A program made the position numbers and the translations under genes. From NCBI RefSeq assembly GCF_007754155.1, contig NZ_CP037423.1, positions 9,296,938 to 9,360,937 on the forward strand: a DNA stretch of 64,000 nt, written 5' to 3'. Shown here piece by piece: positions 1 through 64,000 of the stretch. The stretch comes from Stieleria neptunia (GTDB lineage Bacteria; Planctomycetota; Planctomycetia; Pirellulales; Pirellulaceae). The notes under the pieces were generated by a model. That model ran no database searches, had not been told where the DNA came from, and was given only the letters and a program-made list of their open reading frames with translations. Position 1 is the first letter of the stretch. Every line of letters begins with the position of its first letter.

Positions 1-1250
1 ATCAACAGGTAATCCAGCGGCCCGATCAAGGCGATCAGCAACATCACGACGACCGAGACGACCGAAAAACTGAAGCGTGGCTTGATCGCAAACTGGTCCA
101 ACACGCCTCGCATCTGGCCGGCCAAATCCGAGAACGATGTCGAACCGGTCCGACCGTCGCGTTCTCCGGTCTGTTCCTCGAGCAGGTCGCCGACGACCTG
201 TTTGACCAGATCCAGACGTTCGGGCCACTGGGCAAACCGGGGTGCATCCAAGTCGGCCGTGACGACCGTTGCGTGCCCCAGCCCGATCACGTAATCGGCC
301 CCCAGCACGGCGGAGACGCGTCGCGTCGTGCGGCCGGAGATCAACACGCGTCCCTCGCGTCGCGGCAGCTTGATGCCTTGAAAAACATCCAGCGGCGTCT
401 GGCTGGACGTAAAGGTTTCAAAGGCCGCGGGGTCATAACGTGAAAGCGTGACGTCCTCGACCGGCAACAGCGATGCCAGCCACGGTGCCGCTTGCAGGGT
501 GCGCTCGGTGGCCTCGCCCAGACAGACAAACAAGTGACCGCCGCGCCGCAGCCAGGACACCAACGCATCGGTCTGTTCCCCGACCATCGCCTGCAGCACG
601 GGCACGCCGCTGGCGTTGACCATCACCATGTCGACGCCGTCATAGCCGAGCGATTGAAAGGGCAGACGATCGGCCGAATCGATCCGGGTCACGGCGATGC
701 GAGCGGCCTTGTCCAGCAACACGTTGGACGCGCCGATCTGGTCCACGCCCAGCGGATCGCCGACCGAGACGATCCAAGGCATCCCGGCGGGGATCATCGA
801 CGGTCCGCTCGCCGGTCGGCCGGCAGCAGGAAACCGTGTCTGGACGATCACTTCCGTGCCCGCTTCGGTCGTCCGCTCAATCGTCAGCGGGGCCGCCTCG
901 GAGCCCGGCACCACGTAACCCAGCTCGATCGCGTCGGAATCCTCTGTGGCGTTGGGATACATTCCATAACGCACCCGCACGCCGTCTCCGTCGAGCGTCT
1001 CCAACGTGAACGGCGAAGGCGTCCCAGCCTCGGTTCGCATCGTGGCACCGATCGCTTCGGCCAGGCGGATCGCGGTCGGCCGGCCGACGCGGTAGTGCCC
1101 GTTGATGCCGACGACCACGGCGTCCGCAGTGGTTTCCGCAGTGGTTTCCGCAACCGCCGTCTGCTGCTGTGCCACTCCAACGGTGGTCGACGACAGCAGA
1201 AACAGCGAGACGAGCGCGGCGATGACCGCGGACTGGACGTGGTCTGTCAT
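1..1250 (-). CDS. Secreted/membrane protein, N-terminal part, truncated by window edge
   Basis: The frame is open from an ATG at 1250 to the window's left edge, giving the first 416 residues; the C-terminus lies outside. Residues 1-27 look like a signal peptide (hydrophobic core AALVSLFLLSS, then GVA before a Gln run). The middle (about 190-380) alternates hydrophobic strands with phrases such as SWLRRGGHLFVCLGE, which resembles the class I glutamine-amidotransferase-like domains common in planctomycete membrane proteins; that assignment is inference. The last visible residues form a membrane segment running into GPLDYLL. A 12-bp tandem duplication near 1130-1153 encodes AETTAETTA. The start overlaps the stop of the upstream MazG-like gene by 4 bp (ATGA), suggesting translational coupling. 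Function is unknown. Confidence 0.7.
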   Translation of the reverse strand, partial: MTDHVQSAVIAALVSLFLLSSTTVGVAQQQTAVAETTAETTADAVVVGINGHYRVGRPTAIRLAEAIGATMRTEAGTPSPFTLETLDGDGVRVRYGMYPNATEDSDAIELGYVVPGSEAAPLTIERTTEAGTEVIVQTRFPAAGRPASGPSMIPAGMPWIVSVGDPLGVDQIGASNVLLDKAARIAVTRIDSADRLPFQSLGYDGVDMVMVNASGVPVLQAMVGEQTDALVSWLRRGGHLFVCLGEATERTLQAAPWLASLLPVEDVTLSRYDPAAFETFTSSQTPLDVFQGIKLPRREGRVLISGRTTRRVSAVLGADYVIGLGHATVVTADLDAPRFAQWPERLDLVKQVVGDLLEEQTGERDGRTGSTSFSDLAGQMRGVLDQFAIKPRFSFSVVSVVVMLLIALIGPLDYLL

Positions 1251-1564
1251 GGCTTCTCTGAATCGGGGCATTCGCACACCAGTTTGCCACACCCCGGACA
1301 TCCCCCGCCATACTTGGCGACCAAGGCGGCGTTGAGATCGATTTCGGCGACGTTGGCAATCGTGGTCAGCCAAGCGATCACGTCGGCAAACTCTTCGGCC
1401 AGATTGGCTCGATCGTCGCCCCGCAAGGCCGACGAAAGCTCGCCGACCTCTTCCATCAGCCACATGAACGTGCCTTCCACCCCCCTGGCCACGTCCTTCT
1501 CGTGGTACATCTGACGAATGTGCCGCTGAAGATCCGCAAACGATAATTCAGTAGAATCACTCAT
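1247..1564 (-). CDS. MazG-like nucleotide pyrophosphohydrolase
   Basis: This 105-residue protein fits the small all-alpha MazG/NTP-PPase superfamily, which hydrolyses nucleoside triphosphates to monophosphates and pyrophosphate with Mg2+. The metal-binding pattern is visible: EEVGE (E38, E39, E42) followed by EEFAD (E57, E58, D61). After the fold there is a short tail with Cys89, Cys92, Cys97 and Cys99 (CPGC...CEC), which could bind zinc and is not part of the minimal MazG fold. The gene is probably the first of a two-gene unit, since its stop overlaps the next start by 4 bp. The substrate (canonical or damaged nucleotide) cannot be read from the sequence. Confidence 0.85.
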   Translation of the reverse strand: MSDSTELSFADLQRHIRQMYHEKDVARGVEGTFMWLMEEVGELSSALRGDDRANLAEEFADVIAWLTTIANVAEIDLNAALVAKYGGGCPGCGKLVCECPDSEKP

Positions 1565-1780
1565 GCTGGCAGATTGTAGCGCGTGCGTGGCGCTTTCGCG
1601 ATCGGGGTGGGCTGAGTTAGATTAGGGTTTAGCCATCCGTACAGCGTTTGCGACCGTTTGGTTCAGTGCCCCCGGGGCGTTTGCTTCCGCCCGTCTGCAC
1701 GATCGTTTTCGAAAACCTGCCTTTCGCTCTCTCTTTTAACCCCGCAGCGACGTTCGTTGACTGATTCTGAGCACCGCCGG

Positions 1781-2977
1781 ATGGCCGCCCCCGATGATAA
1801 AGCCGCGGGAAAACCGCCGGCCGAATTCCACCGCTACCCGTTTTATGCGCCGCGGTTTTGGCACGGGATGCGGCCGCTGACCTGGTGGGGCCTGCTGCGT
1901 CAGGGGCGGTTCAAAATCCACCCGAGCCGGCTGCCGAATCTGCTGGGCGTTTCGCTGGCGACGCCCTGGAACACGGTCTTGGCAGGTCTCCAGCAACTGA
2001 TTTTCCGAAATCGGCTTGCAGCGGCCGAATTGCATGGCCCCCCCGTCTTCATCATCGGACATTGGCGGAGCGGCACCACCTTGTTGCACGAACTGTTGGT
2101 GCTGGACGAACGTTACAGCAGCCCGACGACGTTCCAGTGCTTTGCGCCCCATCACTTTCTGGTCACCGAATGGATTTTTCAGAAATTTTTCGGCTGGCTG
2201 CTGCCGGGAAAACGCCCCATGGACAACATGGCGGCTGGCTGGGAACGGCCCCAAGAAGACGAATTCGCGTTGATGAACCTGGGGCTGCCGTCTCCCTATC
2301 GCCACATCGCGTTTCCCTGTGAAGCCCCCGTGGATTTGAATTACCTGGACTTTCAAGACGTCTCCCCGTCGGCCCTGCGCCATTGGCTGGACACGTTGAG
2401 GCGTTTTTTGCTGGGGGTCAGCACCGTGACCGGACGCCCCTTGGTCATCAAAAGCCCCACCCACACCGGCCGCATCGCCGCACTGGCCAAGGAGTTTCCC
2501 GACGCCAGGTTCATCCACGTCACCCGCGACCCACGCGCCCTGTTCCCCTCGACCTGCCGGTTGTGGGCCGGGCTGGCCGAAGCCCAGGGGATGCAAGTGG
2601 CCCGGCGCCCCGACGACGACGCGTCAACGGGCCCACCGAACGACGGTGACGCCCCGCCGCTGTCGGCCGACAAACAATACGTGGTCGATTGCCTGCGGCG
2701 AATGTACGACGCCTTCCTCCGCGATCGCCCGACCATCGACTCCAACCGCATCGTGGATATCCGCTACGAAGACCTGGTGGCCGACCCGGTCGCGATGCTG
2801 GAAACGATCTATCGCTCGCTCAAACTTAGCGATTTCGATTCGGTCCGCCCGGTGATCGAATCCTGGGCCGCCAGCGAACACCGTTCCTATCAAACCAACC
2901 GGCACCAATTGTCCCCCCAAGACGAAGCGACCATTCGCTCCGCTTGGAAACACTACTTTGAAACCTATGGCTACTGA
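1781..2977 (+). CDS. Sulfotransferase family protein
   Basis: This 398-residue protein transfers sulfate from PAPS to an unidentified acceptor, judging from two family motifs. The 5'-phosphosulfate loop is IIGHWRSGTT (about residue 90), and the 3'-phosphate motif is FIHVTRDPRALFPS (about residue 243). It resembles the PF13469 (Sulfotransfer_3) type. I chose the ATG at 1781 (MAAPDDK). An in-frame start at 1658 would add 41 low-complexity, basic residues with no family match. There is no signal peptide, so it is probably cytoplasmic. The DUF1080 lipoprotein gene begins within a few bases of its stop, so the two are likely co-transcribed. Two sulfatases lie 30 kb away in the same window, but no substrate link is shown. 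Confidence 0.88.
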   Translation: MAAPDDKAAGKPPAEFHRYPFYAPRFWHGMRPLTWWGLLRQGRFKIHPSRLPNLLGVSLATPWNTVLAGLQQLIFRNRLAAAELHGPPVFIIGHWRSGTTLLHELLVLDERYSSPTTFQCFAPHHFLVTEWIFQKFFGWLLPGKRPMDNMAAGWERPQEDEFALMNLGLPSPYRHIAFPCEAPVDLNYLDFQDVSPSALRHWLDTLRRFLLGVSTVTGRPLVIKSPTHTGRIAALAKEFPDARFIHVTRDPRALFPSTCRLWAGLAEAQGMQVARRPDDDASTGPPNDGDAPPLSADKQYVVDCLRRMYDAFLRDRPTIDSNRIVDIRYEDLVADPVAMLETIYRSLKLSDFDSVRPVIESWAASEHRSYQTNRHQLSPQDEATIRSAWKHYFETYGY

Positions 2978-2981
2978 TCAC

Positions 2982-4364
2982 ATGAACTCGCGTCTGAACG
3001 AATCGCGTTGCCATTCCACTGCATGCCGCATCGCTGGGCGTGGCCTATGCCGGCGGCAGACAACGTCCGCCCTCGCCTGCGCTGTGATGATCGTCCTGTC
3101 GACGTCACTGATCGGTTGTGCCCGCAAGGATTCCGAAACACCCACTGCGGAACCGCCCACCGCCGCCGCCCCGGTGACCAGCGAACAGACCCCCGCTTCG
3201 ACGGCATCCGCGCCCGCTTCACCTGAACCGCAAACCTACTCGGCCAGCGCCGACGACCTGCTGGCCGCCAGACTGCCGGACGAAGAATCGGCCGCGGGCT
3301 GGGTCCGTCTGTTCGACGGGCACACGCTGTTCGGCTGGGAAATCACCGGCAACGCAAACTTTCGCATCGAAGACGGCGCGATCGTGGTCGACCAGGGCGA
3401 CCAATGCTTGATGTGCACCTCGACCAGCTGGGGCGACTTTGAATTGACGTTCGAATTCAAAGCCGATCAAGAAACCAACAGTGGCGTGTTTGTTCGCACA
3501 CCGCTGAAACCGGAAAACGTGACCTCGGATTGCTACGAAATCAACATCGCCCCGGACGACAACCCGTTCCCGACCGGCAGCATCGTCCAGCGGCAAAAGG
3601 TCGACGGCGAAGCGGCGGGACCGCAAACGCCGACGCAGTGGCGAACCATGTCCGTCATCGCCGATGGCAAGGATGTCACCGTGTCCCTGGATGGCAACGT
3701 CGTCTGCCGCTACACCGATCCGGTCGATTTGGCAGCACGCCGCATCGGGCTGCAACACAACTCCGGACGCGTCGAATTCAAGGACATCAAAATCCGTCCG
3801 CTGGGCATGCAACCGATGCTCGATGCGGAATTGTCCCAATGGAAAAAATATCCGGAGATGGAAGGGACCTTCACGATCAACGACGACGGCGACCTGCATG
3901 TGCTCGGCGGCAAGACACAACTGGAAACCCGACAAAGCTACGGCGACTTCTTCATGCTCGCCGAGTACAAGATCGATGACCCCGAAATGAACTCAGGGAT
4001 CTTCTTCCGCTGTATCCCCGGCGATGAAATGATGGGCTATGAATGCCAGGTCAACAACGGATTCAAAGACGGCAACCGATTGACGCCCTTGGATTGTGGC
4101 ACGGGTGGAATCTTTCGCCGCCAAGACGCCCGCGTGATCGCCGGAGAAAACGGGCAGTGGTCGACGGTGCTGCTGCACGCCAGCGGCAACAGAATCGCCG
4201 CCTGGGTCGGCGGGGTGCAAGTCAGCGACTGGGAAGACACCCGCGAAGCACACGAAAACCCTCGCAAGGGCAAACGGACGTCCGCGGGAACGATCATGAT
4301 CCAAGGACACGATCCCAACACCGACGTGCTGTTCCGCAACTTGCAAATCGCTGAACTGGAATAG
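2982..4364 (+). CDS. Lipoprotein with two DUF1080 (3-keto-disaccharide hydrolase-like) domains
   Basis: From the ATG at 2982 the protein has 460 residues; an ATG at 2967 that overlaps the upstream stop is also possible. A basic N-terminus is followed by a hydrophobic stretch ending in the lipobox SLIGC (Cys46), so export and lipidation are expected. Two concanavalin-like DUF1080 domains follow (about 90-250 and 265-455). The first contains GWVRLFDGHTLFGWEI and the second WSTVLLHASGNRIAAWVGG. DUF1080 proteins include 3-keto-disaccharide hydrolases and are greatly expanded in planctomycetes as secreted carbohydrate-active proteins. Tandem duplication within one chain is seen here; the actual substrate is unknown. 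The gene follows the sulfotransferase and precedes a large tandem-repeat block. Confidence 0.85.
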   Translation: MNSRLNESRCHSTACRIAGRGLCRRQTTSALACAVMIVLSTSLIGCARKDSETPTAEPPTAAAPVTSEQTPASTASAPASPEPQTYSASADDLLAARLPDEESAAGWVRLFDGHTLFGWEITGNANFRIEDGAIVVDQGDQCLMCTSTSWGDFELTFEFKADQETNSGVFVRTPLKPENVTSDCYEINIAPDDNPFPTGSIVQRQKVDGEAAGPQTPTQWRTMSVIADGKDVTVSLDGNVVCRYTDPVDLAARRIGLQHNSGRVEFKDIKIRPLGMQPMLDAELSQWKKYPEMEGTFTINDDGDLHVLGGKTQLETRQSYGDFFMLAEYKIDDPEMNSGIFFRCIPGDEMMGYECQVNNGFKDGNRLTPLDCGTGGIFRRQDARVIAGENGQWSTVLLHASGNRIAAWVGGVQVSDWEDTREAHENPRKGKRTSAGTIMIQGHDPNTDVLFRNLQIAELE

Positions 4365-4377
4365 ACAAGGGGAGGGG

Positions 4378-4445
4378 GAGACAAGGAGACAAGGAGACAA
4401 GGAGACAAGGAGACAAGGAGACAAGGAGACAAGGAGACAAGGAGA
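4378..4445. repeat. 8-bp tandem repeat, about 8 copies (GAGACAAG)
   Basis: Perfect or near-perfect head-to-tail copies of GAGACAAG start about 14 bp after the DUF1080 lipoprotein stop codon. The array is the first of three unrelated tandem arrays packed between two convergent genes. Confidence 0.97.
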
Positions 4446-4491
4446 GTGGGTCGCGCGATCGAGTGGAATAAGAACTGCGGGGTTGCTGCTG

Positions 4492-4571
4492 CCACCCCAT
4501 CATTCTGCCACCCCATCATTCTGCCACCCCATCATTCTGCCACCCCATCATTCTGCCACCCCATCATTCTG
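4492..4571. repeat. 16-bp tandem repeat, 5 identical copies (CCACCCCATCATTCTG)
   Basis: Five identical copies run head to tail. The core CATCATTCTGCC resembles words used in other intergenic arrays of this window (CATTTTTCTGCC near 27.8 kb, CATCGTTCTGCG near 36.46 kb). Confidence 0.97.
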
Positions 4572-4576
4572 CCTTC

Positions 4577-4711
4577 TTATCGTTTTGCCCCCATCGTTTT
4601 GCCCCCATCGTTTTGCCCCCATCGTTTTGCCCCCATCGTTTTGCCCCCATCGTCTTGCCCCCATCGTCTTGCCCCCATCGTCTTGCCCCCATCGTCTTGC
4701 CCCCATCGTCC
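4577..4711. repeat. 14-bp tandem repeat, about 9.5 copies (ATCGTTTTGCCCCC)
   Basis: The first units read ATCGTTTTGCCCCC and the last four ATCGTCTTGCCCCC, so a point variant has spread through one end of the array. The array stops 4 bp before the ispH stop codon. The same word recurs as a short remnant near 36.48 kb. Confidence 0.97.
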
Positions 4712-4715
4712 GACG

Positions 4716-5654
4716 TCACTTCGCCACCGAGATCGCCCGTAGCGGTTTCGGCAGCGGAAACTCAACGGATTCCTCCCGCACGGTCGCCGTTTCCACGCTG
4801 GCATCGAATTCACGTTGCAACCACTCGATCATCTCTTGCACGACGGACTCCGGCGCACTGGCTCCGGCGGTGATCAGCACCGTGTCGGAATCACGAAAAT
4901 CGTCCCGTTTCAAATCGCCCGGTCCGTCGACTAAGAACGCGCGTTTCCCGCGGTCGGCGGCCAGTTCACGCAAGCGGGCGCTGTTGCTGCTGTTCTGGCT
5001 GCCGAGTACGACGACGACGTCGGCATCATCGGACAGTATTTTGACTGCATCTTGTCGGTTTTGGGTGGCGTAACAGATATCGCCTTTGGGTGGGCTTTGG
5101 ATCATCGGGAACCGCTCGCGCAGCTTGGTGATGATCCGGTTGGCGTCATCCACGCTGAGCGTGGTTTGCGTCAGCAGGGCCAGCTTTGATTCGTCGGCGA
5201 CCTCCAACTCCTGCACATCCTGTTCGTCTTCGACCAACACAATCGCCTCGGGGGCTTCCCCCATCGTGCCGATCACTTCATCGTGGCCTTGGTGCCCGAT
5301 CAAGACGATCGTGTAGCCGCGTTTGGCGTACTTGATCGCTTCCAAGTGAACCTTGGTGACCAGCGGACAGGTCGCGTCCAGAGCGGTCAGATTGCGAGCG
5401 GCGGCGGCGGCGCGGATTTCCGGCGACACCCCGTGTGCGGAAAACATCAGCACGCTCCCTTCGGGCACCTCCTCCACCGAATCGACAAACACGGCTCCTT
5501 TTTGCTTAAACGTGTCGACCACGTACTGATTGTGTACGATCTCGTGGTACACGTAGACCGGAGCGCCAAAATGTTGGAGCGTCAAATCCAACGAGTCGAC
5601 AGCCATGTTGACCCCCGCACAAAATCCCCGGGGGGCGGCCAGCACAATTTTCAT
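4716..5654 (-). CDS. ispH: 4-hydroxy-3-methylbut-2-enyl diphosphate reductase (IspH)
   Basis: IspH performs the last step of the MEP pathway, reducing HMBPP to IPP and DMAPP with a [4Fe-4S] cluster. The 312-residue length is typical of the family. The three cluster cysteines are visible: Cys12 (GFCAGV), Cys96 (DATCPLV) and Cys194 (ICYATQNRQ). Substrate-binding motifs include YHEIVHN (37-42 region), SAHGV and GHQGHDEV. The gene is transcribed divergently from hpnC, with only 14 bp between the two start codons, so the promoters must overlap or lie inside coding sequence. IPP/DMAPP made by this enzyme ultimately feed the adjacent squalene operon. Its 3' end abuts a 14-bp tandem array. Confidence 0.98.
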   Translation of the reverse strand: MKIVLAAPRGFCAGVNMAVDSLDLTLQHFGAPVYVYHEIVHNQYVVDTFKQKGAVFVDSVEEVPEGSVLMFSAHGVSPEIRAAAAARNLTALDATCPLVTKVHLEAIKYAKRGYTIVLIGHQGHDEVIGTMGEAPEAIVLVEDEQDVQELEVADESKLALLTQTTLSVDDANRIITKLRERFPMIQSPPKGDICYATQNRQDAVKILSDDADVVVVLGSQNSSNSARLRELAADRGKRAFLVDGPGDLKRDDFRDSDTVLITAGASAPESVVQEMIEWLQREFDASVETATVREESVEFPLPKPLRAISVAK

Positions 5655-5668
5655 CGAATCAATCCTGA

Positions 5669-6577
5669 ATGTCGTCCGGAACCACGCCGCCGATCGAGTT
5701 AAAAAAAAGCCAGCGGTATTGCCGTCAGCTCGCCACGTCCCACTACGAAAACTTCCTCGTCGCTTCTATTCTACTGCCGCGGCGAATGCGACAACCGTTT
5801 TACAACATTTACGCGTTTTGTCGTACCGCCGACGACATCGCCGACGAATCGGCCGACGCACGCACCGCCCTGGATGGCCTGGACCGTTTGCAAACCCAGA
5901 TCGACCGGCTGTTTGCCCTCCAGACGACGGCAGATCACCAGCCCCAGGCGGACAGCCCGACCCCGACAGCGGGACTGTTCCCCGCCTTGGCCGACACCGT
6001 CGCGACCTTTCGTCTGGACAAACAGCCCTTTGATGACCTGTTGTCGGCGTTTCGGCAAGACCAACGGATCAAACAGTACGAAACGACGCCGCAATTGATC
6101 GATTACTGTTCGCGATCGGCCAATCCGGTGGGGCGTCTGGTGTTGCAATTGGCCGATTCGCTCGACCCGACGACGGCCGCCTTGTCGGACCAGATTTGCA
6201 CGGGGCTGCAATTGGCCAATTTTTGGCAAGACGTTTCGCGAGACCACGCGATCGGCCGGGTTTACCTGCCCGCAGACGTTCGCGAGCGGTTCGGCGTCAG
6301 CGTGTCGATGCTCGCCGAACCGTCCACGCCCCCTGCCCTGCGTGAATCACTCGCGTTTCTGTGCGACCAAGCCGAAAATCATTTCCGTCGCGGATTGCCA
6401 TTGGCCGATCATGTCCCCGCCTGGCTCCGCGGCGACATCAAACTGTTCGCCCATGGCGGCTTGGCGACGCTCGATGCGATCCGAGCAATCGACTTCGATG
6501 TCCTGCGTGTCCGGCCCAAGGTTGGGAAAATCAAACAAGGGTTGCTCGTCGCCCGCGCGACCCTCGGCAAACTGTAA
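5669..6577 (+). CDS. hpnC: Squalene biosynthesis protein HpnC (hydroxysqualene synthase)
   Basis: HpnC belongs to the trans-isoprenyl diphosphate synthase head-to-head family and converts presqualene diphosphate to hydroxysqualene. The protein has 302 residues. Both Asp-rich substrate motifs are present: FCRTADDIADE near residue 50 and ANFWQDVSRDHAIGRVYLP near residue 190. The assignment as HpnC rather than a phytoene synthase rests on its place as first gene of an hpnC-hpnD-hpnE run with the closely related HpnD next. The HpnC-D spacing is 2 bp. The ATG lies 14 bp from the divergent ispH start. Confidence 0.93.
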   Translation: MSSGTTPPIELKKSQRYCRQLATSHYENFLVASILLPRRMRQPFYNIYAFCRTADDIADESADARTALDGLDRLQTQIDRLFALQTTADHQPQADSPTPTAGLFPALADTVATFRLDKQPFDDLLSAFRQDQRIKQYETTPQLIDYCSRSANPVGRLVLQLADSLDPTTAALSDQICTGLQLANFWQDVSRDHAIGRVYLPADVRERFGVSVSMLAEPSTPPALRESLAFLCDQAENHFRRGLPLADHVPAWLRGDIKLFAHGGLATLDAIRAIDFDVLRVRPKVGKIKQGLLVARATLGKL

Positions 6578-6579
6578 TC

Positions 6580-7560
6580 ATGCGATCCGCCCCCATCACG
6601 ACCGACAGCTACCGACGGGTGCGACGCATTTCGCGCCGCAGCGGCAGCAACTTTTATCGCTCGTTTTGGCTGTTGCCGCGCGAAAAACGCAATGCGATGT
6701 GCGCGCTCTACGCCTTCGCCCGGATCACCGACGACATCGGCGATTGCAACGAACCGGCGGCACTGCGGACCCGCTGGCTGGATTGGTGGCGGCAAACCAC
6801 GGCACTGAACCTGATCAGCGACACCCCGGTGGACCATGTGCCGCTGTCCCCGGGATTGGCCGACGACACCTCGGATTGGCCGATCGATCTGTTCCGTCGC
6901 GCCAAAGAGATCATGCCGGCGTTGCGCGACACGACGCGACGTTTTCAGATCCCCACTCGCTATCTGTTGGAAATCATCGACGGCGTCCTGGCCGACCAAC
7001 AAAAAACACGCTTCGACACTTACGAACAACTGGAACATTATTGTTACCTGGTCGCGTCGGCCGTCGGGTTGGCCTGTCTGCACATCTGGGAATTCGACGC
7101 CCCGTTGCCGATGCGTGCGGCCGTCGACTGCGGACTGGCGTTTCAACTGACCAACATCCTCCGCGACATTTCCGAAGACGCACAGCGGGGCCGAATCTAC
7201 TTGCCCCGCCAGCACTTTGCCCAACACGGATTGTGCGAAGATGATCTGCTGGAACCGCGCCCGGACGATCGCTTGGTCTGTCTGGTCGAAGACGAAATCC
7301 GTCGCGCCAAGGCACTCTATGTCAGCGGTTGGCAGGTCTGGGATTCACTCGGCCCCGATGGCCGCCCGATGTTTTCGATGATGTGGCGGACCTACCGGCG
7401 ACTGCTCGATCGCATCGCAGAAAACCCCCGCGCGGTCGCGACCCGGCGCGTCGAACTGAGCACCGGTGAAAAGATCGGCCTCGTTTCCCAACATTTCCTC
7501 AAACCGATCTTTCATCGTCTGCCCGTGCCACCGATCGAAGTCACCGAGGCCGGCGCGTGA
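6580..7560 (+). CDS. hpnD: Presqualene diphosphate synthase HpnD
   Basis: HpnD condenses two farnesyl diphosphates into presqualene diphosphate. The 326-residue protein carries YAFARITDDIGD near residue 45 and TNILRDISEDAQRGRIYLP near residue 190, the two Mg2+/diphosphate motifs of the squalene/phytoene synthase family. I chose the ATG at 6580, just after the hpnC stop, because the family match begins there (SNFYRSFWLLP). The same frame stays open further upstream only inside hpnC, where it encodes unrelated basic sequence. Its stop overlaps the GTG start of hpnE by 4 bp, which indicates translational coupling. Confidence 0.94.
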   Translation: MRSAPITTDSYRRVRRISRRSGSNFYRSFWLLPREKRNAMCALYAFARITDDIGDCNEPAALRTRWLDWWRQTTALNLISDTPVDHVPLSPGLADDTSDWPIDLFRRAKEIMPALRDTTRRFQIPTRYLLEIIDGVLADQQKTRFDTYEQLEHYCYLVASAVGLACLHIWEFDAPLPMRAAVDCGLAFQLTNILRDISEDAQRGRIYLPRQHFAQHGLCEDDLLEPRPDDRLVCLVEDEIRRAKALYVSGWQVWDSLGPDGRPMFSMMWRTYRRLLDRIAENPRAVATRRVELSTGEKIGLVSQHFLKPIFHRLPVPPIEVTEAGA

Positions 7561-9041
7561 CCCGCCATCGCGTCGTGATCGTCGGCGGCGGGCTGGCCGG
7601 AATGGCCGCCGCCGAAGCGCTCTCACGTGTCCCCCCCCAACGCCGACATCCCGCGTTCGAAATCACACTGTTGGAATCCAAGCGGATCGCCGGCGGCCGC
7701 GCCGGATCGTACGTCGATCCCGAAACGGGCACGGAAGTCGATTATTGCCAGCACGCGGCGATGGGTTGCTGCACCAACTTGATCGAGATGCTCGATCGCT
7801 GTGGTTTGCAACACCACTTCCGCCGCGACCGATCGCTGACGTTCTTGCACCCCGAGCATCCGCCGAGCCGCTTCGCGCCGAACCGTTGGTTGCCGCCGCC
7901 GCTGCACCTGCTCGGTACCGTTTTGGCGCAGCGTTACCTTTCCGCCCGCCAGAAATGCGAACTCCTTTCCGGGCTGTGGCGGCTGATGCGGACGCCGCCG
8001 CGTGCGTTGGGTGATTGTCGTGCCCGCGAGTGGCTGGCCCGGGCTGATCAAAGCGACGACACCGTGCGAAATTTCTGGGACGTGATCCTGGTCAGCGCCC
8101 TGGGAGAATCGACCGGCCACGTCTCGATGGCCGCCGCCCGCAAGGTGCTGATCGACGGATTCGCGATCGCCCGCGGTGCCAGTGATGTGCTGATCCCCAC
8201 CGTCCCGCTGGCCGACCTGTTTGGACGTCTGCTCTCGGGTGTCTTGGCCGGGCGAGGCGTGGAGATTCGAACCGGGCACCCCGTTCAACAGATCACCCCC
8301 GAAGCTCGCGTGATCACCCCGGCGGGAGACCTGGAGGCAGACGCCGTGATCGGTGCCGTCCCCTGGCACCAGATCGACAAACTGTTCGACCGCTGGCCTG
8401 ACGCACAGCGAAGTCGGTTGCCGAACCTGGACGCGATTTCGAAAATCCCGTCCTCTCCCATCACGGGGCTGCACCTCTGGTTTGATTCACCCATCACGGC
8501 GTTGGATCATGCGGTGATGGTGGGCACCACCGCACAGTGGCTGTTCCGTGACCCGTTTGCATCGCGTCACGAGCCAGCCGCGGGAACACCGGCCGCGGGA
8601 ACATCCGGTGCGGCGAAGCAACATTATTATCAGGTGGTGATCAGCGCCTCCAAAGAAACCATCTCGGGTTCCAAACAGGCACTTGTCGACACCGTGTTGG
8701 CCGAACTGCGACACGCCTTTCCGGCGGCCCGCAGTGCAACGCTGCTGCGGCACCGTCTGGTCACCGACCCCAAGAGCGTGTTTTCATTGCGTCCGGAAGT
8801 CGATGCGCTGCGTCCGGCGGCAACCACGCAACTGCCCTGGCTTCACCTGGCGGGGGATTGGACACAGACGGGCTGGCCGGCCACGATGGAAGGCGCCGTG
8901 ATCAGCGGTCGGTTGGCGGCAGAGGCGGTCGCCGAGCAGCTTGGAAGCGATTCCGGTTGGGATTTCGCCCCGCCAAACCGCTTGCTTTGCCCCGGCTTGC
9001 CCCCCGGACGCCTGGCCCGCTGGTTGATCCGTCGGGACTGA
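7557..9041 (+). CDS. hpnE: Squalene-forming FAD-dependent amine oxidoreductase HpnE
   Basis: HpnE is the third enzyme of the bacterial HpnCDE squalene route and reduces hydroxysqualene to squalene using FAD. The 494-residue protein starts with a GTG codon overlapping the hpnD stop (GTGA). It opens with the dinucleotide-binding motif VVIVGGGLAGMAAAEAL and ends with the family's C-terminal FAD contact (HLAGDWTQTGWPATMEGA). An Ala/Gly/Pro insertion near residues 342-352 (PAAGTPAAGTSGAAK) comes from a short in-frame 15-bp duplication. In planctomycetes squalene from this route can feed sterols, hopanoids or C30 carotenoids; no cyclase is present in the window, so the end product is open. Confidence 0.93.
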   Translation: MTRHRVVIVGGGLAGMAAAEALSRVPPQRRHPAFEITLLESKRIAGGRAGSYVDPETGTEVDYCQHAAMGCCTNLIEMLDRCGLQHHFRRDRSLTFLHPEHPPSRFAPNRWLPPPLHLLGTVLAQRYLSARQKCELLSGLWRLMRTPPRALGDCRAREWLARADQSDDTVRNFWDVILVSALGESTGHVSMAAARKVLIDGFAIARGASDVLIPTVPLADLFGRLLSGVLAGRGVEIRTGHPVQQITPEARVITPAGDLEADAVIGAVPWHQIDKLFDRWPDAQRSRLPNLDAISKIPSSPITGLHLWFDSPITALDHAVMVGTTAQWLFRDPFASRHEPAAGTPAAGTSGAAKQHYYQVVISASKETISGSKQALVDTVLAELRHAFPAARSATLLRHRLVTDPKSVFSLRPEVDALRPAATTQLPWLHLAGDWTQTGWPATMEGAVISGRLAAEAVAEQLGSDSGWDFAPPNRLLCPGLPPGRLARWLIRRD

Positions 9042-11579
9042 ATGTTTGCCACGGTCCTACGATGTGACGCAGGACCGTCTTTTCTCCGACCGAGACCGGA
9101 ACTCTTGGACACCGCACTTCCCGAACACATTGCCGAGCGTCTTCGTTGGATGGCGTCGCCCGATGGTGGGGCGTACGAACCGGGGCAATTTGTGCTGTAC
9201 TGGATGCACAACGCGCTCCGTGCTCACGAGAACCCGGCGCTCGATGCCGCGATTTGTCTGGCACGCCAAAACGGACTGCCACTGCTAGTTTATCACGGGC
9301 TCAGCGAAGAGTACCCGTATGCGTCGGATCGACTGCACGCGTTCATGTTGCAGGGGCATCGTGATGTGCAACGCGAATTGGCCGACCGGGGCATCGTGGC
9401 CGTGTTTCATTTGCAGCGTCAAGGACAACGTGGACCGTACCTGCGGAACCTGACGCGTGCGGCCGCCTGTCTGATCACCGAAGAAATGCCGGTGCAACCA
9501 CTCGTCGGCTGGATGGAACGCTTGGTCGCGACCTGCAAGACACCGGTCGCCACCGTCGATTGCTCCTGTGTCGCTCCGGTCACCTTGTTCGATCAAGCGT
9601 TCACGTCCGCCGCTGAATTTCGCCGCCACGCCAAACCGCTCTACGACGAGCGCGTCGCCGCGAGCTATCCGGAACAAAAGGTCGATGTCCCGATGTGTGA
9701 CGTCGAAGGGCTTGCCCCGTCGCTGGGTCTGCAACCGATCTCGTTGCAAGACGCGGACCTGGCGTCCTTGATCGGCCAGTGCCGGATCGATCATTCGATC
9801 GCGCCGGTCGCCGAAACACCCGGCGGAACCCGCGCCGGCTATGCGCGTTGGAATGCGTTCAAAGCACACGGCCTGGCAACGTATCAGCACGCTCGCCACG
9901 ACCCGCTGCGGACCGAAGGTGCCAGCCGAATGAGCGCGTACCTGCACTACGGCATGGTCAGCCCGTTCCGAATCGCTCGGGAAGCTTCACAGCAGAACGC
10001 GGAAAAGTTTCTTGACGAGTTGCTGACCTGGCGTGAGATGGCGTTCCACTATTGCTTTCACAACCGCGAGACCATTGACAGCTTGGATGCTGTGCCGGAT
10101 TGGGCCCAGGAATCGCTGTGCCGGCACGCGGGGGATCCGCGCGAAGCCGATTGCAGTTGGGAAACACTGGCGCGGGCGAACACGGGGCGTCCGCTTTGGG
10201 ACGCGGCCCAGCGGAGCCTGCTCAAACATGGCGAACTGCACAACAACGTCCGGATGACGTGGGGAAAAGCGTTCCTGCCCTGGCTGGAATCTCCCTCCCG
10301 CGCCCTACAGTTGACGATGGACTTGAACCACCGCTACTCGCTGGACGGACGCAACCCCGCTTCCTACGGCGGCGTGCTGTGGTGTTACGGTCAATTCGAT
10401 CGCCCCTTCACGCCCGAGCAACCGGTGATCGGCAAACTCCGTCCACGCGGCGTCGATGACCACGCAAATCAAATTGATCTGCAACGTTTTCGCCGACATG
10501 TCGATCGCCCCATCGCCGCAACGCTTCCCCGCGTAGCGGTCATCGGTGCCGGCATCGGCGGACTGACGGCCGCGCGGACACTGGCCGACCACGGTATCGA
10601 TGTCACGGTATTCGATAAATCACGTGGCGTCGGCGGACGGACCGCCACCCGCCGCACGCCGCACCAAGACGGACCAGGCGAGCTACAGTTCGATCACGGC
10701 GCCCAGTACTTCACGGCCCGCGACGCGCGGTTCTGTCGACCGGTCAACAGCTGGATTCACGACGGATTGGTCGAACCCTGGACGGGCCGAATCGTGCACC
10801 TAGATGGCCGGGGACAGATCCTCGGCGAAAAGAACGACACGCCCCGCTACCTCGGCATACCGGGCATGAACGCCGTTGCCAAACATCTTGCCAAAGGATT
10901 GACGTTGCGGTTGGGGAAAACGATTTCGCGTTTGACCGAGTCAGCAGGGCAATGGCAGATCGAAACGACGGAAGGTGAAAAACACGGACCGTTCGACGTG
11001 GTGTTGTGCAACTGTCCGCCGACTCAAACGCTCGCGTTGATCGGCGGCCATACCGAACTGGCCGAGATGGTGCGTTCGGTCCACATGCGTCCGTGTTGGG
11101 CGCTGATGATCACCGACCCGTCGCTGTCGGATGTCCCCTATGACGGTGCCTTTGTCGACAACAGCCCGATCGCGTGGATCGCAAGGAACGACAAGAAGCC
11201 CGGCCGAACCGCACCCGCCTCGTGGGTCATCCATGCGTCGGCGGACTGGTCGGAGGCCCATGTCGATGATGACCCTGCTTGTGTCCTGCAAACCTTGCAA
11301 CAAGCCTTCGAGTCGCTGTTGGGCGAAACGATCACGCAGCCGCTTTACGCGACCGCGCACCGCTGGCGATACGCCGTGCCCGAAAAACCGCTCGATCAGG
11401 AATGCTTGTTTGACGCCACGACCGGAATCGGTGCCTGCGGTGATTGGTGCGGCGGCAGCCGAGTCGAGGCGGCTTATCTCAGCGGCATCGCCCTGGCCGG
11501 CACGCTGCTCCGCCGCTACACGATCGACCGACCGGCGTACCAAAGCGATCACGCGAAACAACAAAGCTTGTTCGCGTAG
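9042..11579 (+). CDS. Class II DNA photolyase fused to an FAD-dependent oxidoreductase
   Basis: The 845-residue protein contains two flavoprotein modules. Residues about 45-480 match class II CPD photolyase: VLYWMHNALRAHENPALD at the N-terminal Rossmann part, ELLTWREMAFHYCFHN, HNNVRMTWGKAFLPWLES, and the class II signature DLNHRYSLDGRNPASYGG. Residues about 495-835 form a second unit with the FAD motif AVIGAGIGGLTAARTL and VFDKSRGVGGRTATRR, as in renalase/amine-oxidase-like proteins, with a C-terminal ACGDWCGGSRVEAAYLSG. The ATG directly follows the hpnE stop with no gap, so it appears to be the fourth gene of the squalene operon. CPD repair is the expected role of the first half; the second half's substrate is unknown. 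Its stop codon lies at the start of a short inverted-repeat element. Confidence 0.9.
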   Translation: MFATVLRCDAGPSFLRPRPELLDTALPEHIAERLRWMASPDGGAYEPGQFVLYWMHNALRAHENPALDAAICLARQNGLPLLVYHGLSEEYPYASDRLHAFMLQGHRDVQRELADRGIVAVFHLQRQGQRGPYLRNLTRAAACLITEEMPVQPLVGWMERLVATCKTPVATVDCSCVAPVTLFDQAFTSAAEFRRHAKPLYDERVAASYPEQKVDVPMCDVEGLAPSLGLQPISLQDADLASLIGQCRIDHSIAPVAETPGGTRAGYARWNAFKAHGLATYQHARHDPLRTEGASRMSAYLHYGMVSPFRIAREASQQNAEKFLDELLTWREMAFHYCFHNRETIDSLDAVPDWAQESLCRHAGDPREADCSWETLARANTGRPLWDAAQRSLLKHGELHNNVRMTWGKAFLPWLESPSRALQLTMDLNHRYSLDGRNPASYGGVLWCYGQFDRPFTPEQPVIGKLRPRGVDDHANQIDLQRFRRHVDRPIAATLPRVAVIGAGIGGLTAARTLADHGIDVTVFDKSRGVGGRTATRRTPHQDGPGELQFDHGAQYFTARDARFCRPVNSWIHDGLVEPWTGRIVHLDGRGQILGEKNDTPRYLGIPGMNAVAKHLAKGLTLRLGKTISRLTESAGQWQIETTEGEKHGPFDVVLCNCPPTQTLALIGGHTELAEMVRSVHMRPCWALMITDPSLSDVPYDGAFVDNSPIAWIARNDKKPGRTAPASWVIHASADWSEAHVDDDPACVLQTLQQAFESLLGETITQPLYATAHRWRYAVPEKPLDQECLFDATTGIGACGDWCGGSRVEAAYLSGIALAGTLLRRYTIDRPAYQSDHAKQQSLFA

Positions 11580-11653
11580 GTCACGCTGTGCGTGACTGAA
11601 GGGCATGCACAGCAAGCCCTACCAGAGACGAATGGCAGGCACAGCATGCCCTA
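11577..11653. repeat. Intergenic inverted element whose ends supply both flanking stop codons
   Basis: Between two convergent genes the sequence begins TAGGTCACGCTGTGCGTGAC on the plus strand; its TAG is the stop of the photolyase fusion. Read on the minus strand it begins TAGGGCATGCTGTGCCTGCC, whose TAG is the stop of the peroxiredoxin. Inside, AGGGCATGC pairs with GCATGCCCT. The first 20 bases resemble the element at 53837. Confidence 0.75.
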
Positions 11654-12217
11654 CTTCAACGACTCGATCACGTCCTCGATCTTCTCCGGGTCTTGCTTGG
11701 CGTTGACCGCGGAATCCTTGTAGGCGATCTTGCCGTCCAGACCGATCACGAAGGTCCATCGTTTTGCCGTGGCCGTTCGCAACAGATCGGTCTCGGTGCC
11801 ATCGATGATCTTCGTCACCGTTTTTTCACCCAGGGTGACGGGAACGCCGAACGCTTTGGCAACCTTGCCCTGGGTGTCGGCCAACAGCGCAAAATTCAAC
11901 TGGTGGGCCTTCTTGAAGACGCGATGATTCTTGGCCGAGTCACCGCTGACCCCGATCACTTCCACACCGTCGGCGGTAAACGATTCCATCTTGTCACGAT
12001 AACCGCAGGCCTGGGCCGTGCATCCGCCCGTCATGTCGGCCGGATAAAAGTAAACGACAAGGATTTTTTTACCGACGTGGTCGGCCGACTTCCAAGTCGC
12101 ATCGGTGTCATCGACCGCTTCAAAGGACGGCGCCTTGTCACCGACGTCAATCGCCATCGCTTCGGCGGCAACGATCGACAACAACACGCAGGCGGAAATT
12201 TTGAAAAAACGCATCAT
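11651..12217 (-). CDS. Exported peroxiredoxin (BCP/PrxQ type)
   Basis: This thiol peroxidase reduces hydroperoxides. From the double ATG at 12217/12214 the protein has 188 residues. Residues 1-22 form a signal peptide (FFKISACVLLSIVAAEAMA), so it should act outside the cytoplasm. The active site DMTGGCTAQACGYRD gives peroxidatic Cys66 and resolving Cys71, the spacing of BCP/PrxQ proteins. An upstream in-frame start would add about 39 residues ahead of the signal peptide and is unlikely. The gene converges with the photolyase fusion and diverges from the ceramidase-like gene. Its reductant is not identifiable here. Confidence 0.9.
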   Translation of the reverse strand: MMRFFKISACVLLSIVAAEAMAIDVGDKAPSFEAVDDTDATWKSADHVGKKILVVYFYPADMTGGCTAQACGYRDKMESFTADGVEVIGVSGDSAKNHRVFKKAHQLNFALLADTQGKVAKAFGVPVTLGEKTVTKIIDGTETDLLRTATAKRWTFVIGLDGKIAYKDSAVNAKQDPEKIEDVIESLK

Positions 12218-12407
12218 CGAAAACTCTTTCAGGTAGGTGGGACCATCGGGCAGGAGCTGAAATTGTAATTCATCCGAACGCGTCATCGTCGGCTTTTGCT
12301 CTGTAAAAGTTGCCCGAGGGATGGATCGCGTCAACCGTGTTTCCGGTGCCGTGACCGGCTATCATGGACGGCCCCGATTCTAACTGAATTCCCGCCGAGA
12401 CGATTGC

Positions 12408-13814
12408 ATGTCGAACAAGATTCATCGCCCCCGCCCCAACTCCGTCGCATTTCTCGCCTGCCTCGCGATGTGTTGGCTTCCTGGATTAAGTGCCCGCGGC
12501 CATGCCGCCGAGAGCGATGCCGTCCAAATCGCGACCTTTGATTTAGATGTCACGCCGCCGGTCGGTTCGATGATGGCGTACGACCCGGTTCGCCGCAGCG
12601 ATGAATTGGGGCTGCGATGTCGCGGTCTGGTCATTCGTGGCGCCGACCAGCCGATCGTGTTGTGCGCCGTCGATTGGATCGGGATCGCCAACGGCGCCCA
12701 TGACGCGTTCCGCGACGCCCTGGCCGCCGCCGCCGAAACGACTCCCGATCGCGTCGCGGTGCACTGCCTGCATCAACACGACGCGCCGCGTTGCGACTTC
12801 ACCGCCGAACAGATCCTGCACCACGCCGGCGCGACGGATCTCGGTAGCTTCGAAAGTTCCTTCCAACGCGAGGTGCTGCAGCAACTCGGTCAAGCGGTCA
12901 CCGCGGCCCGGCCCCATGCCCAGACGATCACGCACGCCGGTTTCGGCACCGCCACCGTCGAAGACGTGGCATCGAACCGACGTCTGCTCGGCCCCGACGG
13001 AAACGTCAAAGCGACCCGTTACACCACCTGCCGCGATCCGGACCTGCGAGCTGAACCGGAAGGAACGATCGACCCGGAACTGAATTGCCTGGTGTTCTAC
13101 AACGGCGACAAGGCGATTGCGTCGATGACCTACTATGCCTGTCATCCGCAGAGCTACTATCGCACCGGTGTCCCCAGTCCCGACTTCCCCGGCATCGCAC
13201 GCATCATCCGCGGCCAAGACGTCCCCGAAACGATGCACATTCATTTCAACGGGGCCGGTGGAAACATCGGCGCTGGCAAATACAACGACGGCGACAAGGC
13301 GAACCGTTTGATTCTGGCCGCGCGCGTCGCCGACGCGATGAAACGCGCATTCGATTCTGCCGAGCGATTCCCGATCACTGCGGATTCGATTGCCTGGTCG
13401 GTCGCCCCGGTCGCTTTGCCGCCCGCCCCGCATTTGGACCGAGACCCGTTGCAAGCGGCACTGGAGAATCCGTCGTCACCCGAAGCTCAATCCGCGGCGG
13501 CCAACTTGGCTTGGCTCGGTCGCTGCCAATCCGGTCACAAGATCGACCTGACGTGTCTGGCCGTCGGTGACGTTCGCATCCTGCACATGCCCGGGGAGTT
13601 GTTCGTCGAATACCAACTGGCCGCGAAGAAGATGCGCGACGACCTGCACGTCGCGATGGCGGCCTATGGCGATTACGGCCCCGGCTACATCGGCACCGAG
13701 ATCGCCTACGGACAAGGCGGTTACGAAACCAGCGAACGAGCGTCACGCGTCGACAAGAGTTGCGAACAAGTCCTGATGGACAACATCGCGAAGTTGCTCG
13801 GTTCGAAAGAATAG
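12408..13814 (+). CDS. Secreted neutral/alkaline ceramidase-like protein
   Basis: This 468-residue protein has a signal peptide (hydrophobic [15 protein letters not shown], cleavage near residue 33). It then starts with [13 protein letters not shown], the hallmark of the neutral/alkaline non-lysosomal ceramidase N-terminal domain. [13 protein letters not shown] supplies His122 and His124, which match the zinc-binding histidines of that fold. At 468 residues it is shorter than true ceramidases (about 650-780) and lacks their C-terminal immunoglobulin-like domain. It belongs to the short planctomycete branch with unproven substrate, perhaps amide or ester hydrolysis of a lipid or glycan. It is a single gene preceded by a 190-bp divergent intergenic region. 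Confidence 0.75.
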
Positions 13815-13824
13815 GAAATGGAAT

Positions 13825-13934
13825 CCCACCGATGGCAAAGCGTCCCCACGGATGAAACACACCTCACCGAGTTGAAAGCCACACCAATCGATCACTCCCC
13901 ATGACATCCGTGGGTACGCCTTGCCATCCGTGGG
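13825..13934. repeat. Inverted intergenic element with ATCCGTGGG words
   Basis: The left arm (CCACCGATGGCAAAGCGT, CCCCACGGATG) and right arm (CATCCGTGGGTACGCC, TTGCCATCCGTGGG) are imperfect inverted copies around a 50-bp centre. The right-arm word ATCCGTGGGTACGC recurs at 34097 inside another array. Confidence 0.75.
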
Positions 13935-13982
13935 CCCACTCCTCTGCCCTGCCCATCCCAACCCATCCCAACCCGACGCATC

Positions 13983-16922
13983 ATGATTCGTCTGTCCTAC
14001 CGTTTATTTCTCCCCTGCCTGGCCGCCCTCCTCTCTCTCACCCCCACCCCTGCGGCCGACTTTGCCGATCAATTGCCGCGAATCGCACCGACCGAACCCG
14101 GCGACACGCTCGACGGCTTCCGGGTCGCCGACGGCTACCAAATCCAACTCGTCGCCGCCGAACCACTGGTCAACAGTCCCGTGGCGATCGAATGGGATGC
14201 CGAGGGCGCGCTGTTTGTTTGTGAAATGCGTGGTTACAGCGAAGACCGCGACGACAAGCTCTCACGCATCACGCGACTGATCGACACCGATGACGACGGC
14301 GTCTTCGATCGTCACACCGTTTACGCCGACCACTTGCTCTGGCCGACGGCACTGTTCCCGTACGACGGAGGCCTGTTTGTCGCCGACGCGCCGGACATCT
14401 TTTACCTGAAAGACACCGACGGTGATGGCGTCGCCGATTCAAAGCAAGTCGTGTTCACCGGATTCTCGATCGGAAACGTCCAGGGTCTACTGAACTCGTT
14501 TCGCTGGGGTTTGGACAACCGCATCCACCTGGCCTGTGGAACCGTCGGCGGCAAGGTGCGACGAGCGGACGAAGACGAATCGGCGGCCGTAGAAGTCCGC
14601 GGACATGACATGGCGTTTGATCCGAAAACCTATGCGTTCAGCTTGACCAGCGGCGGCGCCCAACACGGAATGTGTTTCGACGACTGGGGACGCAAATTTG
14701 TTTCCTCCAATAGCGATCACCTGCAACAAGTGATGTACGAAGATCGCTACATCAAACGAAACCCGTTGCTGGTCGCCCCGTCGGCTCGCCAATCGATCGC
14801 CGCCGATGGACCGCAAGCCGAAGTATTCCGGATCAGCCCGGTCGAACCCTGGCGTGTCGTTCGAACGCGATTGCGTGTCGCGGGACTGGTTGGCGGCCCG
14901 ATCGAAGGCGGCGGCCGCGCGGCGGGCTACTTCACCGGCGCGACCGGCGTGACGATCTTTCGCGGCGACGCCTGGCCCAAAGACGATCACTCGCTGGCGA
15001 TCGTTGGTGATGTCGGCAGCAATCTGATCCATCGCAAACGTCTCCGGCCTGCAGGCGTGCAGCTGATCGGAGAACGAATCGATACCGAATCGGAATTTGT
15101 TGCCTCCAAAGACAACTGGTTTCGGCCGGCCCAGTTCGCCTGCGGCCCCGACGGTGCGCTGTCGGTCGTCGACGTCTACCGCGAAGTCATCGAACACCCC
15201 AAAAGTCTTCCGCCGGAGATCAAGCAACACGTGGACCTGACATCGGGCCGCAATCGGGGCCGAATCTATCGCGTCGTCCCCGACCGCTTTCTTCATCGCC
15301 CGACACCCAAATTGAACACGTTCGACATCGAGTCCTTGGCGAAGCTGTTGCAACACCCCAACGCGTGGCACCGTGAAACCGCGGCCCGATTGATCTACCA
15401 GCGTCAGGACCATGCGATCGCCGAGACGCTACGGCGACAATCCAGACAGAGCAAGTCCGCCGCAGGACGCCTGCATTCGCTCTACGCACTCCACGGACTC
15501 GGTTTGCTCAAGCCCGAAGACGTGGCGGCGCGTTTCGACGATCATCATCCCCAAGTCGTCCGCCACGCGATTCGATTGGCCGAGCCATTTACCGCCGACG
15601 AGAACATCATCCATGACCTCAAGCCGCTGGTTCGTCATGCCTCCATCGACGTCCGTTATCAATTGGCGTTTTCGCTCGGTGAATTTTCGTTCCAGGCCAA
15701 GCCGGAGTGGCTCGCCGAACTGGCCCTGCAGAATCCCACCGATCGGTGGATCCAGACCGCCGTCTCAAGCTCCACCGGCGGCCAACCGGATCACTTGTTC
15801 GCCGCCCTGTTGAAATCCGGTTCCGTCGAACCGCTGGCCCCCTTCCTGCTGCAACTGGCCAAGCAAATCGATCGCGGCGATCAGAACGACCAGCGACGTC
15901 GCTCGTTGTCTGCGCTGGTCGGCGCGGTGCATCACCCCAGTCTGTTGCCGGCGATCGGACGTTTGAATCGCTCCGGTCGACGAGCTTCCATCGGCGACGA
16001 ACTCTACAAACGCGCCGAATCGCTTGCCGCCAGTCTGATCCCGATGGCACTGGAGCAAGTTTCCGACGCGAAGCGTTCCGACGCCGAACGCACTCGCGCG
16101 ATCGGCTGGCTGGGCAACGCGGCGATCGAAGACGTGTTCCCCACGCTCGTCGATGTCCTCCGTCAGCACACGTCGTCGGAGTTACAGATCGCCGTCATTC
16201 GTGCGATGGCCCGCAGCGATTCGCCCGAACTGGTCGAGATCCTGTTGGAACCCTGGCCGACCTGGAGTCCACGGCTTCGCAGTGCCGCCGGTGACGTTCT
16301 GTTTTCGACCGCCATTCGCTCGACCGCCGTGCTCGACGCCATCGATGCCGGCTCGATCGACGCGGCGGACATTTCGCTGGCACGTTGGAATGCACTCGCA
16401 TCGAGTCGCGATCCGGAACTGCAAAAGCGCGCCGCAGACTACCTGGCGACGACCAAGGGTCCGTCACGGGAGGCGGTCATCGAGCGGTACCAGGAAACGT
16501 TTCAGTTGACCGGTGATGCCCGGCGCGGGGCGGAAGTCTTTAAACAGCAGTGTGCCGGCTGCCATCAAGCGGGCGACGTCGGACACGCGATCGGCCCCAG
16601 CTTGGCTGCGGCGGCAACGCGGGGCGGCGAATCGATTTTGACCAACGTGTTGGACCCCAACCGTGAAGTCAATCCGCAGTACGTCAACTACGTGGTGTTG
16701 ACTACCGACGGCAGAACGATCGCCGGGATGATCGCCTCGGAAAACGCCAACAGCATCACCCTGCGCCGCGCCGAAAATGTGTCCGACACCATTTTGCGAC
16801 AGGACATCGAATTATTGCGAAACACCAATCAATCGATCATGCCCGAAGGTTTCGAAAAAGCGATCCCGCCGCAAGCGATGGCCGACCTGATCGAGTACCT
16901 GATCACGAGTCTACGCAGCTAA
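13983..16922 (+). CDS. PVC-type membrane-bound dehydrogenase / HEAT / CxxCH haem-binding protein
   Basis: The 979-residue protein has a signal peptide (residues 1-25). A propeller-like region (about 40-410) carries repeated Asp-rich turns such as DTDDDGVFD and DTDGDGVAD, the pattern of planctomycete membrane-bound dehydrogenase domains. An alpha-helical HEAT-like region spans about 435-810. A C-terminal cytochrome-c-like domain has the haem motif CAGCH at residues 857-861 and a downstream Met-containing segment (NQSIMPEGF). The architecture is a large, mostly uncharacterised family restricted to Planctomycetes and Verrucomicrobia, thought to oxidise sugars or related compounds in the periplasm. 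The gene stands alone between two repeat elements. The exact substrate is unknown. Confidence 0.88.
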   Translation: MIRLSYRLFLPCLAALLSLTPTPAADFADQLPRIAPTEPGDTLDGFRVADGYQIQLVAAEPLVNSPVAIEWDAEGALFVCEMRGYSEDRDDKLSRITRLIDTDDDGVFDRHTVYADHLLWPTALFPYDGGLFVADAPDIFYLKDTDGDGVADSKQVVFTGFSIGNVQGLLNSFRWGLDNRIHLACGTVGGKVRRADEDESAAVEVRGHDMAFDPKTYAFSLTSGGAQHGMCFDDWGRKFVSSNSDHLQQVMYEDRYIKRNPLLVAPSARQSIAADGPQAEVFRISPVEPWRVVRTRLRVAGLVGGPIEGGGRAAGYFTGATGVTIFRGDAWPKDDHSLAIVGDVGSNLIHRKRLRPAGVQLIGERIDTESEFVASKDNWFRPAQFACGPDGALSVVDVYREVIEHPKSLPPEIKQHVDLTSGRNRGRIYRVVPDRFLHRPTPKLNTFDIESLAKLLQHPNAWHRETAARLIYQRQDHAIAETLRRQSRQSKSAAGRLHSLYALHGLGLLKPEDVAARFDDHHPQVVRHAIRLAEPFTADENIIHDLKPLVRHASIDVRYQLAFSLGEFSFQAKPEWLAELALQNPTDRWIQTAVSSSTGGQPDHLFAALLKSGSVEPLAPFLLQLAKQIDRGDQNDQRRRSLSALVGAVHHPSLLPAIGRLNRSGRRASIGDELYKRAESLAASLIPMALEQVSDAKRSDAERTRAIGWLGNAAIEDVFPTLVDVLRQHTSSELQIAVIRAMARSDSPELVEILLEPWPTWSPRLRSAAGDVLFSTAIRSTAVLDAIDAGSIDAADISLARWNALASSRDPELQKRAADYLATTKGPSREAVIERYQETFQLTGDARRGAEVFKQQCAGCHQAGDVGHAIGPSLAAAATRGGESILTNVLDPNREVNPQYVNYVVLTTDGRTIAGMIASENANSITLRRAENVSDTILRQDIELLRNTNQSIMPEGFEKAIPPQAMADLIEYLITSLRS

Positions 16923-17075
16923 CCCCAGCGGGATGCGCAAGCGGCCTGTTGATTGAGTGAGCCGCAGGCGCGTAAGCGGCCGGGCATCCAGGCGCCCGCC
17001 CGAGGCCTTACGGCCAGCGGCTCACCATTGACTCAGCAGATCTCGGTTCAATCGACAACCCGGTTAGCGAGCGGC
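16920..17075. repeat. Interspersed repeat with terminal inverted ends, copy 1 (second copy at 30497)
   Basis: About 130 bp beginning GCGGCCTGTTGATTGAGTG and ending TCAATCGACAACCCGG are nearly identical to 30497-30629. Internal arms GTGAGCCGC and GCGGCTCAC, plus GTAAG and CTTAC, form a hairpin, and the ends (TTGATTGA and TCAATCGACAA) are inverted. The stretch opens TAACCCCAGCGGGATGCGC, whose TAA is the stop codon of the upstream gene. A similar CCCCAGCGGGACGCGC occurs at 31380. Confidence 0.9.
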
Positions 17076-17460
17076 ACGTGACCAATCGTTTACAATCAAT
17101 GCCAACACGAACATTATGAATCACCCGAATCAGCATCGCTCCATGAAACACCGAATCAGCCGTCGCCTACGTGTTTGATTCAAAGCAACCCAGCGGTTGG
17201 GTGCAGGGAACTTTTTCCGATTCTGAGCTGCGGCTGAGAATCAACACACTTGACAGGTCCCACCCAAAGAGCGATGAAGAGCTGAGGGTGTCGCTGAGAG
17301 TCTAGTCCCAACGGTCCGCAAGACGTCATGTTTGGAGTGGGATAGGCTTCCAGCCTGTCATTCCTGGATCGACGAGCCTGGAAGCCTATCCCACTGTTCG
17401 TCCACCCGCTCACTAGTGTCACACGCCGCCAATGACTTCCTCGCAAACGAAAAACGCATC
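17076..17460. other. Intergenic stretch with one hairpin element and no supported gene
   Basis: This 385-bp stretch lies between the repeat copy at 16920 and the Gfo/Idh/MocA start. Apart from the inverted element at 17336-17395 I see no gene. Short open frames here have no recognisable composition or motif. Confidence 0.6.
17336..17395. repeat. Inverted repeat AGTGGGATAGGCTTCCAG / CTGGAAGCCTATCCCACT
   Basis: Eighteen-base arms are perfect inverted copies around a 24-bp loop. Half-copies occur at 30454-30478 and at the end of the array near 32500-32522, so the element belongs to a dispersed family. Confidence 0.95.
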
Positions 17461-18432
17461 ATGACGATACGCTGGGGATTGCTGGGATGTGGCGACATCG
17501 CCAGCAAACGGGTTGCCGACGCGATCGTCGCCGATGAACGCTCCGAATTGGCGGCCGCTTGCCGGCGGACCGAGCACCTGCTCCAGGCGTTCGGAGAACG
17601 ATTCAACATCCCCACGTTGACGACGTCTGCGAAGGAATTATTTGCCCGCGAAGACTTGGATGCCATCTACATCGCCACGCCGGTCTATCGGCATTGCGCC
17701 CAAACGATCGCCGCCGCCGAAGCCGGCAAACACGTGCTGGTCGAGAAACCGATGGCCTACTCCCCCGCGGAATGCCAACGGATGATCGCCGCCTGTTCCA
17801 CGTCCAAAGTGATCTTGGGCGTGGCCTATTACCGGCGGTTTTATCCCGTCGTCTTACGCTTGGCCGAATTGATCGCCGACGGCACCCTGGGGCGTCCGCT
17901 TTCGATCCTGGCGACGACGGGCAATTCGACACGATTCCCCACCGAAGACTGGCGGGTGGTGAAAGCCCTGGGCGGTGGCGGTCCGCTGATGGACATCGGT
18001 AGCCACCGCTTGGACTTGTTCCTGCAACTCTTCGGACGACCGCGACACGTCCAAGCGACCTGCGCGCCGTCGCCGGAACATGACACCGAAGACATGGCAT
18101 CGTTGTTGATCGAATTCGAAAACCGGTGCCACGGGATGCTGCAGTGCTACTTTGGGACCGTCGACACCCCCGACCGTTTGGAAGTGATCGGCACCGACGG
18201 TCGGGCGACCACCGAAGACCTCAACGGCGGCGACTTGACGATCATCACCGCCCAAGGACGCCGCACCGAGTCGCACCCGCCGCACGCCAACCTGCACGCC
18301 CCGCTGATCAGCGACTTCACCGACGCGATCGTTTCGGGCCGCCCGCCGACGGTGACCGGGGAGATCGGCATGGCGACCAACGACATCATGGCCATCGCCT
18401 ACCGCGAATCGACGGACAACCGCGTGCGGTGA
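17461..18432 (+). CDS. Gfo/Idh/MocA family NAD(P)-dependent oxidoreductase
   Basis: This 323-residue protein opens with the Rossmann motif WGLLGCGDIASKRV and carries the family's conserved EKP (VLVEKPMAYS) near residue 97. A substrate-domain motif MDIGSHRLDLFLQLFG supplies the usual His. Members oxidise or reduce sugars, inositols and related polyols with NAD(P). There is no signal peptide, so it is likely cytoplasmic. I chose the ATG at 17461 because upstream in-frame sequence overlaps the hairpin element and has no family similarity. It is a lone gene followed by a convergent tiny lipoprotein gene. Substrate unknown. Confidence 0.9.
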   Translation: MTIRWGLLGCGDIASKRVADAIVADERSELAAACRRTEHLLQAFGERFNIPTLTTSAKELFAREDLDAIYIATPVYRHCAQTIAAAEAGKHVLVEKPMAYSPAECQRMIAACSTSKVILGVAYYRRFYPVVLRLAELIADGTLGRPLSILATTGNSTRFPTEDWRVVKALGGGGPLMDIGSHRLDLFLQLFGRPRHVQATCAPSPEHDTEDMASLLIEFENRCHGMLQCYFGTVDTPDRLEVIGTDGRATTEDLNGGDLTIITAQGRRTESHPPHANLHAPLISDFTDAIVSGRPPTVTGEIGMATNDIMAIAYRESTDNRVR

Positions 18433-18470
18433 CGCGACTCTCGCGAAGCGGTCCTCAACCCGGTCGAAAC

Positions 18471-18638
18471 CTACTGGGCATCCGGATCGACTTCTTCGGG
18501 CTCGGGATTTTCATCGACCCACTGAGCCAATTCATCGTGCTCGGCGGTCGTCTCCACGCTATCGGCAGAGCCTCCACAGCCGCCGAGCATCGGGACGCAC
18601 GAAACCAAAACCATCGCACAGCAAAACCATTTCTTCAT
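18471..18638 (-). CDS. Tiny lipoprotein (55 aa), partner of the DUF1559 gene
   Basis: The minus strand encodes a 55-residue protein: a Lys-Lys start, a hydrophobic run, and a lipobox LGGC (Cys21) followed by GGS and an acidic C-terminus rich in Glu, Asp and Pro. A GAGG Shine-Dalgarno-like sequence lies about 8 bp before the ATG. It is too short for ordinary gene-length cut-offs. It sits 88 bp downstream of the DUF1559 gene on the same strand. Small lipoproteins of this kind following DUF1559 genes are a recurrent planctomycete arrangement, so co-expression is likely. Function is unknown. Confidence 0.75.
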   Translation of the reverse strand: MKKWFCCAMVLVSCVPMLGGCGGSADSVETTAEHDELAQWVDENPEPEEVDPDAQ

Positions 18639-18714
18639 CGCAATCCTCGACAGGAAAAAAAGAGAGACTCTGATTCGTCAATCCAATGAACGTGAAACGA
18701 ACGCGGGTCCGGCG

Positions 18715-18739
18715 CGCCGATTCGAATTAAAAATCGGCG
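18715..18739. other. Perfect 8-bp stem at the DUF1559 stop codon
   Basis: CGCCGATT and AATCGGCG flank a 9-bp loop. On the minus strand this stem-loop straddles the stop codon of the DUF1559 gene. There is no T-run after it, so it is not a classical terminator; it could affect mRNA ends between this gene and the tiny lipoprotein gene. Confidence 0.5.
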
Positions 18740-19989
18740 GAAATGACTTCGTTCGACGCTCGCGTCCCCAACGCTCCCCACAGACCGAAGGGGCTTTTGC
18801 TGCCCGGCGGCACCATGTCCGTGTCCCTGCCGACCTGAGCGCTGGTCTGATCCCCCGCCTCGATGGAATCCGTGATGAATCGGATCGAACCATCGGCCAA
18901 CAGGATGTGACAGCCGCCCTGGTGTCGGCTGCTGGGCGGCAAGATTCCCGCGTTAAAATTATTCCAGTCTGTGCAGAGCGGGGAGTTCGGGGGCGAGATC
19001 GTCGTGCACATCCCCCACAGCGATCGGCTGTGCGCCCAGCGATACCCGCGTTTCTGCTCTGCGTGACCGCCCGGCCCATGGGGGTTGGTAAACGTGGCGG
19101 TCGACAACCAAAATCGTGGGCGCTCCGGATCGATGTAGACGTCGCATTGCTGAACACCTCCGGGCAGCCAGATGGTGTCTCGACCGCTCGGGGCAAGCGC
19201 GGCACGCGTCCGCACGTCATTGTCGCCCAGGCTGCTGGCGATCTCGCCGGCGGCAATGGTATTGGACAACCCGTCAAGAATGTCGCGAAACTTGGAGTCG
19301 TAACGATGAATGAACACGCCGCGGCAGGATGCCTGGCGATGGAGCGGTCCCGCCGCACCACCAAAATCCGCCCCGCTGTCTGAGCGACCTCCATGCCAAC
19401 TTCTCATCGAATCGCCGACACAAGCCATGTAGTTGCTGCGTCCCTGGGCCGGCAATCCGACGCCTGGATCGCTCGGGCATCGGAACATTGGGATTTCCGT
19501 CAGCCACGGTTCGTATCGGGCGTTGGCATGTTGGGCAAGTGAACGGCGCGGACAGGGTCCCATCGGCGGAAACAGCGCTCCGGTGCTCGCGTCGGTCAGC
19601 GGATTACCGATTTGATCCCACAACCCCTGCTGCTCGACATATGGCAACATCGAAACCAACCAACTCACCTCCAAACGATTGCTGGAGCGCGGTGCGGCGC
19701 CCGGGTTGGGCGCCTCTGGGTTTCCCCCGTTTCCGCTGGGCGTTCCCGTGCCATGTTTCGGCAATCGTTTGAAAGCCGAGTGGTAGTTGTGCAGCCCGAT
19801 CCCGATTTGTTTGAAATTGTTGCTGCAACTCATCCGGCGAGCCGCCTCGCGCGCCGCCTGGACGGCGGGCAATAACAGCCCCACCAGAATTCCGATGATC
19901 GCGATCACGACCAATAATTCAACGAGCGTAAACCCGCGTTGAAGCGACGGACGAGCGTCGCTTTTGTGACGTTTCTTAACAGCGATCAC
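18727..19989 (-). CDS. DUF1559 protein with type IV prepilin-like leader
   Basis: The protein (about 420 residues) has a type II/IV secretion leader: a basic segment then RGFTLVELLVVIAIIGILVGLLLP, cleaved after the Gly by a prepilin peptidase in this family. DUF1559 follows with AAREAARRMSCSNNFKQIGIGLHNYH and ends with the typical LLADGSIRFITDSI. These pseudopilin-like proteins occur in dozens of copies per planctomycete genome and are thought to be exported or surface-associated; their role is unresolved. I favour the GTG at 19989, which has a G-rich ribosome-binding sequence 9 bp upstream and gives a normal leader length. A GTG at 20016 in the same frame is possible. Confidence 0.9.
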   Translation of the reverse strand: MIAVKKRHKSDARPSLQRGFTLVELLVVIAIIGILVGLLLPAVQAAREAARRMSCSNNFKQIGIGLHNYHSAFKRLPKHGTGTPSGNGGNPEAPNPGAAPRSSNRLEVSWLVSMLPYVEQQGLWDQIGNPLTDASTGALFPPMGPCPRRSLAQHANARYEPWLTEIPMFRCPSDPGVGLPAQGRSNYMACVGDSMRSWHGGRSDSGADFGGAAGPLHRQASCRGVFIHRYDSKFRDILDGLSNTIAAGEIASSLGDNDVRTRAALAPSGRDTIWLPGGVQQCDVYIDPERPRFWLSTATFTNPHGPGGHAEQKRGYRWAHSRSLWGMCTTISPPNSPLCTDWNNFNAGILPPSSRHQGGCHILLADGSIRFITDSIEAGDQTSAQVGRDTDMVPPGSKSPFGLWGALGTRASNEVISADF

Positions 19990-20470
19990 TATTCTTACCC
20001 CCTGGCAACCAATCACGTTTCATGGAACGCCACCGCAGCTTTCTGAGATGGCTTGCTTCGACGCTGAAGGAGTATAGCGGGGCATCGAACACCCCTGTTG
20101 CAAAGCTGAAAGAAAAGTTCACGCCAAGAACATCATTCGCGTGAAAAGAAACAAGCGTCCACCGGTTGTATTCAGGGCTGATGGATGGATGTTGGCGCAA
20201 TCCGTCGCTGCGAGCGCAGCGATCGGGAATCGCCTGAAGAGACCGTCCAGCTTAAGACGGTCGCTTTTCTGATGTACGATGGCCCTTCCGGGCCGTCGCC
20301 CGTGGGGCTCTGCGCGACGACCTAGAAAGGACGTCGTACACTCCTCCGCCGACCACCTCTTACCCATTCGGTCAGATCGTTCGGATTTGTCGCGTTTCGC
20401 GCTAGCCCTAAACTGGATGGTCTCTGAAGGCGAGACACCAACGGCGCCGGTGTACCGTTCACCTCCAACC
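19990..20470. other. Intergenic stretch with hairpins, no supported gene
   Basis: This region lies between metH and the DUF1559 gene, both on the minus strand, and should hold the DUF1559 promoter. Two inverted structures are visible. GACCGTC/GACGGTC (20241-20262) is followed by GCTTTTCT. The second, 20273-20340, has outer arms TGTACGA and TCGTACA and an inner GGCCCTTCCGGGCC. I see no coding sequence. Confidence 0.55.
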
Positions 20471-24175
<3,705 letters not shown>

Positions 24176-24467
24176 AAAAATCACTAATGAGTGTGGACTC
24201 TTCGAGCCCGTATTCTCGTGGTCCGGCAGAAAATCACAAGGTGAACCGGGAAAGTCGGCGAGAAGACGACATTCAGCCTTGCCGTAACCGCCCAAGTTTG
24301 ACTATTCCGCAAAAGCCTGAAGACAGACACAGATAAACACCGATGAAGCCTTACCAGGGCCGGTCGGTGCTCCCCAGATGAAACGGTTCCACGGATGGGC
24401 CGATTTCGGGGAATTTCTGACTTTCTTGTGCCGAACAGGCGTGGAAACTCGCTGCGGAAAATCACTG

Positions 24468-25688
24468 ATGGATCAGGAACGAGACACGACGAATAACGCC
24501 AAACGTTCGCGACCGGGACGCTTTCGGGCTGAGAAATCGCCGAAAGTTGTGCGTCCGGGCGACGCGCCGGAAACGCCCGCCCCTTCCTACAGGGGGGACT
24601 TCCAGGAAATCTCCGATCCGACGTCCGCCCGAGTGGACTCGGCGGCTGAACCCTTGCCCACGCTGTTTGAATTGCCCGATCGAACCCCCGAAGGGTTGCA
24701 GCGAAAGCGCGACGCCGGACGCGTTTCGATCCACGGCGCCCACAGCGGACCTCCGGCCAGCCACGTCGACCCGCCGTCGGGAAACCACAGCCATCTCAGC
24801 CACTCCGGTCCGCTCTCACCGGACCACTCGGATTCCGCAATGCCCGGTGGATCTGCGATGCCCGCTGGCGTCGACCGGCGTTCCGATTCGGATCCGTCCC
24901 GCGTCGGGTCACCGCTGGACGCAAGTGAATCACCCGACGAAGCACGCGTTGCGGCCTACCACGACGAATCGATGAACTGGGCCACCGCCAAAGCATCCTG
25001 GGCGACACGTTCGGCCATTGTGATGCTGGTGTTGCTGATGGTCACCCTGGCTTTCTTCTCCGGACGCGGACTGAACAGGACCGGAACGACCGAAGATCCG
25101 GCTCGCTTGACCGATGTCGACGCCGAAGACGTTGAAGAAACCGTCGTCATGATCACCGAAGACATCCAGTTGATGGATGATGCGGCCGCCGCCGAAGCGC
25201 CGCAGGCCATCATCCCGGACGACCGGTCCGCGCAGATCGCACAAGAGTCCCCCACCGCTGACGTTCCCACCGAGACCGTCGATGGCACGGCACTGGATGC
25301 CCCACCCAGCTATATCGCCGACGGACCTGCACCAGCGGGCATGCTTGGCGAGCCCTCGGCGATCCTGCCCGCGGAATTCGACTTGGCCAACCAAGCGATC
25401 TCGTCCGCCTCGGCGGCAAGCGAAATCCCCAACATTCCGCCGAGCTTCGAATCCAATCAGTCGGTCGTCGGGTTCCGTAGCGGCGAGACGCCGAACGTTC
25501 CACCGACCGCCGCCACCGATGTCGATTCCGATCTACTGCCCGCCGGAAACCTGCCCGCCGGAAACCTGCCCGCCGGGATGGAAGACCGCCTGCGACTGGA
25601 AGATGGACTGCGTTACAGCGACACGCCGTATGCGATCGGCAACTTTCTGGAAATCCTGAAAGCCTGGGAAGACTCCGAACAGCAGTAG
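24468..25688 (+). CDS. Single-pass membrane protein of unknown function
   Basis: I do not recognise this 406-residue protein. Residues 1-175 are hydrophilic and rich in Pro, Ser and His, so probably disordered. A single membrane helix (about 182-200, SAIVMLVLLMVTLAFF) follows. The remaining 205 residues are acidic and Pro/Ala-rich, with a 15-bp in-frame triplication near 25540-25580 encoding LPAGNLPAGN. It ends in a compact segment (YAIGNFLEILKAWED) that may be folded. The ATG at 24468 is preferred over one at 24378. The next gene, 100 bp downstream on the same strand, encodes a repeat region plus a BY-kinase-like ATPase. The pair could therefore be a membrane anchor and its ATPase, but no Wzz-type motif is seen. 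Confidence 0.65.
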   Translation: MDQERDTTNNAKRSRPGRFRAEKSPKVVRPGDAPETPAPSYRGDFQEISDPTSARVDSAAEPLPTLFELPDRTPEGLQRKRDAGRVSIHGAHSGPPASHVDPPSGNHSHLSHSGPLSPDHSDSAMPGGSAMPAGVDRRSDSDPSRVGSPLDASESPDEARVAAYHDESMNWATAKASWATRSAIVMLVLLMVTLAFFSGRGLNRTGTTEDPARLTDVDAEDVEETVVMITEDIQLMDDAAAAEAPQAIIPDDRSAQIAQESPTADVPTETVDGTALDAPPSYIADGPAPAGMLGEPSAILPAEFDLANQAISSASAASEIPNIPPSFESNQSVVGFRSGETPNVPPTAATDVDSDLLPAGNLPAGNLPAGMEDRLRLEDGLRYSDTPYAIGNFLEILKAWEDSEQQ

Positions 25689-25789
25689 GCCTCAACGCTC
25701 CGTCGTCCGACGCAGCCGAACAGCCAATCTGACCGTGCAGCACCTGCAGCAGCGACAAGCCTGTCACCCGATTGAAAACGAACCAAACC

Positions 25790-27668
25790 ATGAAGACCAA
25801 CCAGACGTTCATCGGCGCCTACACACGCAACCGTCGTCGCACAGGCTTGCATCCCAACGACGCCCCCACGGCAATCGAGCCCACGGCAATCGAGCCCGCC
25901 GAGGCGATCGTCCCCGAGGAGGTCGCCCCAGAGCTTGCCAGCCAAGTCGTCGAGCAGCCGCACGCGTCCCCCCCTGCCTCCCATCTGCCCCCGACATCGG
26001 CGCCTGCACCGGCAGCGGCAGCGATCGATGAAACCGAGACCCTCGAAAAACTGCTCAGTCAATCGATTTCCGTGTCCGACACCTTCGTCGCAGCCAGTGA
26101 AATCTGGATCGATCAGCCCGCAGGCCAGGTGATGCGGATTGATCGTCCGCCGACACCGGCCCCCGCCCCGGAACCGATCGAACCTGTCCCAACCGTCGCG
26201 TCGGCCCAGCCGACTGCTCAAGCCCAGCCGACTGCTCAAGCCCAGCCGACTGCTCAAGCCCAGCCGACTGTTCAAGCTCAGCCAACTGTTCAAGCCCAAC
26301 CGACTGCTCAAGCCCAACCGACTGCTCAAGCCCAACCGACTGCTCAAGCTCAACCGACTGCTCAAGCTCAACCGACTGTTCAAGCTCAACCGACTGCTCA
26401 AGCTCAACCGACTGCTCAAGCCCAACCGACTGCTCAAGCCCAACCGACTGCTCAAGCCCAACCGACTGCTCAAGCTCAACCGACTGCTCAAGCTCAGCCA
26501 CCGCTCAGCGACTGCTCAAGCTCAGCCGACTGCTCAAGCTCAGCCGACTGCTCAAGCTCAGCCGACTGCTCAAGCTCAGCCACCTGCTCAAGCTCAGCCA
26601 ACAGCTCAAGCTCAGCCAACAGCTCAAGCTCAGCCAACTGCTCAAGCTCAGCCAACTGCTCAAGCTCAGCCAACTGCTCAAGCTCAGCCACCTGTTCAAG
26701 CTCAGCCAACTGCTCAAGTCCAGCCGCCTGCTCCGGCCGAACCGGCTGCCTGCGCCGAGTCCGCCGAGCAGACGGAATCGACTGCGGCTGCAGCCCCGAC
26801 CCAGCACGCGGCCGACGTTCGCGACGGGGAGACGATCACCCGAGAGCTCGACGCGTTGGTCGATGTGGTGGAGCAGCAAGCGAACGAGGAGTTTTTAAGC
26901 GACGCGAAAGCTGACGATCAGGCTCCCCAGAAGCCGAACACCATCGCCGAACCCGCATTCGTCGACAGCGCGACGGCCCCCGCCGTCGATCCGCCAGCGG
27001 ACGACATCGATTCAACCGCCCCACGCTGGGCCGGTGCGACTTGGGAAGTCGACGCGTTCGATCTCCCCTCCACCGTCGCAGACCTGTTCTTTGACGAAAC
27101 GTTTTTTCGCTCGATCGCCGAACACCTCGGCCAATCCGTGCGAGAAGGCCTGCGCAGCGTCCTGGTGACCAGTTTGAGTGCGGGCGAAGGACGCTCGACC
27201 GTTGCGATCGGCACTGCCATTGCCGCGGCAGCCACCGGCGTGCGCGTGGCCCTGATCGACATCGATCTGGACACGCCCAGCCAATCGGAACTGTTGCGTT
27301 TGGAAGTCGAAACCGATTGGGTGACCGCGATTCGTCAAGGCGAACGCATCGAGGATGCCGCGATCGCATCGATCGAAGACGGTGTGACACTGCTGCCGCT
27401 GGTGCTTTCCGGTCACCGAGGCTTGCCGATCACTCCGACAGAAATCGACCAACTGCTGGAACAACTCGACGGCTGTTTCGATCTGCTATTGTTCGACGGC
27501 CCCGTTGCGGGCGCCTGGGCGACGCCTCAAATTGCCGCCGCGGTCGACTCCAGCTTGATCGTCCGTGACGCCCGCCGAACCAGCCCCTCCGAAGTCGCCT
27601 CTGCCGCCGCCCAGCTCCGCCGCCAAGGCGTCGTGGGCATCGGCGTGGTTGATAATTTCTGCGGGTAG
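25790..27668 (+). pseudogene. Frameshifted gene: (QPTAQA)n repeat domain plus BY-kinase/CpsD-like ATPase
   Basis: From ATG 25790 the first frame encodes about 139 residues, then sixteen 18-bp units reading QPTAQA. At 26495-26522 one irregular 28-bp unit shifts the frame. Staying in the first frame gives a cysteine/serine-rich tail ending at 26914. In the other frame the QPTAQA pattern resumes for 11-12 units, then leads into about 310 residues ending in a MinD/CpsD-like ATPase up to 27668. That domain has the P-loop SLSAGEGRST, the Walker A' strand VALIDIDLDTPS and Walker B FDLLLFDGPV. The P-loop Lys is Arg. There is no Tyr-rich C-terminal tail. Joined, the product would be about 625 residues. 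BY-kinase-type ATPases usually control surface polysaccharide export. The break could be a true disabling mutation, a regulated frameshift or an assembly error in the repeat. Confidence 0.7.
26207..26738 (+). repeat. 18-bp in-gene tandem repeat, about 28 units, with one 28-bp irregular unit
   Basis: The unit CAGCCGACTGCTCAAGCT encodes QPTAQA. Sixteen units (26207-26494) are in one register, a 28-bp unit sits at 26495-26522, and 11-12 more units follow to 26738. Variants (CAACCG, ACTGTT, CCACCT) are clustered, as expected of recent local duplication. Confidence 0.97.
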
Positions 27669-27694
27669 GCGTGCCGGGGAGTCGGGAGTCGGAT

Positions 27695-27838
27695 GGCAGA
27701 AAAATAGTGGGCAGAAAAATGAAGAGACGGAGACAAGAAAATCGGTGACAAGAAAATAAATCACCGGCACCATTTTCTTGTCACCCATTTTCTTGTCTTT
27801 CCTTCCCCACCGATTTTCCTGCCCCCCATTTTTCTGCC
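27695..27838. repeat. Nested compound inverted array (GGCAGAAAAAT and GACAAGAAAAT words)
   Basis: Left arm: two GGCAGAAAAAT then two GACAAGAAAAT-type words. After a 13-bp centre, the right arm has two CATTTTCTTGTC then CCTGCC/CATTTTTCTGCC, the reverse complements in mirror order. The whole could fold into a stem of about 60 bp. It lies between two convergent genes and could terminate both. Confidence 0.93.
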
Positions 27839-27855
27839 AACCCCGCGTCCCTTCC

Positions 27856-30414
27856 TCAACGAGGAATCACTTCGCCGCCGTCGCGGGTGATCAGTTTCTT
27901 GAGCACCTCCGGATCGAGTTTCTCCGTCCTCCGAACGCTGCCGTCGGCCATCAGGTAAGTCACCGGATCAAAGAACTCTGTCTCGCCATTCCAGATCAGA
28001 TCCTCCGGCTTGGTCCACGGCACGCTGTTTTTGGTTTCGATCAATAGCAGTGTATTGCTGGTGCCATCGAGGAAATCACGTAGTCCGATTCCGCCTTCGG
28101 TTCCCAGTGCGCTGTTTCCGGTCGCAAAGCCCAAGTAGTTCGTGTGGCCGCTCGGTTGATCATCGGCCGCGTTTGGACTGCGATAGACTTCCGGCATTTG
28201 ATCGAGCAGTTTGAGATTGTTCTCGCTGTTCCAGGGCTCGTCAAACCTGTACTGTTCGTACAACAACGCTCCCTCCACGAACGGCAGGATCGCGACGCGC
28301 CAGCTGAACGGGTAGATCTTTTTCTTTCCCGCTCCCACGGCCCCTTCCTGCACGTTGACCGAACCGGGGAACTTGCGATAGACCGAGTGGAAGTTGTGAA
28401 AGGCGAGTCCGATCTGCTTCAAGTTGTTTACCGAATTCTGTTGCAGTACCGCCGCGCCGGTCGGGTCACCATGTTGTTTGAGATACTGATCGACTCCCAG
28501 CGTTTTCAGTTGCCGAATCGTCGCCAGCGCTTTGGCTTCATCTGAATCGGGACCTGTCGGCGGGATTTGATTGATCTCGGAAAATGCACCCAGCTTTTTG
28601 AATCGATACAGGTGCCCCTTCCCTTGGTTTCTCAGCCGGCCCTGAAACGGCATCTCCGCGGTGTCCAGGAAGGGATCAAATTGAAACACCATGGAGGATT
28701 CATCGGGGAACTGACAGCCGACCGGGATTTGATTCCCCGTCACTTCGTCGACCGCCAGCATCTTCAGCCCCTGATGATCCTGCTGGAACCTGGTGAACTG
28801 ACCGGCGGAGACTTGGAGGTCCGCCTGCGAGTTTTGTTTGGTCACGGCATAGAATTCGGTTTGATCGATGGCCAGCAGCATGCCTTCGGGCAGGACGCTG
28901 TTGGGTTGTTTGTATCCGACCAACAGCCAGATCCCCGAGAGTTTTTCAAGCACGTCGTTGTGCCGCGTCGCTGCCCGCTGGGCCAGTTTTTCCTCGGCGG
29001 CCGGCCGAACGACGTCAGCCGCTTTTGCATCCCCTGTGTCGTCATCGGGTTCCTTCACGACTTCGATGGTGGCTCCATCGAGCGGCGCCTGAAACACCGT
29101 CCCGTCGGGGAACGTGATCTTGATGAACAATCCCATCAGTAGTCCGAGCAAAACGCCGAGCAGTCCCGCAGCGATCGCAGTGGTCAACGGAACCGTCCGT
29201 CGATACCACGGCTGTATCTGCGCGGTCGTCGAATGCGGTAACGTTTGTGTCCGCGTTTCGGCAGCGGACGCCGTTTCCACCAGTCGAACCAAGTCATGCC
29301 CAGCGGCCCATGTCGCCAACGACGCCGCGACGTGGGCCGGTGTTTGCGGGCGTCGGGCCGGATCCTTGGCCAACATCGAATCGACCAGACGTACCAAAGC
29401 AGGTGGACAATCCTGAACCCGATCGGCCAGACTGGGCGGAATTTCGGAGACCTGGGCGGTCATTTTGGCGAACACCGTCTGGTGCGTCTGATCGGCAAAG
29501 GGTGCATTGCCCGAGAGCAGTTTAAAGAGGGTGCATCCGAGCGAATAAATATCCGACCGGCAATCCACCTCGCGACCATCGGTCACCTGTTCCGGCGAAA
29601 TATAGTCCGCCGTCCCGATCGCCTGACCCGCCGCCGTCAGCTCATGTTCCCGGCCGCTCTGGTAGCGTGCCAGGCCCAGATCCAACAACTTCACTTCACC
29701 GTTGCGGCTGATCATGATGTTGGACGGTTTGACATCGCGATGTACAAACCCTTGATCGCTGGTGTACTGCAGTGCCGCGGCGACTTTGCGAATGATCTCA
29801 CAGGCGTCAGCGACGGCGACCGGACCGTGCTTTGCCACCAGCTCGCCCAGGTCCAACCCGTCGATGTACTCGGTCACCAAAACCGCCGCCCCGTCCACTT
29901 CGCGGGCATCGTGCGCGGTCACGATATTGGGGTGGCTCAACTGGCCGACGGCACGCATTTCGGAATCAAAGCGATCGCGGGTGCGTTGGTCGGCGTGTCG
30001 GTGTCCCGAGAGCAATTTCACGGCGACGTGGCGGCCGAGTTTGTTGTGCCGCGCCAAGAAGACTTTGCCCATCCCGCCACGGCCGAGCAAGCGGACGATT
30101 TCGTACTCGCCGATCGTTCGAGGGACGTTGTGCAGCCCGGTGTCGGACGGTGCATCGGCCGTCGCCAGCGCCCCCAAGGCTTTGACCATCGCCAGCTTGC
30201 AATCGGGCTCCTCGGCCAGGCTCGCGAATTGATCCGTCGCCCGCAGTTCGCCGATCAACGAATCTTCGGCGTCGTCGACCGTTTCGAGTTCGGCCTGACA
30301 CGAGGTACAGGAACGAAGGTGTTCGAAAAGCTCGTCATTCTCGGCCTCGGGCAGCCGCCCGAGCGAATAAGCTCTCAATCGTTCCGCCGTCGGGCACTGG
30401 GTCGCTGTCATCAT
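27856..30414 (-). CDS. Receptor-like Ser/Thr protein kinase with zinc-finger-like N-terminus and DUF1559 C-terminus
   Basis: The 852-residue protein has four parts. An N-terminal helical segment carries HLRSCTSCQAELE, as in zinc-binding anti-sigma-like domains. A protein kinase domain (about 95-360) has LLGRGGMGKVFLARH, VAVKLL, VHRDVKPSNIMIS and LLDLGLA (DLG in place of DFG). One membrane helix (about 412-432) follows, then an outer region ending in DUF1559 (NNLKQIGLAFHNFHSVYRKFPG to ADGSVRRTEKL). The start at 30414 follows a GAGGAG ribosome-binding site by 6 bp. An ECF sigma factor gene starts 342 bp away in the opposite direction. Kinase/ECF pairs are typical of planctomycetes, so the kinase may control that sigma factor; this is inference. 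Confidence 0.9.
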   Translation of the reverse strand: MMTATQCPTAERLRAYSLGRLPEAENDELFEHLRSCTSCQAELETVDDAEDSLIGELRATDQFASLAEEPDCKLAMVKALGALATADAPSDTGLHNVPRTIGEYEIVRLLGRGGMGKVFLARHNKLGRHVAVKLLSGHRHADQRTRDRFDSEMRAVGQLSHPNIVTAHDAREVDGAAVLVTEYIDGLDLGELVAKHGPVAVADACEIIRKVAAALQYTSDQGFVHRDVKPSNIMISRNGEVKLLDLGLARYQSGREHELTAAGQAIGTADYISPEQVTDGREVDCRSDIYSLGCTLFKLLSGNAPFADQTHQTVFAKMTAQVSEIPPSLADRVQDCPPALVRLVDSMLAKDPARRPQTPAHVAASLATWAAGHDLVRLVETASAAETRTQTLPHSTTAQIQPWYRRTVPLTTAIAAGLLGVLLGLLMGLFIKITFPDGTVFQAPLDGATIEVVKEPDDDTGDAKAADVVRPAAEEKLAQRAATRHNDVLEKLSGIWLLVGYKQPNSVLPEGMLLAIDQTEFYAVTKQNSQADLQVSAGQFTRFQQDHQGLKMLAVDEVTGNQIPVGCQFPDESSMVFQFDPFLDTAEMPFQGRLRNQGKGHLYRFKKLGAFSEINQIPPTGPDSDEAKALATIRQLKTLGVDQYLKQHGDPTGAAVLQQNSVNNLKQIGLAFHNFHSVYRKFPGSVNVQEGAVGAGKKKIYPFSWRVAILPFVEGALLYEQYRFDEPWNSENNLKLLDQMPEVYRSPNAADDQPSGHTNYLGFATGNSALGTEGGIGLRDFLDGTSNTLLLIETKNSVPWTKPEDLIWNGETEFFDPVTYLMADGSVRRTEKLDPEVLKKLITRDGGEVIPR

Positions 30415-30453
30415 CGCATTCTCCTCATGTTTCGGTTCAGGTTCAAGCATCAA

Positions 30454-30629
30454 AGTGGGATAGGCTTCCAGCCTGTCATCCCAGCCGGAAGCGTCACGGC
30501 CTGTCGATTGAGTGAGCCGCGACGCGTAAGCGGCCGGGCATTTCGGCGCCCGCCCGAGGCCTTACGGCCAGCGGCTCACCATTGACTCCGCAGATCCCAG
30601 TTCAATCGACAAGCTGGTCAGCGAGCGGC
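30454..30629. repeat. Half of the AGTGGGATAGG element plus interspersed repeat copy 2
   Basis: 30454-30478 carries AGTGGGATAGGCTTCCAG without its inverted partner. 30497-30629 is the second copy of the roughly 130-bp element at 16943, with the same GTGAGCCGC/GCGGCTCAC arms and the end TCAATCGACAAGCTGG. Together they fill most of the space between the kinase and sigma factor starts and may contain promoter elements. Confidence 0.9.
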
Positions 30630-30756
30630 GTGCAGTGAAAACACAGCCGTCACCCGCCACTGGCTCACGCCACGTGCTGGTGGGCGTCTTGCCACTTGGA
30701 TGAACGCAGACGTCTGACACCAAATTCCGAAAAAAGATTCGGTTACACTTTTCCCT

Positions 30757-31365
30757 ATGAATGCCCATCCCGATGACCGGCGACGCCCCGAGCACCCGAC
30801 GCTGTCCCACCCGTTTCTTGAAGGCGTCCAGCAGAACGACCCCGCCCAGTGGAGCCGGCTGGTGGAAACGTTTGGTCCGATCGTGTACCGCTGGTGCCGC
30901 ACCTCCGGCGTCGCCGAAAGTGACGCGCCCGACGTGGTGCAAGAAATCTTTGCGTCGGTCGCTCGGGGCATCTGCGGTTTCGAACGCCAGAAGGAGTCCG
31001 GCAGCTTTCGCAGTTGGCTGGCGACGATCACACGCAACCGCGTCAGGGATCACTTTCGAAAGCTCGCCGGCAGACAACCGGCCGAAGGCGGCACGGAGGC
31101 GTTGAGACGGCTGCAACAGAAAGCCGACTCGCTGGATGAATCCATCGACGGTGACTCGATCAGCAGCCCGCTGGTGCGTCAGGTCTTGAAGTCCGTCAAG
31201 GTGGAATTCGAACCGGCGACCTGGGACGCCTTCTGGTTGTCGACGATCGAGAGCCAACCCGCAGCCTTGGTCGCCGAGACCACCGGGTTGTCCGTCGCCA
31301 GTGTGTATCAATCCAAATCACGGGTTTTGCGCAAATTAAGACAGCGGCTGAGCGAATTGCCGTGA
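30757..31365 (+). CDS. ECF-type RNA polymerase sigma factor
   Basis: This 202-residue protein has sigma region 2 (about 20-95: VVQEIFASVARGICGFER, SFRSWLATITRNRVRDHFR) and region 4 (about 140-200: LVAETTGLSVASVYQSKSRVL). It resembles ECF groups that are linked to Ser/Thr kinases in planctomycetes. The divergent kinase gene next door supports that pairing. No anti-sigma gene follows it; instead a hairpin element of 80 bp lies downstream. Targets are unknown. Confidence 0.9.
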   Translation: MNAHPDDRRRPEHPTLSHPFLEGVQQNDPAQWSRLVETFGPIVYRWCRTSGVAESDAPDVVQEIFASVARGICGFERQKESGSFRSWLATITRNRVRDHFRKLAGRQPAEGGTEALRRLQQKADSLDESIDGDSISSPLVRQVLKSVKVEFEPATWDAFWLSTIESQPAALVAETTGLSVASVYQSKSRVLRKLRQRLSELP

Positions 31366-31408
31366 TCGACGACCGGCACCCCAGCGGGACGCGCTGTAAA
31401 GCATTGGT

Positions 31409-31488
31409 TAGCGGCAGGGCGCGAGCCCTCCGGTTGCTCATCTTTGCCAAACCACCGGAGGGCTCGCGCCCTGCCGCTAAAACCTCAA
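31409..31488. repeat. Inverted repeat GCGGCAGGGCGCGAGCCCT, copy 1 (second copy at 60781)
   Basis: Arms TAGCGGCAGGGCGCGAGCCC and its complement face each other around a loop of about 30 bp. The copy at 60781-60860 has identical arms and the same flank AAAACCTCAAG, but a different loop. Confidence 0.95.
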
Positions 31489-31595
31489 GTTGGCGGCGCG
31501 ACGCGTCAGCGAGGCATCCATTGACCTTGCCCCACCCGTTTTGCTAGGGATGATCGCTGAACCGTGCCCCCGCAAATCGTCAATGAGAGTTCATC

Positions 31596-32297
31596 GTGAT
31601 CCCCAACCGAGCGTCCGCCCTGATGCTAGCGATGACGGTCGCCGCGCTGACGCAACTCGGCTGCGCGCTGCCGACCGGGATCCTGCGTTCCCGCTGGGCG
31701 ATGGACGATCCCGAGTACGCCGAAAAATACTGTGACGGTGCGGAAAAGAGCGACGTGCTGGGCAAGCTCAAGCAGGCCTCCGACGCGAGATTCCAAGAAG
31801 ACGCCAGCGGCATGTTCGTCTCCAGCGGCGTCACCAAACGAAGCGATGCCGACGACGGCCTATTCACGGTCGACATCGGAGCGGAAATGTATGCGACCAG
31901 CTTCATGACGGCGCGGGCCTCCTTGATGGGCATGGGCAACGGCGATGACTGGTTCACCGGCGTGGACGCGGGGTTGCGACTGCAAACGCCCAGCCGACTG
32001 GCACCCTTCGTCGGCGCGGGCGTCTATGCGGGATACGCCAAAGAAGTGGTCTCCGCCGACGATGACTGGATCGACAACGACGACGACGGGTTCATCGACG
32101 AACGCGGCGAAGACAAGGAACGCTTCTCGGGCTCCCTGGCGGCGATCTATCCCGAAGTCGGCGCCCATTTTTGGTGGACACCCCGAATCCGCTTGACCAG
32201 CTACGGGCGATACATGGTCACCACCGAAGGCCGCGATGCCGATGACTGGCAAGCCGGCTTCGGTCTGGCCATCTTCACCAACCCCAACCTGCCCTAA
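31596..32297 (+). CDS. Small lipoprotein, probable beta-rich outer-membrane protein
   Basis: I do not recognise a named family for this 233-residue protein. A GTG start at 31596 gives a short basic N-terminus, a hydrophobic stretch and a lipobox TQLGC (Cys23). The rest alternates short aromatic/glycine strands (FTVDIGAEMYATSF, GVDAGLRLQTPS, FVGAGVYAGYA, GAHFWWTPRIRLTSYGRY, WQAGFGLAIF), which suggests a small beta-barrel. An acidic loop DDDWIDNDDDGFIDERGED could bind calcium. Its TAA stop is the first three bases of a repeat array. Confidence 0.7.
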   Translation: MIPNRASALMLAMTVAALTQLGCALPTGILRSRWAMDDPEYAEKYCDGAEKSDVLGKLKQASDARFQEDASGMFVSSGVTKRSDADDGLFTVDIGAEMYATSFMTARASLMGMGNGDDWFTGVDAGLRLQTPSRLAPFVGAGVYAGYAKEVVSADDDWIDNDDDGFIDERGEDKERFSGSLAAIYPEVGAHFWWTPRIRLTSYGRYMVTTEGRDADDWQAGFGLAIFTNPNLP

Positions 32298-32522
32298 CGT
32301 GGCGTAAGCTTCCAGCTTGCGACCCCATGGAACAGGCTTCCAGCCTAACGTGGCGTAAGCTTCCAGCTTGCGACCCCATGGAACAGGCTTCCTGCCCTAA
32401 CGTGGCGTAAGCTTCCAGCTTGCGACCCCGCGGAACAGGCTTCCAGCCTAACGTGGCGTAAGCTTCCAGCTTGCGATCCCGTGGAACAGGCTTCCAGCCG
32501 ACAGGCTGGAAGCCTATCCCAC
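32295..32522. repeat. Four direct copies of a 51-52 bp unit starting TAACGTGGCG
   Basis: Units start at 32295, 32346, 32398 and 32449, each reading TAACGTGGCGTAAGCTTCC then AACAGGCTTCC. The array ends with GGAAGCCTATCCCACC, half of the 17336 element. The first TAA is the stop codon of the preceding gene. A single unit of the same family starts at the stop codon of the VWA gene (60720). Confidence 0.95.
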
Positions 32523-32538
32523 CTCTCTGATCATGGTC

Positions 32539-33969
32539 TCAACGAGATTCGGGCAACCGCTGTTCGATCCGTTCAAGCAGCTCCTCGATCAGCTCCTCGG
32601 GGCGATCGTCCGACGCCGCCAGGTTGACCGTTTCGGCATCCGGATTTCGATGATCGTACAATTCCACAAATCCGTCCTTGTGCACGATCAATCGATGTGT
32701 GTCGGTGCGAATCGTTTTGGCGTTGTTGCGATAGGCGATCGCCGAATGCCCCTCAGCGTCTTCGTTTTCCAACAACGGCCGAAGCGATCGGCCTGCAGCG
32801 AACGCTGGAATCCGCACCCCCGCCAGGTCGCAGAGAGTGGGGAAGACGTCGAGGGTTTCGACGATTCCATCGGCCGGCTTTCCGACCTGTCTCATCTTGG
32901 GGTAGCGGATGATCAACGGCGACCGCAACGATTCTTCGAACAGACAATGTTTGCCCCAGATCGCGTGCTCGCCGAGATTCCAACCGTGGTCTCCCCACAA
33001 CACCACGATTGTGTTGTCGGCTTGCCCCGTTTCCTCCAAGCGATTGAGCACTCGACCGACCTGCGCGTCGGCATACGTGACGCAAGCGGCGTAGTGTCGG
33101 CGGACGTCGGTGGCGAACGCATCGTCATCGTTGGGGTTGCGTCCCCAGCGGTTGTACTTCATGAATTCGCCGGACGAATGCCAGGTCGTTTTTCCCTGCG
33201 GCTTTTCGGGATGCGGGATCGGCGGCAATTCCACATCGATGTAGGGCTTCATGTACTTGGCCGGCGCACCGAACGGCAAATGGGGACGCAGGATTCCGAC
33301 GGCCAGAAAGAACGGCGGCTCGTCGGCGGCGGTCAATTGATCCAGCTGACGCAGTGCTTCGTCGACCGAGATTCCGTCGGGATAAATCGAATCATCACCC
33401 TCGGCCGACTGGAACACGTCCATCTCTTTGGCATTCTTGCGGATCTCGCCGTGAGCCAGCCCGTGCATCCAACCGCGCGGGTGCTGCCAGTCGCCGGCCG
33501 GCAGCAAATGTCGGTCCCAGGCGTTCGGCATCTCGGGCATCGCTTCGTCGTCCCAGTCCGAACCGCCACGTCCACCGGGATGATGTGAGACCTTGCCGAC
33601 CGAAACGGTCCGATAACCATGCTTGCGAAACCAAGCCGGCATGCTGGGCGGAACCGCGGCGGAATCGTTTTGCATTTGTTTCGCGCGTGCAAACAGCGCC
33701 CCGTTGCTGGCCGGACCGTAGAGCCCCGTCAGCAAGGTGTAGCGAGACGCACCGCACGTCGGTGCCTGGACGTAATGCCGCTGAAACGCACGACCAGACG
33801 CCGCAAGCGCATCGATGTTCGGCGATTGGATATACGATTTCCCGAAACAATTCAGTTCCGGACGGAGATCATCGACGCAGATCAACAGGACATTGGGGCG
33901 TTCGGCGCCGAGCGTGGCTGCAGCTGCGATGAAGACGAAGAGGGCGGAAATCGATCGGAGGCGATGCAT
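32539..33969 (-). CDS. Secreted sulfatase (iduronate-2-sulfatase-like)
   Basis: This 476-residue enzyme should hydrolyse sulfate esters after export. A signal peptide occupies residues 1-22. The N-terminal metal site [18 protein letters not shown] is followed by the sulfatase signature [14 protein letters not shown], whose Cys72 is the residue oxidised to formylglycine. [13 protein letters not shown] supplies further metal and sulfate ligands. The closest family is iduronate-2-sulfatase/choline-sulfatase-like arylsulfatases, which are expanded in marine planctomycetes for degrading sulfated algal polysaccharides. It is divergent from a second sulfatase across a 320-bp region that contains an inverted array. 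Confidence 0.93.
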
Positions 33970-34030
33970 CGGTCTGGGGAATTTCGCGTCTTGGGAAGGT
34001 TTGGTTTCAACCCATGGTATCCGGAGCGGT

Positions 34031-34163
34031 GGTCAAAAAATGGGTGGGTCAAAAAATATCAGAAATCGTGCCAGCGGAGTTCTCGTCCCCTGAAATCCGT
34101 GGGTACGCTTTGCGATCCGTGGTCCTTTCCCCGCCATTTTTTGACCACCCCATTTTTTGACCA
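34031..34163. repeat. Compound inverted array (GGTCAAAAAAT x2 ... ATTTTTTGACC x2)
   Basis: Left words lie at 34031-34057 and right words at 34134-34163; the 75-bp centre contains ATCCGTGGGTACGC, shared with the element at 13825. Unlike the other arrays it sits between divergent genes, upstream of both sulfatases. Confidence 0.93.
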
Positions 34164-34289
34164 ACAATCTCCTCCCACCGCCTGACAAGATTTCAAAGCA
34201 ACAAAACGCCTGATTACATGGCACGGGCGACGATGACAGGCTGTAATAGAGCGTCTCGCTCCCGACCGCCCCCTCCCCACACGGCACCG

Positions 34290-36260
34290 ATGAATACCCG
34301 CCCCCGTTTCCTGTCCCTACAACTCTGTTGTCTGCTCGTCCTTTGGTCGGCCACGACGAACGTATCAGCCGAGCGGCCCAACGTCCTGATGATTCTGGTC
34401 GACGACTTGAAACCGGCGCTGGGATGCTACGGCGACCCGATCGCCAAGACGCCGAATTTGGACGCACTCGCCGCGCGGGGCATGCGATTCGATGCCGCTT
34501 ATTGCAACCAAGCCGTCTGTGCTCCCTCACGGTTCACCCTGATGCTCGGCTCACACTCCACGTCGACGGGGCTGTATGGGCTGGGCAGCGAACTGCGGCA
34601 AGTGATGCCCGACGCGGTCACGCTGCCGCAACACTTTGCCGAGCACGGCTATCGCACCGAATCGCTCGGCAAGATCTTTCACATCGGCCACGGCAACCAT
34701 GGCGATCCGGAATCGTTTTCCATTGAGCACTTCAAAGAAAAAGTGATTGAGTACGTCGATCCGGAAAGCACCGGCGGAGGACAGCTGACGCGTGAAGAAG
34801 CGTACTTCACCAACCAACAGCTCGACCGCATCAAGTCGCTGCCGCGCGGAGCGGCCTACGAATCGCCCGTCGCCGACGACGAAGCCTATGCCGACGGACG
34901 TGTCGCCGCCGAAACGATGCGTCGCCTGCGCGCGGCCAAACAACGGCGCGACGCCGATGGAACGCCGTTCTTGATCGCCGCCGGGTTCGCCCGCCCCCAC
35001 CTGCCCTTCTCCGCACCCAAGCGATACTGGGACCTGTTTGATCCGGACGAGTTGCCGATGCCGGACAACGAAGACCTGCCCAAAGACTCGCCGACCGTCG
35101 CGCACAAACGCGGCGGTGAAATCACCAATTACAAACCCGTCCCCGAAGATCGCGATGCCGAGTATTCCGACCAGCTGAAACGCAGCCTGATTCACGGCTA
35201 TTATGCCAGCACCAGTTACGTCGACGCACAAATCGGCAAGGTCATCGACGCACTCGATGAACTGAAACTGTCCGATGACACCATCATCGTGCTTTGGGGC
35301 GACCACGGGTTCCACCTCGGCGATCTGGGGATCTGGACCAAGCACACCAACTACGAACAAGCCAATCGGATCCCGATCTTCATCATCGCGCCGGGGACGA
35401 CGAAGCCGAATCAATCCACCGGCCAGCCCGCCGAGAGCGTCGACATTTATCTCACGCTGGCCGAGTTGGCTGGACTGCCCGAGCCCACCGGCCCCCAATC
35501 GATCGACGGCGTCAGCCTGGTACCGGTGCTGAAAGATCCCAGCGTTCGCGTGCGGGGACACGCCTTTCACGCCTACCCCAAACGCAAGATGGGGCGAGCG
35601 ATTCGCACCGAACGTTACCGGTTGGTCGAATGGAAAACACCCGGTGTAGACTCGACCGATGCCGAGTACGAACTGTACGACTATGAAGCCGACCCGAGTG
35701 AAACACAGAATCTGGCGAATGAAAAACCGGACCTCCTGGCAGACTTGAAAGCGATTCTCGCCGGCTATCCCGAAGCGGTCCCAAGGAACCGCCGCGTGCC
35801 ATCGCGATCTTCGCAAAAAAACCTCCCGGTCCTGAAGACGCCGCCGATCGCCAACCGAAACTTGGAGATCAAAGCGACGATCAAAGGCCCCAAACCGCAC
35901 GGTGTGGTCGTGGCGCAAGGTGGACGCGAACACGGCTATGCGTTGCACGTGATCGACGGAGAACCGGTCTTTGATGTCCGCCGATCCGGGAACGTCACGC
36001 GGCTGAAATCGAACATCAAAGTCAGTGGGCAAAGTCGCCTGGTCGCAACGCTCGATGGCCAATCGATCAGCCTGTCGATCAACGGCGGGACGGCGACGAC
36101 GCTGCCCTCACCCGGATTGATCACGGTGCAACCCAAGGACGGAGTGTCGGTCGGTTCGGACGACCAGTCGGCCGCCGGAGACTACGAGGCCCCCAACGTT
36201 TTCACTGCAACCATTGTCACGTGCAACGTCGCGACCACGACGCCAGGTCACTCTAACTGA
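34290..36260 (+). CDS. Secreted sulfatase with C-terminal lectin-like extension
   Basis: The 656-residue protein begins at ATG 34290 with a signal peptide (to about residue 27). The metal-binding NVLMILVDDLKPALGCYG is followed by the formylglycine signature CAPSR (Cys77). VLWGDHGFHLGDLG completes the active site. The sulfatase proper ends near residue 510. A further roughly 140 residues (for example LEIKATIKGPKPHGVVVAQGG, SLSINGGTATTLPSPGLI) look like a beta-sandwich of the LamG/concanavalin type found on some secreted glycan enzymes and could bind carbohydrate. It diverges from the other sulfatase, so the two may be co-regulated. The substrate is not determined. Confidence 0.92.
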   Translation: MNTRPRFLSLQLCCLLVLWSATTNVSAERPNVLMILVDDLKPALGCYGDPIAKTPNLDALAARGMRFDAAYCNQAVCAPSRFTLMLGSHSTSTGLYGLGSELRQVMPDAVTLPQHFAEHGYRTESLGKIFHIGHGNHGDPESFSIEHFKEKVIEYVDPESTGGGQLTREEAYFTNQQLDRIKSLPRGAAYESPVADDEAYADGRVAAETMRRLRAAKQRRDADGTPFLIAAGFARPHLPFSAPKRYWDLFDPDELPMPDNEDLPKDSPTVAHKRGGEITNYKPVPEDRDAEYSDQLKRSLIHGYYASTSYVDAQIGKVIDALDELKLSDDTIIVLWGDHGFHLGDLGIWTKHTNYEQANRIPIFIIAPGTTKPNQSTGQPAESVDIYLTLAELAGLPEPTGPQSIDGVSLVPVLKDPSVRVRGHAFHAYPKRKMGRAIRTERYRLVEWKTPGVDSTDAEYELYDYEADPSETQNLANEKPDLLADLKAILAGYPEAVPRNRRVPSRSSQKNLPVLKTPPIANRNLEIKATIKGPKPHGVVVAQGGREHGYALHVIDGEPVFDVRRSGNVTRLKSNIKVSGQSRLVATLDGQSISLSINGGTATTLPSPGLITVQPKDGVSVGSDDQSAAGDYEAPNVFTATIVTCNVATTTPGHSN

Positions 36261-36589
36261 TCCACGGAACACGCAGTACACTGCAGCAGAGGGTGCGACC
36301 TGCTGCGATGACGATTGCAAATGGTTTGATTTTCGTCGACCGTTCGCCGGACTGGCAGCGTCCATGGATTGTGAGCGACCTGCGGGTCACCTTCAGCCGT
36401 AAAAGTTTTTGGGTGGCTTCTTTTGACCACAGAGTCGCGTTAACGAGGGAGTCGGAAGGCCATCGTTCTGCGAACTCATCGTTTTGCCCCCATTGTTTTG
36501 CCCGATGGGACCGACGAATCGTTCCGCCCACCAGTCGCAACGTCGACGACTTCACCGACTGGTGTTTTCGATTGGGCAGCTGTAATCCG
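36261..36589. other. Intergenic stretch with a degenerate repeat remnant
   Basis: No gene is supported in these 329 bp between convergent genes. At 36460-36503 there are decayed copies of the CATCGTTTTGCC word family (CATCGTTCTGCG, CATCGTTTTGCCCCC, CATTGTTTTGCCC), the same word as in the array near 4.6 kb. Confidence 0.7.
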
Positions 36590-37129
36590 CTAACGCAGCA
36601 TGCGTTTCAAATCGAGAGACAATCGGCAATCACCACAAATGTCAATAGCGAGAGATTCGGTTGCGGGAACCGACTGAAAGCGCCCGCCGGCATCGAGCGA
36701 CCACGCCGAGAGGCTGTTCGCCTCGGGGTCGATGACCAGATACCAACGGACGCCTTGGTCGCGATAGAGGTCTTTCTTTTCTCCGACGTCTCGACTGCGG
36801 GTCGCATCCGAAAGAACTTCCGCGACGAGCGCGGGCGGCTGTTCGACATGCCTGACCGGGGCGTCTCCACAAACCACCGACACATCGGGGCGCACGACCG
36901 TATCGTTCGAAATGATCCAATCAATCTCGGCGAGCACCGCGGCACGGCATCCGCTTAACTCGACCGCAAGCTCCAGTTGGGTTGCGATGCGAACGAGCAG
37001 CTGAGAGTGCCGACCAAAGGGACTGGGGCTCATCGAAACGGGCATCCCATCCCAAAGTTCCCATTCGCCTTCCCATCGCGCGTAATCCTCCACGGTGTAA
37101 GCCGGACGGTATCGAGGCGCGGAACTCAT
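36590..37129 (-). CDS. Uma2 family (PD-(D/E)XK fold) protein
   Basis: This 179-residue protein matches the Uma2 (DUF820) family: YTVEDYARWEGEWELWDGMPVSM near the N-terminus, VRPDVSVVCG and LVAEVLSDATRSRDVGEKKDLYRDQGVRWYLVIDPE. The catalytic-type acidic residues in RPDV and AEVLS fit the restriction-endonuclease fold. Uma2 proteins are abundant in cyanobacteria and planctomycetes, and their biological role is unknown. It is a lone gene. Confidence 0.9.
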   Translation of the reverse strand: MSSAPRYRPAYTVEDYARWEGEWELWDGMPVSMSPSPFGRHSQLLVRIATQLELAVELSGCRAAVLAEIDWIISNDTVVRPDVSVVCGDAPVRHVEQPPALVAEVLSDATRSRDVGEKKDLYRDQGVRWYLVIDPEANSLSAWSLDAGGRFQSVPATESLAIDICGDCRLSLDLKRMLR

Positions 37130-37247
37130 GCGAATTTGGAGGTTAGAAGGAATAGCGGCCGGATGCCCCTGAGTTTATCTGCCTCAGCGAGTGTACGCCA
37201 ATTGGCTCCAATCCGGGGCCCCCCACCAGTCGCGGCGGCGACGACTC

Positions 37248-37643
37248 TTAGCCGCCCATCGGCGAACAGATCTCGATCAAGAAACCGTTGTTGTCGCGAA
37301 CATAGGAAACGGTTTGCCCCCACGGCTTTGTCTTCGGCGGTGACACGGCGACGGCACCGTTTTCGATCGCGCGGTCATAGCCCGCCTGGACGTCTGGGGT
37401 TGTGAACGCGATTTCAAACGCGGCCGATGGGCCATCGGGACGCGTTTCGGCATAGTCCAACCCGTGTGACCCGGCCAAGGCATGGGAGACAAACCCGAGC
37501 GTGACGGCACCGCTGTCCAGTTCGCCATATTCCTGGTCACCGTCCTTGTGCATGGATTTGCGAGCAAAGCCGAACGCGGACTCATAGAACGCCAGGGACT
37601 GCTCTACATCGGCAACATAAAGCAGCGTGTAACCAAATTTCAT
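37248..37643 (-). CDS. VOC (glyoxalase/bleomycin-resistance) superfamily protein
   Basis: The 131-residue protein starts best at ATG 37643 (MKFGYTLLYVADVEQSLAFYESAFGF), the usual beginning of a single VOC domain. The fold's second half includes AAFEIAFTTPDVQAGYDRAIENGA and ends DNNGFLIEICSP, where the final Glu is a common metal ligand. Members include glyoxalase-like lyases and dioxygenases. No specific reaction can be assigned. Confidence 0.9.
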   Translation of the reverse strand: MKFGYTLLYVADVEQSLAFYESAFGFARKSMHKDGDQEYGELDSGAVTLGFVSHALAGSHGLDYAETRPDGPSAAFEIAFTTPDVQAGYDRAIENGAVAVSPPKTKPWGQTVSYVRDNNGFLIEICSPMGG

Positions 37644-37728
37644 CGAACGACTCTTGGGCAAAGGAGATCAAACGGGCACGAGAATTCTATAAAATCCAAT
37701 CCTCTTCTGCTCATCCAAAGGATCGATC

Positions 37729-38517
37729 ATGCCCATTTCATGCCCCTTGGCGATTCGCAGCCCGTCTTATCAAGAATTCAAAGCCTTGGACTACTGCAAG
37801 GTGATGCCCCAAGCATTCTGCACCCACAATTGCCTCGGCCCTCTGGCGGACGAATTCGTCTACAAAGCCGACTTTGCCGCCAGACTACGCGAATCCGGAC
37901 TGGACACGCAGATCGAGGTTCCGGTCTACGTGACCTTCGACACCTTTGAAAAACGCTACGTCCTAGACGCGGTCGTCGGGAAATGTGGTGTCTATGAACT
38001 CAAAGTGGCACGTGCCTTGACGCCGGAGCACGAAATGCAACTGCTGAACTATCTCTACCTGCTGGATATTGAACGCGGGAAACTCATCAACTTCAGGACA
38101 GATCGAGTGGAATGTCAATTTGTCAATTCGGGGACGACTCGATCACAACGTCAGAGCTTCGCTATCGATGGAATTCGCTGGTGCGACGAATCACCGTTGA
38201 GACGCCTGTGTATCGACATTCTCCGAGATTGGGGGACCGGCCTGAGCCTGCCCTTGTACTACCAGGCGTTGACACATTTGCTCGGCGGTGAAGAGCGTGT
38301 GGTGAAACAGGTTCCAATGAATCGCGATGGATTGCCACTGGGAAGGCAACGGTTCCATGTCCTGAGCAATCGGTCGGCGTTTGAGGTGACGGCGTTGCTG
38401 AACGGTCATCGCCAGTACGAACAGAATTTGCGTAAGCTACTTCGCCATAGTCCGTTCGAGGCGATTCACTGGATCAATATTTCGCTTAAAGAGGTTCGGT
38501 TTGTGACGGTGGTTTGA
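37729..38517 (+). CDS. GxxExxY-type PD-(D/E)XK-fold protein with extra C-terminal domain
   Basis: Residues about 30-140 of this 262-residue protein follow the GxxExxY family: CLGPLADEFVYKADFAARL (a degenerate form of the name motif), then TQIEVPVYVTFD, VLDAVVGKCGVYELKVA and HEMQLLNYLYLLDIERGKLINF. The Asp of VLDAVV and the Glu-Leu-Lys fit a PD-(D/E)XK nuclease core. Typical members are about 125-170 residues, so the last 120 residues (including PFEAIHWINISL) are an extension I do not recognise. Its codon use and lower GC resemble a later arrival, though this is only an impression. A large repeat block follows directly. Confidence 0.75.
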   Translation: MPISCPLAIRSPSYQEFKALDYCKVMPQAFCTHNCLGPLADEFVYKADFAARLRESGLDTQIEVPVYVTFDTFEKRYVLDAVVGKCGVYELKVARALTPEHEMQLLNYLYLLDIERGKLINFRTDRVECQFVNSGTTRSQRQSFAIDGIRWCDESPLRRLCIDILRDWGTGLSLPLYYQALTHLLGGEERVVKQVPMNRDGLPLGRQRFHVLSNRSAFEVTALLNGHRQYEQNLRKLLRHSPFEAIHWINISLKEVRFVTVV

Positions 38518-38518
38518 A

Positions 38519-38603
38519 GGTTTGGTGGAGAGGTTTGGTGGAGAGGTTTGGTGGAGAGGTTTGGTGGAGAGGTTTGGTGGAGAGGTTTGGTGGAGAGGTT
38601 TGG
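38519..38603. repeat. 13-bp tandem repeat, 6 copies plus a partial (TTTGGTGGAGAGG)
   Basis: The array starts 2 bp after the GxxExxY gene stop. Its seventh unit (TTTGGTC) runs straight into the GGTCAAAAAAT array. Confidence 0.96.
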
Positions 38604-38845
38604 TCAAAAAATTTAGTGGTCAAAAAATAAGAAAGAACAGGGCAGTACGTTCATGGAAAATCACTCGCCCATTTTTTGACCAACTCATTTTTTGACCAAC
38701 TCATTTTTTGACCAACTCATTTTTTGACCAACTCATTTTTTGACCAACCCATTTTTTGACCAACCCATTTTTTGACCAACCCATTTTTTGACCAACCCAT
38801 TTTTTGACCAACCCATTTTTTGACCAACCCATTTTTTGACCAACC
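38602..38845. repeat. Compound inverted array: 2 x GGTCAAAAAAT facing 11 x 16-bp CATTTTTTGACCAAC(T/C)
   Basis: The left arm at 38602-38628 has two GGTCAAAAAAT words. After a 41-bp spacer, eleven 16-bp units run from 38670 to 38845; the first four end in ACT and the rest in ACC. The right arm has expanded relative to the left. The array ends 5 bp before the arsM-type gene's stop codon, between convergent genes. Confidence 0.96.
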
Positions 38846-38850
38846 TCCCC

Positions 38851-40008
38851 TCAGCAACACCCTCCCTCTCCGCAGCAATCCCCGATCGGCAGTTGCACCG
38901 ATTTCCCGCCGGCTTTGGTGACCTTCGGCGAGCGTTCGACCCGGCCGCCGGTGCAGTCGTAGTGCGCCGCGTCTTGTGGCAGGATTTCCGTTGCCGGTGA
39001 GAGACCGACGAAGTCTTGCGTGTAGGGTTCGCTCTGCATTTTCTCGAACGTTTTGCGGCAGACGGCGGCTCGGACACCGCGAGTGAATTCGTGGCCGTCG
39101 TCGTCTTTCACACTGGCGTAGGGCCCCCGATACATCACCGCTTCGTTGTGTTCATAGCAGAGCGTGTCGGGGTACTTGTAGGCGATGACCGTGACGGATC
39201 TAAATTCGATCCCCTCGACGATTTGCCACGGTTCGTTTTGATAGGCCGGCATCTGGGCGGCTTGAAACCCCGCGTGAGTGAACGCGTCGATGAACGCTTT
39301 TTCTTGCAGCGATCCGCTGATGCAGCCACTCCACAGACGACCATCCTGCTGCATGTGCACCGGGACCGGTTCATCGCTGACGATGTCACTGATCACGGCT
39401 CTGCCGCCGGGCCGCAAGACGCGAAAGATCTCCGCGAACAGTTTCTCCTTCTCCGCCGCGTCGACCAAGTTCAACACGCAATTGCTGACCACGACATCGA
39501 CGGAGTTGTCGGGGATCATCGGTTGTTGCGATCGCATGTCCGCGACGAACGCTTCAAACCGCTGCAACGCGGCTTCGCTGTTGACGGGGTTTTGGACCAG
39601 GTACTCATCCACGCGATCTCGATCGATCTGCAGGTCTTGGATCTTGCCCTTGCAGAACCGGACGTTGTCGTAGCCGATTCGTTCGGCGACGACGTGTTGG
39701 CTTTTTCTGGCCAACGCGAGCATGTCGTCGTTCATATCCACACCGATCACGGCGCCGGACTGACCGACGACTTGTGCGGCGATGAAACAGATCTTTCCGC
39801 CACCGCTGCCCAAGTCCAACACCGTCTCGCCTTGTCGGACATACTTCGATGGGTCACCGCATCCGTAATCGCGATCGATCACTTCTTGCGGAATGACTTC
39901 CAGGTAGCGTCGGTCGTAGTCGACCGGGCAACACAGTTCGGGTTCACGCGTCTCGGCGGCCGAGGAATAACGTTGACGAACGGCAGATTCGGTATTCAAT
40001 GCTGACAT
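38851..40008 (-). CDS. arsM: Methyltransferase of the arsenosugar pathway (ArsM-like)
   Basis: ArsM methylates trivalent arsenic using SAM. From ATG 40008 the protein has 385 residues. The SAM motif is VLDLGSGGG (63-71), followed by VIGVDMNDDMLALAR. Conserved cysteines occur in ELCCPVDY, the DYGCGDP segment and NCVLNLV, and the C-terminus is unusually Cys-rich (GDCCGEGGCC). The C-terminal third (CRKTFEKMQSEPYTQDFVGL) is typical of the arsenosugar-type ArsM that pairs with ArsS rather than the short detoxifying form. It lies 46 bp downstream of arsS on the same strand, supporting a shared pathway. The adjacent repeat array may end the transcript. Confidence 0.9.
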   Translation of the reverse strand: MSALNTESAVRQRYSSAAETREPELCCPVDYDRRYLEVIPQEVIDRDYGCGDPSKYVRQGETVLDLGSGGGKICFIAAQVVGQSGAVIGVDMNDDMLALARKSQHVVAERIGYDNVRFCKGKIQDLQIDRDRVDEYLVQNPVNSEAALQRFEAFVADMRSQQPMIPDNSVDVVVSNCVLNLVDAAEKEKLFAEIFRVLRPGGRAVISDIVSDEPVPVHMQQDGRLWSGCISGSLQEKAFIDAFTHAGFQAAQMPAYQNEPWQIVEGIEFRSVTVIAYKYPDTLCYEHNEAVMYRGPYASVKDDDGHEFTRGVRAAVCRKTFEKMQSEPYTQDFVGLSPATEILPQDAAHYDCTGGRVERSPKVTKAGGKSVQLPIGDCCGEGGCC

Positions 40009-40054
40009 GGCGGACGAAGGTTGGTCGGTCAGGAAAAGGGTCGTGTTACAACAA

Positions 40055-41086
40055 CTACAACAACGCGCCGCTGCAACTGCTGCCCGCACCGGCGGTACAC
40101 CCGTAGCAGTGGTCTGCGGTTGCGATGCGGCGGTTGGCAAACTGGTGCAGCGAATCGGTGTTCCAAATCGTCGGCGGCGCGGACGAACCGGATCCAACGG
40201 CGGAACTGGAGGCGGGCAACTCGATCATTTGATTGAAGTCACAATCATAAATCGCACCGTCCCAGGCGATCGACAGCAGCGATCGGCACATCACCTCCTC
40301 TGCCGCATCGGAATTAAAATTTTCCTCCAGCAGATGCATGTACTGCTCGAGGCGTTGTTTTTTGGCCAGGAACATCGCGTAGCGTTTGATCGGAATGTTC
40401 GTGATCGTCAGCAGCTGGTTGAATCGAATGCCATAGCGTGCATGGAGTTCGCGTTTGTAGTCGGCTTGTAGACTCGCTTGGTCCGGGGGCAGAGACGGAC
40501 CGGTGGGGTTGAACACCAGATCCAGCCGCAGTCGGGTGGAATCGTCACCGTAGCCGAGGTCATTCAACTGGCGCAGCGCATCGAGACTTTGTCGAAACAC
40601 TCCGTCGCCGCGTTGGCCGTCGACATTTTGTTCCAAATAGCACGGCAGCGAAGCGACGACATCGACGCCGTGGTTTGCCAAAAAGGGCGCGGCCCATTCA
40701 TAGCCCGGTTGTTGCAGGATGGTCAGATTGCATCGATCGATGACCCGAATTCCGCGACCGCGAAACTCACGGACCAGGTCACAGAAACTCGGATTCATCT
40801 CCGGCGCGCCGCCGGTCAGATCGACGGTTCGGAGGGAGCGACAATCGCGTGACAGTTCGACGACACGGGCCGCCGTCTTGGCGTCCATGTTCTCACGCGT
40901 TTTCGTCGGCCCGGCGTCGACATGACAGTGCGTGCAGGTCTGGTTGCACAGTTTACCGAGGTTGATTTGCAATTGTTCCACCGCGATTCGCCGCAGCGGC
41001 GAGGCTTCGCGGGCGACCCGGGCGGCGAACGGCTGGACAAGATTGGTAGGCAGACCGGCGTTGATGACCGGCAACAGTGATTTCAT
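40055..41086 (-). CDS. arsS: Arsenosugar biosynthesis radical SAM protein ArsS
   Basis: ArsS is a radical SAM enzyme thought to transfer the 5'-deoxyadenosyl group to dimethylarsenite, giving the arsenosugar core. The 343-residue protein has the cluster motif CNQTCTHC (Cys47, Cys51, Cys54), then LTGGAPEM, LPCYLEQNVDGQRG and KRYAMFLAKK. It ends in the Cys-rich signature CYGCTAGAGSSCSGAL. Some family members are selenoproteins; here there is no in-frame UGA, so this is the all-cysteine form. I chose ATG 41086; sequence upstream in the same frame has no similarity. It is followed by arsM and diverges from a glycosyltransferase gene. Confidence 0.93.
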   Translation of the reverse strand: MKSLLPVINAGLPTNLVQPFAARVAREASPLRRIAVEQLQINLGKLCNQTCTHCHVDAGPTKTRENMDAKTAARVVELSRDCRSLRTVDLTGGAPEMNPSFCDLVREFRGRGIRVIDRCNLTILQQPGYEWAAPFLANHGVDVVASLPCYLEQNVDGQRGDGVFRQSLDALRQLNDLGYGDDSTRLRLDLVFNPTGPSLPPDQASLQADYKRELHARYGIRFNQLLTITNIPIKRYAMFLAKKQRLEQYMHLLEENFNSDAAEEVMCRSLLSIAWDGAIYDCDFNQMIELPASSSAVGSGSSAPPTIWNTDSLHQFANRRIATADHCYGCTAGAGSSCSGALL

Positions 41087-41151
41087 GGACGCAGCAAGAA
41101 TGGGAGCGACGGAGCTAGGGGCAGTGCAAAAGATAAGACAATGCCCACGCG

Positions 41152-42750
41152 GTGTGTGCAACCGCCAGCCCGGAATCGCCGCCGAATCCGCCCGCGATCA
41201 AGAACTTTCTGCCAGCGACCGGCGTAGCAGTCGCGAGACAGGTACACCAGGCACCTTTACCGAGCACCTTTACCGAATCGACCAAATTGTCTTTGCCGCG
41301 CAAAATCGGGCTCTTCTTGCTCATCGGATTGCTGATCGCCAAAGTGGTCGGTGTTGTGATGCGCGGCCCCAGTCCGATGGTGCTTGACGCCGGGTTCTAT
41401 TGGGAATTGGGCGGCTTGGTCGCCGACGGCGATTGGCTGTTGATGCAACGCCCGATCGCTTACCGAACACCGGCCTACCCGTGGCTGATCGGTTTGTTCC
41501 GCGCCGTTTCCAGCGATCCGCTGTTCGCCCTGGTTGTCTTCCAAGGTGTGCTCTGGATGGCCACGATCGGATTGATCGCGGCGCTTGCGTCGGAGATTTC
41601 GCGAGACCGGCGTGTCGTGTGGGTCGTCGTGGCCCTGGCGATCCCGATGCTCTGCTCGGCCGTGTATGTCACGACGGTGCTGACCGAAACGCTGTTCGTT
41701 TTTTCGATCGTCCTGCATCTATGGTCGGTCGCTCGGTTCACCCGCCGGCCGACGGTGGCGGGCGGGTTGATGGTCGGATTGACACTCGGGTTGGCAATCC
41801 TGACGCGTCCGGTGGCGATGTTGGTGTGGATCGCCGACCTGATTTATGTCATCACCAGTTGGTACTGGATTGCCAATCCGGCGACGCAGCACCTGTGCCA
41901 TCGGCGTGGTTGGATCGGTGTCCTGTTGGCGGGAATCGTCACGGTCGGCTGTGTCAGTCCCTGGCTGGCCCGCAATCACGCCCTGTTCGGCAAAGCAATG
42001 CTGACCGAATTCGTCGGACGCAACCTCTGGATCGTCACCTTCCAGGACGGCAGCGGCGCCGGATTGGGGTTGCCCGAATCCGCCGGTGCTGCGCGGCTGA
42101 AGACACAGTTGGGAGACGACGTGTGGGGCAATCTGTCGGTCGACCAGAGTTGGCGACATACCTGGACCGTCTCCAACGCACTGACCACGTCGGGGATGGA
42201 CGACCCCTCGGCAGACCGATTGATGAAACGCGTGGCGACCGAGGCGATCGCGGAGTCACCGTTGCCGTTCGGAATAAAAACACTGCGTCGGCTGATCAAC
42301 TTTTGGCGCACACGGGCGACACAGATCCCGGCTCAACTGGCGGATCTGGCAGCGGACGAAACCGTGACGCGTGAAACGTTGTCACAGGAGTTTTATGTCG
42401 GACAGCCGGTCTGGGGCGTTAAAGTCCCACCTGTCGATACAGCCCTCCGCCATCGATGGAGCAATTGGCTGGCCGGCAACACGTTGTTGATGTTGGCGAC
42501 GCTCGCTGCAACGATGCTGCTGATCTGGCGGCGTCCCACACGCGCCGCCGGCCTGTGGCTGGGAGCGATCCTCGGCTATTTTGCCACGGTGACCGCGGTA
42601 CTGGAGATTCCCGCGTACCGCTACCGGATGATCGTCGAGCCGGTTGTCCTGCTGGTGATCGTGCTGGCAATCGTCTCGATTTCGGCTTGCGATGGGGGGT
42701 TGAAAGTTTGGCGGGGTGTTTGGTCAAAAAATTTATTGGTCAAAAAATAA
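41152..42750 (+). CDS. Polytopic glycosyltransferase-like membrane protein (GT39/ArnT-like)
   Basis: The protein has up to 532 residues and about ten membrane helices. An early lumenal loop contains DAGFYWELGGLVADGDWL and RPIAYRTPAYPWLIGLFR, the Asp and Arg/Pro-rich pattern of GT39-type enzymes that use lipid-linked sugar donors. The start is uncertain: a GTG at 41152 fits the frame, but a TTG near 41287 would place the first helix closer to the N-terminus. The last residues (VWSKNLLVKK) and the stop codon are encoded by an intergenic repeat array that has run into the gene, so the native C-terminus may have been altered. It precedes a GT2 gene by 111 bp. Confidence 0.75.
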   Translation: MCATASPESPPNPPAIKNFLPATGVAVARQVHQAPLPSTFTESTKLSLPRKIGLFLLIGLLIAKVVGVVMRGPSPMVLDAGFYWELGGLVADGDWLLMQRPIAYRTPAYPWLIGLFRAVSSDPLFALVVFQGVLWMATIGLIAALASEISRDRRVVWVVVALAIPMLCSAVYVTTVLTETLFVFSIVLHLWSVARFTRRPTVAGGLMVGLTLGLAILTRPVAMLVWIADLIYVITSWYWIANPATQHLCHRRGWIGVLLAGIVTVGCVSPWLARNHALFGKAMLTEFVGRNLWIVTFQDGSGAGLGLPESAGAARLKTQLGDDVWGNLSVDQSWRHTWTVSNALTTSGMDDPSADRLMKRVATEAIAESPLPFGIKTLRRLINFWRTRATQIPAQLADLAADETVTRETLSQEFYVGQPVWGVKVPPVDTALRHRWSNWLAGNTLLMLATLAATMLLIWRRPTRAAGLWLGAILGYFATVTAVLEIPAYRYRMIVEPVVLLVIVLAIVSISACDGGLKVWRGVWSKNLLVKK

Positions 42751-42820
42751 GAGAGAACGAGGAAGAAATCTCATCAAACTCTAACCCACTCATCTTTTGA
42801 CCCACTCATCTTTTGACCCA
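42722..42820. repeat. Compound inverted array overlapping a gene's 3' end (GGTCAAAAAAT ... CATCTTTTGACCCA)
   Basis: Left words GGTCAAAAAATTTATTGG and GGTCAAAAAATAAG (42722-42751) are nearly the same as 38602-38631. The right arm (42791-42820) has two CATCTTTTGACCCACT-type words, so the inverted match to the left arm has partly diverged. Confidence 0.93.
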
Positions 42821-42861
42821 TTGTTCCCCAACGACGATCCTACCGAAGCGACCCAATCCGA

Positions 42862-44136
42862 ATGAGCAGTTCAGGAGAAAGCAGGCCGAGTGATGAAACC
42901 AAGCGGATCGAGCTGTCGGTCGTCATGCCCTGTCTGAACGAAGCCGATACGGTGGCAACGTGTGTCGAAAAAGCCGTCCGGGCGATGAAGGAAGCGGGCA
43001 TCGTGGGCGAAGTCGTCGTCGCCGATAACGGCAGCACCGACGGGTCACAGGAGTTGGCGATTGAACAAGGAGCGCGGATCGTCGACGTTCCCCAGCGAGG
43101 ATACGGCGCGGCGTTGATGCACGGCATCGAAGCCAGCCGAGGCAAGTACGTGCTGATGGGCGACGCCGATGACAGCTACGACTTTCTGGAAATCCCCAAA
43201 TTCATCGACTCACTGCGTCAGGGACACGACTTGGTCCAAGGCTGCCGACTGCCCCGCGGTGGCGGCAAAGTCTTACCCGGTGCGATGCCGTTTTTGCATC
43301 GTTGGTTCGGCAACCCCGTGCTCAGCTGGCTCGTCCGATTGATGTTTCGCATCCCGATCAACGACATCTATTGTGGGATGCGCGGCTTCACGCGGAAACA
43401 CTACGACCAGCTCGACCTTCGTTCGCCGGGGATGGAGTTTGCGACGGAGATGATCATCAAGAGCGGACTGCATCGTGATTCCCATGGCACGTCTTGGAGC
43501 CAGGTTCCGATCACGCTTCACCCCGACGGCCGCCAGGCGCATCCGCCGCATTTACGGACCTTTCGCGACGGCTGGCGAACGCTGCGTTTGTTCTTGGCCT
43601 TCAGCCCCACGTGGACGTTCTTCCGCCCCGGCATGGTTCTGTTGATGGTCGGGCTGGTCGGTTACGCCTTGGCGCTGCCGCAAGTCAAAGTGTTCGGCGC
43701 GGCGTTGGACGTCCACACGCTGTTGGTCGCCAGCCTGTTGGTGTTGATGGGATGGCAGTGCGTGTTGCTGGCGACGCTGGCGAGGATTTTCACCGGCCGT
43801 GAAGGCATGATGCCGCCCCACGAAAAACTGGAACACGTCACCGTCGAACGCGGACTGGCGTTCGGGATTGCGGCCGGGATCGGCGGCGTGGCGATGATCG
43901 GCTTCGTGGTTTGGCGATGGTGGCAACAGGATTTCGGGGCGTTGAATTATCCGTTCACAATGCGTTGGGTCGTACCGGGCGTGACACTGGTCGCGATCGG
44001 TTTCCAAACCGCCATGGCATCACTGATGAGCGGCGTGTTGATGATGCAACGTTCCCGCCGGCTCGATCGCCCGGTCGCGGGAACACGCGACGATCACCCG
44101 ACAAACACCGCCCCGGCGGAGGAGACCCCGTCATGA
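42862..44136 (+). CDS. Family 2 glycosyltransferase with C-terminal membrane helices
   Basis: The 424-residue protein has a GT-A domain at residues 15-240: LSVVMPCLNEADTVATCV, VVVADNGSTDGS and the metal-binding MGDADDSYDF. Three to four membrane helices follow (about 255-275, 285-310, 335-355 and 375-395). This layout matches DPM/dolichyl-phosphate-glucosyltransferase-like enzymes that charge a lipid carrier with a sugar. That would fit supplying the GT39-like enzyme encoded just upstream. The stop overlaps the next gene's ATG by 4 bp. Confidence 0.92.
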   Translation: MSSSGESRPSDETKRIELSVVMPCLNEADTVATCVEKAVRAMKEAGIVGEVVVADNGSTDGSQELAIEQGARIVDVPQRGYGAALMHGIEASRGKYVLMGDADDSYDFLEIPKFIDSLRQGHDLVQGCRLPRGGGKVLPGAMPFLHRWFGNPVLSWLVRLMFRIPINDIYCGMRGFTRKHYDQLDLRSPGMEFATEMIIKSGLHRDSHGTSWSQVPITLHPDGRQAHPPHLRTFRDGWRTLRLFLAFSPTWTFFRPGMVLLMVGLVGYALALPQVKVFGAALDVHTLLVASLLVLMGWQCVLLATLARIFTGREGMMPPHEKLEHVTVERGLAFGIAAGIGGVAMIGFVVWRWWQQDFGALNYPFTMRWVVPGVTLVAIGFQTAMASLMSGVLMMQRSRRLDRPVAGTRDDHPTNTAPAEETPS

Positions 44137-44837
44137 GCGATTCGGCCAGCCCCGACATCATCCGCCACGTCGCCGCGGGGCAATTGTGCTGTGACCCCGT
44201 CTGGGAAGCCGCGTACAAGCGGTTTGAGACGCCGGAACAGGAGATCGCAAAGTTCATCAAACGGCTGCGGCGATTCGGTTTCGAAACACTGAACCGCGAC
44301 AGCCGCATCGTCGAAATCTTTTGCGGCCGTGGCAACGGGCTCGTTGCACTGCAGCGTATGGGGTTCCGAAATCTCGAAGGCGTCGATCTGAGCGATAGCC
44401 TGTTGGAAGAGTATCGCGGGCCGGCCCAACTGCACTTGGCCGATTGCCTGGACCTGCCGCTGGAATCGGACCGCTATGATGTGGTGATCGTCCAGGGCGG
44501 TCTGCACCACTTGCCGGACATGCCGACGGATTTGGATCGATCGCTCGCGGGAGTGCATCGAATCCTAAAACCTTCGGGAAAGTTTTACGTCATCGAACCG
44601 TGGAAGACGCCGTTCCTGGTGTTCGCCCACGCCGTCACCGAGCTGTCGTTGATGCGAAAGCTGTATGCCAAAGGCGACGCGTTGGCGATCATGACCGAGC
44701 GAGAACGCGTGACGTACGAACAATGGCTGGGGATGCCCGACGTGATCCGCGAAACGTTCCAGCGGCACTTCGAGATCGAATCCTGGAAGACGACTTGGGG
44801 AAAACTTGCCGCCATCACCGCACCGAAAGCCCATTGA
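44133..44837 (+). CDS. Class I SAM-dependent methyltransferase
   Basis: The 234-residue protein contains a SAM-binding motif IVEIFCGRGNGLVALQ (about 60-75), the acidic loop GVDLSDSLLEEY and the post-II motif YDVVIVQGGLHHLPDM, as in methyltransferase family 11. The ATG at 44133 overlaps the GT2 stop (ATGA), and its own stop overlaps the TTG start of the aldehyde dehydrogenase. The three genes therefore look translationally coupled. The substrate may be a lipid or glycan made by the neighbours, but this is inference. Confidence 0.88.
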   Translation: MSDSASPDIIRHVAAGQLCCDPVWEAAYKRFETPEQEIAKFIKRLRRFGFETLNRDSRIVEIFCGRGNGLVALQRMGFRNLEGVDLSDSLLEEYRGPAQLHLADCLDLPLESDRYDVVIVQGGLHHLPDMPTDLDRSLAGVHRILKPSGKFYVIEPWKTPFLVFAHAVTELSLMRKLYAKGDALAIMTERERVTYEQWLGMPDVIRETFQRHFEIESWKTTWGKLAAITAPKAH

Positions 44838-46261
44838 ACCACCCTACCCTGCACCACTGGATCGACGGCCAGCACCACGCCGCGTCGTCCGCCCGCAGTT
44901 TCCAATCGCTCAACCCCGAAGACGACTCGGTGATCGCGACGGCACCCCGTGGCGACGCCGGCGATGTCGCGTTGGCGGTCGATTCAGCCGCCAAGGCGTT
45001 CGAGCGTTTTCAAGAGCTGGGGCCGTCGCAGCGTGAAGCCATCTTGCTGCGGGCGGCGGACCTGTTGGAACAGCGATCGGCAGACTTTCGCGATTTATTG
45101 ATTCGCGAAATCGGATCGCCCTTGGGCAAAGCGTCGATGGAAATCGGGATCGCGACCCGAGTGTTAAAAGCCAACGCGGCGATGGCCCGACGGATGACCG
45201 GGCGCACGTATTCGAGTGACGTTCCGGGCCGCTGGAGTCTGGGGTTTCGAAAACCGCTCGGCGTCGTCGCCTCGATCACCCCGTTCAACGTCCCGCTGAT
45301 CAAGGGCATCAAACACAGCAGCATGCCGTTGGCGACGGGCAACACCGTCGTCTGGCTGCCATCGGAACAGACGCCGATGATCGCCGCCGCGATCGCCCAG
45401 CTGTACCACGACGCGGGGCTGCCCGCCGGGGCGTTGAACATGGTGCTGGGGATCGGCGCAGAGATCGGGGACGACTTGGTCAGCGCCCCGCGGATCGACG
45501 CGGTCAGTTTCACCGGCTCGGCGGCCGTCGGACGGCGGGTGCAATCGCTGTGCGGCCGTCACGGAAAACGGGTCACGTTGGAACTCGGTGGCAAGAACCC
45601 GCTGATCGTGCTCGACGACGCGAACCTGGACGCCGCGGTCGCTGCGGCGGTGCGCGGCGGGTTCATTTACCAGGGCCAGATCTGCATGGCATCCAGCCGC
45701 GTGATCGTCGACCAATCCCTGGCACAGGCGTTCACGGAGCGTTTTGTCGCCGCGTCAGGGTCACTGGGCATGGGAGCGTTGACGGATCCGAAAACGATGA
45801 TCGGACCGATCATCACGGCGAAAGCCCGCCAACGGATACGCGATCATCTGGCCGATGCGGTCGCTGGCGGGGCAAACCTCTTGTGCGGAAATCGGTGGAC
45901 AAACAATCGAGTGAACCCCACGATCGTTTCCGGTGTCACGTCTGCCATGAAGCTGTTTCGCGAAGAAACCTTCGGGCCGGTCGTCTCGATCGAGACTGCC
46001 CAGGACCGCCAGCACGCATTGCAACTCGCCAATGCCTCCCCCGGCATGCTCGCCGCAGCCGTCTTCACCTCGGATCTCGATGCGGTGATGACGTTCGCAG
46101 ATTCTTTGGGCACTGCGATGGTTCACGTCAACGACATGACGATCCAGCAAGAACCCGAAGTCCCGTTCGGAGGCGACGGGCAAGCGGGCTTCGGCCGCGA
46201 AGGCATGGAGACGGGGATCGAAGACTTCACGACCTGGAAATGGGTCACGCTTCGGAACTGA
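44834..46261 (+). CDS. Aldehyde dehydrogenase family protein
   Basis: This NAD(P)-dependent aldehyde dehydrogenase has 475 residues if translated from the TTG at 44834, which overlaps the methyltransferase stop (TTGA). That start places HHWIDGQHHAASSARSFQSLNPEDDSV at the beginning, as expected for the family. Catalytic residues are visible: Glu250 in TLELGGKNP and Cys284 in GQICMASSR. It most resembles benzaldehyde/vanillin dehydrogenase-type members. In context it may oxidise an aldehyde on a glycan or lipid product of the operon, but a general detoxification role is equally possible. Its stop codon directly precedes a repeat array. Confidence 0.9.
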   Translation: MNHPTLHHWIDGQHHAASSARSFQSLNPEDDSVIATAPRGDAGDVALAVDSAAKAFERFQELGPSQREAILLRAADLLEQRSADFRDLLIREIGSPLGKASMEIGIATRVLKANAAMARRMTGRTYSSDVPGRWSLGFRKPLGVVASITPFNVPLIKGIKHSSMPLATGNTVVWLPSEQTPMIAAAIAQLYHDAGLPAGALNMVLGIGAEIGDDLVSAPRIDAVSFTGSAAVGRRVQSLCGRHGKRVTLELGGKNPLIVLDDANLDAAVAAAVRGGFIYQGQICMASSRVIVDQSLAQAFTERFVAASGSLGMGALTDPKTMIGPIITAKARQRIRDHLADAVAGGANLLCGNRWTNNRVNPTIVSGVTSAMKLFREETFGPVVSIETAQDRQHALQLANASPGMLAAAVFTSDLDAVMTFADSLGTAMVHVNDMTIQQEPEVPFGGDGQAGFGREGMETGIEDFTTWKWVTLRN

Positions 46262-46440
46262 AGTTTCAAGTTTCAAGTTTCAAGTTCCAAGTTTGGGATT
46301 TGACGTAGTGCCTGGAACTTGAAACTTGAAACGCGCAACTTGAAACCCAAACGCCTGGAACTTGAAACTTGAAACCCGCAACTTGAAACCCAAACGCCTG
46401 GAACTTGAAACCCGCAACTTACAACAAACAACTTACAACG
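46262..46440. repeat. Inverted heptamer array (AAGTTTC x3-4 facing GAAACTT tandem units)
   Basis: The left arm reads AAGTTTCAAGTTTC and so on, directly after the aldehyde dehydrogenase stop. From about 46310 a 43-bp unit containing CTTGAAACTTGAAAC and GCCTGG repeats about 2.5 times. The arms are inverted complements, so the layout matches the other compound arrays although the word differs. It precedes rnr. Confidence 0.95.
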
Positions 46441-46453
46441 TTACCTTCCTGAT

Positions 46454-48724
46454 ATGGAAATCTCACAAGAACTCGCCGACCGCGTGATGCGGTTGGTCGT
46501 CTCGCCGGAATACCGGCCGAGCAAACCCAAGCAGATCGCCGCGACGTTAAATCTGGACGCGGACGATTACCGGGAACTGCGGCGCACGATCAAGCAACTG
46601 GTCTTGGAAGGGCGTCTGATCTATGCGTCGAATCATTTGATCATCAGCACCGGGGCGATCGGCGGCCCCCTGGACCGGATTCGCGGCGTCTTTCGGATGG
46701 CGGCCGGCGGCCAATTCGGTTTCGTCCGGCCGGGCGACTCCGGCGACGGAGCGGTCAGCGAAGACCTGTTCATTCCGCCGGGACAGACCGGCGGGGCGTT
46801 CGAAGGTGACTTGGTCGAAGTCAAAGTCCGGCCGAGCCGTCGCGGCGGAAGCGAAGGCAGCGTGAGCCGAATCATCGAGCGATCGCGCCGCCAATTCACC
46901 GGCACGTTCAACATGGTCGATGGCCGCCCGGCCGTTTATTTGGACGGCACACCACACGACGCACCGGTCTTCATCGGCGACATCCAAGGCTTGCCGATCG
47001 AGAAAGACGACAAGGTGTTTGTCGAAGTGGTGACGTTTCCCGGCGAAAACGGCAAGGGCGGCGAAGCGGTTCTGCTGGAACGACTGGGCAGTTCCACCAA
47101 CCCCGGGATCGACACGTTGACCATCATGCGGCAATACGCCTTGCCCGATGAGTTCCCCGAAGCGGTGATCGCCGAAGCACGGCAACGCGCCGACGAATTT
47201 GACGAAGACAACCCTCCCGCCGATCGGCTCGATCTGACTGGACAGCTGACGCTGACGATCGATCCCTACGACGCGCGTGACTTTGACGACGCCATTTCGC
47301 TGGTTCGCGAAGACGAAGGCCGCTGGCGGTTGTGGGTGCACATCGCCGACGTCGGCTACTTCATCCATCCCGGCGGCCAACTCGACCAGGAAGCGCGCCA
47401 GCGGGCGACCAGCGTCTACCTGCCCGACCGCGTGATTCCCATGGTGCCGGAAATCATCAGCAATCACTTGGCCAGCCTGCAGCCAGAAAAAGTCCGGCTG
47501 GCCAAATCGGTCGAGATCGAAATGACCGACGACGGCACCGTGATTCACAGCGAAGTTCACAACACTGTGATCCGCAGTGACATGCGGTTGCACTACCGCC
47601 TGGTCGATCAATTCCTGGAAGCCCCGGACAAGTATCGCGAGAAGTGGGGCGATGCGATTTGTGACATGCTCCGCGACATGCACTCCCTGGCGATGACGAT
47701 CCGCAAGCGTCGTTTCAAACGCGGTGCGATCTCGATGGACATGCCCGACGTCAAACTGGAACTGGACCGTAGCGGCAAAGTCAAAGGCGCGTACCGGACG
47801 GAGAACACCGAAAGCCACCAGTTGATCGAAGAGTTCATGTTGGCGGCCAATCAAGCCGTCGCGACGTGGCTGGACGACGCCGGGCTGAAATTCCTGCACC
47901 GCATCCACCCGCCGCCGGAACGACGCAAACTGCGCCAGCTGTCCCATTTCGTTCGCGACCTGCGATTGGGAATCGACTCGGTCGAAAGCCGTTTCGAAAT
48001 TCAAAACGTGCTCGACCGCGTCGCCGGCACACCGCTGGAAGACGCGGTGAATTTCGCGGTGCTCAAAAGCATGAACAAAGCGGTCTACGGCCCCCAGACC
48101 GACGGGCATTATGCGCTCGACATGCAGCACTATTGCCACTTCACCAGTCCGATCCGGCGTTACCCGGATTTAACCGTGCATCGTCTGATCGACCGACTTC
48201 ACGCCGGTGAAAAGACCCCGGATGATTCGGTCGGTGCGTTGTTGCAACTGGGGCACCATTGCAGCGACATGGAACGCAACGCGGCGCAAGCCGAGCGTGA
48301 ACTGACCGAACTGAAGCTACTTCATTACTTAAAGAAACACCTCGGCGACACGATGACCGCCGTCATCAGCCGGGTCTTCGCCGACGGCTTTCTGGCACGC
48401 TGTATCAAACTTCCCGTCGACGGCTACGTCAGCGTCGACCAGCTGCCGTCGGATCAATATCGATTCGAACGTCGCGGTCAGATGCTGGTCGGATTCAAAG
48501 CGCATCATCGCTATCGGCTGGGCGATCAATTGACGGTCAAAATCAGCCGCGTCGACCTGATCCAACGGGAACTGTTCCTGGAACCGGTCAAGAATCACTC
48601 GGTCGGCAACAGCAACCCCAACGACCGAGGCGTGAAAGCCGCCAATTCCGGCGGCGGCAAGTCGAAGCACAAAGACAAACGCAAAAAGGAACGTCGCCAA
48701 AAGGGCAAACGCAAACGACGCTAA
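46454..48724 (+). CDS. rnr: Ribonuclease R
   Basis: RNase R is a processive 3'-5' exoribonuclease that degrades structured RNA. The 756-residue protein has the expected order: N-terminal helix-turn-helix (about 5-65), cold-shock-like domains (about 75-235), RNB catalytic domain (about 260-600) with the metal-binding TIDPYDARDFDDAISL, a C-terminal S1 domain (about 640-720) and a strongly basic tail (KDKRKKERRQKGKRKRR). HYCHFTSPIRRYPDLTVHR is the RNB family signature. It is preceded by a repeat array and followed by a candidate terminator. Confidence 0.97.
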   Translation: MEISQELADRVMRLVVSPEYRPSKPKQIAATLNLDADDYRELRRTIKQLVLEGRLIYASNHLIISTGAIGGPLDRIRGVFRMAAGGQFGFVRPGDSGDGAVSEDLFIPPGQTGGAFEGDLVEVKVRPSRRGGSEGSVSRIIERSRRQFTGTFNMVDGRPAVYLDGTPHDAPVFIGDIQGLPIEKDDKVFVEVVTFPGENGKGGEAVLLERLGSSTNPGIDTLTIMRQYALPDEFPEAVIAEARQRADEFDEDNPPADRLDLTGQLTLTIDPYDARDFDDAISLVREDEGRWRLWVHIADVGYFIHPGGQLDQEARQRATSVYLPDRVIPMVPEIISNHLASLQPEKVRLAKSVEIEMTDDGTVIHSEVHNTVIRSDMRLHYRLVDQFLEAPDKYREKWGDAICDMLRDMHSLAMTIRKRRFKRGAISMDMPDVKLELDRSGKVKGAYRTENTESHQLIEEFMLAANQAVATWLDDAGLKFLHRIHPPPERRKLRQLSHFVRDLRLGIDSVESRFEIQNVLDRVAGTPLEDAVNFAVLKSMNKAVYGPQTDGHYALDMQHYCHFTSPIRRYPDLTVHRLIDRLHAGEKTPDDSVGALLQLGHHCSDMERNAAQAERELTELKLLHYLKKHLGDTMTAVISRVFADGFLARCIKLPVDGYVSVDQLPSDQYRFERRGQMLVGFKAHHRYRLGDQLTVKISRVDLIQRELFLEPVKNHSVGNSNPNDRGVKAANSGGGKSKHKDKRKKERRQKGKRKRR

Positions 48725-48830
48725 TGCTGACAGGGAGGGTGACAGGACCGACTGCACAACTTCCCCCCCCTTTCCGGCCTTGCCGACCCTGGAACGGCGT
48801 TGTGAATTCGGTACACTTTTCGTCAGGCGG

Positions 48831-48860
48831 ACACCGCGGAAGCTTTCGCGGCGTGTTTTT
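48831..48860 (+). terminator. Candidate intrinsic terminator after rnr
   Basis: ACACCGCGGAAGCTTTCGCG pairs with CGCGGCGTGT (one bulged C), forming a GC-rich hairpin followed at once by five T residues. It lies 107 bp after the rnr stop and 82 bp before gcvT, in the plus orientation. Confidence 0.55.
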
Positions 48861-48941
48861 CGCTCCGCCCCCCAGCCGATCATTGACATCTTTGCCCCGC
48901 TTTCTGAGCGACCACGCCATCACCCACTTTTAGAGTGACGC

Positions 48942-50078
48942 ATGAGTCAGGCCGACCCTTCATCCCAAACGTACTCGCAAACGCCGCTCGACGGCTGGCA
49001 TCGCTCGGCGGGGGCCAAGATGGTTCCGTTCGCCGGATACGAGATGCCGATTCAATACGAATCGATCGTCAGCGAACACCAGGCCTGTCGCAACGCCGCG
49101 GCCCTGTTTGACGTCTCCCACATGGGACGGCTGCGTTTCGACGGGGATGGCAGCGAAGCGTTGCTGGACCGGTTGCTGACACGGCGGGTGACGGACCTGC
49201 CGATCGGCGGCGTTCGCTACGGCATGATCTGCAACCAAGACGGCGGGATTCTGGACGACGTGTTGGTCTCCCACCTGAAAACGCCCAGCGAATCGCGCTA
49301 CCACCTGTTGGTCGTCAACGCGTCCAACCGGGCGAAAATCGTGGAGTGGATCAAACCCCACCTCGACGATTTCCCCAAGGTCACGTTTTCCGATCGCACC
49401 GAACTGACGGCGATGATCGCGGTCCAGGGCCCGCTGGCGATGGAGACCTGTAAGCGGCTGTTTACCTTCGACCCGAGTCGATTGAAGTATTACCAGGCGC
49501 GGATCACCGACCAGTTCTCCAAACCCGTCATCGTCAGCCGCACCGGCTACACCGGCGAAGACGGATTCGAGCTGGTGGTACGGGCCGAAGAGGCGACCCG
49601 AGTTTGGGAGAACGTCTTGCTGGCCGGTCGCGACGCGGGATTCGCCCCCGCCGGACTGGGTGCCCGCGACACGCTGCGGATGGAAGCCGCGATGCCGCTG
49701 TACGGGCATGAGCTGGACGAAACGGTTGATCCGGTTTCTGCCGGTTTGAATTTCGCCTGTAATTTGGAAGACCGAGACTTCATCGGCCGCGATGCGATCG
49801 CGGCGGTCAAATCCGCCGGCCCCCGGCGGGTTCGCATCGGACTGCTGCCGGGCGGACGTCGGCCGGCCCGCGAGGGATGCGACGTGCTGTCGGCGGACGG
49901 GCAGGTCATCGGCAAGATCACCAGCGGCGGCCCTTCCCCGACGCTCGGTCACCCAATCGCGATGGCGATGGTCGACGCCGAGCACGCGACCGCGCCGGAG
50001 TTTGAGATCGACATTCGAGGCAAACGTTCCCCGGCGACCCGAACAAAGTTACCCTTTTACCGGCGTGCCAAATCGTAG
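48942..50078 (+). CDS. gcvT: Glycine cleavage system aminomethyltransferase (T protein)
   Basis: GcvT takes the aminomethyl group from the H protein's lipoyl arm, releases ammonia and makes methylene-tetrahydrofolate. The 378-residue protein has family motifs throughout: MVPFAGYEMPIQY, ALFDVSHMGRL, YGMICNQDGGILDDVLV, RTGYTGEDGFELVV and GLGARDTLRMEAAMPLYGHELDE. gcvH follows after 98 bp and a lipoate ligase-like gene after that. No glycine riboswitch could be recognised in the 217 bp upstream. gcvP is not in the window. Confidence 0.97.
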   Translation: MSQADPSSQTYSQTPLDGWHRSAGAKMVPFAGYEMPIQYESIVSEHQACRNAAALFDVSHMGRLRFDGDGSEALLDRLLTRRVTDLPIGGVRYGMICNQDGGILDDVLVSHLKTPSESRYHLLVVNASNRAKIVEWIKPHLDDFPKVTFSDRTELTAMIAVQGPLAMETCKRLFTFDPSRLKYYQARITDQFSKPVIVSRTGYTGEDGFELVVRAEEATRVWENVLLAGRDAGFAPAGLGARDTLRMEAAMPLYGHELDETVDPVSAGLNFACNLEDRDFIGRDAIAAVKSAGPRRVRIGLLPGGRRPAREGCDVLSADGQVIGKITSGGPSPTLGHPIAMAMVDAEHATAPEFEIDIRGKRSPATRTKLPFYRRAKS

Positions 50079-50176
50079 CGGCGTCTGCCATAATCAATCC
50101 ACCGGCCGGCGGCGACGCTCAGCCGACCCGTTTGACAACCCACCATTCCAAACCACTGCAAAGGGAACCAGCCAAA

Positions 50177-50578
50177 GTGTCACGCGACAAGAGCAAACTT
50201 CTGTACGCCGAGACCCATGAGTGGGTCGACGTTGCCGACGAAGGCGGTCAAAAGATCGCGACGATCGGAATCTCGGGCTTCGCGATCGAGCAACTCAACG
50301 ATCTGGTCTACATGGAACTTCCCGAAGTCGGCAAGACGATCGATGCCGGCGAAGAATTCGGTGAAGTGGAATCCGTCAAAGCGGTCAGCCCGCTGTACAG
50401 CCCCGTCGGCGGCGAAGTGATCGAAGTCCATGCCGAACTGCCGGACAATCTGGATCAACTCAACGACGATCCCTATGACTTCGGCTGGATCGTCAAACTG
50501 AAAATCGATGATGAATCCGCATTGGAAAAGCTGATGGATTTCGCGGCCTACGAAAAGCAGTGCGCCGAATCCGGTTGA
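50177..50578 (+). CDS. gcvH: Glycine cleavage system H protein
   Basis: GcvH shuttles intermediates on a lipoylated lysine. From the GTG at 50177 the protein has 133 residues, normal for the family. It starts RDKSKLLYAETHEWV and carries the lipoylation motif GEVESVKAVSPLYSP with Lys68. AAGGGA lies about 10 bp upstream of the GTG. A TTG at 50132 would add 15 residues absent from homologues. The next gene, encoding a lipoate ligase-like protein, begins 4 bp after its stop and probably attaches the lipoyl group. Confidence 0.96.
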   Translation: MSRDKSKLLYAETHEWVDVADEGGQKIATIGISGFAIEQLNDLVYMELPEVGKTIDAGEEFGEVESVKAVSPLYSPVGGEVIEVHAELPDNLDQLNDDPYDFGWIVKLKIDDESALEKLMDFAAYEKQCAESG

Positions 50579-50582
50579 TCCC

Positions 50583-51377
50583 ATGGCTGATCCACACGCC
50601 GGACGACTGCTGTTTCATCGCGATGGCGAATCGGCCTGGAACATGGCGGTGGACCAAGCGATCGCCGAATCCGTCAGCGGCGACGCCCAGTCCGGATCGG
50701 CTCGGCCGTACACGCTGCGGTTCTACACCTGGGCCGCACCGACGCTCTCGCTGGGGTACTTTCAATCCAGCGGCGATGCGTCGCCACGCTTTGACACGAC
50801 CAAGCGGGTTCGCCGCAGCACGGGCGGCGGTGCGATCTTGCATCACCACGAACTGACATACAGTTTGACCGTGCCCAGCTCAGCGGGTGAACACGGGGCA
50901 CGAACGGATTTATACCGCGGCGTCCACGCCGCGATCATCAATGCACTGCACCGTCAGGGGATCGACGCGAGACCCCATTACCTGAACAAAACCCCCGCGG
51001 CCCCTCCTCGCGCGGCCCCAACGCTCGCGGTCGACGAGGATCCCTTCCTCTGCTTTCAACGGCGGACCGACGAAGACCTGATCGTCAGCGGGTACAAGGT
51101 GCTCGGCAGCGCCCAACGGCGGTTCAAACGCTCGCTGTTGCAACACGGAAGCCTGCTATTGCGTGCCAGTGAGTACGCCAGCGAATTACCGGGCCTTGTC
51201 GACCTGACCTCGATCGCTCTCAACCCCGAGACGTTTTTGACGCGAATCAGTGAAGAATTTGAAGCGTTGTCGGGCGTCGCGTTCCAGTCCGACGTCTTGT
51301 CAGCAGCCGAAGCGACCCGGGCCGACGAGATCGTGGCCAGCCGATTCGGTCGATCCGATTGGTGGGCCCGTCGTTAA
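50583..51377 (+). CDS. Lipoate/octanoate protein ligase family (LplA/BPL-LPL)
   Basis: The 264-residue protein has the family signature VRRSTGGGAILHHHELTYSL (76-95) and the catalytic lysine region LIVSGYKVLGSAQRR (Lys172). Such enzymes attach lipoate or octanoate to H protein and 2-oxoacid dehydrogenase subunits. Its place 4 bp after gcvH points to GcvH as the main acceptor. It is shorter than E. coli LplA (338 residues) and lacks the accessory domain, so it could be an octanoyltransferase (LipM-like) instead. Confidence 0.9.
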   Translation: MADPHAGRLLFHRDGESAWNMAVDQAIAESVSGDAQSGSARPYTLRFYTWAAPTLSLGYFQSSGDASPRFDTTKRVRRSTGGGAILHHHELTYSLTVPSSAGEHGARTDLYRGVHAAIINALHRQGIDARPHYLNKTPAAPPRAAPTLAVDEDPFLCFQRRTDEDLIVSGYKVLGSAQRRFKRSLLQHGSLLLRASEYASELPGLVDLTSIALNPETFLTRISEEFEALSGVAFQSDVLSAAEATRADEIVASRFGRSDWWARR

Positions 51378-51717
51378 GATTGAGTGAGTCGGCTCACCAA
51401 CCGCACACGGGCGCCCAGAATACGATATCCTGACCGCCGGAAAGAGAGACTCAGGGTGCGACCGAGGGTGAGCCGAGCAAGATGTTCCAGTGCGCGTTTA
51501 CGCCAACCCCCTTTTGCGGGCGGGTATCGAGAAAGCTGCGGGTGAGCGCAAAACAGCAATTACGGCATTTTCCCCACCTCTGCAACCGTCTACAATACCA
51601 CCACCCTTGTCGGCCCCAGCCACGTGCTTTCCCGTGGCCCCATCGCAGATCAGCTGCTGACAAGTCAAGTTGCGCAAACCGTGATTCAGCGGAAGTCAAG
51701 ATAGGAACAGGTGCCGT
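51378..51717. other. Intergenic stretch before the FHA operon, no supported gene
   Basis: No coding sequence is supported in these 340 bp. TACAAT at 51591-51596 could be a -10 element for the FHA-sigma-anti-sigma genes, but I find no matching -35 at normal spacing. The first bases (GATTGAGTGAG) resemble the edge of the 16943 repeat. Confidence 0.4.
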
Positions 51718-52428
51718 ATGCAAGTAAAGCTGAGGGTCATGACGGGGAGCCACGAGGGGACGGAGATCCCGATCAGCGGGGATAAATTTTTGATCGGCCG
51801 CAGTGAGTCCTGTCAACTGCGCCCCAAAAGTGATTCGATCAGCCGGAAACATTGCATCTTGGTGATCCGTGACGGTCGGTTGTTGATTCAGGACTTGAAA
51901 AGTCGCAACGGAACCTACGTCAACGAAAAACGTTTACCGAGCGATCGTGCAAAAATCCTCTCCGCCGGCGATGCGCTCAAGATCGGCAAACTGCTCTTTG
52001 AAGTCGTCATCGAACACGGATTGAAGGGTGCCAAGAAACCGCAAGTCGCCGATGTCGGCGAAGCCGCCGCGCGAACCGTCCAAGACAGCGACAGCCGATT
52101 CGAAGAAGTGGATGTGACCGGCTGGCTGGACGAAGCAGACCAAATCGACCGTGTCCGAAAACTCTCCGATCCCGACACCCGTCAGTTTCGCATCGATGAT
52201 TTAAAGAAAGCCGAACTGGAGGCGGAGGACGACGACGATTCGTCCTCCAAGGATCCCTCCAGCGATAGCACGGAGCTTTCGGCCAACGACAGTTCCCTGC
52301 TGGATCGATTGCGTGAGCAGAGAAAAACCAAGAAGGGTAAACTGCCCGAAGGACTCAAGAAGTCGATGACGGATAGCTCCAAGGCCGCCGCCGACGACGC
52401 ACTGAAACGATTCTTCAGCGGACGTTAA
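51718..52428 (+). CDS. FHA-domain protein
   Basis: The 236-residue protein starts with a forkhead-associated domain (about 3-95) with all phosphothreonine-binding residues: FLIGRSESC (Arg28), ISRKHC (Ser42, His45) and SRNGTYVN (Asn64). The C-terminal 130 residues are charged and probably disordered (acidic Ser/Asp run near 165-190, basic end). It should bind a phosphothreonine partner, linking Ser/Thr kinase signalling to the ECF sigma factor encoded 3 bp downstream. The direct link is inferred from the operon layout. Confidence 0.92.
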   Translation: MQVKLRVMTGSHEGTEIPISGDKFLIGRSESCQLRPKSDSISRKHCILVIRDGRLLIQDLKSRNGTYVNEKRLPSDRAKILSAGDALKIGKLLFEVVIEHGLKGAKKPQVADVGEAAARTVQDSDSRFEEVDVTGWLDEADQIDRVRKLSDPDTRQFRIDDLKKAELEAEDDDDSSSKDPSSDSTELSANDSSLLDRLREQRKTKKGKLPEGLKKSMTDSSKAAADDALKRFFSGR

Positions 52429-52431
52429 ACC

Positions 52432-53100
52432 GTGTCCCCACGCCAGAACCTTCGGATGCGTGGCCGATCGGAGCCCGCCGACGCGACGCCATCGATGGAC
52501 GGTTCCGGCGGTGCAACCCTCGAATCCAACGCCTCGCTGGCGCGGCGGATCATGGCCCAGGAAAGTGGCGCCTTTGCCCTCCTGGTCGAACGCTACCACG
52601 ATTTTGTCTTCCGCATCTGTTTCGCCATCCTGCGTCATCGCCAAGACGCCGAAGACGCGACGCAAGACACCTTTAGCCGAGTCGCCAAGTACCTCGACCG
52701 CTGGGATCCCCGACGGCCGCTCGAACCCTGGCTCGCCACCGTCGCCGGCAATCGTTCCCGCAGCCATCTCGCCCGCCGCAAAGTCTTCGCGCCGCTGACC
52801 GCCGACGACGAACCGCAAACACTGGCGACACGTCAGCAACACGCCGCCGATGCGATGCGCGAAGAGATCACGCTGGCCCTCGGAAATCTTCCCGACAGGC
52901 AACGCGCCGCCTTTGAACTCTTCCACGAGCAATCGCTGTCTTACGTCCAGATCGCTCGTCAGATGCAATGCCCGATCGGCACCGTCAAAACGCTCGTGCA
53001 TCGCGCCCGACTCTCCCTGATCGAACAACTCAGGCAACGAGACGTCGTGCCGGGCGACTCGGCCGGCACCGCGCCGCAGCACAAAGGAGCTTTGAAATGA
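52432..53100 (+). CDS. ECF RNA polymerase sigma factor
   Basis: The 222-residue protein has region 2 (about 45-110: LVERYHDFVFRICFAILRHRQDAEDATQDTF) and region 4 (about 145-200: LPDRQRAAFELFHEQSLSYVQIAR, CPIGTVKTLVHRARLSL), the standard ECF arrangement. The GTG start at 52432 lies 3 bp after the FHA stop, giving an N-terminal extension of about 35 residues. The stop overlaps the ATG of a zinc-finger membrane protein, the usual arrangement for a cognate anti-sigma factor. Confidence 0.95.
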   Translation: MSPRQNLRMRGRSEPADATPSMDGSGGATLESNASLARRIMAQESGAFALLVERYHDFVFRICFAILRHRQDAEDATQDTFSRVAKYLDRWDPRRPLEPWLATVAGNRSRSHLARRKVFAPLTADDEPQTLATRQQHAADAMREEITLALGNLPDRQRAAFELFHEQSLSYVQIARQMQCPIGTVKTLVHRARLSLIEQLRQRDVVPGDSAGTAPQHKGALK

Positions 53101-53816
53101 GATGCGACCAGTTTCACGATCGGTTGGATCAGCTCTTGGACGCGCGACAGGATGTCGGCCGAGACCGCTTGCTGTGCGACCATGCCAGCCATTGCCAAAC
53201 CTGTCGCGACAGTCTGCAGATCTGGTCCGCGATCGATGATTTCGTTTCGCCGCAGGAACCCGTTTCGCCGGTTTGCGCTGGACCGCCAAAGTCCGCTCCA
53301 GGCTCCGTCCCGATCGCAACGACCGGGGCGTGGGCGACCCGAACCTGGGCGACCGCCGCCGCCGTCCTGGTGTGCGTGGCGATTGCCGGTCGCTGGCTAT
53401 CCGGTGATTCCTTGACGGACAAATCCGAATCTTCCGCGATCGCATCGGTGGTCACCGACGGAACCCTCGCGCACCAAACCCCGGCCCCCCCCGGCGCCGT
53501 CAAGAGTGCCCCAGATCCCTCCCTCGGCCAACCCTCGCGACTGCCGACCGCGGCGATCAGTTTGCCGACCAGCCAGTGGTGGAGTGTGGTCTCGGACGAA
53601 CCCTGGGTGCACCACACCCTTCCAGCCGTTAACTCCGTTCGAATCGGAGTCGCACCGATCGGTCGTTCGATGAAACAGGCGATCGCGATTCTGATGATCC
53701 AGTCCGATGCGACTAGGATCGACGCATCGAACCTGACGCCGACCATCCAGCCGGAACCCTTCCAAGAACAGACCTCCACCTTCGATCCAGACATCGATTT
53801 CGCGTCGCTGGTATAA
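53097..53816 (+). CDS. Probable anti-sigma factor (zinc-binding ASD, single-pass)
   Basis: The 239-residue protein begins with a compact helical region containing the H-x3-C-x2-C zinc motif (His29, Cys33, Cys36 within DHASHCQTCRD). This is the hallmark of ZAS-type anti-sigma domains. One membrane helix (about 83-99, WATAAAVLVCVAIAG) separates it from a Pro/Ser/Thr-rich outer region of about 140 residues with no recognised fold. The ATGA overlap with the sigma gene supports its role as that sigma factor's membrane-bound inhibitor. Confidence 0.82.
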   Translation: MRCDQFHDRLDQLLDARQDVGRDRLLCDHASHCQTCRDSLQIWSAIDDFVSPQEPVSPVCAGPPKSAPGSVPIATTGAWATRTWATAAAVLVCVAIAGRWLSGDSLTDKSESSAIASVVTDGTLAHQTPAPPGAVKSAPDPSLGQPSRLPTAAISLPTSQWWSVVSDEPWVHHTLPAVNSVRIGVAPIGRSMKQAIAILMIQSDATRIDASNLTPTIQPEPFQEQTSTFDPDIDFASLV

Positions 53817-53836
53817 TCGGGGGGGTAACGGGGGTA

Positions 53837-53882
53837 GGTGACGCTGTGCGTCACTGGCCATGGTCTGACGCACAGCGTCACC
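53837..53882. repeat. Perfect inverted repeat GGTGACGCTGTGCGTCA / TGACGCACAGCGTCACC
   Basis: Seventeen-base perfect arms flank a 12-bp centre. The arm resembles the start of the element at 11577. It lies between the anti-sigma gene and the hydrolase-like gene and may act as an attenuator or RNA-processing site. Confidence 0.95.
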
Positions 53883-53915
53883 GATGACTCTCAGGTGGAC
53901 GAACAGGGCAATCGA

Positions 53916-56330
53916 ATGATGATGCGACTGCGACGATTCCGACTCTCCTCGCTCGCCGGCGCCGTGATTGCGATCATGGTGCTGGGCCCGTTTGCAAGCG
54001 CCGATCAACGGATCGTGCTCAAAAGCGGAATCGCGCTGGAAGGTCTGTTCGCCGAAATCGCGTCGCTGAACCAAGATCCGTTTTATGTCGGCGGGCAGGG
54101 GCAACCCAAGTCTCGCCCCATCCTGTTAGTCGATGACGGCCTGCGCCGCGTTTACATCCACGAGCGCGGCATGGTCGCCGGTCCGCCGCAAGATGTCCGC
54201 GGCATCGAACGCACCATCGAATTCAAACAATCCCTTCCGCTCGGCGGTAGCGACATCCAGGGCATCGGCGACATCCTGGGCGTTTCGGACTTCAATGAAT
54301 ACGGACGTCGGACGATTACAGTCCGTGGACCGACAGGCGCGGCGATCGATATCGTTCAAGGCATCACCGAATTGAACTCGCGGTATGCAAAGGTCGAGGC
54401 GCTCAAGGCCAAACCCTCCTACATCTGGGACATGCGCGTCGCGACCAGTTCGATCATGTCCGAAACCCTGCAACGCATCTTTCGCCAACGCATCGACCAA
54501 ACCGACGTCAATGAACGTCTGACCGTGGTCCGCTTCTTCATCGAAGCCGAACGATTTCGCGCCGCCGAAGAAGAATTAACGCGGACGATTCGCGCCTTTC
54601 CCGAACTGAAGGACATGAAAACCCAGTTGATCGGCATCGTCAATCGACAAGCCAATCAATTGATCGACGAGGCCGCGCTGCGGGCAAGCGTGGGGCAAGA
54701 AAACTATGCCCGCACGGTCTATCAACGATTTCCGATGAACGCCGTCGGCAGGATCACGCGTGAGAAAGTCAAAATCGCGTCGGAGAAACTGGCCGAAACC
54801 GATCAACAAGTCAAAGACCTGGTCGAAGCGTTGCGTGCCGATCTGGCAAAACTTCCCGAAGGCCAGCGGGATTCCTTGCAAGAGGTGTTCGGCGAAATTG
54901 AAAACGGTCTCAGCTCGGCAACCCTGCCCCGCTTGAACGACTACTCGCGGTTGCGAGCCTCCGAAACCGTGACGCTGGAAGAACGCGTCGCCCTGGCGGT
55001 TGCCGGTTGGTTGATGGGCCCGGGCTCGGGTGAACAGAACCTGGTCGTCGCATCGTCCCTGGTCCAAGTCCGTGACCTGGTCGCCGAGTACCTGGGGCCG
55101 GCGGATCTGGCGCGTCGGCCACAGATTCTTGAGGAACTGCGGGGAATCGAAGGTTCTCAGATCGAGTATGTCGCACGATTGCTGCCACAACTTCTGCCTG
55201 TCAAGGAGTGGCCGGACGGTTCAGAGGATCCGACCATCCCCGGAATGTTTCGTGTCGGAAACGTTGCGGGTGCCGAGCAAGAGCAGCAATCGCTGATCGA
55301 CCAGCCCCGATACTTGGTTCAACTGCCACCGGAATACGATCCGCATCGCGAGTATCCGTGCCTGGTCGTGTTGGCGCCTCCGGGAGCGTCACCGGAATTG
55401 GAACTGGCCTGGTGGGCGGGTGATTTCGATCCCTCCCAAGGCACACGGATCGGACATGCGACCCGCAACGGTTACATCGTCGTCGCGCCCCAGTGGGGAC
55501 GGGCGACGCAGCGGACGTATGAGTACACGCCGCGTGAACACCACGCCGTGCTCTCGTCGCTCCGGCACGCGATGCGTCGTGCGTCGATCGATGCCGATCG
55601 CGTCTTCCTGGCCGGACACGGCGACGGCGCGACGGCCGCATGGGACATCGCACTGTCTCATCCCGATCATTGGGCGGGCCTGATCAGCATCAACGGAGAA
55701 CCCGACAAGACGATTCAGCACTACTTTCCCAACGCGGAACACATCCCGCTGTACTTTGTGATGGGGGAAGCCTCCGGCCCCAAGCCGCCACTGATCCGTA
55801 TGGGCGCGGTGCTAGATGACTACATGAATGCGAGAAACGACGCGACCGTGGTGATGTATCGCGGTCGAGGACGAGAAGATTTTTACGAAGAAATCCCCAA
55901 ACTGTTTGAATGGTTGAACGTTTCCACGCACGTGCGTAAACCCATCCCCCAGGAACTCAACACCGTCACGATGCGAAAGGGGGACCAGTACTTTTGGTGG
56001 CTGGAATTGGGGCCGCTCAAACCGCTGGTGGAGATCAATCCGGTGCTCTGGGAGCAAGCCGAACGCAAGCGATCCGGCAAAATCGACTCGGCGGTCCTTG
56101 GCGGAAACCAAATCCGCGTCAACGGCCCCTCCGACACCTACATGCTGTGCCTTCGCCCCGATATGGGGGTCGATCTGAACGAGCAAATCGTGATTCGGCG
56201 AGCGCGCGATCGGGTGCCGGACTACTACCGATTTGATGGTGAACTGGAACCCCTGCTGGAAGACACACGGCGGCGAGCCGACCGCAAACGCCCCTTTTGG
56301 GCCAGGATCCGAGTGCCCATGAATGACTGA
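53916..56330 (+). CDS. Large secreted protein with alpha/beta-hydrolase domain lacking the nucleophile
   Basis: From the triple ATG at 53916 the protein has 804 residues. A signal peptide (LAGAVIAIMVLGPFASA, to about residue 29) precedes an unrecognised N-terminal region of about 420 residues that is largely helical. Residues about 455-690 look like a PHB-depolymerase/esterase-type alpha/beta hydrolase: YLVQLPPEYDPHREYPCLVVLAPPG, then VFLAGHGDGATAAWDIALSHPDHW. The usual G-x-S-x-G elbow reads GHGDG (567-571), so the catalytic Ser is Gly. It may be a binding protein or use a different mechanism. It follows the FHA/sigma/anti-sigma genes and could be their partner or output. Confidence 0.72.
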   Translation: MMMRLRRFRLSSLAGAVIAIMVLGPFASADQRIVLKSGIALEGLFAEIASLNQDPFYVGGQGQPKSRPILLVDDGLRRVYIHERGMVAGPPQDVRGIERTIEFKQSLPLGGSDIQGIGDILGVSDFNEYGRRTITVRGPTGAAIDIVQGITELNSRYAKVEALKAKPSYIWDMRVATSSIMSETLQRIFRQRIDQTDVNERLTVVRFFIEAERFRAAEEELTRTIRAFPELKDMKTQLIGIVNRQANQLIDEAALRASVGQENYARTVYQRFPMNAVGRITREKVKIASEKLAETDQQVKDLVEALRADLAKLPEGQRDSLQEVFGEIENGLSSATLPRLNDYSRLRASETVTLEERVALAVAGWLMGPGSGEQNLVVASSLVQVRDLVAEYLGPADLARRPQILEELRGIEGSQIEYVARLLPQLLPVKEWPDGSEDPTIPGMFRVGNVAGAEQEQQSLIDQPRYLVQLPPEYDPHREYPCLVVLAPPGASPELELAWWAGDFDPSQGTRIGHATRNGYIVVAPQWGRATQRTYEYTPREHHAVLSSLRHAMRRASIDADRVFLAGHGDGATAAWDIALSHPDHWAGLISINGEPDKTIQHYFPNAEHIPLYFVMGEASGPKPPLIRMGAVLDDYMNARNDATVVMYRGRGREDFYEEIPKLFEWLNVSTHVRKPIPQELNTVTMRKGDQYFWWLELGPLKPLVEINPVLWEQAERKRSGKIDSAVLGGNQIRVNGPSDTYMLCLRPDMGVDLNEQIVIRRARDRVPDYYRFDGELEPLLEDTRRRADRKRPFWARIRVPMND

Positions 56331-56357
56331 CCGAGTGCTTCGTCAACTTTTATACTT

Positions 56358-56455
56358 AGGGTACCGCGGAAAAGGGGGCAGGTACCAAAAATGCGAAGCA
56401 CCCTGCGGGCCATTTGGTTTTTGGTACCTGACCCCTTTTCCGCTCGACAAACGCA
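56358..56455. repeat. Palindromic element with GGTACCAAAAA / TTTTTGGTACC arms, copy 1
   Basis: The core CAGGTACCAAAAATGCGAAG and the inverted GGTTTTTGGTACCTG sit inside outer arms GCGGAAAAGGGG and CCCCTTTTCCGC. The second copy is at 63523-63620 with about 95% identity by eye. The pair ends with GCTCGACAA. Confidence 0.95.
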
Positions 56456-56802
56456 GGCTCGAAAATTAAAAGCTGGCAAAGCACTAGGGTCCCGATTTGC
56501 ACCGTGCCGGTGTCCTGACGGCGAGACGGGTCGCGGGGCACTAAAAAAACTGGACGAACCTATTCCCGCCACCGACAATATGGCACTAAATCTGTCGAAT
56601 GGCGCCCAAGAAAAAAGGTCCAAGTTTGGCCGCGAACCGTTACGAGGTTGTTGGGCTCCCATTAGTCAGGCGTTGAAAACCCAAGCTGCCGAAAAACGCT
56701 TGCCGACGTCAGATTCCCACCGTCCCTTCAGTCCCCCACCTTCGATCGGCCCATCAAGTGGCCTGTGCGGCGAACTGAATTCCCCATCCTGCGACTTGCA
56801 TT
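56456..56802. other. Intergenic stretch, no supported gene
   Basis: About 350 bp between the palindromic element and a membrane-protein gene. It is less GC-rich in places (ACTAAAAAAACTGG, AAGAAAAAAGG) and may contain the promoter for the MoxR/VWA genes. I see no coding sequence. Confidence 0.45.
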
Positions 56803-57513
56803 TTGTCCAAACCGGCTGAATTCGAATTTCTTGCCCCACCCGTCGGCGACGCGGACGTGGTGGAGGATGTCGTCACCCTGGGACCGGACGATTTTCAGCG
56901 GATCGGCATCCAGCCCACTGAAACGCGACTGGCAGTGATCCGTCACGCGGCCAGCCGCGCCGCCAAATCGCTGGCCAGGCGACAGCTGAGCGCCCCCAAC
57001 CCGTTGACCGAACAACAGCTCTCGCGAATCGCCGTTTCGACGTATCGGCTGTTGGACCCGCGACAGCGAATGGATCGTCACTCCCGGGCCCACGTCGGTC
57101 GCATTCGTCCCGCCGCCCTGTATCGGGCCGGCCGAGCAGAATTCGCCGATGGTCAGATTCTGATCCAATCCTGCGACGCGTCCGAGTCCTCGGTCACGAC
57201 CCATCACGTCGACGAAGTTTGCCAGGGGCGAGCGTTTGCCTCGGATGTGTCGACGTTCCAAGACGTCCGACCGGCGACGGCAAAGCCAACCATGACGCTG
57301 CAACGCGACCGCAACCTGATCGATTCGCCGGTCGATCGGCCGATCGATGGACCGCGCGGCTGGTTCGCTCACCTGCGACGCATTGCCACTCGTCCCAGCC
57401 TGATCCTGACGATGATCGTCACCCTGCTGTTGACCGCCGGAGCGGTGTGGAACTGGGGGCACCATCGAAACGCAGTGCCCGAGCGACCGCTGCCGGTGGC
57501 GAACAGTCGTTGA
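56803..57513 (+). CDS. C-terminally anchored membrane protein of unknown function
   Basis: I do not recognise this protein of up to 236 residues. The N-terminal part is helical and charged (DVVTLGPDDFQRIGIQPTETRLAVI, SRIAVSTYRLLDPRQRMDRH). A basic stretch follows, and one membrane helix lies near the C-terminus (about 200-220, LILTMIVTLLLTAGAVW) with a short tail. The start is uncertain: a TTG at 56803 has no clear ribosome-binding site. It lies 82 bp upstream of the MoxR-type ATPase gene and may belong to that operon. A long minus-strand frame over the same region lacks protein-like character. Confidence 0.55.
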   Translation: MSKPAEFEFLAPPVGDADVVEDVVTLGPDDFQRIGIQPTETRLAVIRHAASRAAKSLARRQLSAPNPLTEQQLSRIAVSTYRLLDPRQRMDRHSRAHVGRIRPAALYRAGRAEFADGQILIQSCDASESSVTTHHVDEVCQGRAFASDVSTFQDVRPATAKPTMTLQRDRNLIDSPVDRPIDGPRGWFAHLRRIATRPSLILTMIVTLLLTAGAVWNWGHHRNAVPERPLPVANSR

Positions 57514-57595
57514 TCGGCCCCTTCCCCGGGTTTGCAGGAGACTACAATCGGTCACGACGAAAGCTCGTTTCTTAACCACGTACGGATGATTGTGA

Positions 57596-59020
<1,425 letters not shown>

Positions 59021-59024
59021 TCGC

Positions 59025-60722
59025 ATGAACAAACGACTCGGCGGCATCATTCACGCGTACCAAAAGTACGATCCGGCCTCGTTTCCGCCACCGAGCGAAC
59101 CGCCGCCGGACCTCGTGACGCCGGCCTTTGAACAAGCGCTGATGTATGGTGAGTTTCGCGAATTGAGCGAAGAAGAACTCGCCCGTGCGGTGCGTCTGGA
59201 TCCCAGCCAGATCCAAGGACTGGGCCCGAGTATCGACTTTCTCAAAGCGATGCTCGAAGAACGCAAACGAAAGATTCTCGAAACCTACGAATCGCGGTCG
59301 GTCCAAAAGAAAGCCCGCAAAGCGTTTCACTCGGCGGCCAAGGACGTACGGATCCCCAAAAAGCTGGCCGAAACCTACCGACAAGCGATCAACCGCGAGC
59401 AGCCCTACCTGCTCGAATCGCTCTGGTATCGCGCCGAAGATCACGGCGGATCACTGTCGACGGACCTGTTGAAGGTCGCCGCACGGATGGGCGACAAACA
59501 CAACATCGAAGAACTCGCCAGCAAGTATGAGTTCACCGGCAACGAGTCGATGTCGGTTCCCAAGGCACTCGAGATCAAGGAAGAACTCGAAAAAATCGAC
59601 GAGCTGCTCAAGCAACTCGAAGAGGCTGCCAAGTCGGCCCAGATCGGGCTGATCGACATGGACATGCTCAGCGAGTTCGCTCAACCGGGCGACATGGAAC
59701 AGCTGGAAGAGATGCGACGTCAGGTCGAGAACCTGATCCGCGAAGAAGCCGAACGTCAGGGGCTACAACGTGATTCGACGGGACAGTTTCGTCTGACGCC
59801 CCACGCCTACAAGATCTTTCAAGGCCGGCTGCTGGAACGGATCTTCAGCGAGTTGGCCCCGTCGCGGTCCGGACGCCATCACGGAAACGTCGTCGGTGAA
59901 GGCGCGGTGGAATTGCAGCAAACCAAACCCTACGAGTTCGGCGATTCGGTCGCCAACATGGACATCCCACAAACGGTCATCAACGCCCTGCTCCGCCAAG
60001 GCGATGAGCGGCCGTTGCGGCTGCGTGGCGATGACATCGAAATCCACAAAACACGCAATCACCCCAAGTGTGCCACGTGCGTGATCATGGACATGAGCGG
60101 TTCGATGCGCTACGACGGCCAATACATGAACGTCAAACGCATGGCGCTGGCGCTGCAGGGATTGATCCAGTCGGAGTACCCCGGTGATTTCTTGCGGTTC
60201 ATCGAGATGTACACGTTCGCCAAACTGCGCGCCCCCGGCGAAATCATCAACCTGATGCCCAAACCGGTCACCATCCACGATCCTTGGGTGCGGCTGAAAG
60301 CGGACCTCAGTGACCAGAATGTCAGCGAAGCACAAATCCATCCGCACTTCACCAACATCCAACGCTCGTTGCAACTGGCTCGTCAAAATCTGGTCCATTG
60401 CGACACGCCGAACCGCCAGATCGTGTTGATCACCGACGGGTTGCCGACGGCGCACTGCGAAGACGAATGGCTGTACATGCTGTACCCGCCGGATCCGCGG
60501 ACCGAACAGGCCACGATGCGTGAAGCCGCCTTGTGCTCCAAGGAAGGAATCACGATCAACATTTTTCTGGTCCCCAGTTGGTCGCAATCCGAAGAAGACA
60601 TCCGATTCGCCAACCGGATGGCACAATCCACTTCCGGACGCGTGTTCTTCACCAGCGGCAACAACCTGGATCGCTTCGTGCTCTGGGACTACGTCCAAAA
60701 CAAACGCGAAATCATCGCCTAA
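59025..60722 (+). CDS. VWA-domain protein, partner of the MoxR-type ATPase
   Basis: The 565-residue protein begins at ATG 59025, 4 bp after the ATPase stop. Residues about 150-250 form a charged helical region with coiled-coil potential (KEELEKIDELLKQLEEAAKSA). A von Willebrand A domain (about 345-540) carries the metal-ion site DMSGSMRYDG and VLITDGLPT. There is no signal peptide or membrane helix, so it should be cytoplasmic. It is likely the substrate-recognition partner of the adjacent ATPase. Its TAA stop codon is also the first triplet of a dispersed repeat unit. Confidence 0.92.
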   Translation: MNKRLGGIIHAYQKYDPASFPPPSEPPPDLVTPAFEQALMYGEFRELSEEELARAVRLDPSQIQGLGPSIDFLKAMLEERKRKILETYESRSVQKKARKAFHSAAKDVRIPKKLAETYRQAINREQPYLLESLWYRAEDHGGSLSTDLLKVAARMGDKHNIEELASKYEFTGNESMSVPKALEIKEELEKIDELLKQLEEAAKSAQIGLIDMDMLSEFAQPGDMEQLEEMRRQVENLIREEAERQGLQRDSTGQFRLTPHAYKIFQGRLLERIFSELAPSRSGRHHGNVVGEGAVELQQTKPYEFGDSVANMDIPQTVINALLRQGDERPLRLRGDDIEIHKTRNHPKCATCVIMDMSGSMRYDGQYMNVKRMALALQGLIQSEYPGDFLRFIEMYTFAKLRAPGEIINLMPKPVTIHDPWVRLKADLSDQNVSEAQIHPHFTNIQRSLQLARQNLVHCDTPNRQIVLITDGLPTAHCEDEWLYMLYPPDPRTEQATMREAALCSKEGITINIFLVPSWSQSEEDIRFANRMAQSTSGRVFFTSGNNLDRFVLWDYVQNKREIIA

Positions 60723-61026
60723 CGTGGCGTAAGCTTCCAGCTTGCGGCTATCCCTTTGGGCAACGCTGTGAAGCGTTGTTTAGCGGCAGGGCGCGAGCCC
60801 TCCGGTGTTTTGGCAGAGATGAAGAACCGGAGGGCTCGCGCCCTGCCGCTAAAACCTCAAGCAACACATGGGAAAAATCCTTCACAGCGTTGCCCATCGG
60901 GACGTCGATTCTTTTGCTGCAAGATCTGGCAACCGATTTAGATTCTCTCCCTCTGGGAGAGACGGCGTTTGCGCAGCAAGCAAACGCCAGAGAGGGCCGG
61001 CGCTACAAAACTCTTGGCGTCTTGAG
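60720..61026. repeat. Cluster of three repeat elements after the VWA gene
   Basis: 60720-60748 is one unit of the TAACGTGGCG family, starting at the VWA stop. 60752-60775 and 60878-60902 are inverted copies of GGGCAACGCTGTGAAG. Between them, 60781-60860 is copy 2 of the GCGGCAGGGCGCGAGCCC inverted repeat. Further on TCTCCCTCTGGGAGAG and GCGTTTGCGCAGCAAGCAAACGC form small hairpins. No gene is seen. Confidence 0.9.
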
Positions 61027-61365
61027 CTACTGGTCCGACGACGAAGGACGGTTCAACCTCTGACGCCAATAGAACAGCGCCACAACCGCCAACCCCACCA
61101 CCGCGCCAAAGACGACACCTTGCGTGATGCCTTGCCCGATCCCAACGGCCAACGGATCAAAGTTCGGTGAATCCCCGCCGGAGAACACCGATCGATAGTA
61201 GCCGGGCAGCAGCGAGCCGAGGGCAGCACCGATCGCCAAGCCAAACACACCGCCGATCCCTGACGCGACGAACACAATACCAATTGACCAAAGCATCGAC
61301 GACGGCTTGACCTCTGATTCGGCGGTGCCCGATTGCGAGGACTCGTACGGATTCTGGTCAGACAT
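61027..61365 (-). CDS. Small membrane protein with N-terminal NPY motif
   Basis: The 112-residue protein (ATG 61365) begins SDQNPYESSQSG, a short NPY-type N-terminus seen in many planctomycete small membrane proteins. Two Gly/Ala-rich membrane segments (about 25-54 and 74-98) follow, and the end is basic. An upstream in-frame start would add 11 residues. Function is unknown; it is a lone gene. Confidence 0.75.
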   Translation of the reverse strand: MSDQNPYESSQSGTAESEVKPSSMLWSIGIVFVASGIGGVFGLAIGAALGSLLPGYYRSVFSGGDSPNFDPLAVGIGQGITQGVVFGAVVGLAVVALFYWRQRLNRPSSSDQ

Positions 61366-61604
61366 GATCTCGTCGGAAAAAAAGATGTTGAACGTCAATC
61401 GGAGTTGGACGATGCGACCATTCAGTCGACGTCCTGTCGGCCATAGGTTGCTAGCAAAGATTCATGCCCCGTGGTTTGACATTGCCGGTCGGTGGCAATG
61501 TTTTGTATTGGAAGTTCTGAATTGCGCTAAAGCCGCAGCGTGAGACGTCGATCGGACGTCACCGAAGGCGGCAACACCTAACGAATTGGACCTGCGAGGC
61601 ACGG

Positions 61605-63506
61605 ATGCACTCGGCGAGACACTTAAACGATCCCCAACTTACCTCCGTTCGTGCGTCAGTGGTTGCTGCCGCCCGCGTTTTCGTGGTCGCAGCGATCGGT
61701 TTGTCCCTACTGGGTTGCCGAAGCGGACGCCCCACCGGTTCCATGGTCCAGGTGACCGAGGATCCGACGGCGGTCGTGGCCAAACTACCGCCACCGGAAC
61801 AGCGGTTGGCCACATCGACGACCGGCAAAGAACGGGGGCTGGTCAAGGTTGATCGGGGAACGACGACGAAAACGGAACTCGCCAGTGCGACGACCAGCGG
61901 GGCGACCAGCCAACCCAAGCCGACGGCGTCAAAACCGTCCCCCAACACCACGGCGGCCGGTGCGACGACCCGAATGAGCCTGTCGGATGCATCCCGAACC
62001 GACCGCACGGCTGCCGGGCCACCCGCCCAGCCGCCCAAACGATCGATCGCCGCGGCGAACCCCGAGCCCAAGTCGTCAGCGCCCCAAGCTCCCTCCAAAC
62101 AGAACGACAACGCCGACGCGACCAACGTCGACGTCTCACCGGCCGGACTCGTTTCGGCTTCCCTGACCGATCTGAGCGCGACCCAACAAGCCAACAAGCC
62201 GATCACGGATGAACCGGTCGCCAAGGCCGCGCCGCCGGCTGCCACCAGCGAGTCGACCGCGGCGACCAAGACACTGGTCAATGCTTCCGCCCCCCAGCCG
62301 CCCCGCGCCCGACGACAACCCTTCAATCAGACCGACCTGCCCAACGACGTGACCGCAGCGATCGAGCAATCGCTTGCCCGGCTGCCCGCGTTACCCGATT
62401 CACGCGTCGCGGCCAACGACTTAGCCCCCGTGCGGCTCGGCACCGGCATGGTCCAACTGGCCCAGCAAAACGATCCGTCACCACCCCCAGCCGCCGAACC
62501 AGCGGCGGCACCCCACGTCGGCGACCTGGTCGCGAAGGCTTCACCACCCGTGCCCACCGAACCGCTGCCGGAAACGACTCGGTCGACGGAGACGACGCAG
62601 CCGGTTGCCGAAACGCTGGAACCGAAACGCTCGCCGCCCACCGGGCCGATGCTCGCCGCCGACGAGGACCCCAGCGTGGTGATGAACGCGAACCAGGTGC
62701 TGCCGGTGTCGCACGCCGGTGACGAAGGCGAGGACCACTTGGAAATCGCCGGCAACCGTCACGCGTCGGGGATTGAATCGATTCCGACGACCGTTGTGAT
62801 GCAACAGCTAAGCGAAGCGGAACTTTATCGGGCACTGCTTGACCGAATGTCTCAGCCACCGGACGGCGAAAGCCCGACTCAGCGCGAGCGACGCGAATTC
62901 GTGATGCGTCACCTGATGGTGCTCGCCGGTGACCCCGAAAGCGCGCTCGAATCCACACAAGGGTTGAACCCGACCGAACAACTGTATTTGAAGAATCAGC
63001 TGATGGGGTTGTGGACGATGATTGATCCCGAAGGCCATCCGTCCTCCGGCCGGCGGATCACCGAAGCGTTGCCGAAGTTCCGCGAAGCGACGCGTCTGAT
63101 GGCGACCGCCACGGATTCGCTGACTCTTAGCAGCCTGGAGTTCTGCACCGAGATCGAATCCTACGGCCAGATCAAACCGTTCGAAGGCAACCGATTCGTC
63201 GCCGGCCAACAAGTGATTCTGTACTGCGAGATCGAAAACTTTGCCGCCGAGGATCTGAACGGGTACTTCCAAACGCAATTGCAGGGAAGCTATGACATCT
63301 ACAGCACCAACGGGACCAAGGTCATCAGCCAACTGTTACCGGTCGACCAACAACAATCGCGCAATCGCCTGCGTGACTATTTCGTCGCCTATCAAATGAA
63401 CCTGCCGAAAGGATTGCCGCCGGGGACCTATCGATTGCAATTGACGATCGAAGACATCGTCGGAAAGAAGTACGGGCAATCGAGCATTCCGTTCGAAATC
63501 CGTTAA
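61605..63506 (+). CDS. Ala/Pro/Thr-rich lipoprotein with folded C-terminal domain
   Basis: I do not recognise this 633-residue protein. The N-terminus has a hydrophobic stretch and lipobox SLLGC (Cys38), so it should be an exported lipoprotein. Residues about 45-390 are low-complexity, rich in Ala, Pro, Thr and Ser, and probably a disordered spacer. The last 230 residues are different: helical (LSEAELYRALLDRMSQPPDGES, RRITEALPKFREATRLM), then beta-rich (AGQQVILYCEIENFAAEDLNG, GTYRLQLTIEDIVGKKYG). The layout is an anchored spacer carrying a distal domain, as for proteins bridging the periplasm. Confidence 0.75.
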   Translation: MHSARHLNDPQLTSVRASVVAAARVFVVAAIGLSLLGCRSGRPTGSMVQVTEDPTAVVAKLPPPEQRLATSTTGKERGLVKVDRGTTTKTELASATTSGATSQPKPTASKPSPNTTAAGATTRMSLSDASRTDRTAAGPPAQPPKRSIAAANPEPKSSAPQAPSKQNDNADATNVDVSPAGLVSASLTDLSATQQANKPITDEPVAKAAPPAATSESTAATKTLVNASAPQPPRARRQPFNQTDLPNDVTAAIEQSLARLPALPDSRVAANDLAPVRLGTGMVQLAQQNDPSPPPAAEPAAAPHVGDLVAKASPPVPTEPLPETTRSTETTQPVAETLEPKRSPPTGPMLAADEDPSVVMNANQVLPVSHAGDEGEDHLEIAGNRHASGIESIPTTVVMQQLSEAELYRALLDRMSQPPDGESPTQRERREFVMRHLMVLAGDPESALESTQGLNPTEQLYLKNQLMGLWTMIDPEGHPSSGRRITEALPKFREATRLMATATDSLTLSSLEFCTEIESYGQIKPFEGNRFVAGQQVILYCEIENFAAEDLNGYFQTQLQGSYDIYSTNGTKVISQLLPVDQQQSRNRLRDYFVAYQMNLPKGLPPGTYRLQLTIEDIVGKKYGQSSIPFEIR

Positions 63507-63522
63507 CGTGACACGAGCCGAT

Positions 63523-63620
63523 AGGGTGCCGCGGAAAAGGGGTCAGGTACCAAAAATGCGAAGCACCCGTTGGGCCATTTGGTTTTTGGTACCTGACCCC
63601 TTTTCCGCTCGACAATCGCA
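63523..63620. repeat. Palindromic element with GGTACCAAAAA / TTTTTGGTACC arms, copy 2
   Basis: Near-identical to 56358-56455, including the outer GCGGAAAAGGGG / CCCCTTTTCCGC arms and the GCTCGACAA end. It lies 17 bp after the lipoprotein gene's stop and 28 bp before the end of a convergent gene, so it could end both transcripts. Confidence 0.95.
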
Positions 63621-63647
63621 ACCCCAACTTCAAATTTGGACAGAGCG

Positions 63648-64000
63648 TTAGCGTGCCGGCCGTTTGCTTTCACGGAACTGGCGAAACAGATCAACCAGCG
63701 CCCAGTCAAAGCTCATGCGATTCGCTTCGGCGTGGCGAAGGGCCGCGGCGTTGGTCTGGTCCGCCGTCTGCGGCGACGGTGCTTGGACGCGAGTCAGGGC
63801 GCTGATCAGCGGAGAGACGACGACCAACAGCAACGACAACACGATCGTGACCCGTGCGGTTCGCAGTTGAGTGCGCGCCCGTCCCGCCGAGTCGGAGGTG
63901 TGTTCAAGCAGTTGATCGCGATGTCGACGTCCGGGCAAAATCGACCCGCCCAGCGCAGCGATCTGGCGTTCGATCGCCGCATGGTCGTCACGGAATGGAC
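63648..64000 (-). CDS. Membrane protein, C-terminal part, truncated by window edge
   Basis: The frame is open from the right edge of the window to a stop at 63648, giving the last 116 residues. A charged region (DDHAAIERQIAALGGSILPGRR) precedes one membrane helix (VTIVLSLLLVVVSPLISAL). A C-terminal region of about 55 residues ends in basic residues. The N-terminus lies outside the window, and no family is recognised. Confidence 0.6.
   Translation of the reverse strand, partial: PFRDDHAAIERQIAALGGSILPGRRHRDQLLEHTSDSAGRARTQLRTARVTIVLSLLLVVVSPLISALTRVQAPSPQTADQTNAAALRHAEANRMSFDWALVDLFRQFRESKRPAR

What the first reader, a model, noticed from the sequence alone, without database searches (positions are those of the whole stretch)
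38602..38845. Compound inverted micro-repeat arrays: a family of intergenic elements
Here two GGTCAAAAAAT words face eleven 16-bp CATTTTTTGACC units. The same plan (tandem words, spacer, reverse-complement tandem words) recurs with related words at 27695, 34031 and 42722, and with a different word at 46262. The words share the form CAT-n-TTTT-n-TGNCC. The matching architecture with changing words suggests a common generating process or a shared RNA-hairpin function, not chance microsatellites.
Basis: partly seen in the sequence, partly recalled or inferred. Interest (0 to 1): 0.75.

Follow-up and report, generated by a model that had tools for sequence, protein, structure and literature searches.

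The report
Nuclease-linked inverted word arrays in Pirellulaceae
Short repeated DNA words that face each other between the genes of a planctomycete belong to a two-part system in which each word comes with its own nuclease gene, which looks like a new, unrelated counterpart of the known REPIN-RAYT repeat systems.

Summary
The arrays are real and far above chance. CATTTTTTGACC occurs 31+20 times in the 10.98-Mb genome against 0+0 for the reversed word. In an even 1.2-Mb sample 17 same-word inverted pairs point inwards and 0 outwards. The commonest plan is two words facing two. The key is the gene beside the focal array, window 37729-38517: a 262-aa GxxExxY (PDDEXK_3) protein with a conserved D..ExK..QxxxY core and a Cas4-like fold. 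In the genus, 22 of 22 such long-type genes or fragments (7 loci) lie within 400 bp of words. The word follows the protein clade. At three shared loci gene and words differ together between species: A/B, C/D, E/F. Elsewhere in the family, 37 of 55 genes pass an automatic test and 15 more show words by eye. Protein distance predicts word distance (0 of 5000 permutations). I read this as a REPIN-RAYT-like system built on an unrelated PD-(D/E)XK nuclease. Word binding, cutting and mobility are inferred. An RNA-hairpin role is not supported: variants on facing arms do not match.

The parts
37729..38517 (+). Long-type GxxExxY / PDDEXK_3 gene (262 aa), proposed cognate nuclease of word A; D80, E90, K92, Q104, Y108 conserved
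   Evidence: Pfam PF13366 E 7.8e-20, TIGR04256 E 3.5e-19, alignments, model pLDDT 97.5
38518..38604 (+). 13-bp AGGTTTGGTGGAG tandem repeat (6.7 copies) between the gene's stop and the left arm
   Evidence: similar repeats in G006, shorter in G009
38602..38628 (+). Left arm of focal array: two A words GGTCAAAAAAT (38602, 38618)
38629..38667 (.). Spacer of the focal array
   Evidence: similar spacer in the A5 array of relatives
38668..38845 (-). Right arm: eleven A words in reverse, period 16 (11 in G000, fewer in G006, 2 in G009)
34031..34162 (.). A2: A array, 2 words facing 2, gene-less; arms kept nearly intact in 5 close relatives and recognisable in G010 while the spacer differs
42722..42818 (.). 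A5: A array, 2 facing 2; also in G004, G006, G008, G009; no array seen at this site in G005, G010, G012, G007, G003, G001, G013
27695..27838 (.). A1: nested array, F words GGCAGAAAAAT outside, E words GACAAGAAAAT inside
   Evidence: E words inside F words also at the E gene G000:C1:4336051
36477..36503 (-). Lone right-arm C words CATCGTTTTGCC; C/D arrays at this site in G004, G005, G006
4489..4709 (-). Lone right-arm arrays of D-type and C-type words

Best explanation
The arrays are one half of a two-part system. The other half is a family of about 262-aa PD-(D/E)XK proteins (long-type GxxExxY; N-terminal Cas4/RecB-like nuclease domain plus a C-terminal domain that may be a second, inactive nuclease-like fold). 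Each protein clade goes with its own 11-bp word of the general form G[GA][CT]A[GA][AG]AA[AG]AT. Words come mostly in tandem pairs that face their reverse complements across a spacer. SHOWN: the arrays; gene-array linkage across the family; word-clade co-segregation; joint difference of gene and words at shared loci; purifying selection on the protein; shared spacers between some dispersed D units of one genome. INFERRED: the protein binds its word pairs, probably when the inverted arms are brought together (cruciform or single-stranded hairpin), cuts there, and repair copies or homogenises the array, so gene-less arrays persist and spread slowly as dependants of a gene that itself is mostly inherited in place. 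This works like REPIN-RAYT with an unrelated enzyme. Local word number changes by tandem slippage.
For: Linkage: 22 of 22 long-type genes/fragments in the genus (7 loci) have words within 400 bp, against 23 of 2000 random G000 windows with an inverted same-word pair and 70 of 2000 with two or more words. Outside the genus 37 of 55 pass an 8-mer test against 39 of 500 random, and 15 of the remaining 18 show words by eye, without a control; hairpin score next to the gene 50 against 27.5 farther out in the same loci, p 1.6e-9. The two genes found in other planctomycete families also have words by eye. Specificity: 8 words, 7 changes on the tree of 19 proteins, the minimum, shuffled mean 12.4, 0 of 200; Mantel r 0.35, and 0.31 with proteins under 70% identity, 0 of 5000 each. 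Three loci with joint gene and word difference. Genomes with a D-word gene: 4 of 4 have exact D inverted pairs, others 9 of 237 (the G162 gene's word scored below my later cut-off; without it 3 of 3 and 10 of 238); B: 6 of 7 against 2 of 234. dN/dS 0.06-0.28 in 17 comparisons. Copied units: 11 same-genome pairs among 27 D arrays share spacers above the shuffled maximum.
Against: No binding, cutting or movement was observed. No clean empty site with a target duplication: one candidate (A6, near-duplicate GAATTCAGAA/GAACTCAGAA) and no clean case in the 9 of 11 B arrays for which I could compare an orthologous place. A-array spacers are almost all unique (10 sharing pairs among 76 arrays, 3 of them within one genome), so A units show little recent copying. 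Within the genus, A and D array counts do not follow presence of the cognate gene; the Fisher tests ignore phylogeny. Some gene copies are broken (G005 B copy with a TGA, G006 F copy with a TAA, G004 E copy) while arrays persist. Random control windows are from G000 only.
Confidence: 0.62

Rival explanations
1. The words are operators or self-recognition sites of the nuclease gene (autoregulation, or sites that tame or guide a host-serving nuclease); dispersed arrays are a chromosomal binding-site network kept by selection, not mobile copies.
For: Gene and words co-vary; the gene is mostly at conserved loci and under purifying selection; A2 words stay nearly intact in six genomes while the spacer is replaced; A spacers are mostly unique.
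Against: D spacers are shared between loci of one genome and a ~190-bp B unit is repeated in tandem around its gene, which is copying; arrays sit beside unrelated genes; B arrays in a relative without a B gene are often decayed or replaced (biased by choosing intact arrays).
Confidence: 0.22
2. Bidirectional transcription terminators (RNA hairpins) that happened to diversify; the nuclease genes are bystanders.
For: Intergenic (0 of 22 sample and window arrays, 4 of 95 in the named relatives inside predicted genes); 8 of 18 placed sample and window arrays lie between convergent genes, which hold 19% of intergenic bases, and 25 of 68 against 28% in the named relatives; predicted hairpins.
Against: No matching variants on pairing arm positions in 48 arrays; tight linkage to one protein family and word-clade co-segregation are unexplained; arrays also lie between divergent and co-directional genes.
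Confidence: 0.07
3. Purely mutational: hairpin-templated slippage in intergenic DNA builds inverted tandem words anywhere.
For: Copy number varies between relatives (11, fewer, 2 right words at the focal site); neighbouring right-arm words vary together (p 5e-5); other inverted tandem words exist (46262; L193).
Against: The same words recur at unlinked loci and in other genera with the cognate gene; slippage gives no reason for linkage to one nuclease family.
Confidence: 0.05
4. Known REP/RAYT or TIRYT elements of the genome (Y1 tyrosine transposase) make the arrays.
For: The genome has 8 Y1_Tnp matches and other palindromic repeats; at one of the 8 (L199) two degenerate A-like words lie just beyond the gene's inverted repeat.
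Against: The other 7 Y1_Tnp loci show none of the words by eye; of the 8, one passes the 8-mer test, with another repeat; the linked gene has no Y1_Tnp match.
Confidence: 0.04

Closest known systems
REPINs and RAYTs (REP-associated tyrosine transposases)
   Same: Dispersed intergenic inverted doublets with variable spacer and conserved arms; a low-copy, mostly in-place-inherited enzyme gene flanked by its cognate repeats (passages of PMC3116915, PMC8049555, PMC3733652 seen)
   Different: Enzyme is a PD-(D/E)XK (GxxExxY) protein, not an HUH/Y1 transposase; no general GTAG foot (39 of 43 representative words lack it); each half is typically two tandem words rather than one imperfect palindrome (the latter recalled); dissemination not shown
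TIRYTs/TIRtrons (TIR-associated tyrosine transposases)
   Same: Enzyme gene flanked by its own inverted repeats, some of them repeated in the genome; tyrosine transposase genes with flanking repeats are named for R. baltica (passages of PMC3733652)
   Different: Enzyme class; words
GxxExxY protein family (TIGR04256 / PF13366)
   Same: The gene is a member above both cut-offs
   Different: 262-aa form with a conserved C-terminal domain; arrays not seen by eye at the three short-type genes of this genome (one of 3 passes the 8-mer test with a different word)
Cas4 / RecB-like nucleases
   Different: Arrays are inverted word pairs, not direct repeats with spacers; among the 10 window ORFs scanned only the focal gene has a (weak) Cas hit
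MITEs
   Same: Gene-less short elements with inverted ends beside gene-bearing copies
   Different: No proven target duplication; A-type interiors mostly not shared between copies

Membership tests
REPIN-RAYT | Y1/HUH tyrosine transposase as the linked enzyme | tested here: not met
   Pfam hits of the linked gene are PDDEXK_3 and a weak Cas_Cas4, no Y1_Tnp
REPIN-RAYT | GTAG tetranucleotide at the repeat foot | tested here: not met
   39 of 43 representative automatic words lack GTAG; the 4 B-type words (GGTAGGAARAT) contain those letters inside
REPIN-RAYT | Inverted doublets with variable spacer, extragenic | tested here: met
   17 inward, 0 outward in the sample; 0 of 22 arrays in predicted genes
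REPIN-RAYT | Low-copy enzyme gene inherited in place and flanked by cognate repeats | tested here: met
   1-4 long-type genes per carrier genome of the genus, three loci shared between species, 22 of 22 beside words
REPIN-RAYT | Enzyme-dependent duplication of the repeats | not testable with these tools
   Only indirect: shared D spacers within genomes
GxxExxY (TIGR04256/PF13366) | Profile score above curated cut-off | tested here: met
   69.3 vs 35 bits; 71.8 vs 22 bits
PD-(D/E)XK nuclease, Cas4/RecB-like | D..ExK core plus QxxxY and the fold | tested here: met
MITE / insertion sequence | Target-site duplication at insertions | tested here: inconclusive
   One 10-bp near-duplicate at A6; no clean empty site in the 9 of 11 B arrays compared
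CRISPR array | Direct repeats separated by unique spacers | tested here: not met
   Repeats are inverted word pairs across the spacer
Intrinsic terminator | RNA 3' ends at the element | not testable with these tools
   No RNA data; the terminator scan tool was not run

The most novel reading that the evidence does not exclude
A new class of selfish or commensal repeat system: a pseudo-dimeric PD-(D/E)XK nuclease (one active and one inactive nuclease-like half) that recognises clade-specific 11-bp words arranged as facing tandem pairs, cuts the extruded hairpin, and through repair spreads and homogenises gene-less arrays across the chromosome, with new word specificities arising by paired divergence of enzyme and words.
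Probability: 0.4. Interest if true: 0.9.

Novelty: new variant of a known kind. Interest (0 to 1): 0.8.

Why it matters
It links an uncharacterised annotated protein family (GxxExxY) to a concrete DNA target and gives many natural enzyme-word pairs that can be tested at once. If the enzyme maintains its arrays, the REPIN-RAYT way of life has arisen at least twice with unrelated enzymes. It also gives planctomycete genome annotators a rule for calling many intergenic repeats.

Full report
WHERE. The window is G000:C1:9296938-9360937 of a 10,975,817-base single-contig genome. A scan of named genomes for the tandem A word found 106 stretches; the 80 listed are all Stieleria, Rhodopirellula sp. 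SM50, Rhodopirellula sp. JC639 or TBK1r, so I take the genus to be the Stieleria clade of Pirellulaceae. G005 is probably S. maiorica Mal15, from its contig length and the source names of P0010 and P0012.

OBSERVATION. The commonest plan is two direct words, a spacer, and two reverse words: 9 of 17 inverted pairs in the even sample are 2+2, and 42 of 89 in the A-selected named relatives. Pairs point inwards 17:0 in the sample, 5:0 in the window and 89:3 (1 mixed) in the named relatives, which were chosen for tandem A words. Eight words were scanned: A GGTCAAAAAAT, B GGTAGGAAAAT, C GGCAAAACGAT, D GGCAGAATGAT, E GACAAGAAAAT, F GGCAGAAAAAT, G GGCAGGCGAAT, H GGCAGAGGAAT. Of 22 two-sided arrays in the sample and window none lies inside a predicted gene (home-made gene finder), against 4 of 95 in the named relatives; of 18 that could be placed 8 are between convergent genes, which hold 19% of intergenic bases.

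THE GENE. The ORF ending just before the focal array, 37729-38517, is a GxxExxY / PDDEXK_3 protein. G000 has 8 PF13366 matches; four belong to a longer type of 262-266 aa with a conserved C-terminal part. Each of the four lies in or beside an array of a different word: A (focal), B (tandem ~190-bp units around the gene), C, and E inside F. In the E case the gene lies between E arms, with F words outside on one side, so the gene-less nested E/F arrays (window 27695; L164 and L156, which keep only part of the right side) look like the same element without the gene. In the genus the long type is found at E below 1e-50 in 7 of 14 genomes (G000, G004, G005, G006, G008, G009, G010), 20 matches; two C-terminal fragments in G008 and G009 make 22 genes or fragments at 7 loci. 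All 22 have words within 400 bp. G010 has the B word next to its gene and an A2 array but scored 0 for the tandem A pattern.

WORD AND PROTEIN GO TOGETHER. On the tree of 19 proteins the eight words need 7 changes, the minimum, against a shuffled mean of 12.4 (0 of 200 as low); the five B rows alone need 2. At three loci shared between species the occupant differs: focal locus A in G000, G006, G009 and B in G004, G005, G008 (about 57% identical proteins); the 9290 locus C in five genomes and D in G004 (about 60%); the 4336 locus E in four (two of them fragments and one broken) and F in two (about 47%). The words next to the gene differ with the protein each time. Outside the genus, 41 further genomes of the family carry the gene: 48 of 241 searched in all, 22 of 68 genera. 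I had all 55 of their genes or fragments as loci; 37 pass a tandem-plus-inverted 8-mer test against 39 of 500 random G000 positions. Of the other 18, 15 show words by eye (two of them tandem only) and 3 do not: one at a contig edge and two gene fragments. A test without word choice, the best self-complementary alignment in the flanks, gives a median of 50 next to the gene (n 55) and 27.5 at 800-1150 bp (n 40), p 1.6e-9. Across 56 of 70 near-full proteins with a scoring word, protein distance and word mismatch correlate (r 0.35; 0 of 5000 permutations); with 43 proteins under 70% identity r is 0.31, again 0 of 5000. Word positions 1, 10 and 11 were imposed by my search; the others were free. 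In an even draw of 392 genomes of the phylum only G304 and G384 outside the family had the gene; both have words beside it by eye.

DISPERSED ARRAYS. Exact D inverted pairs occur in 13 of 241 genomes, control 0 in all: in 4 of 4 with a D-word gene (G004, G162, G180, G181; the G162 word scored low) and 9 of 237 without. Exact B pairs occur in 8 of 241: in 6 of 7 with a B-word gene and 2 of 234 without; G000, which has a B gene, scored 0 within the 20-50 base spacing. These Fisher values (5e-6, 8e-10) are not corrected for kinship, and inside the genus only B follows the gene. Among 27 D arrays of four genomes, 11 same-genome pairs share spacers above the shuffled maximum, and B units at unrelated places in G005 share their spacer by eye. 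A spacers are nearly all unique (10 sharing pairs among 76 arrays, 3 within one genome), so A is old or spreads otherwise. At A2 the words are almost intact in six genomes and recognisable in G010 while the spacer is replaced, which points to constraint or homogenisation on words. Matching variants between pairing arms are absent in 48 arrays, while neighbouring right words vary together: words look like separately read sites that spread within an arm by slippage. At A6, G004 and G006 carry an A array together with a stretch like the 3' end of the A gene, where G005 has none; the flanks show a 10-bp near-duplicate.

MECHANISM. Best reading: the protein reads its word pairs, cuts at arrays, and repair copies or tidies them; gene-less arrays live on this. 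The first three links (arrays, linkage, specificity by co-variation) are shown; binding, cutting and copying by the enzyme are inferred. It works like REPIN-RAYT but is not a member, since the enzyme class was tested and not met and 39 of 43 words lack the GTAG tag.

Noticed in passing
window 46261-46411: A 7-bp AAGTTTC / GAAACTT inverted tandem array of unlike word, also at the same site in G008 and G009; a GTTTCAGG array at L193:8590-8672. No cognate gene found.
   Followed up: partly
L235, L238, L241, L244 and relatives (4336 locus: L237, L238, L241-L244): By their flanks the E/F genes lie in opposite orientation in G004 and G005 compared with G000, G006, G008 and G009 (by eye), as recombination between facing arms would produce.
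   Followed up: no
window 30477-30630: A repeat of about 120-150 bp with many matches in G000 and relatives (capped list).
   Followed up: no
window 32293-32499: 51-bp repeat (GGCGTAAGCTTCCAGCTTGCGAC type); related 10-mers are among the most over-represented in the sample.
   Followed up: no
window 26207-26733: 18-bp repeat, 29.7 copies, inside the ORF whose C-terminal part matches ParA-like ATPases (26139-27668).
   Followed up: no
L199, L201 (Y1_Tnp genes), L170:16562, L183:7601: Y1_Tnp genes and dispersed hairpins with AAAAGGGGTCAGG-type ends, which look like the published TIRYT/TIRtron kind (likeness recalled, then compared with passages of PMC3733652).
   Followed up: partly
L246 (G000:C1:9978001-9994000), L226: The B-word gene sits in a tandem row of ~190-bp units, each with a B array, a local amplification worth a separate look.
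   Followed up: partly
L319, L324, L325, L332, L337: B arrays followed downstream by D left-arm words, so units of two word types may travel together.
   Followed up: no
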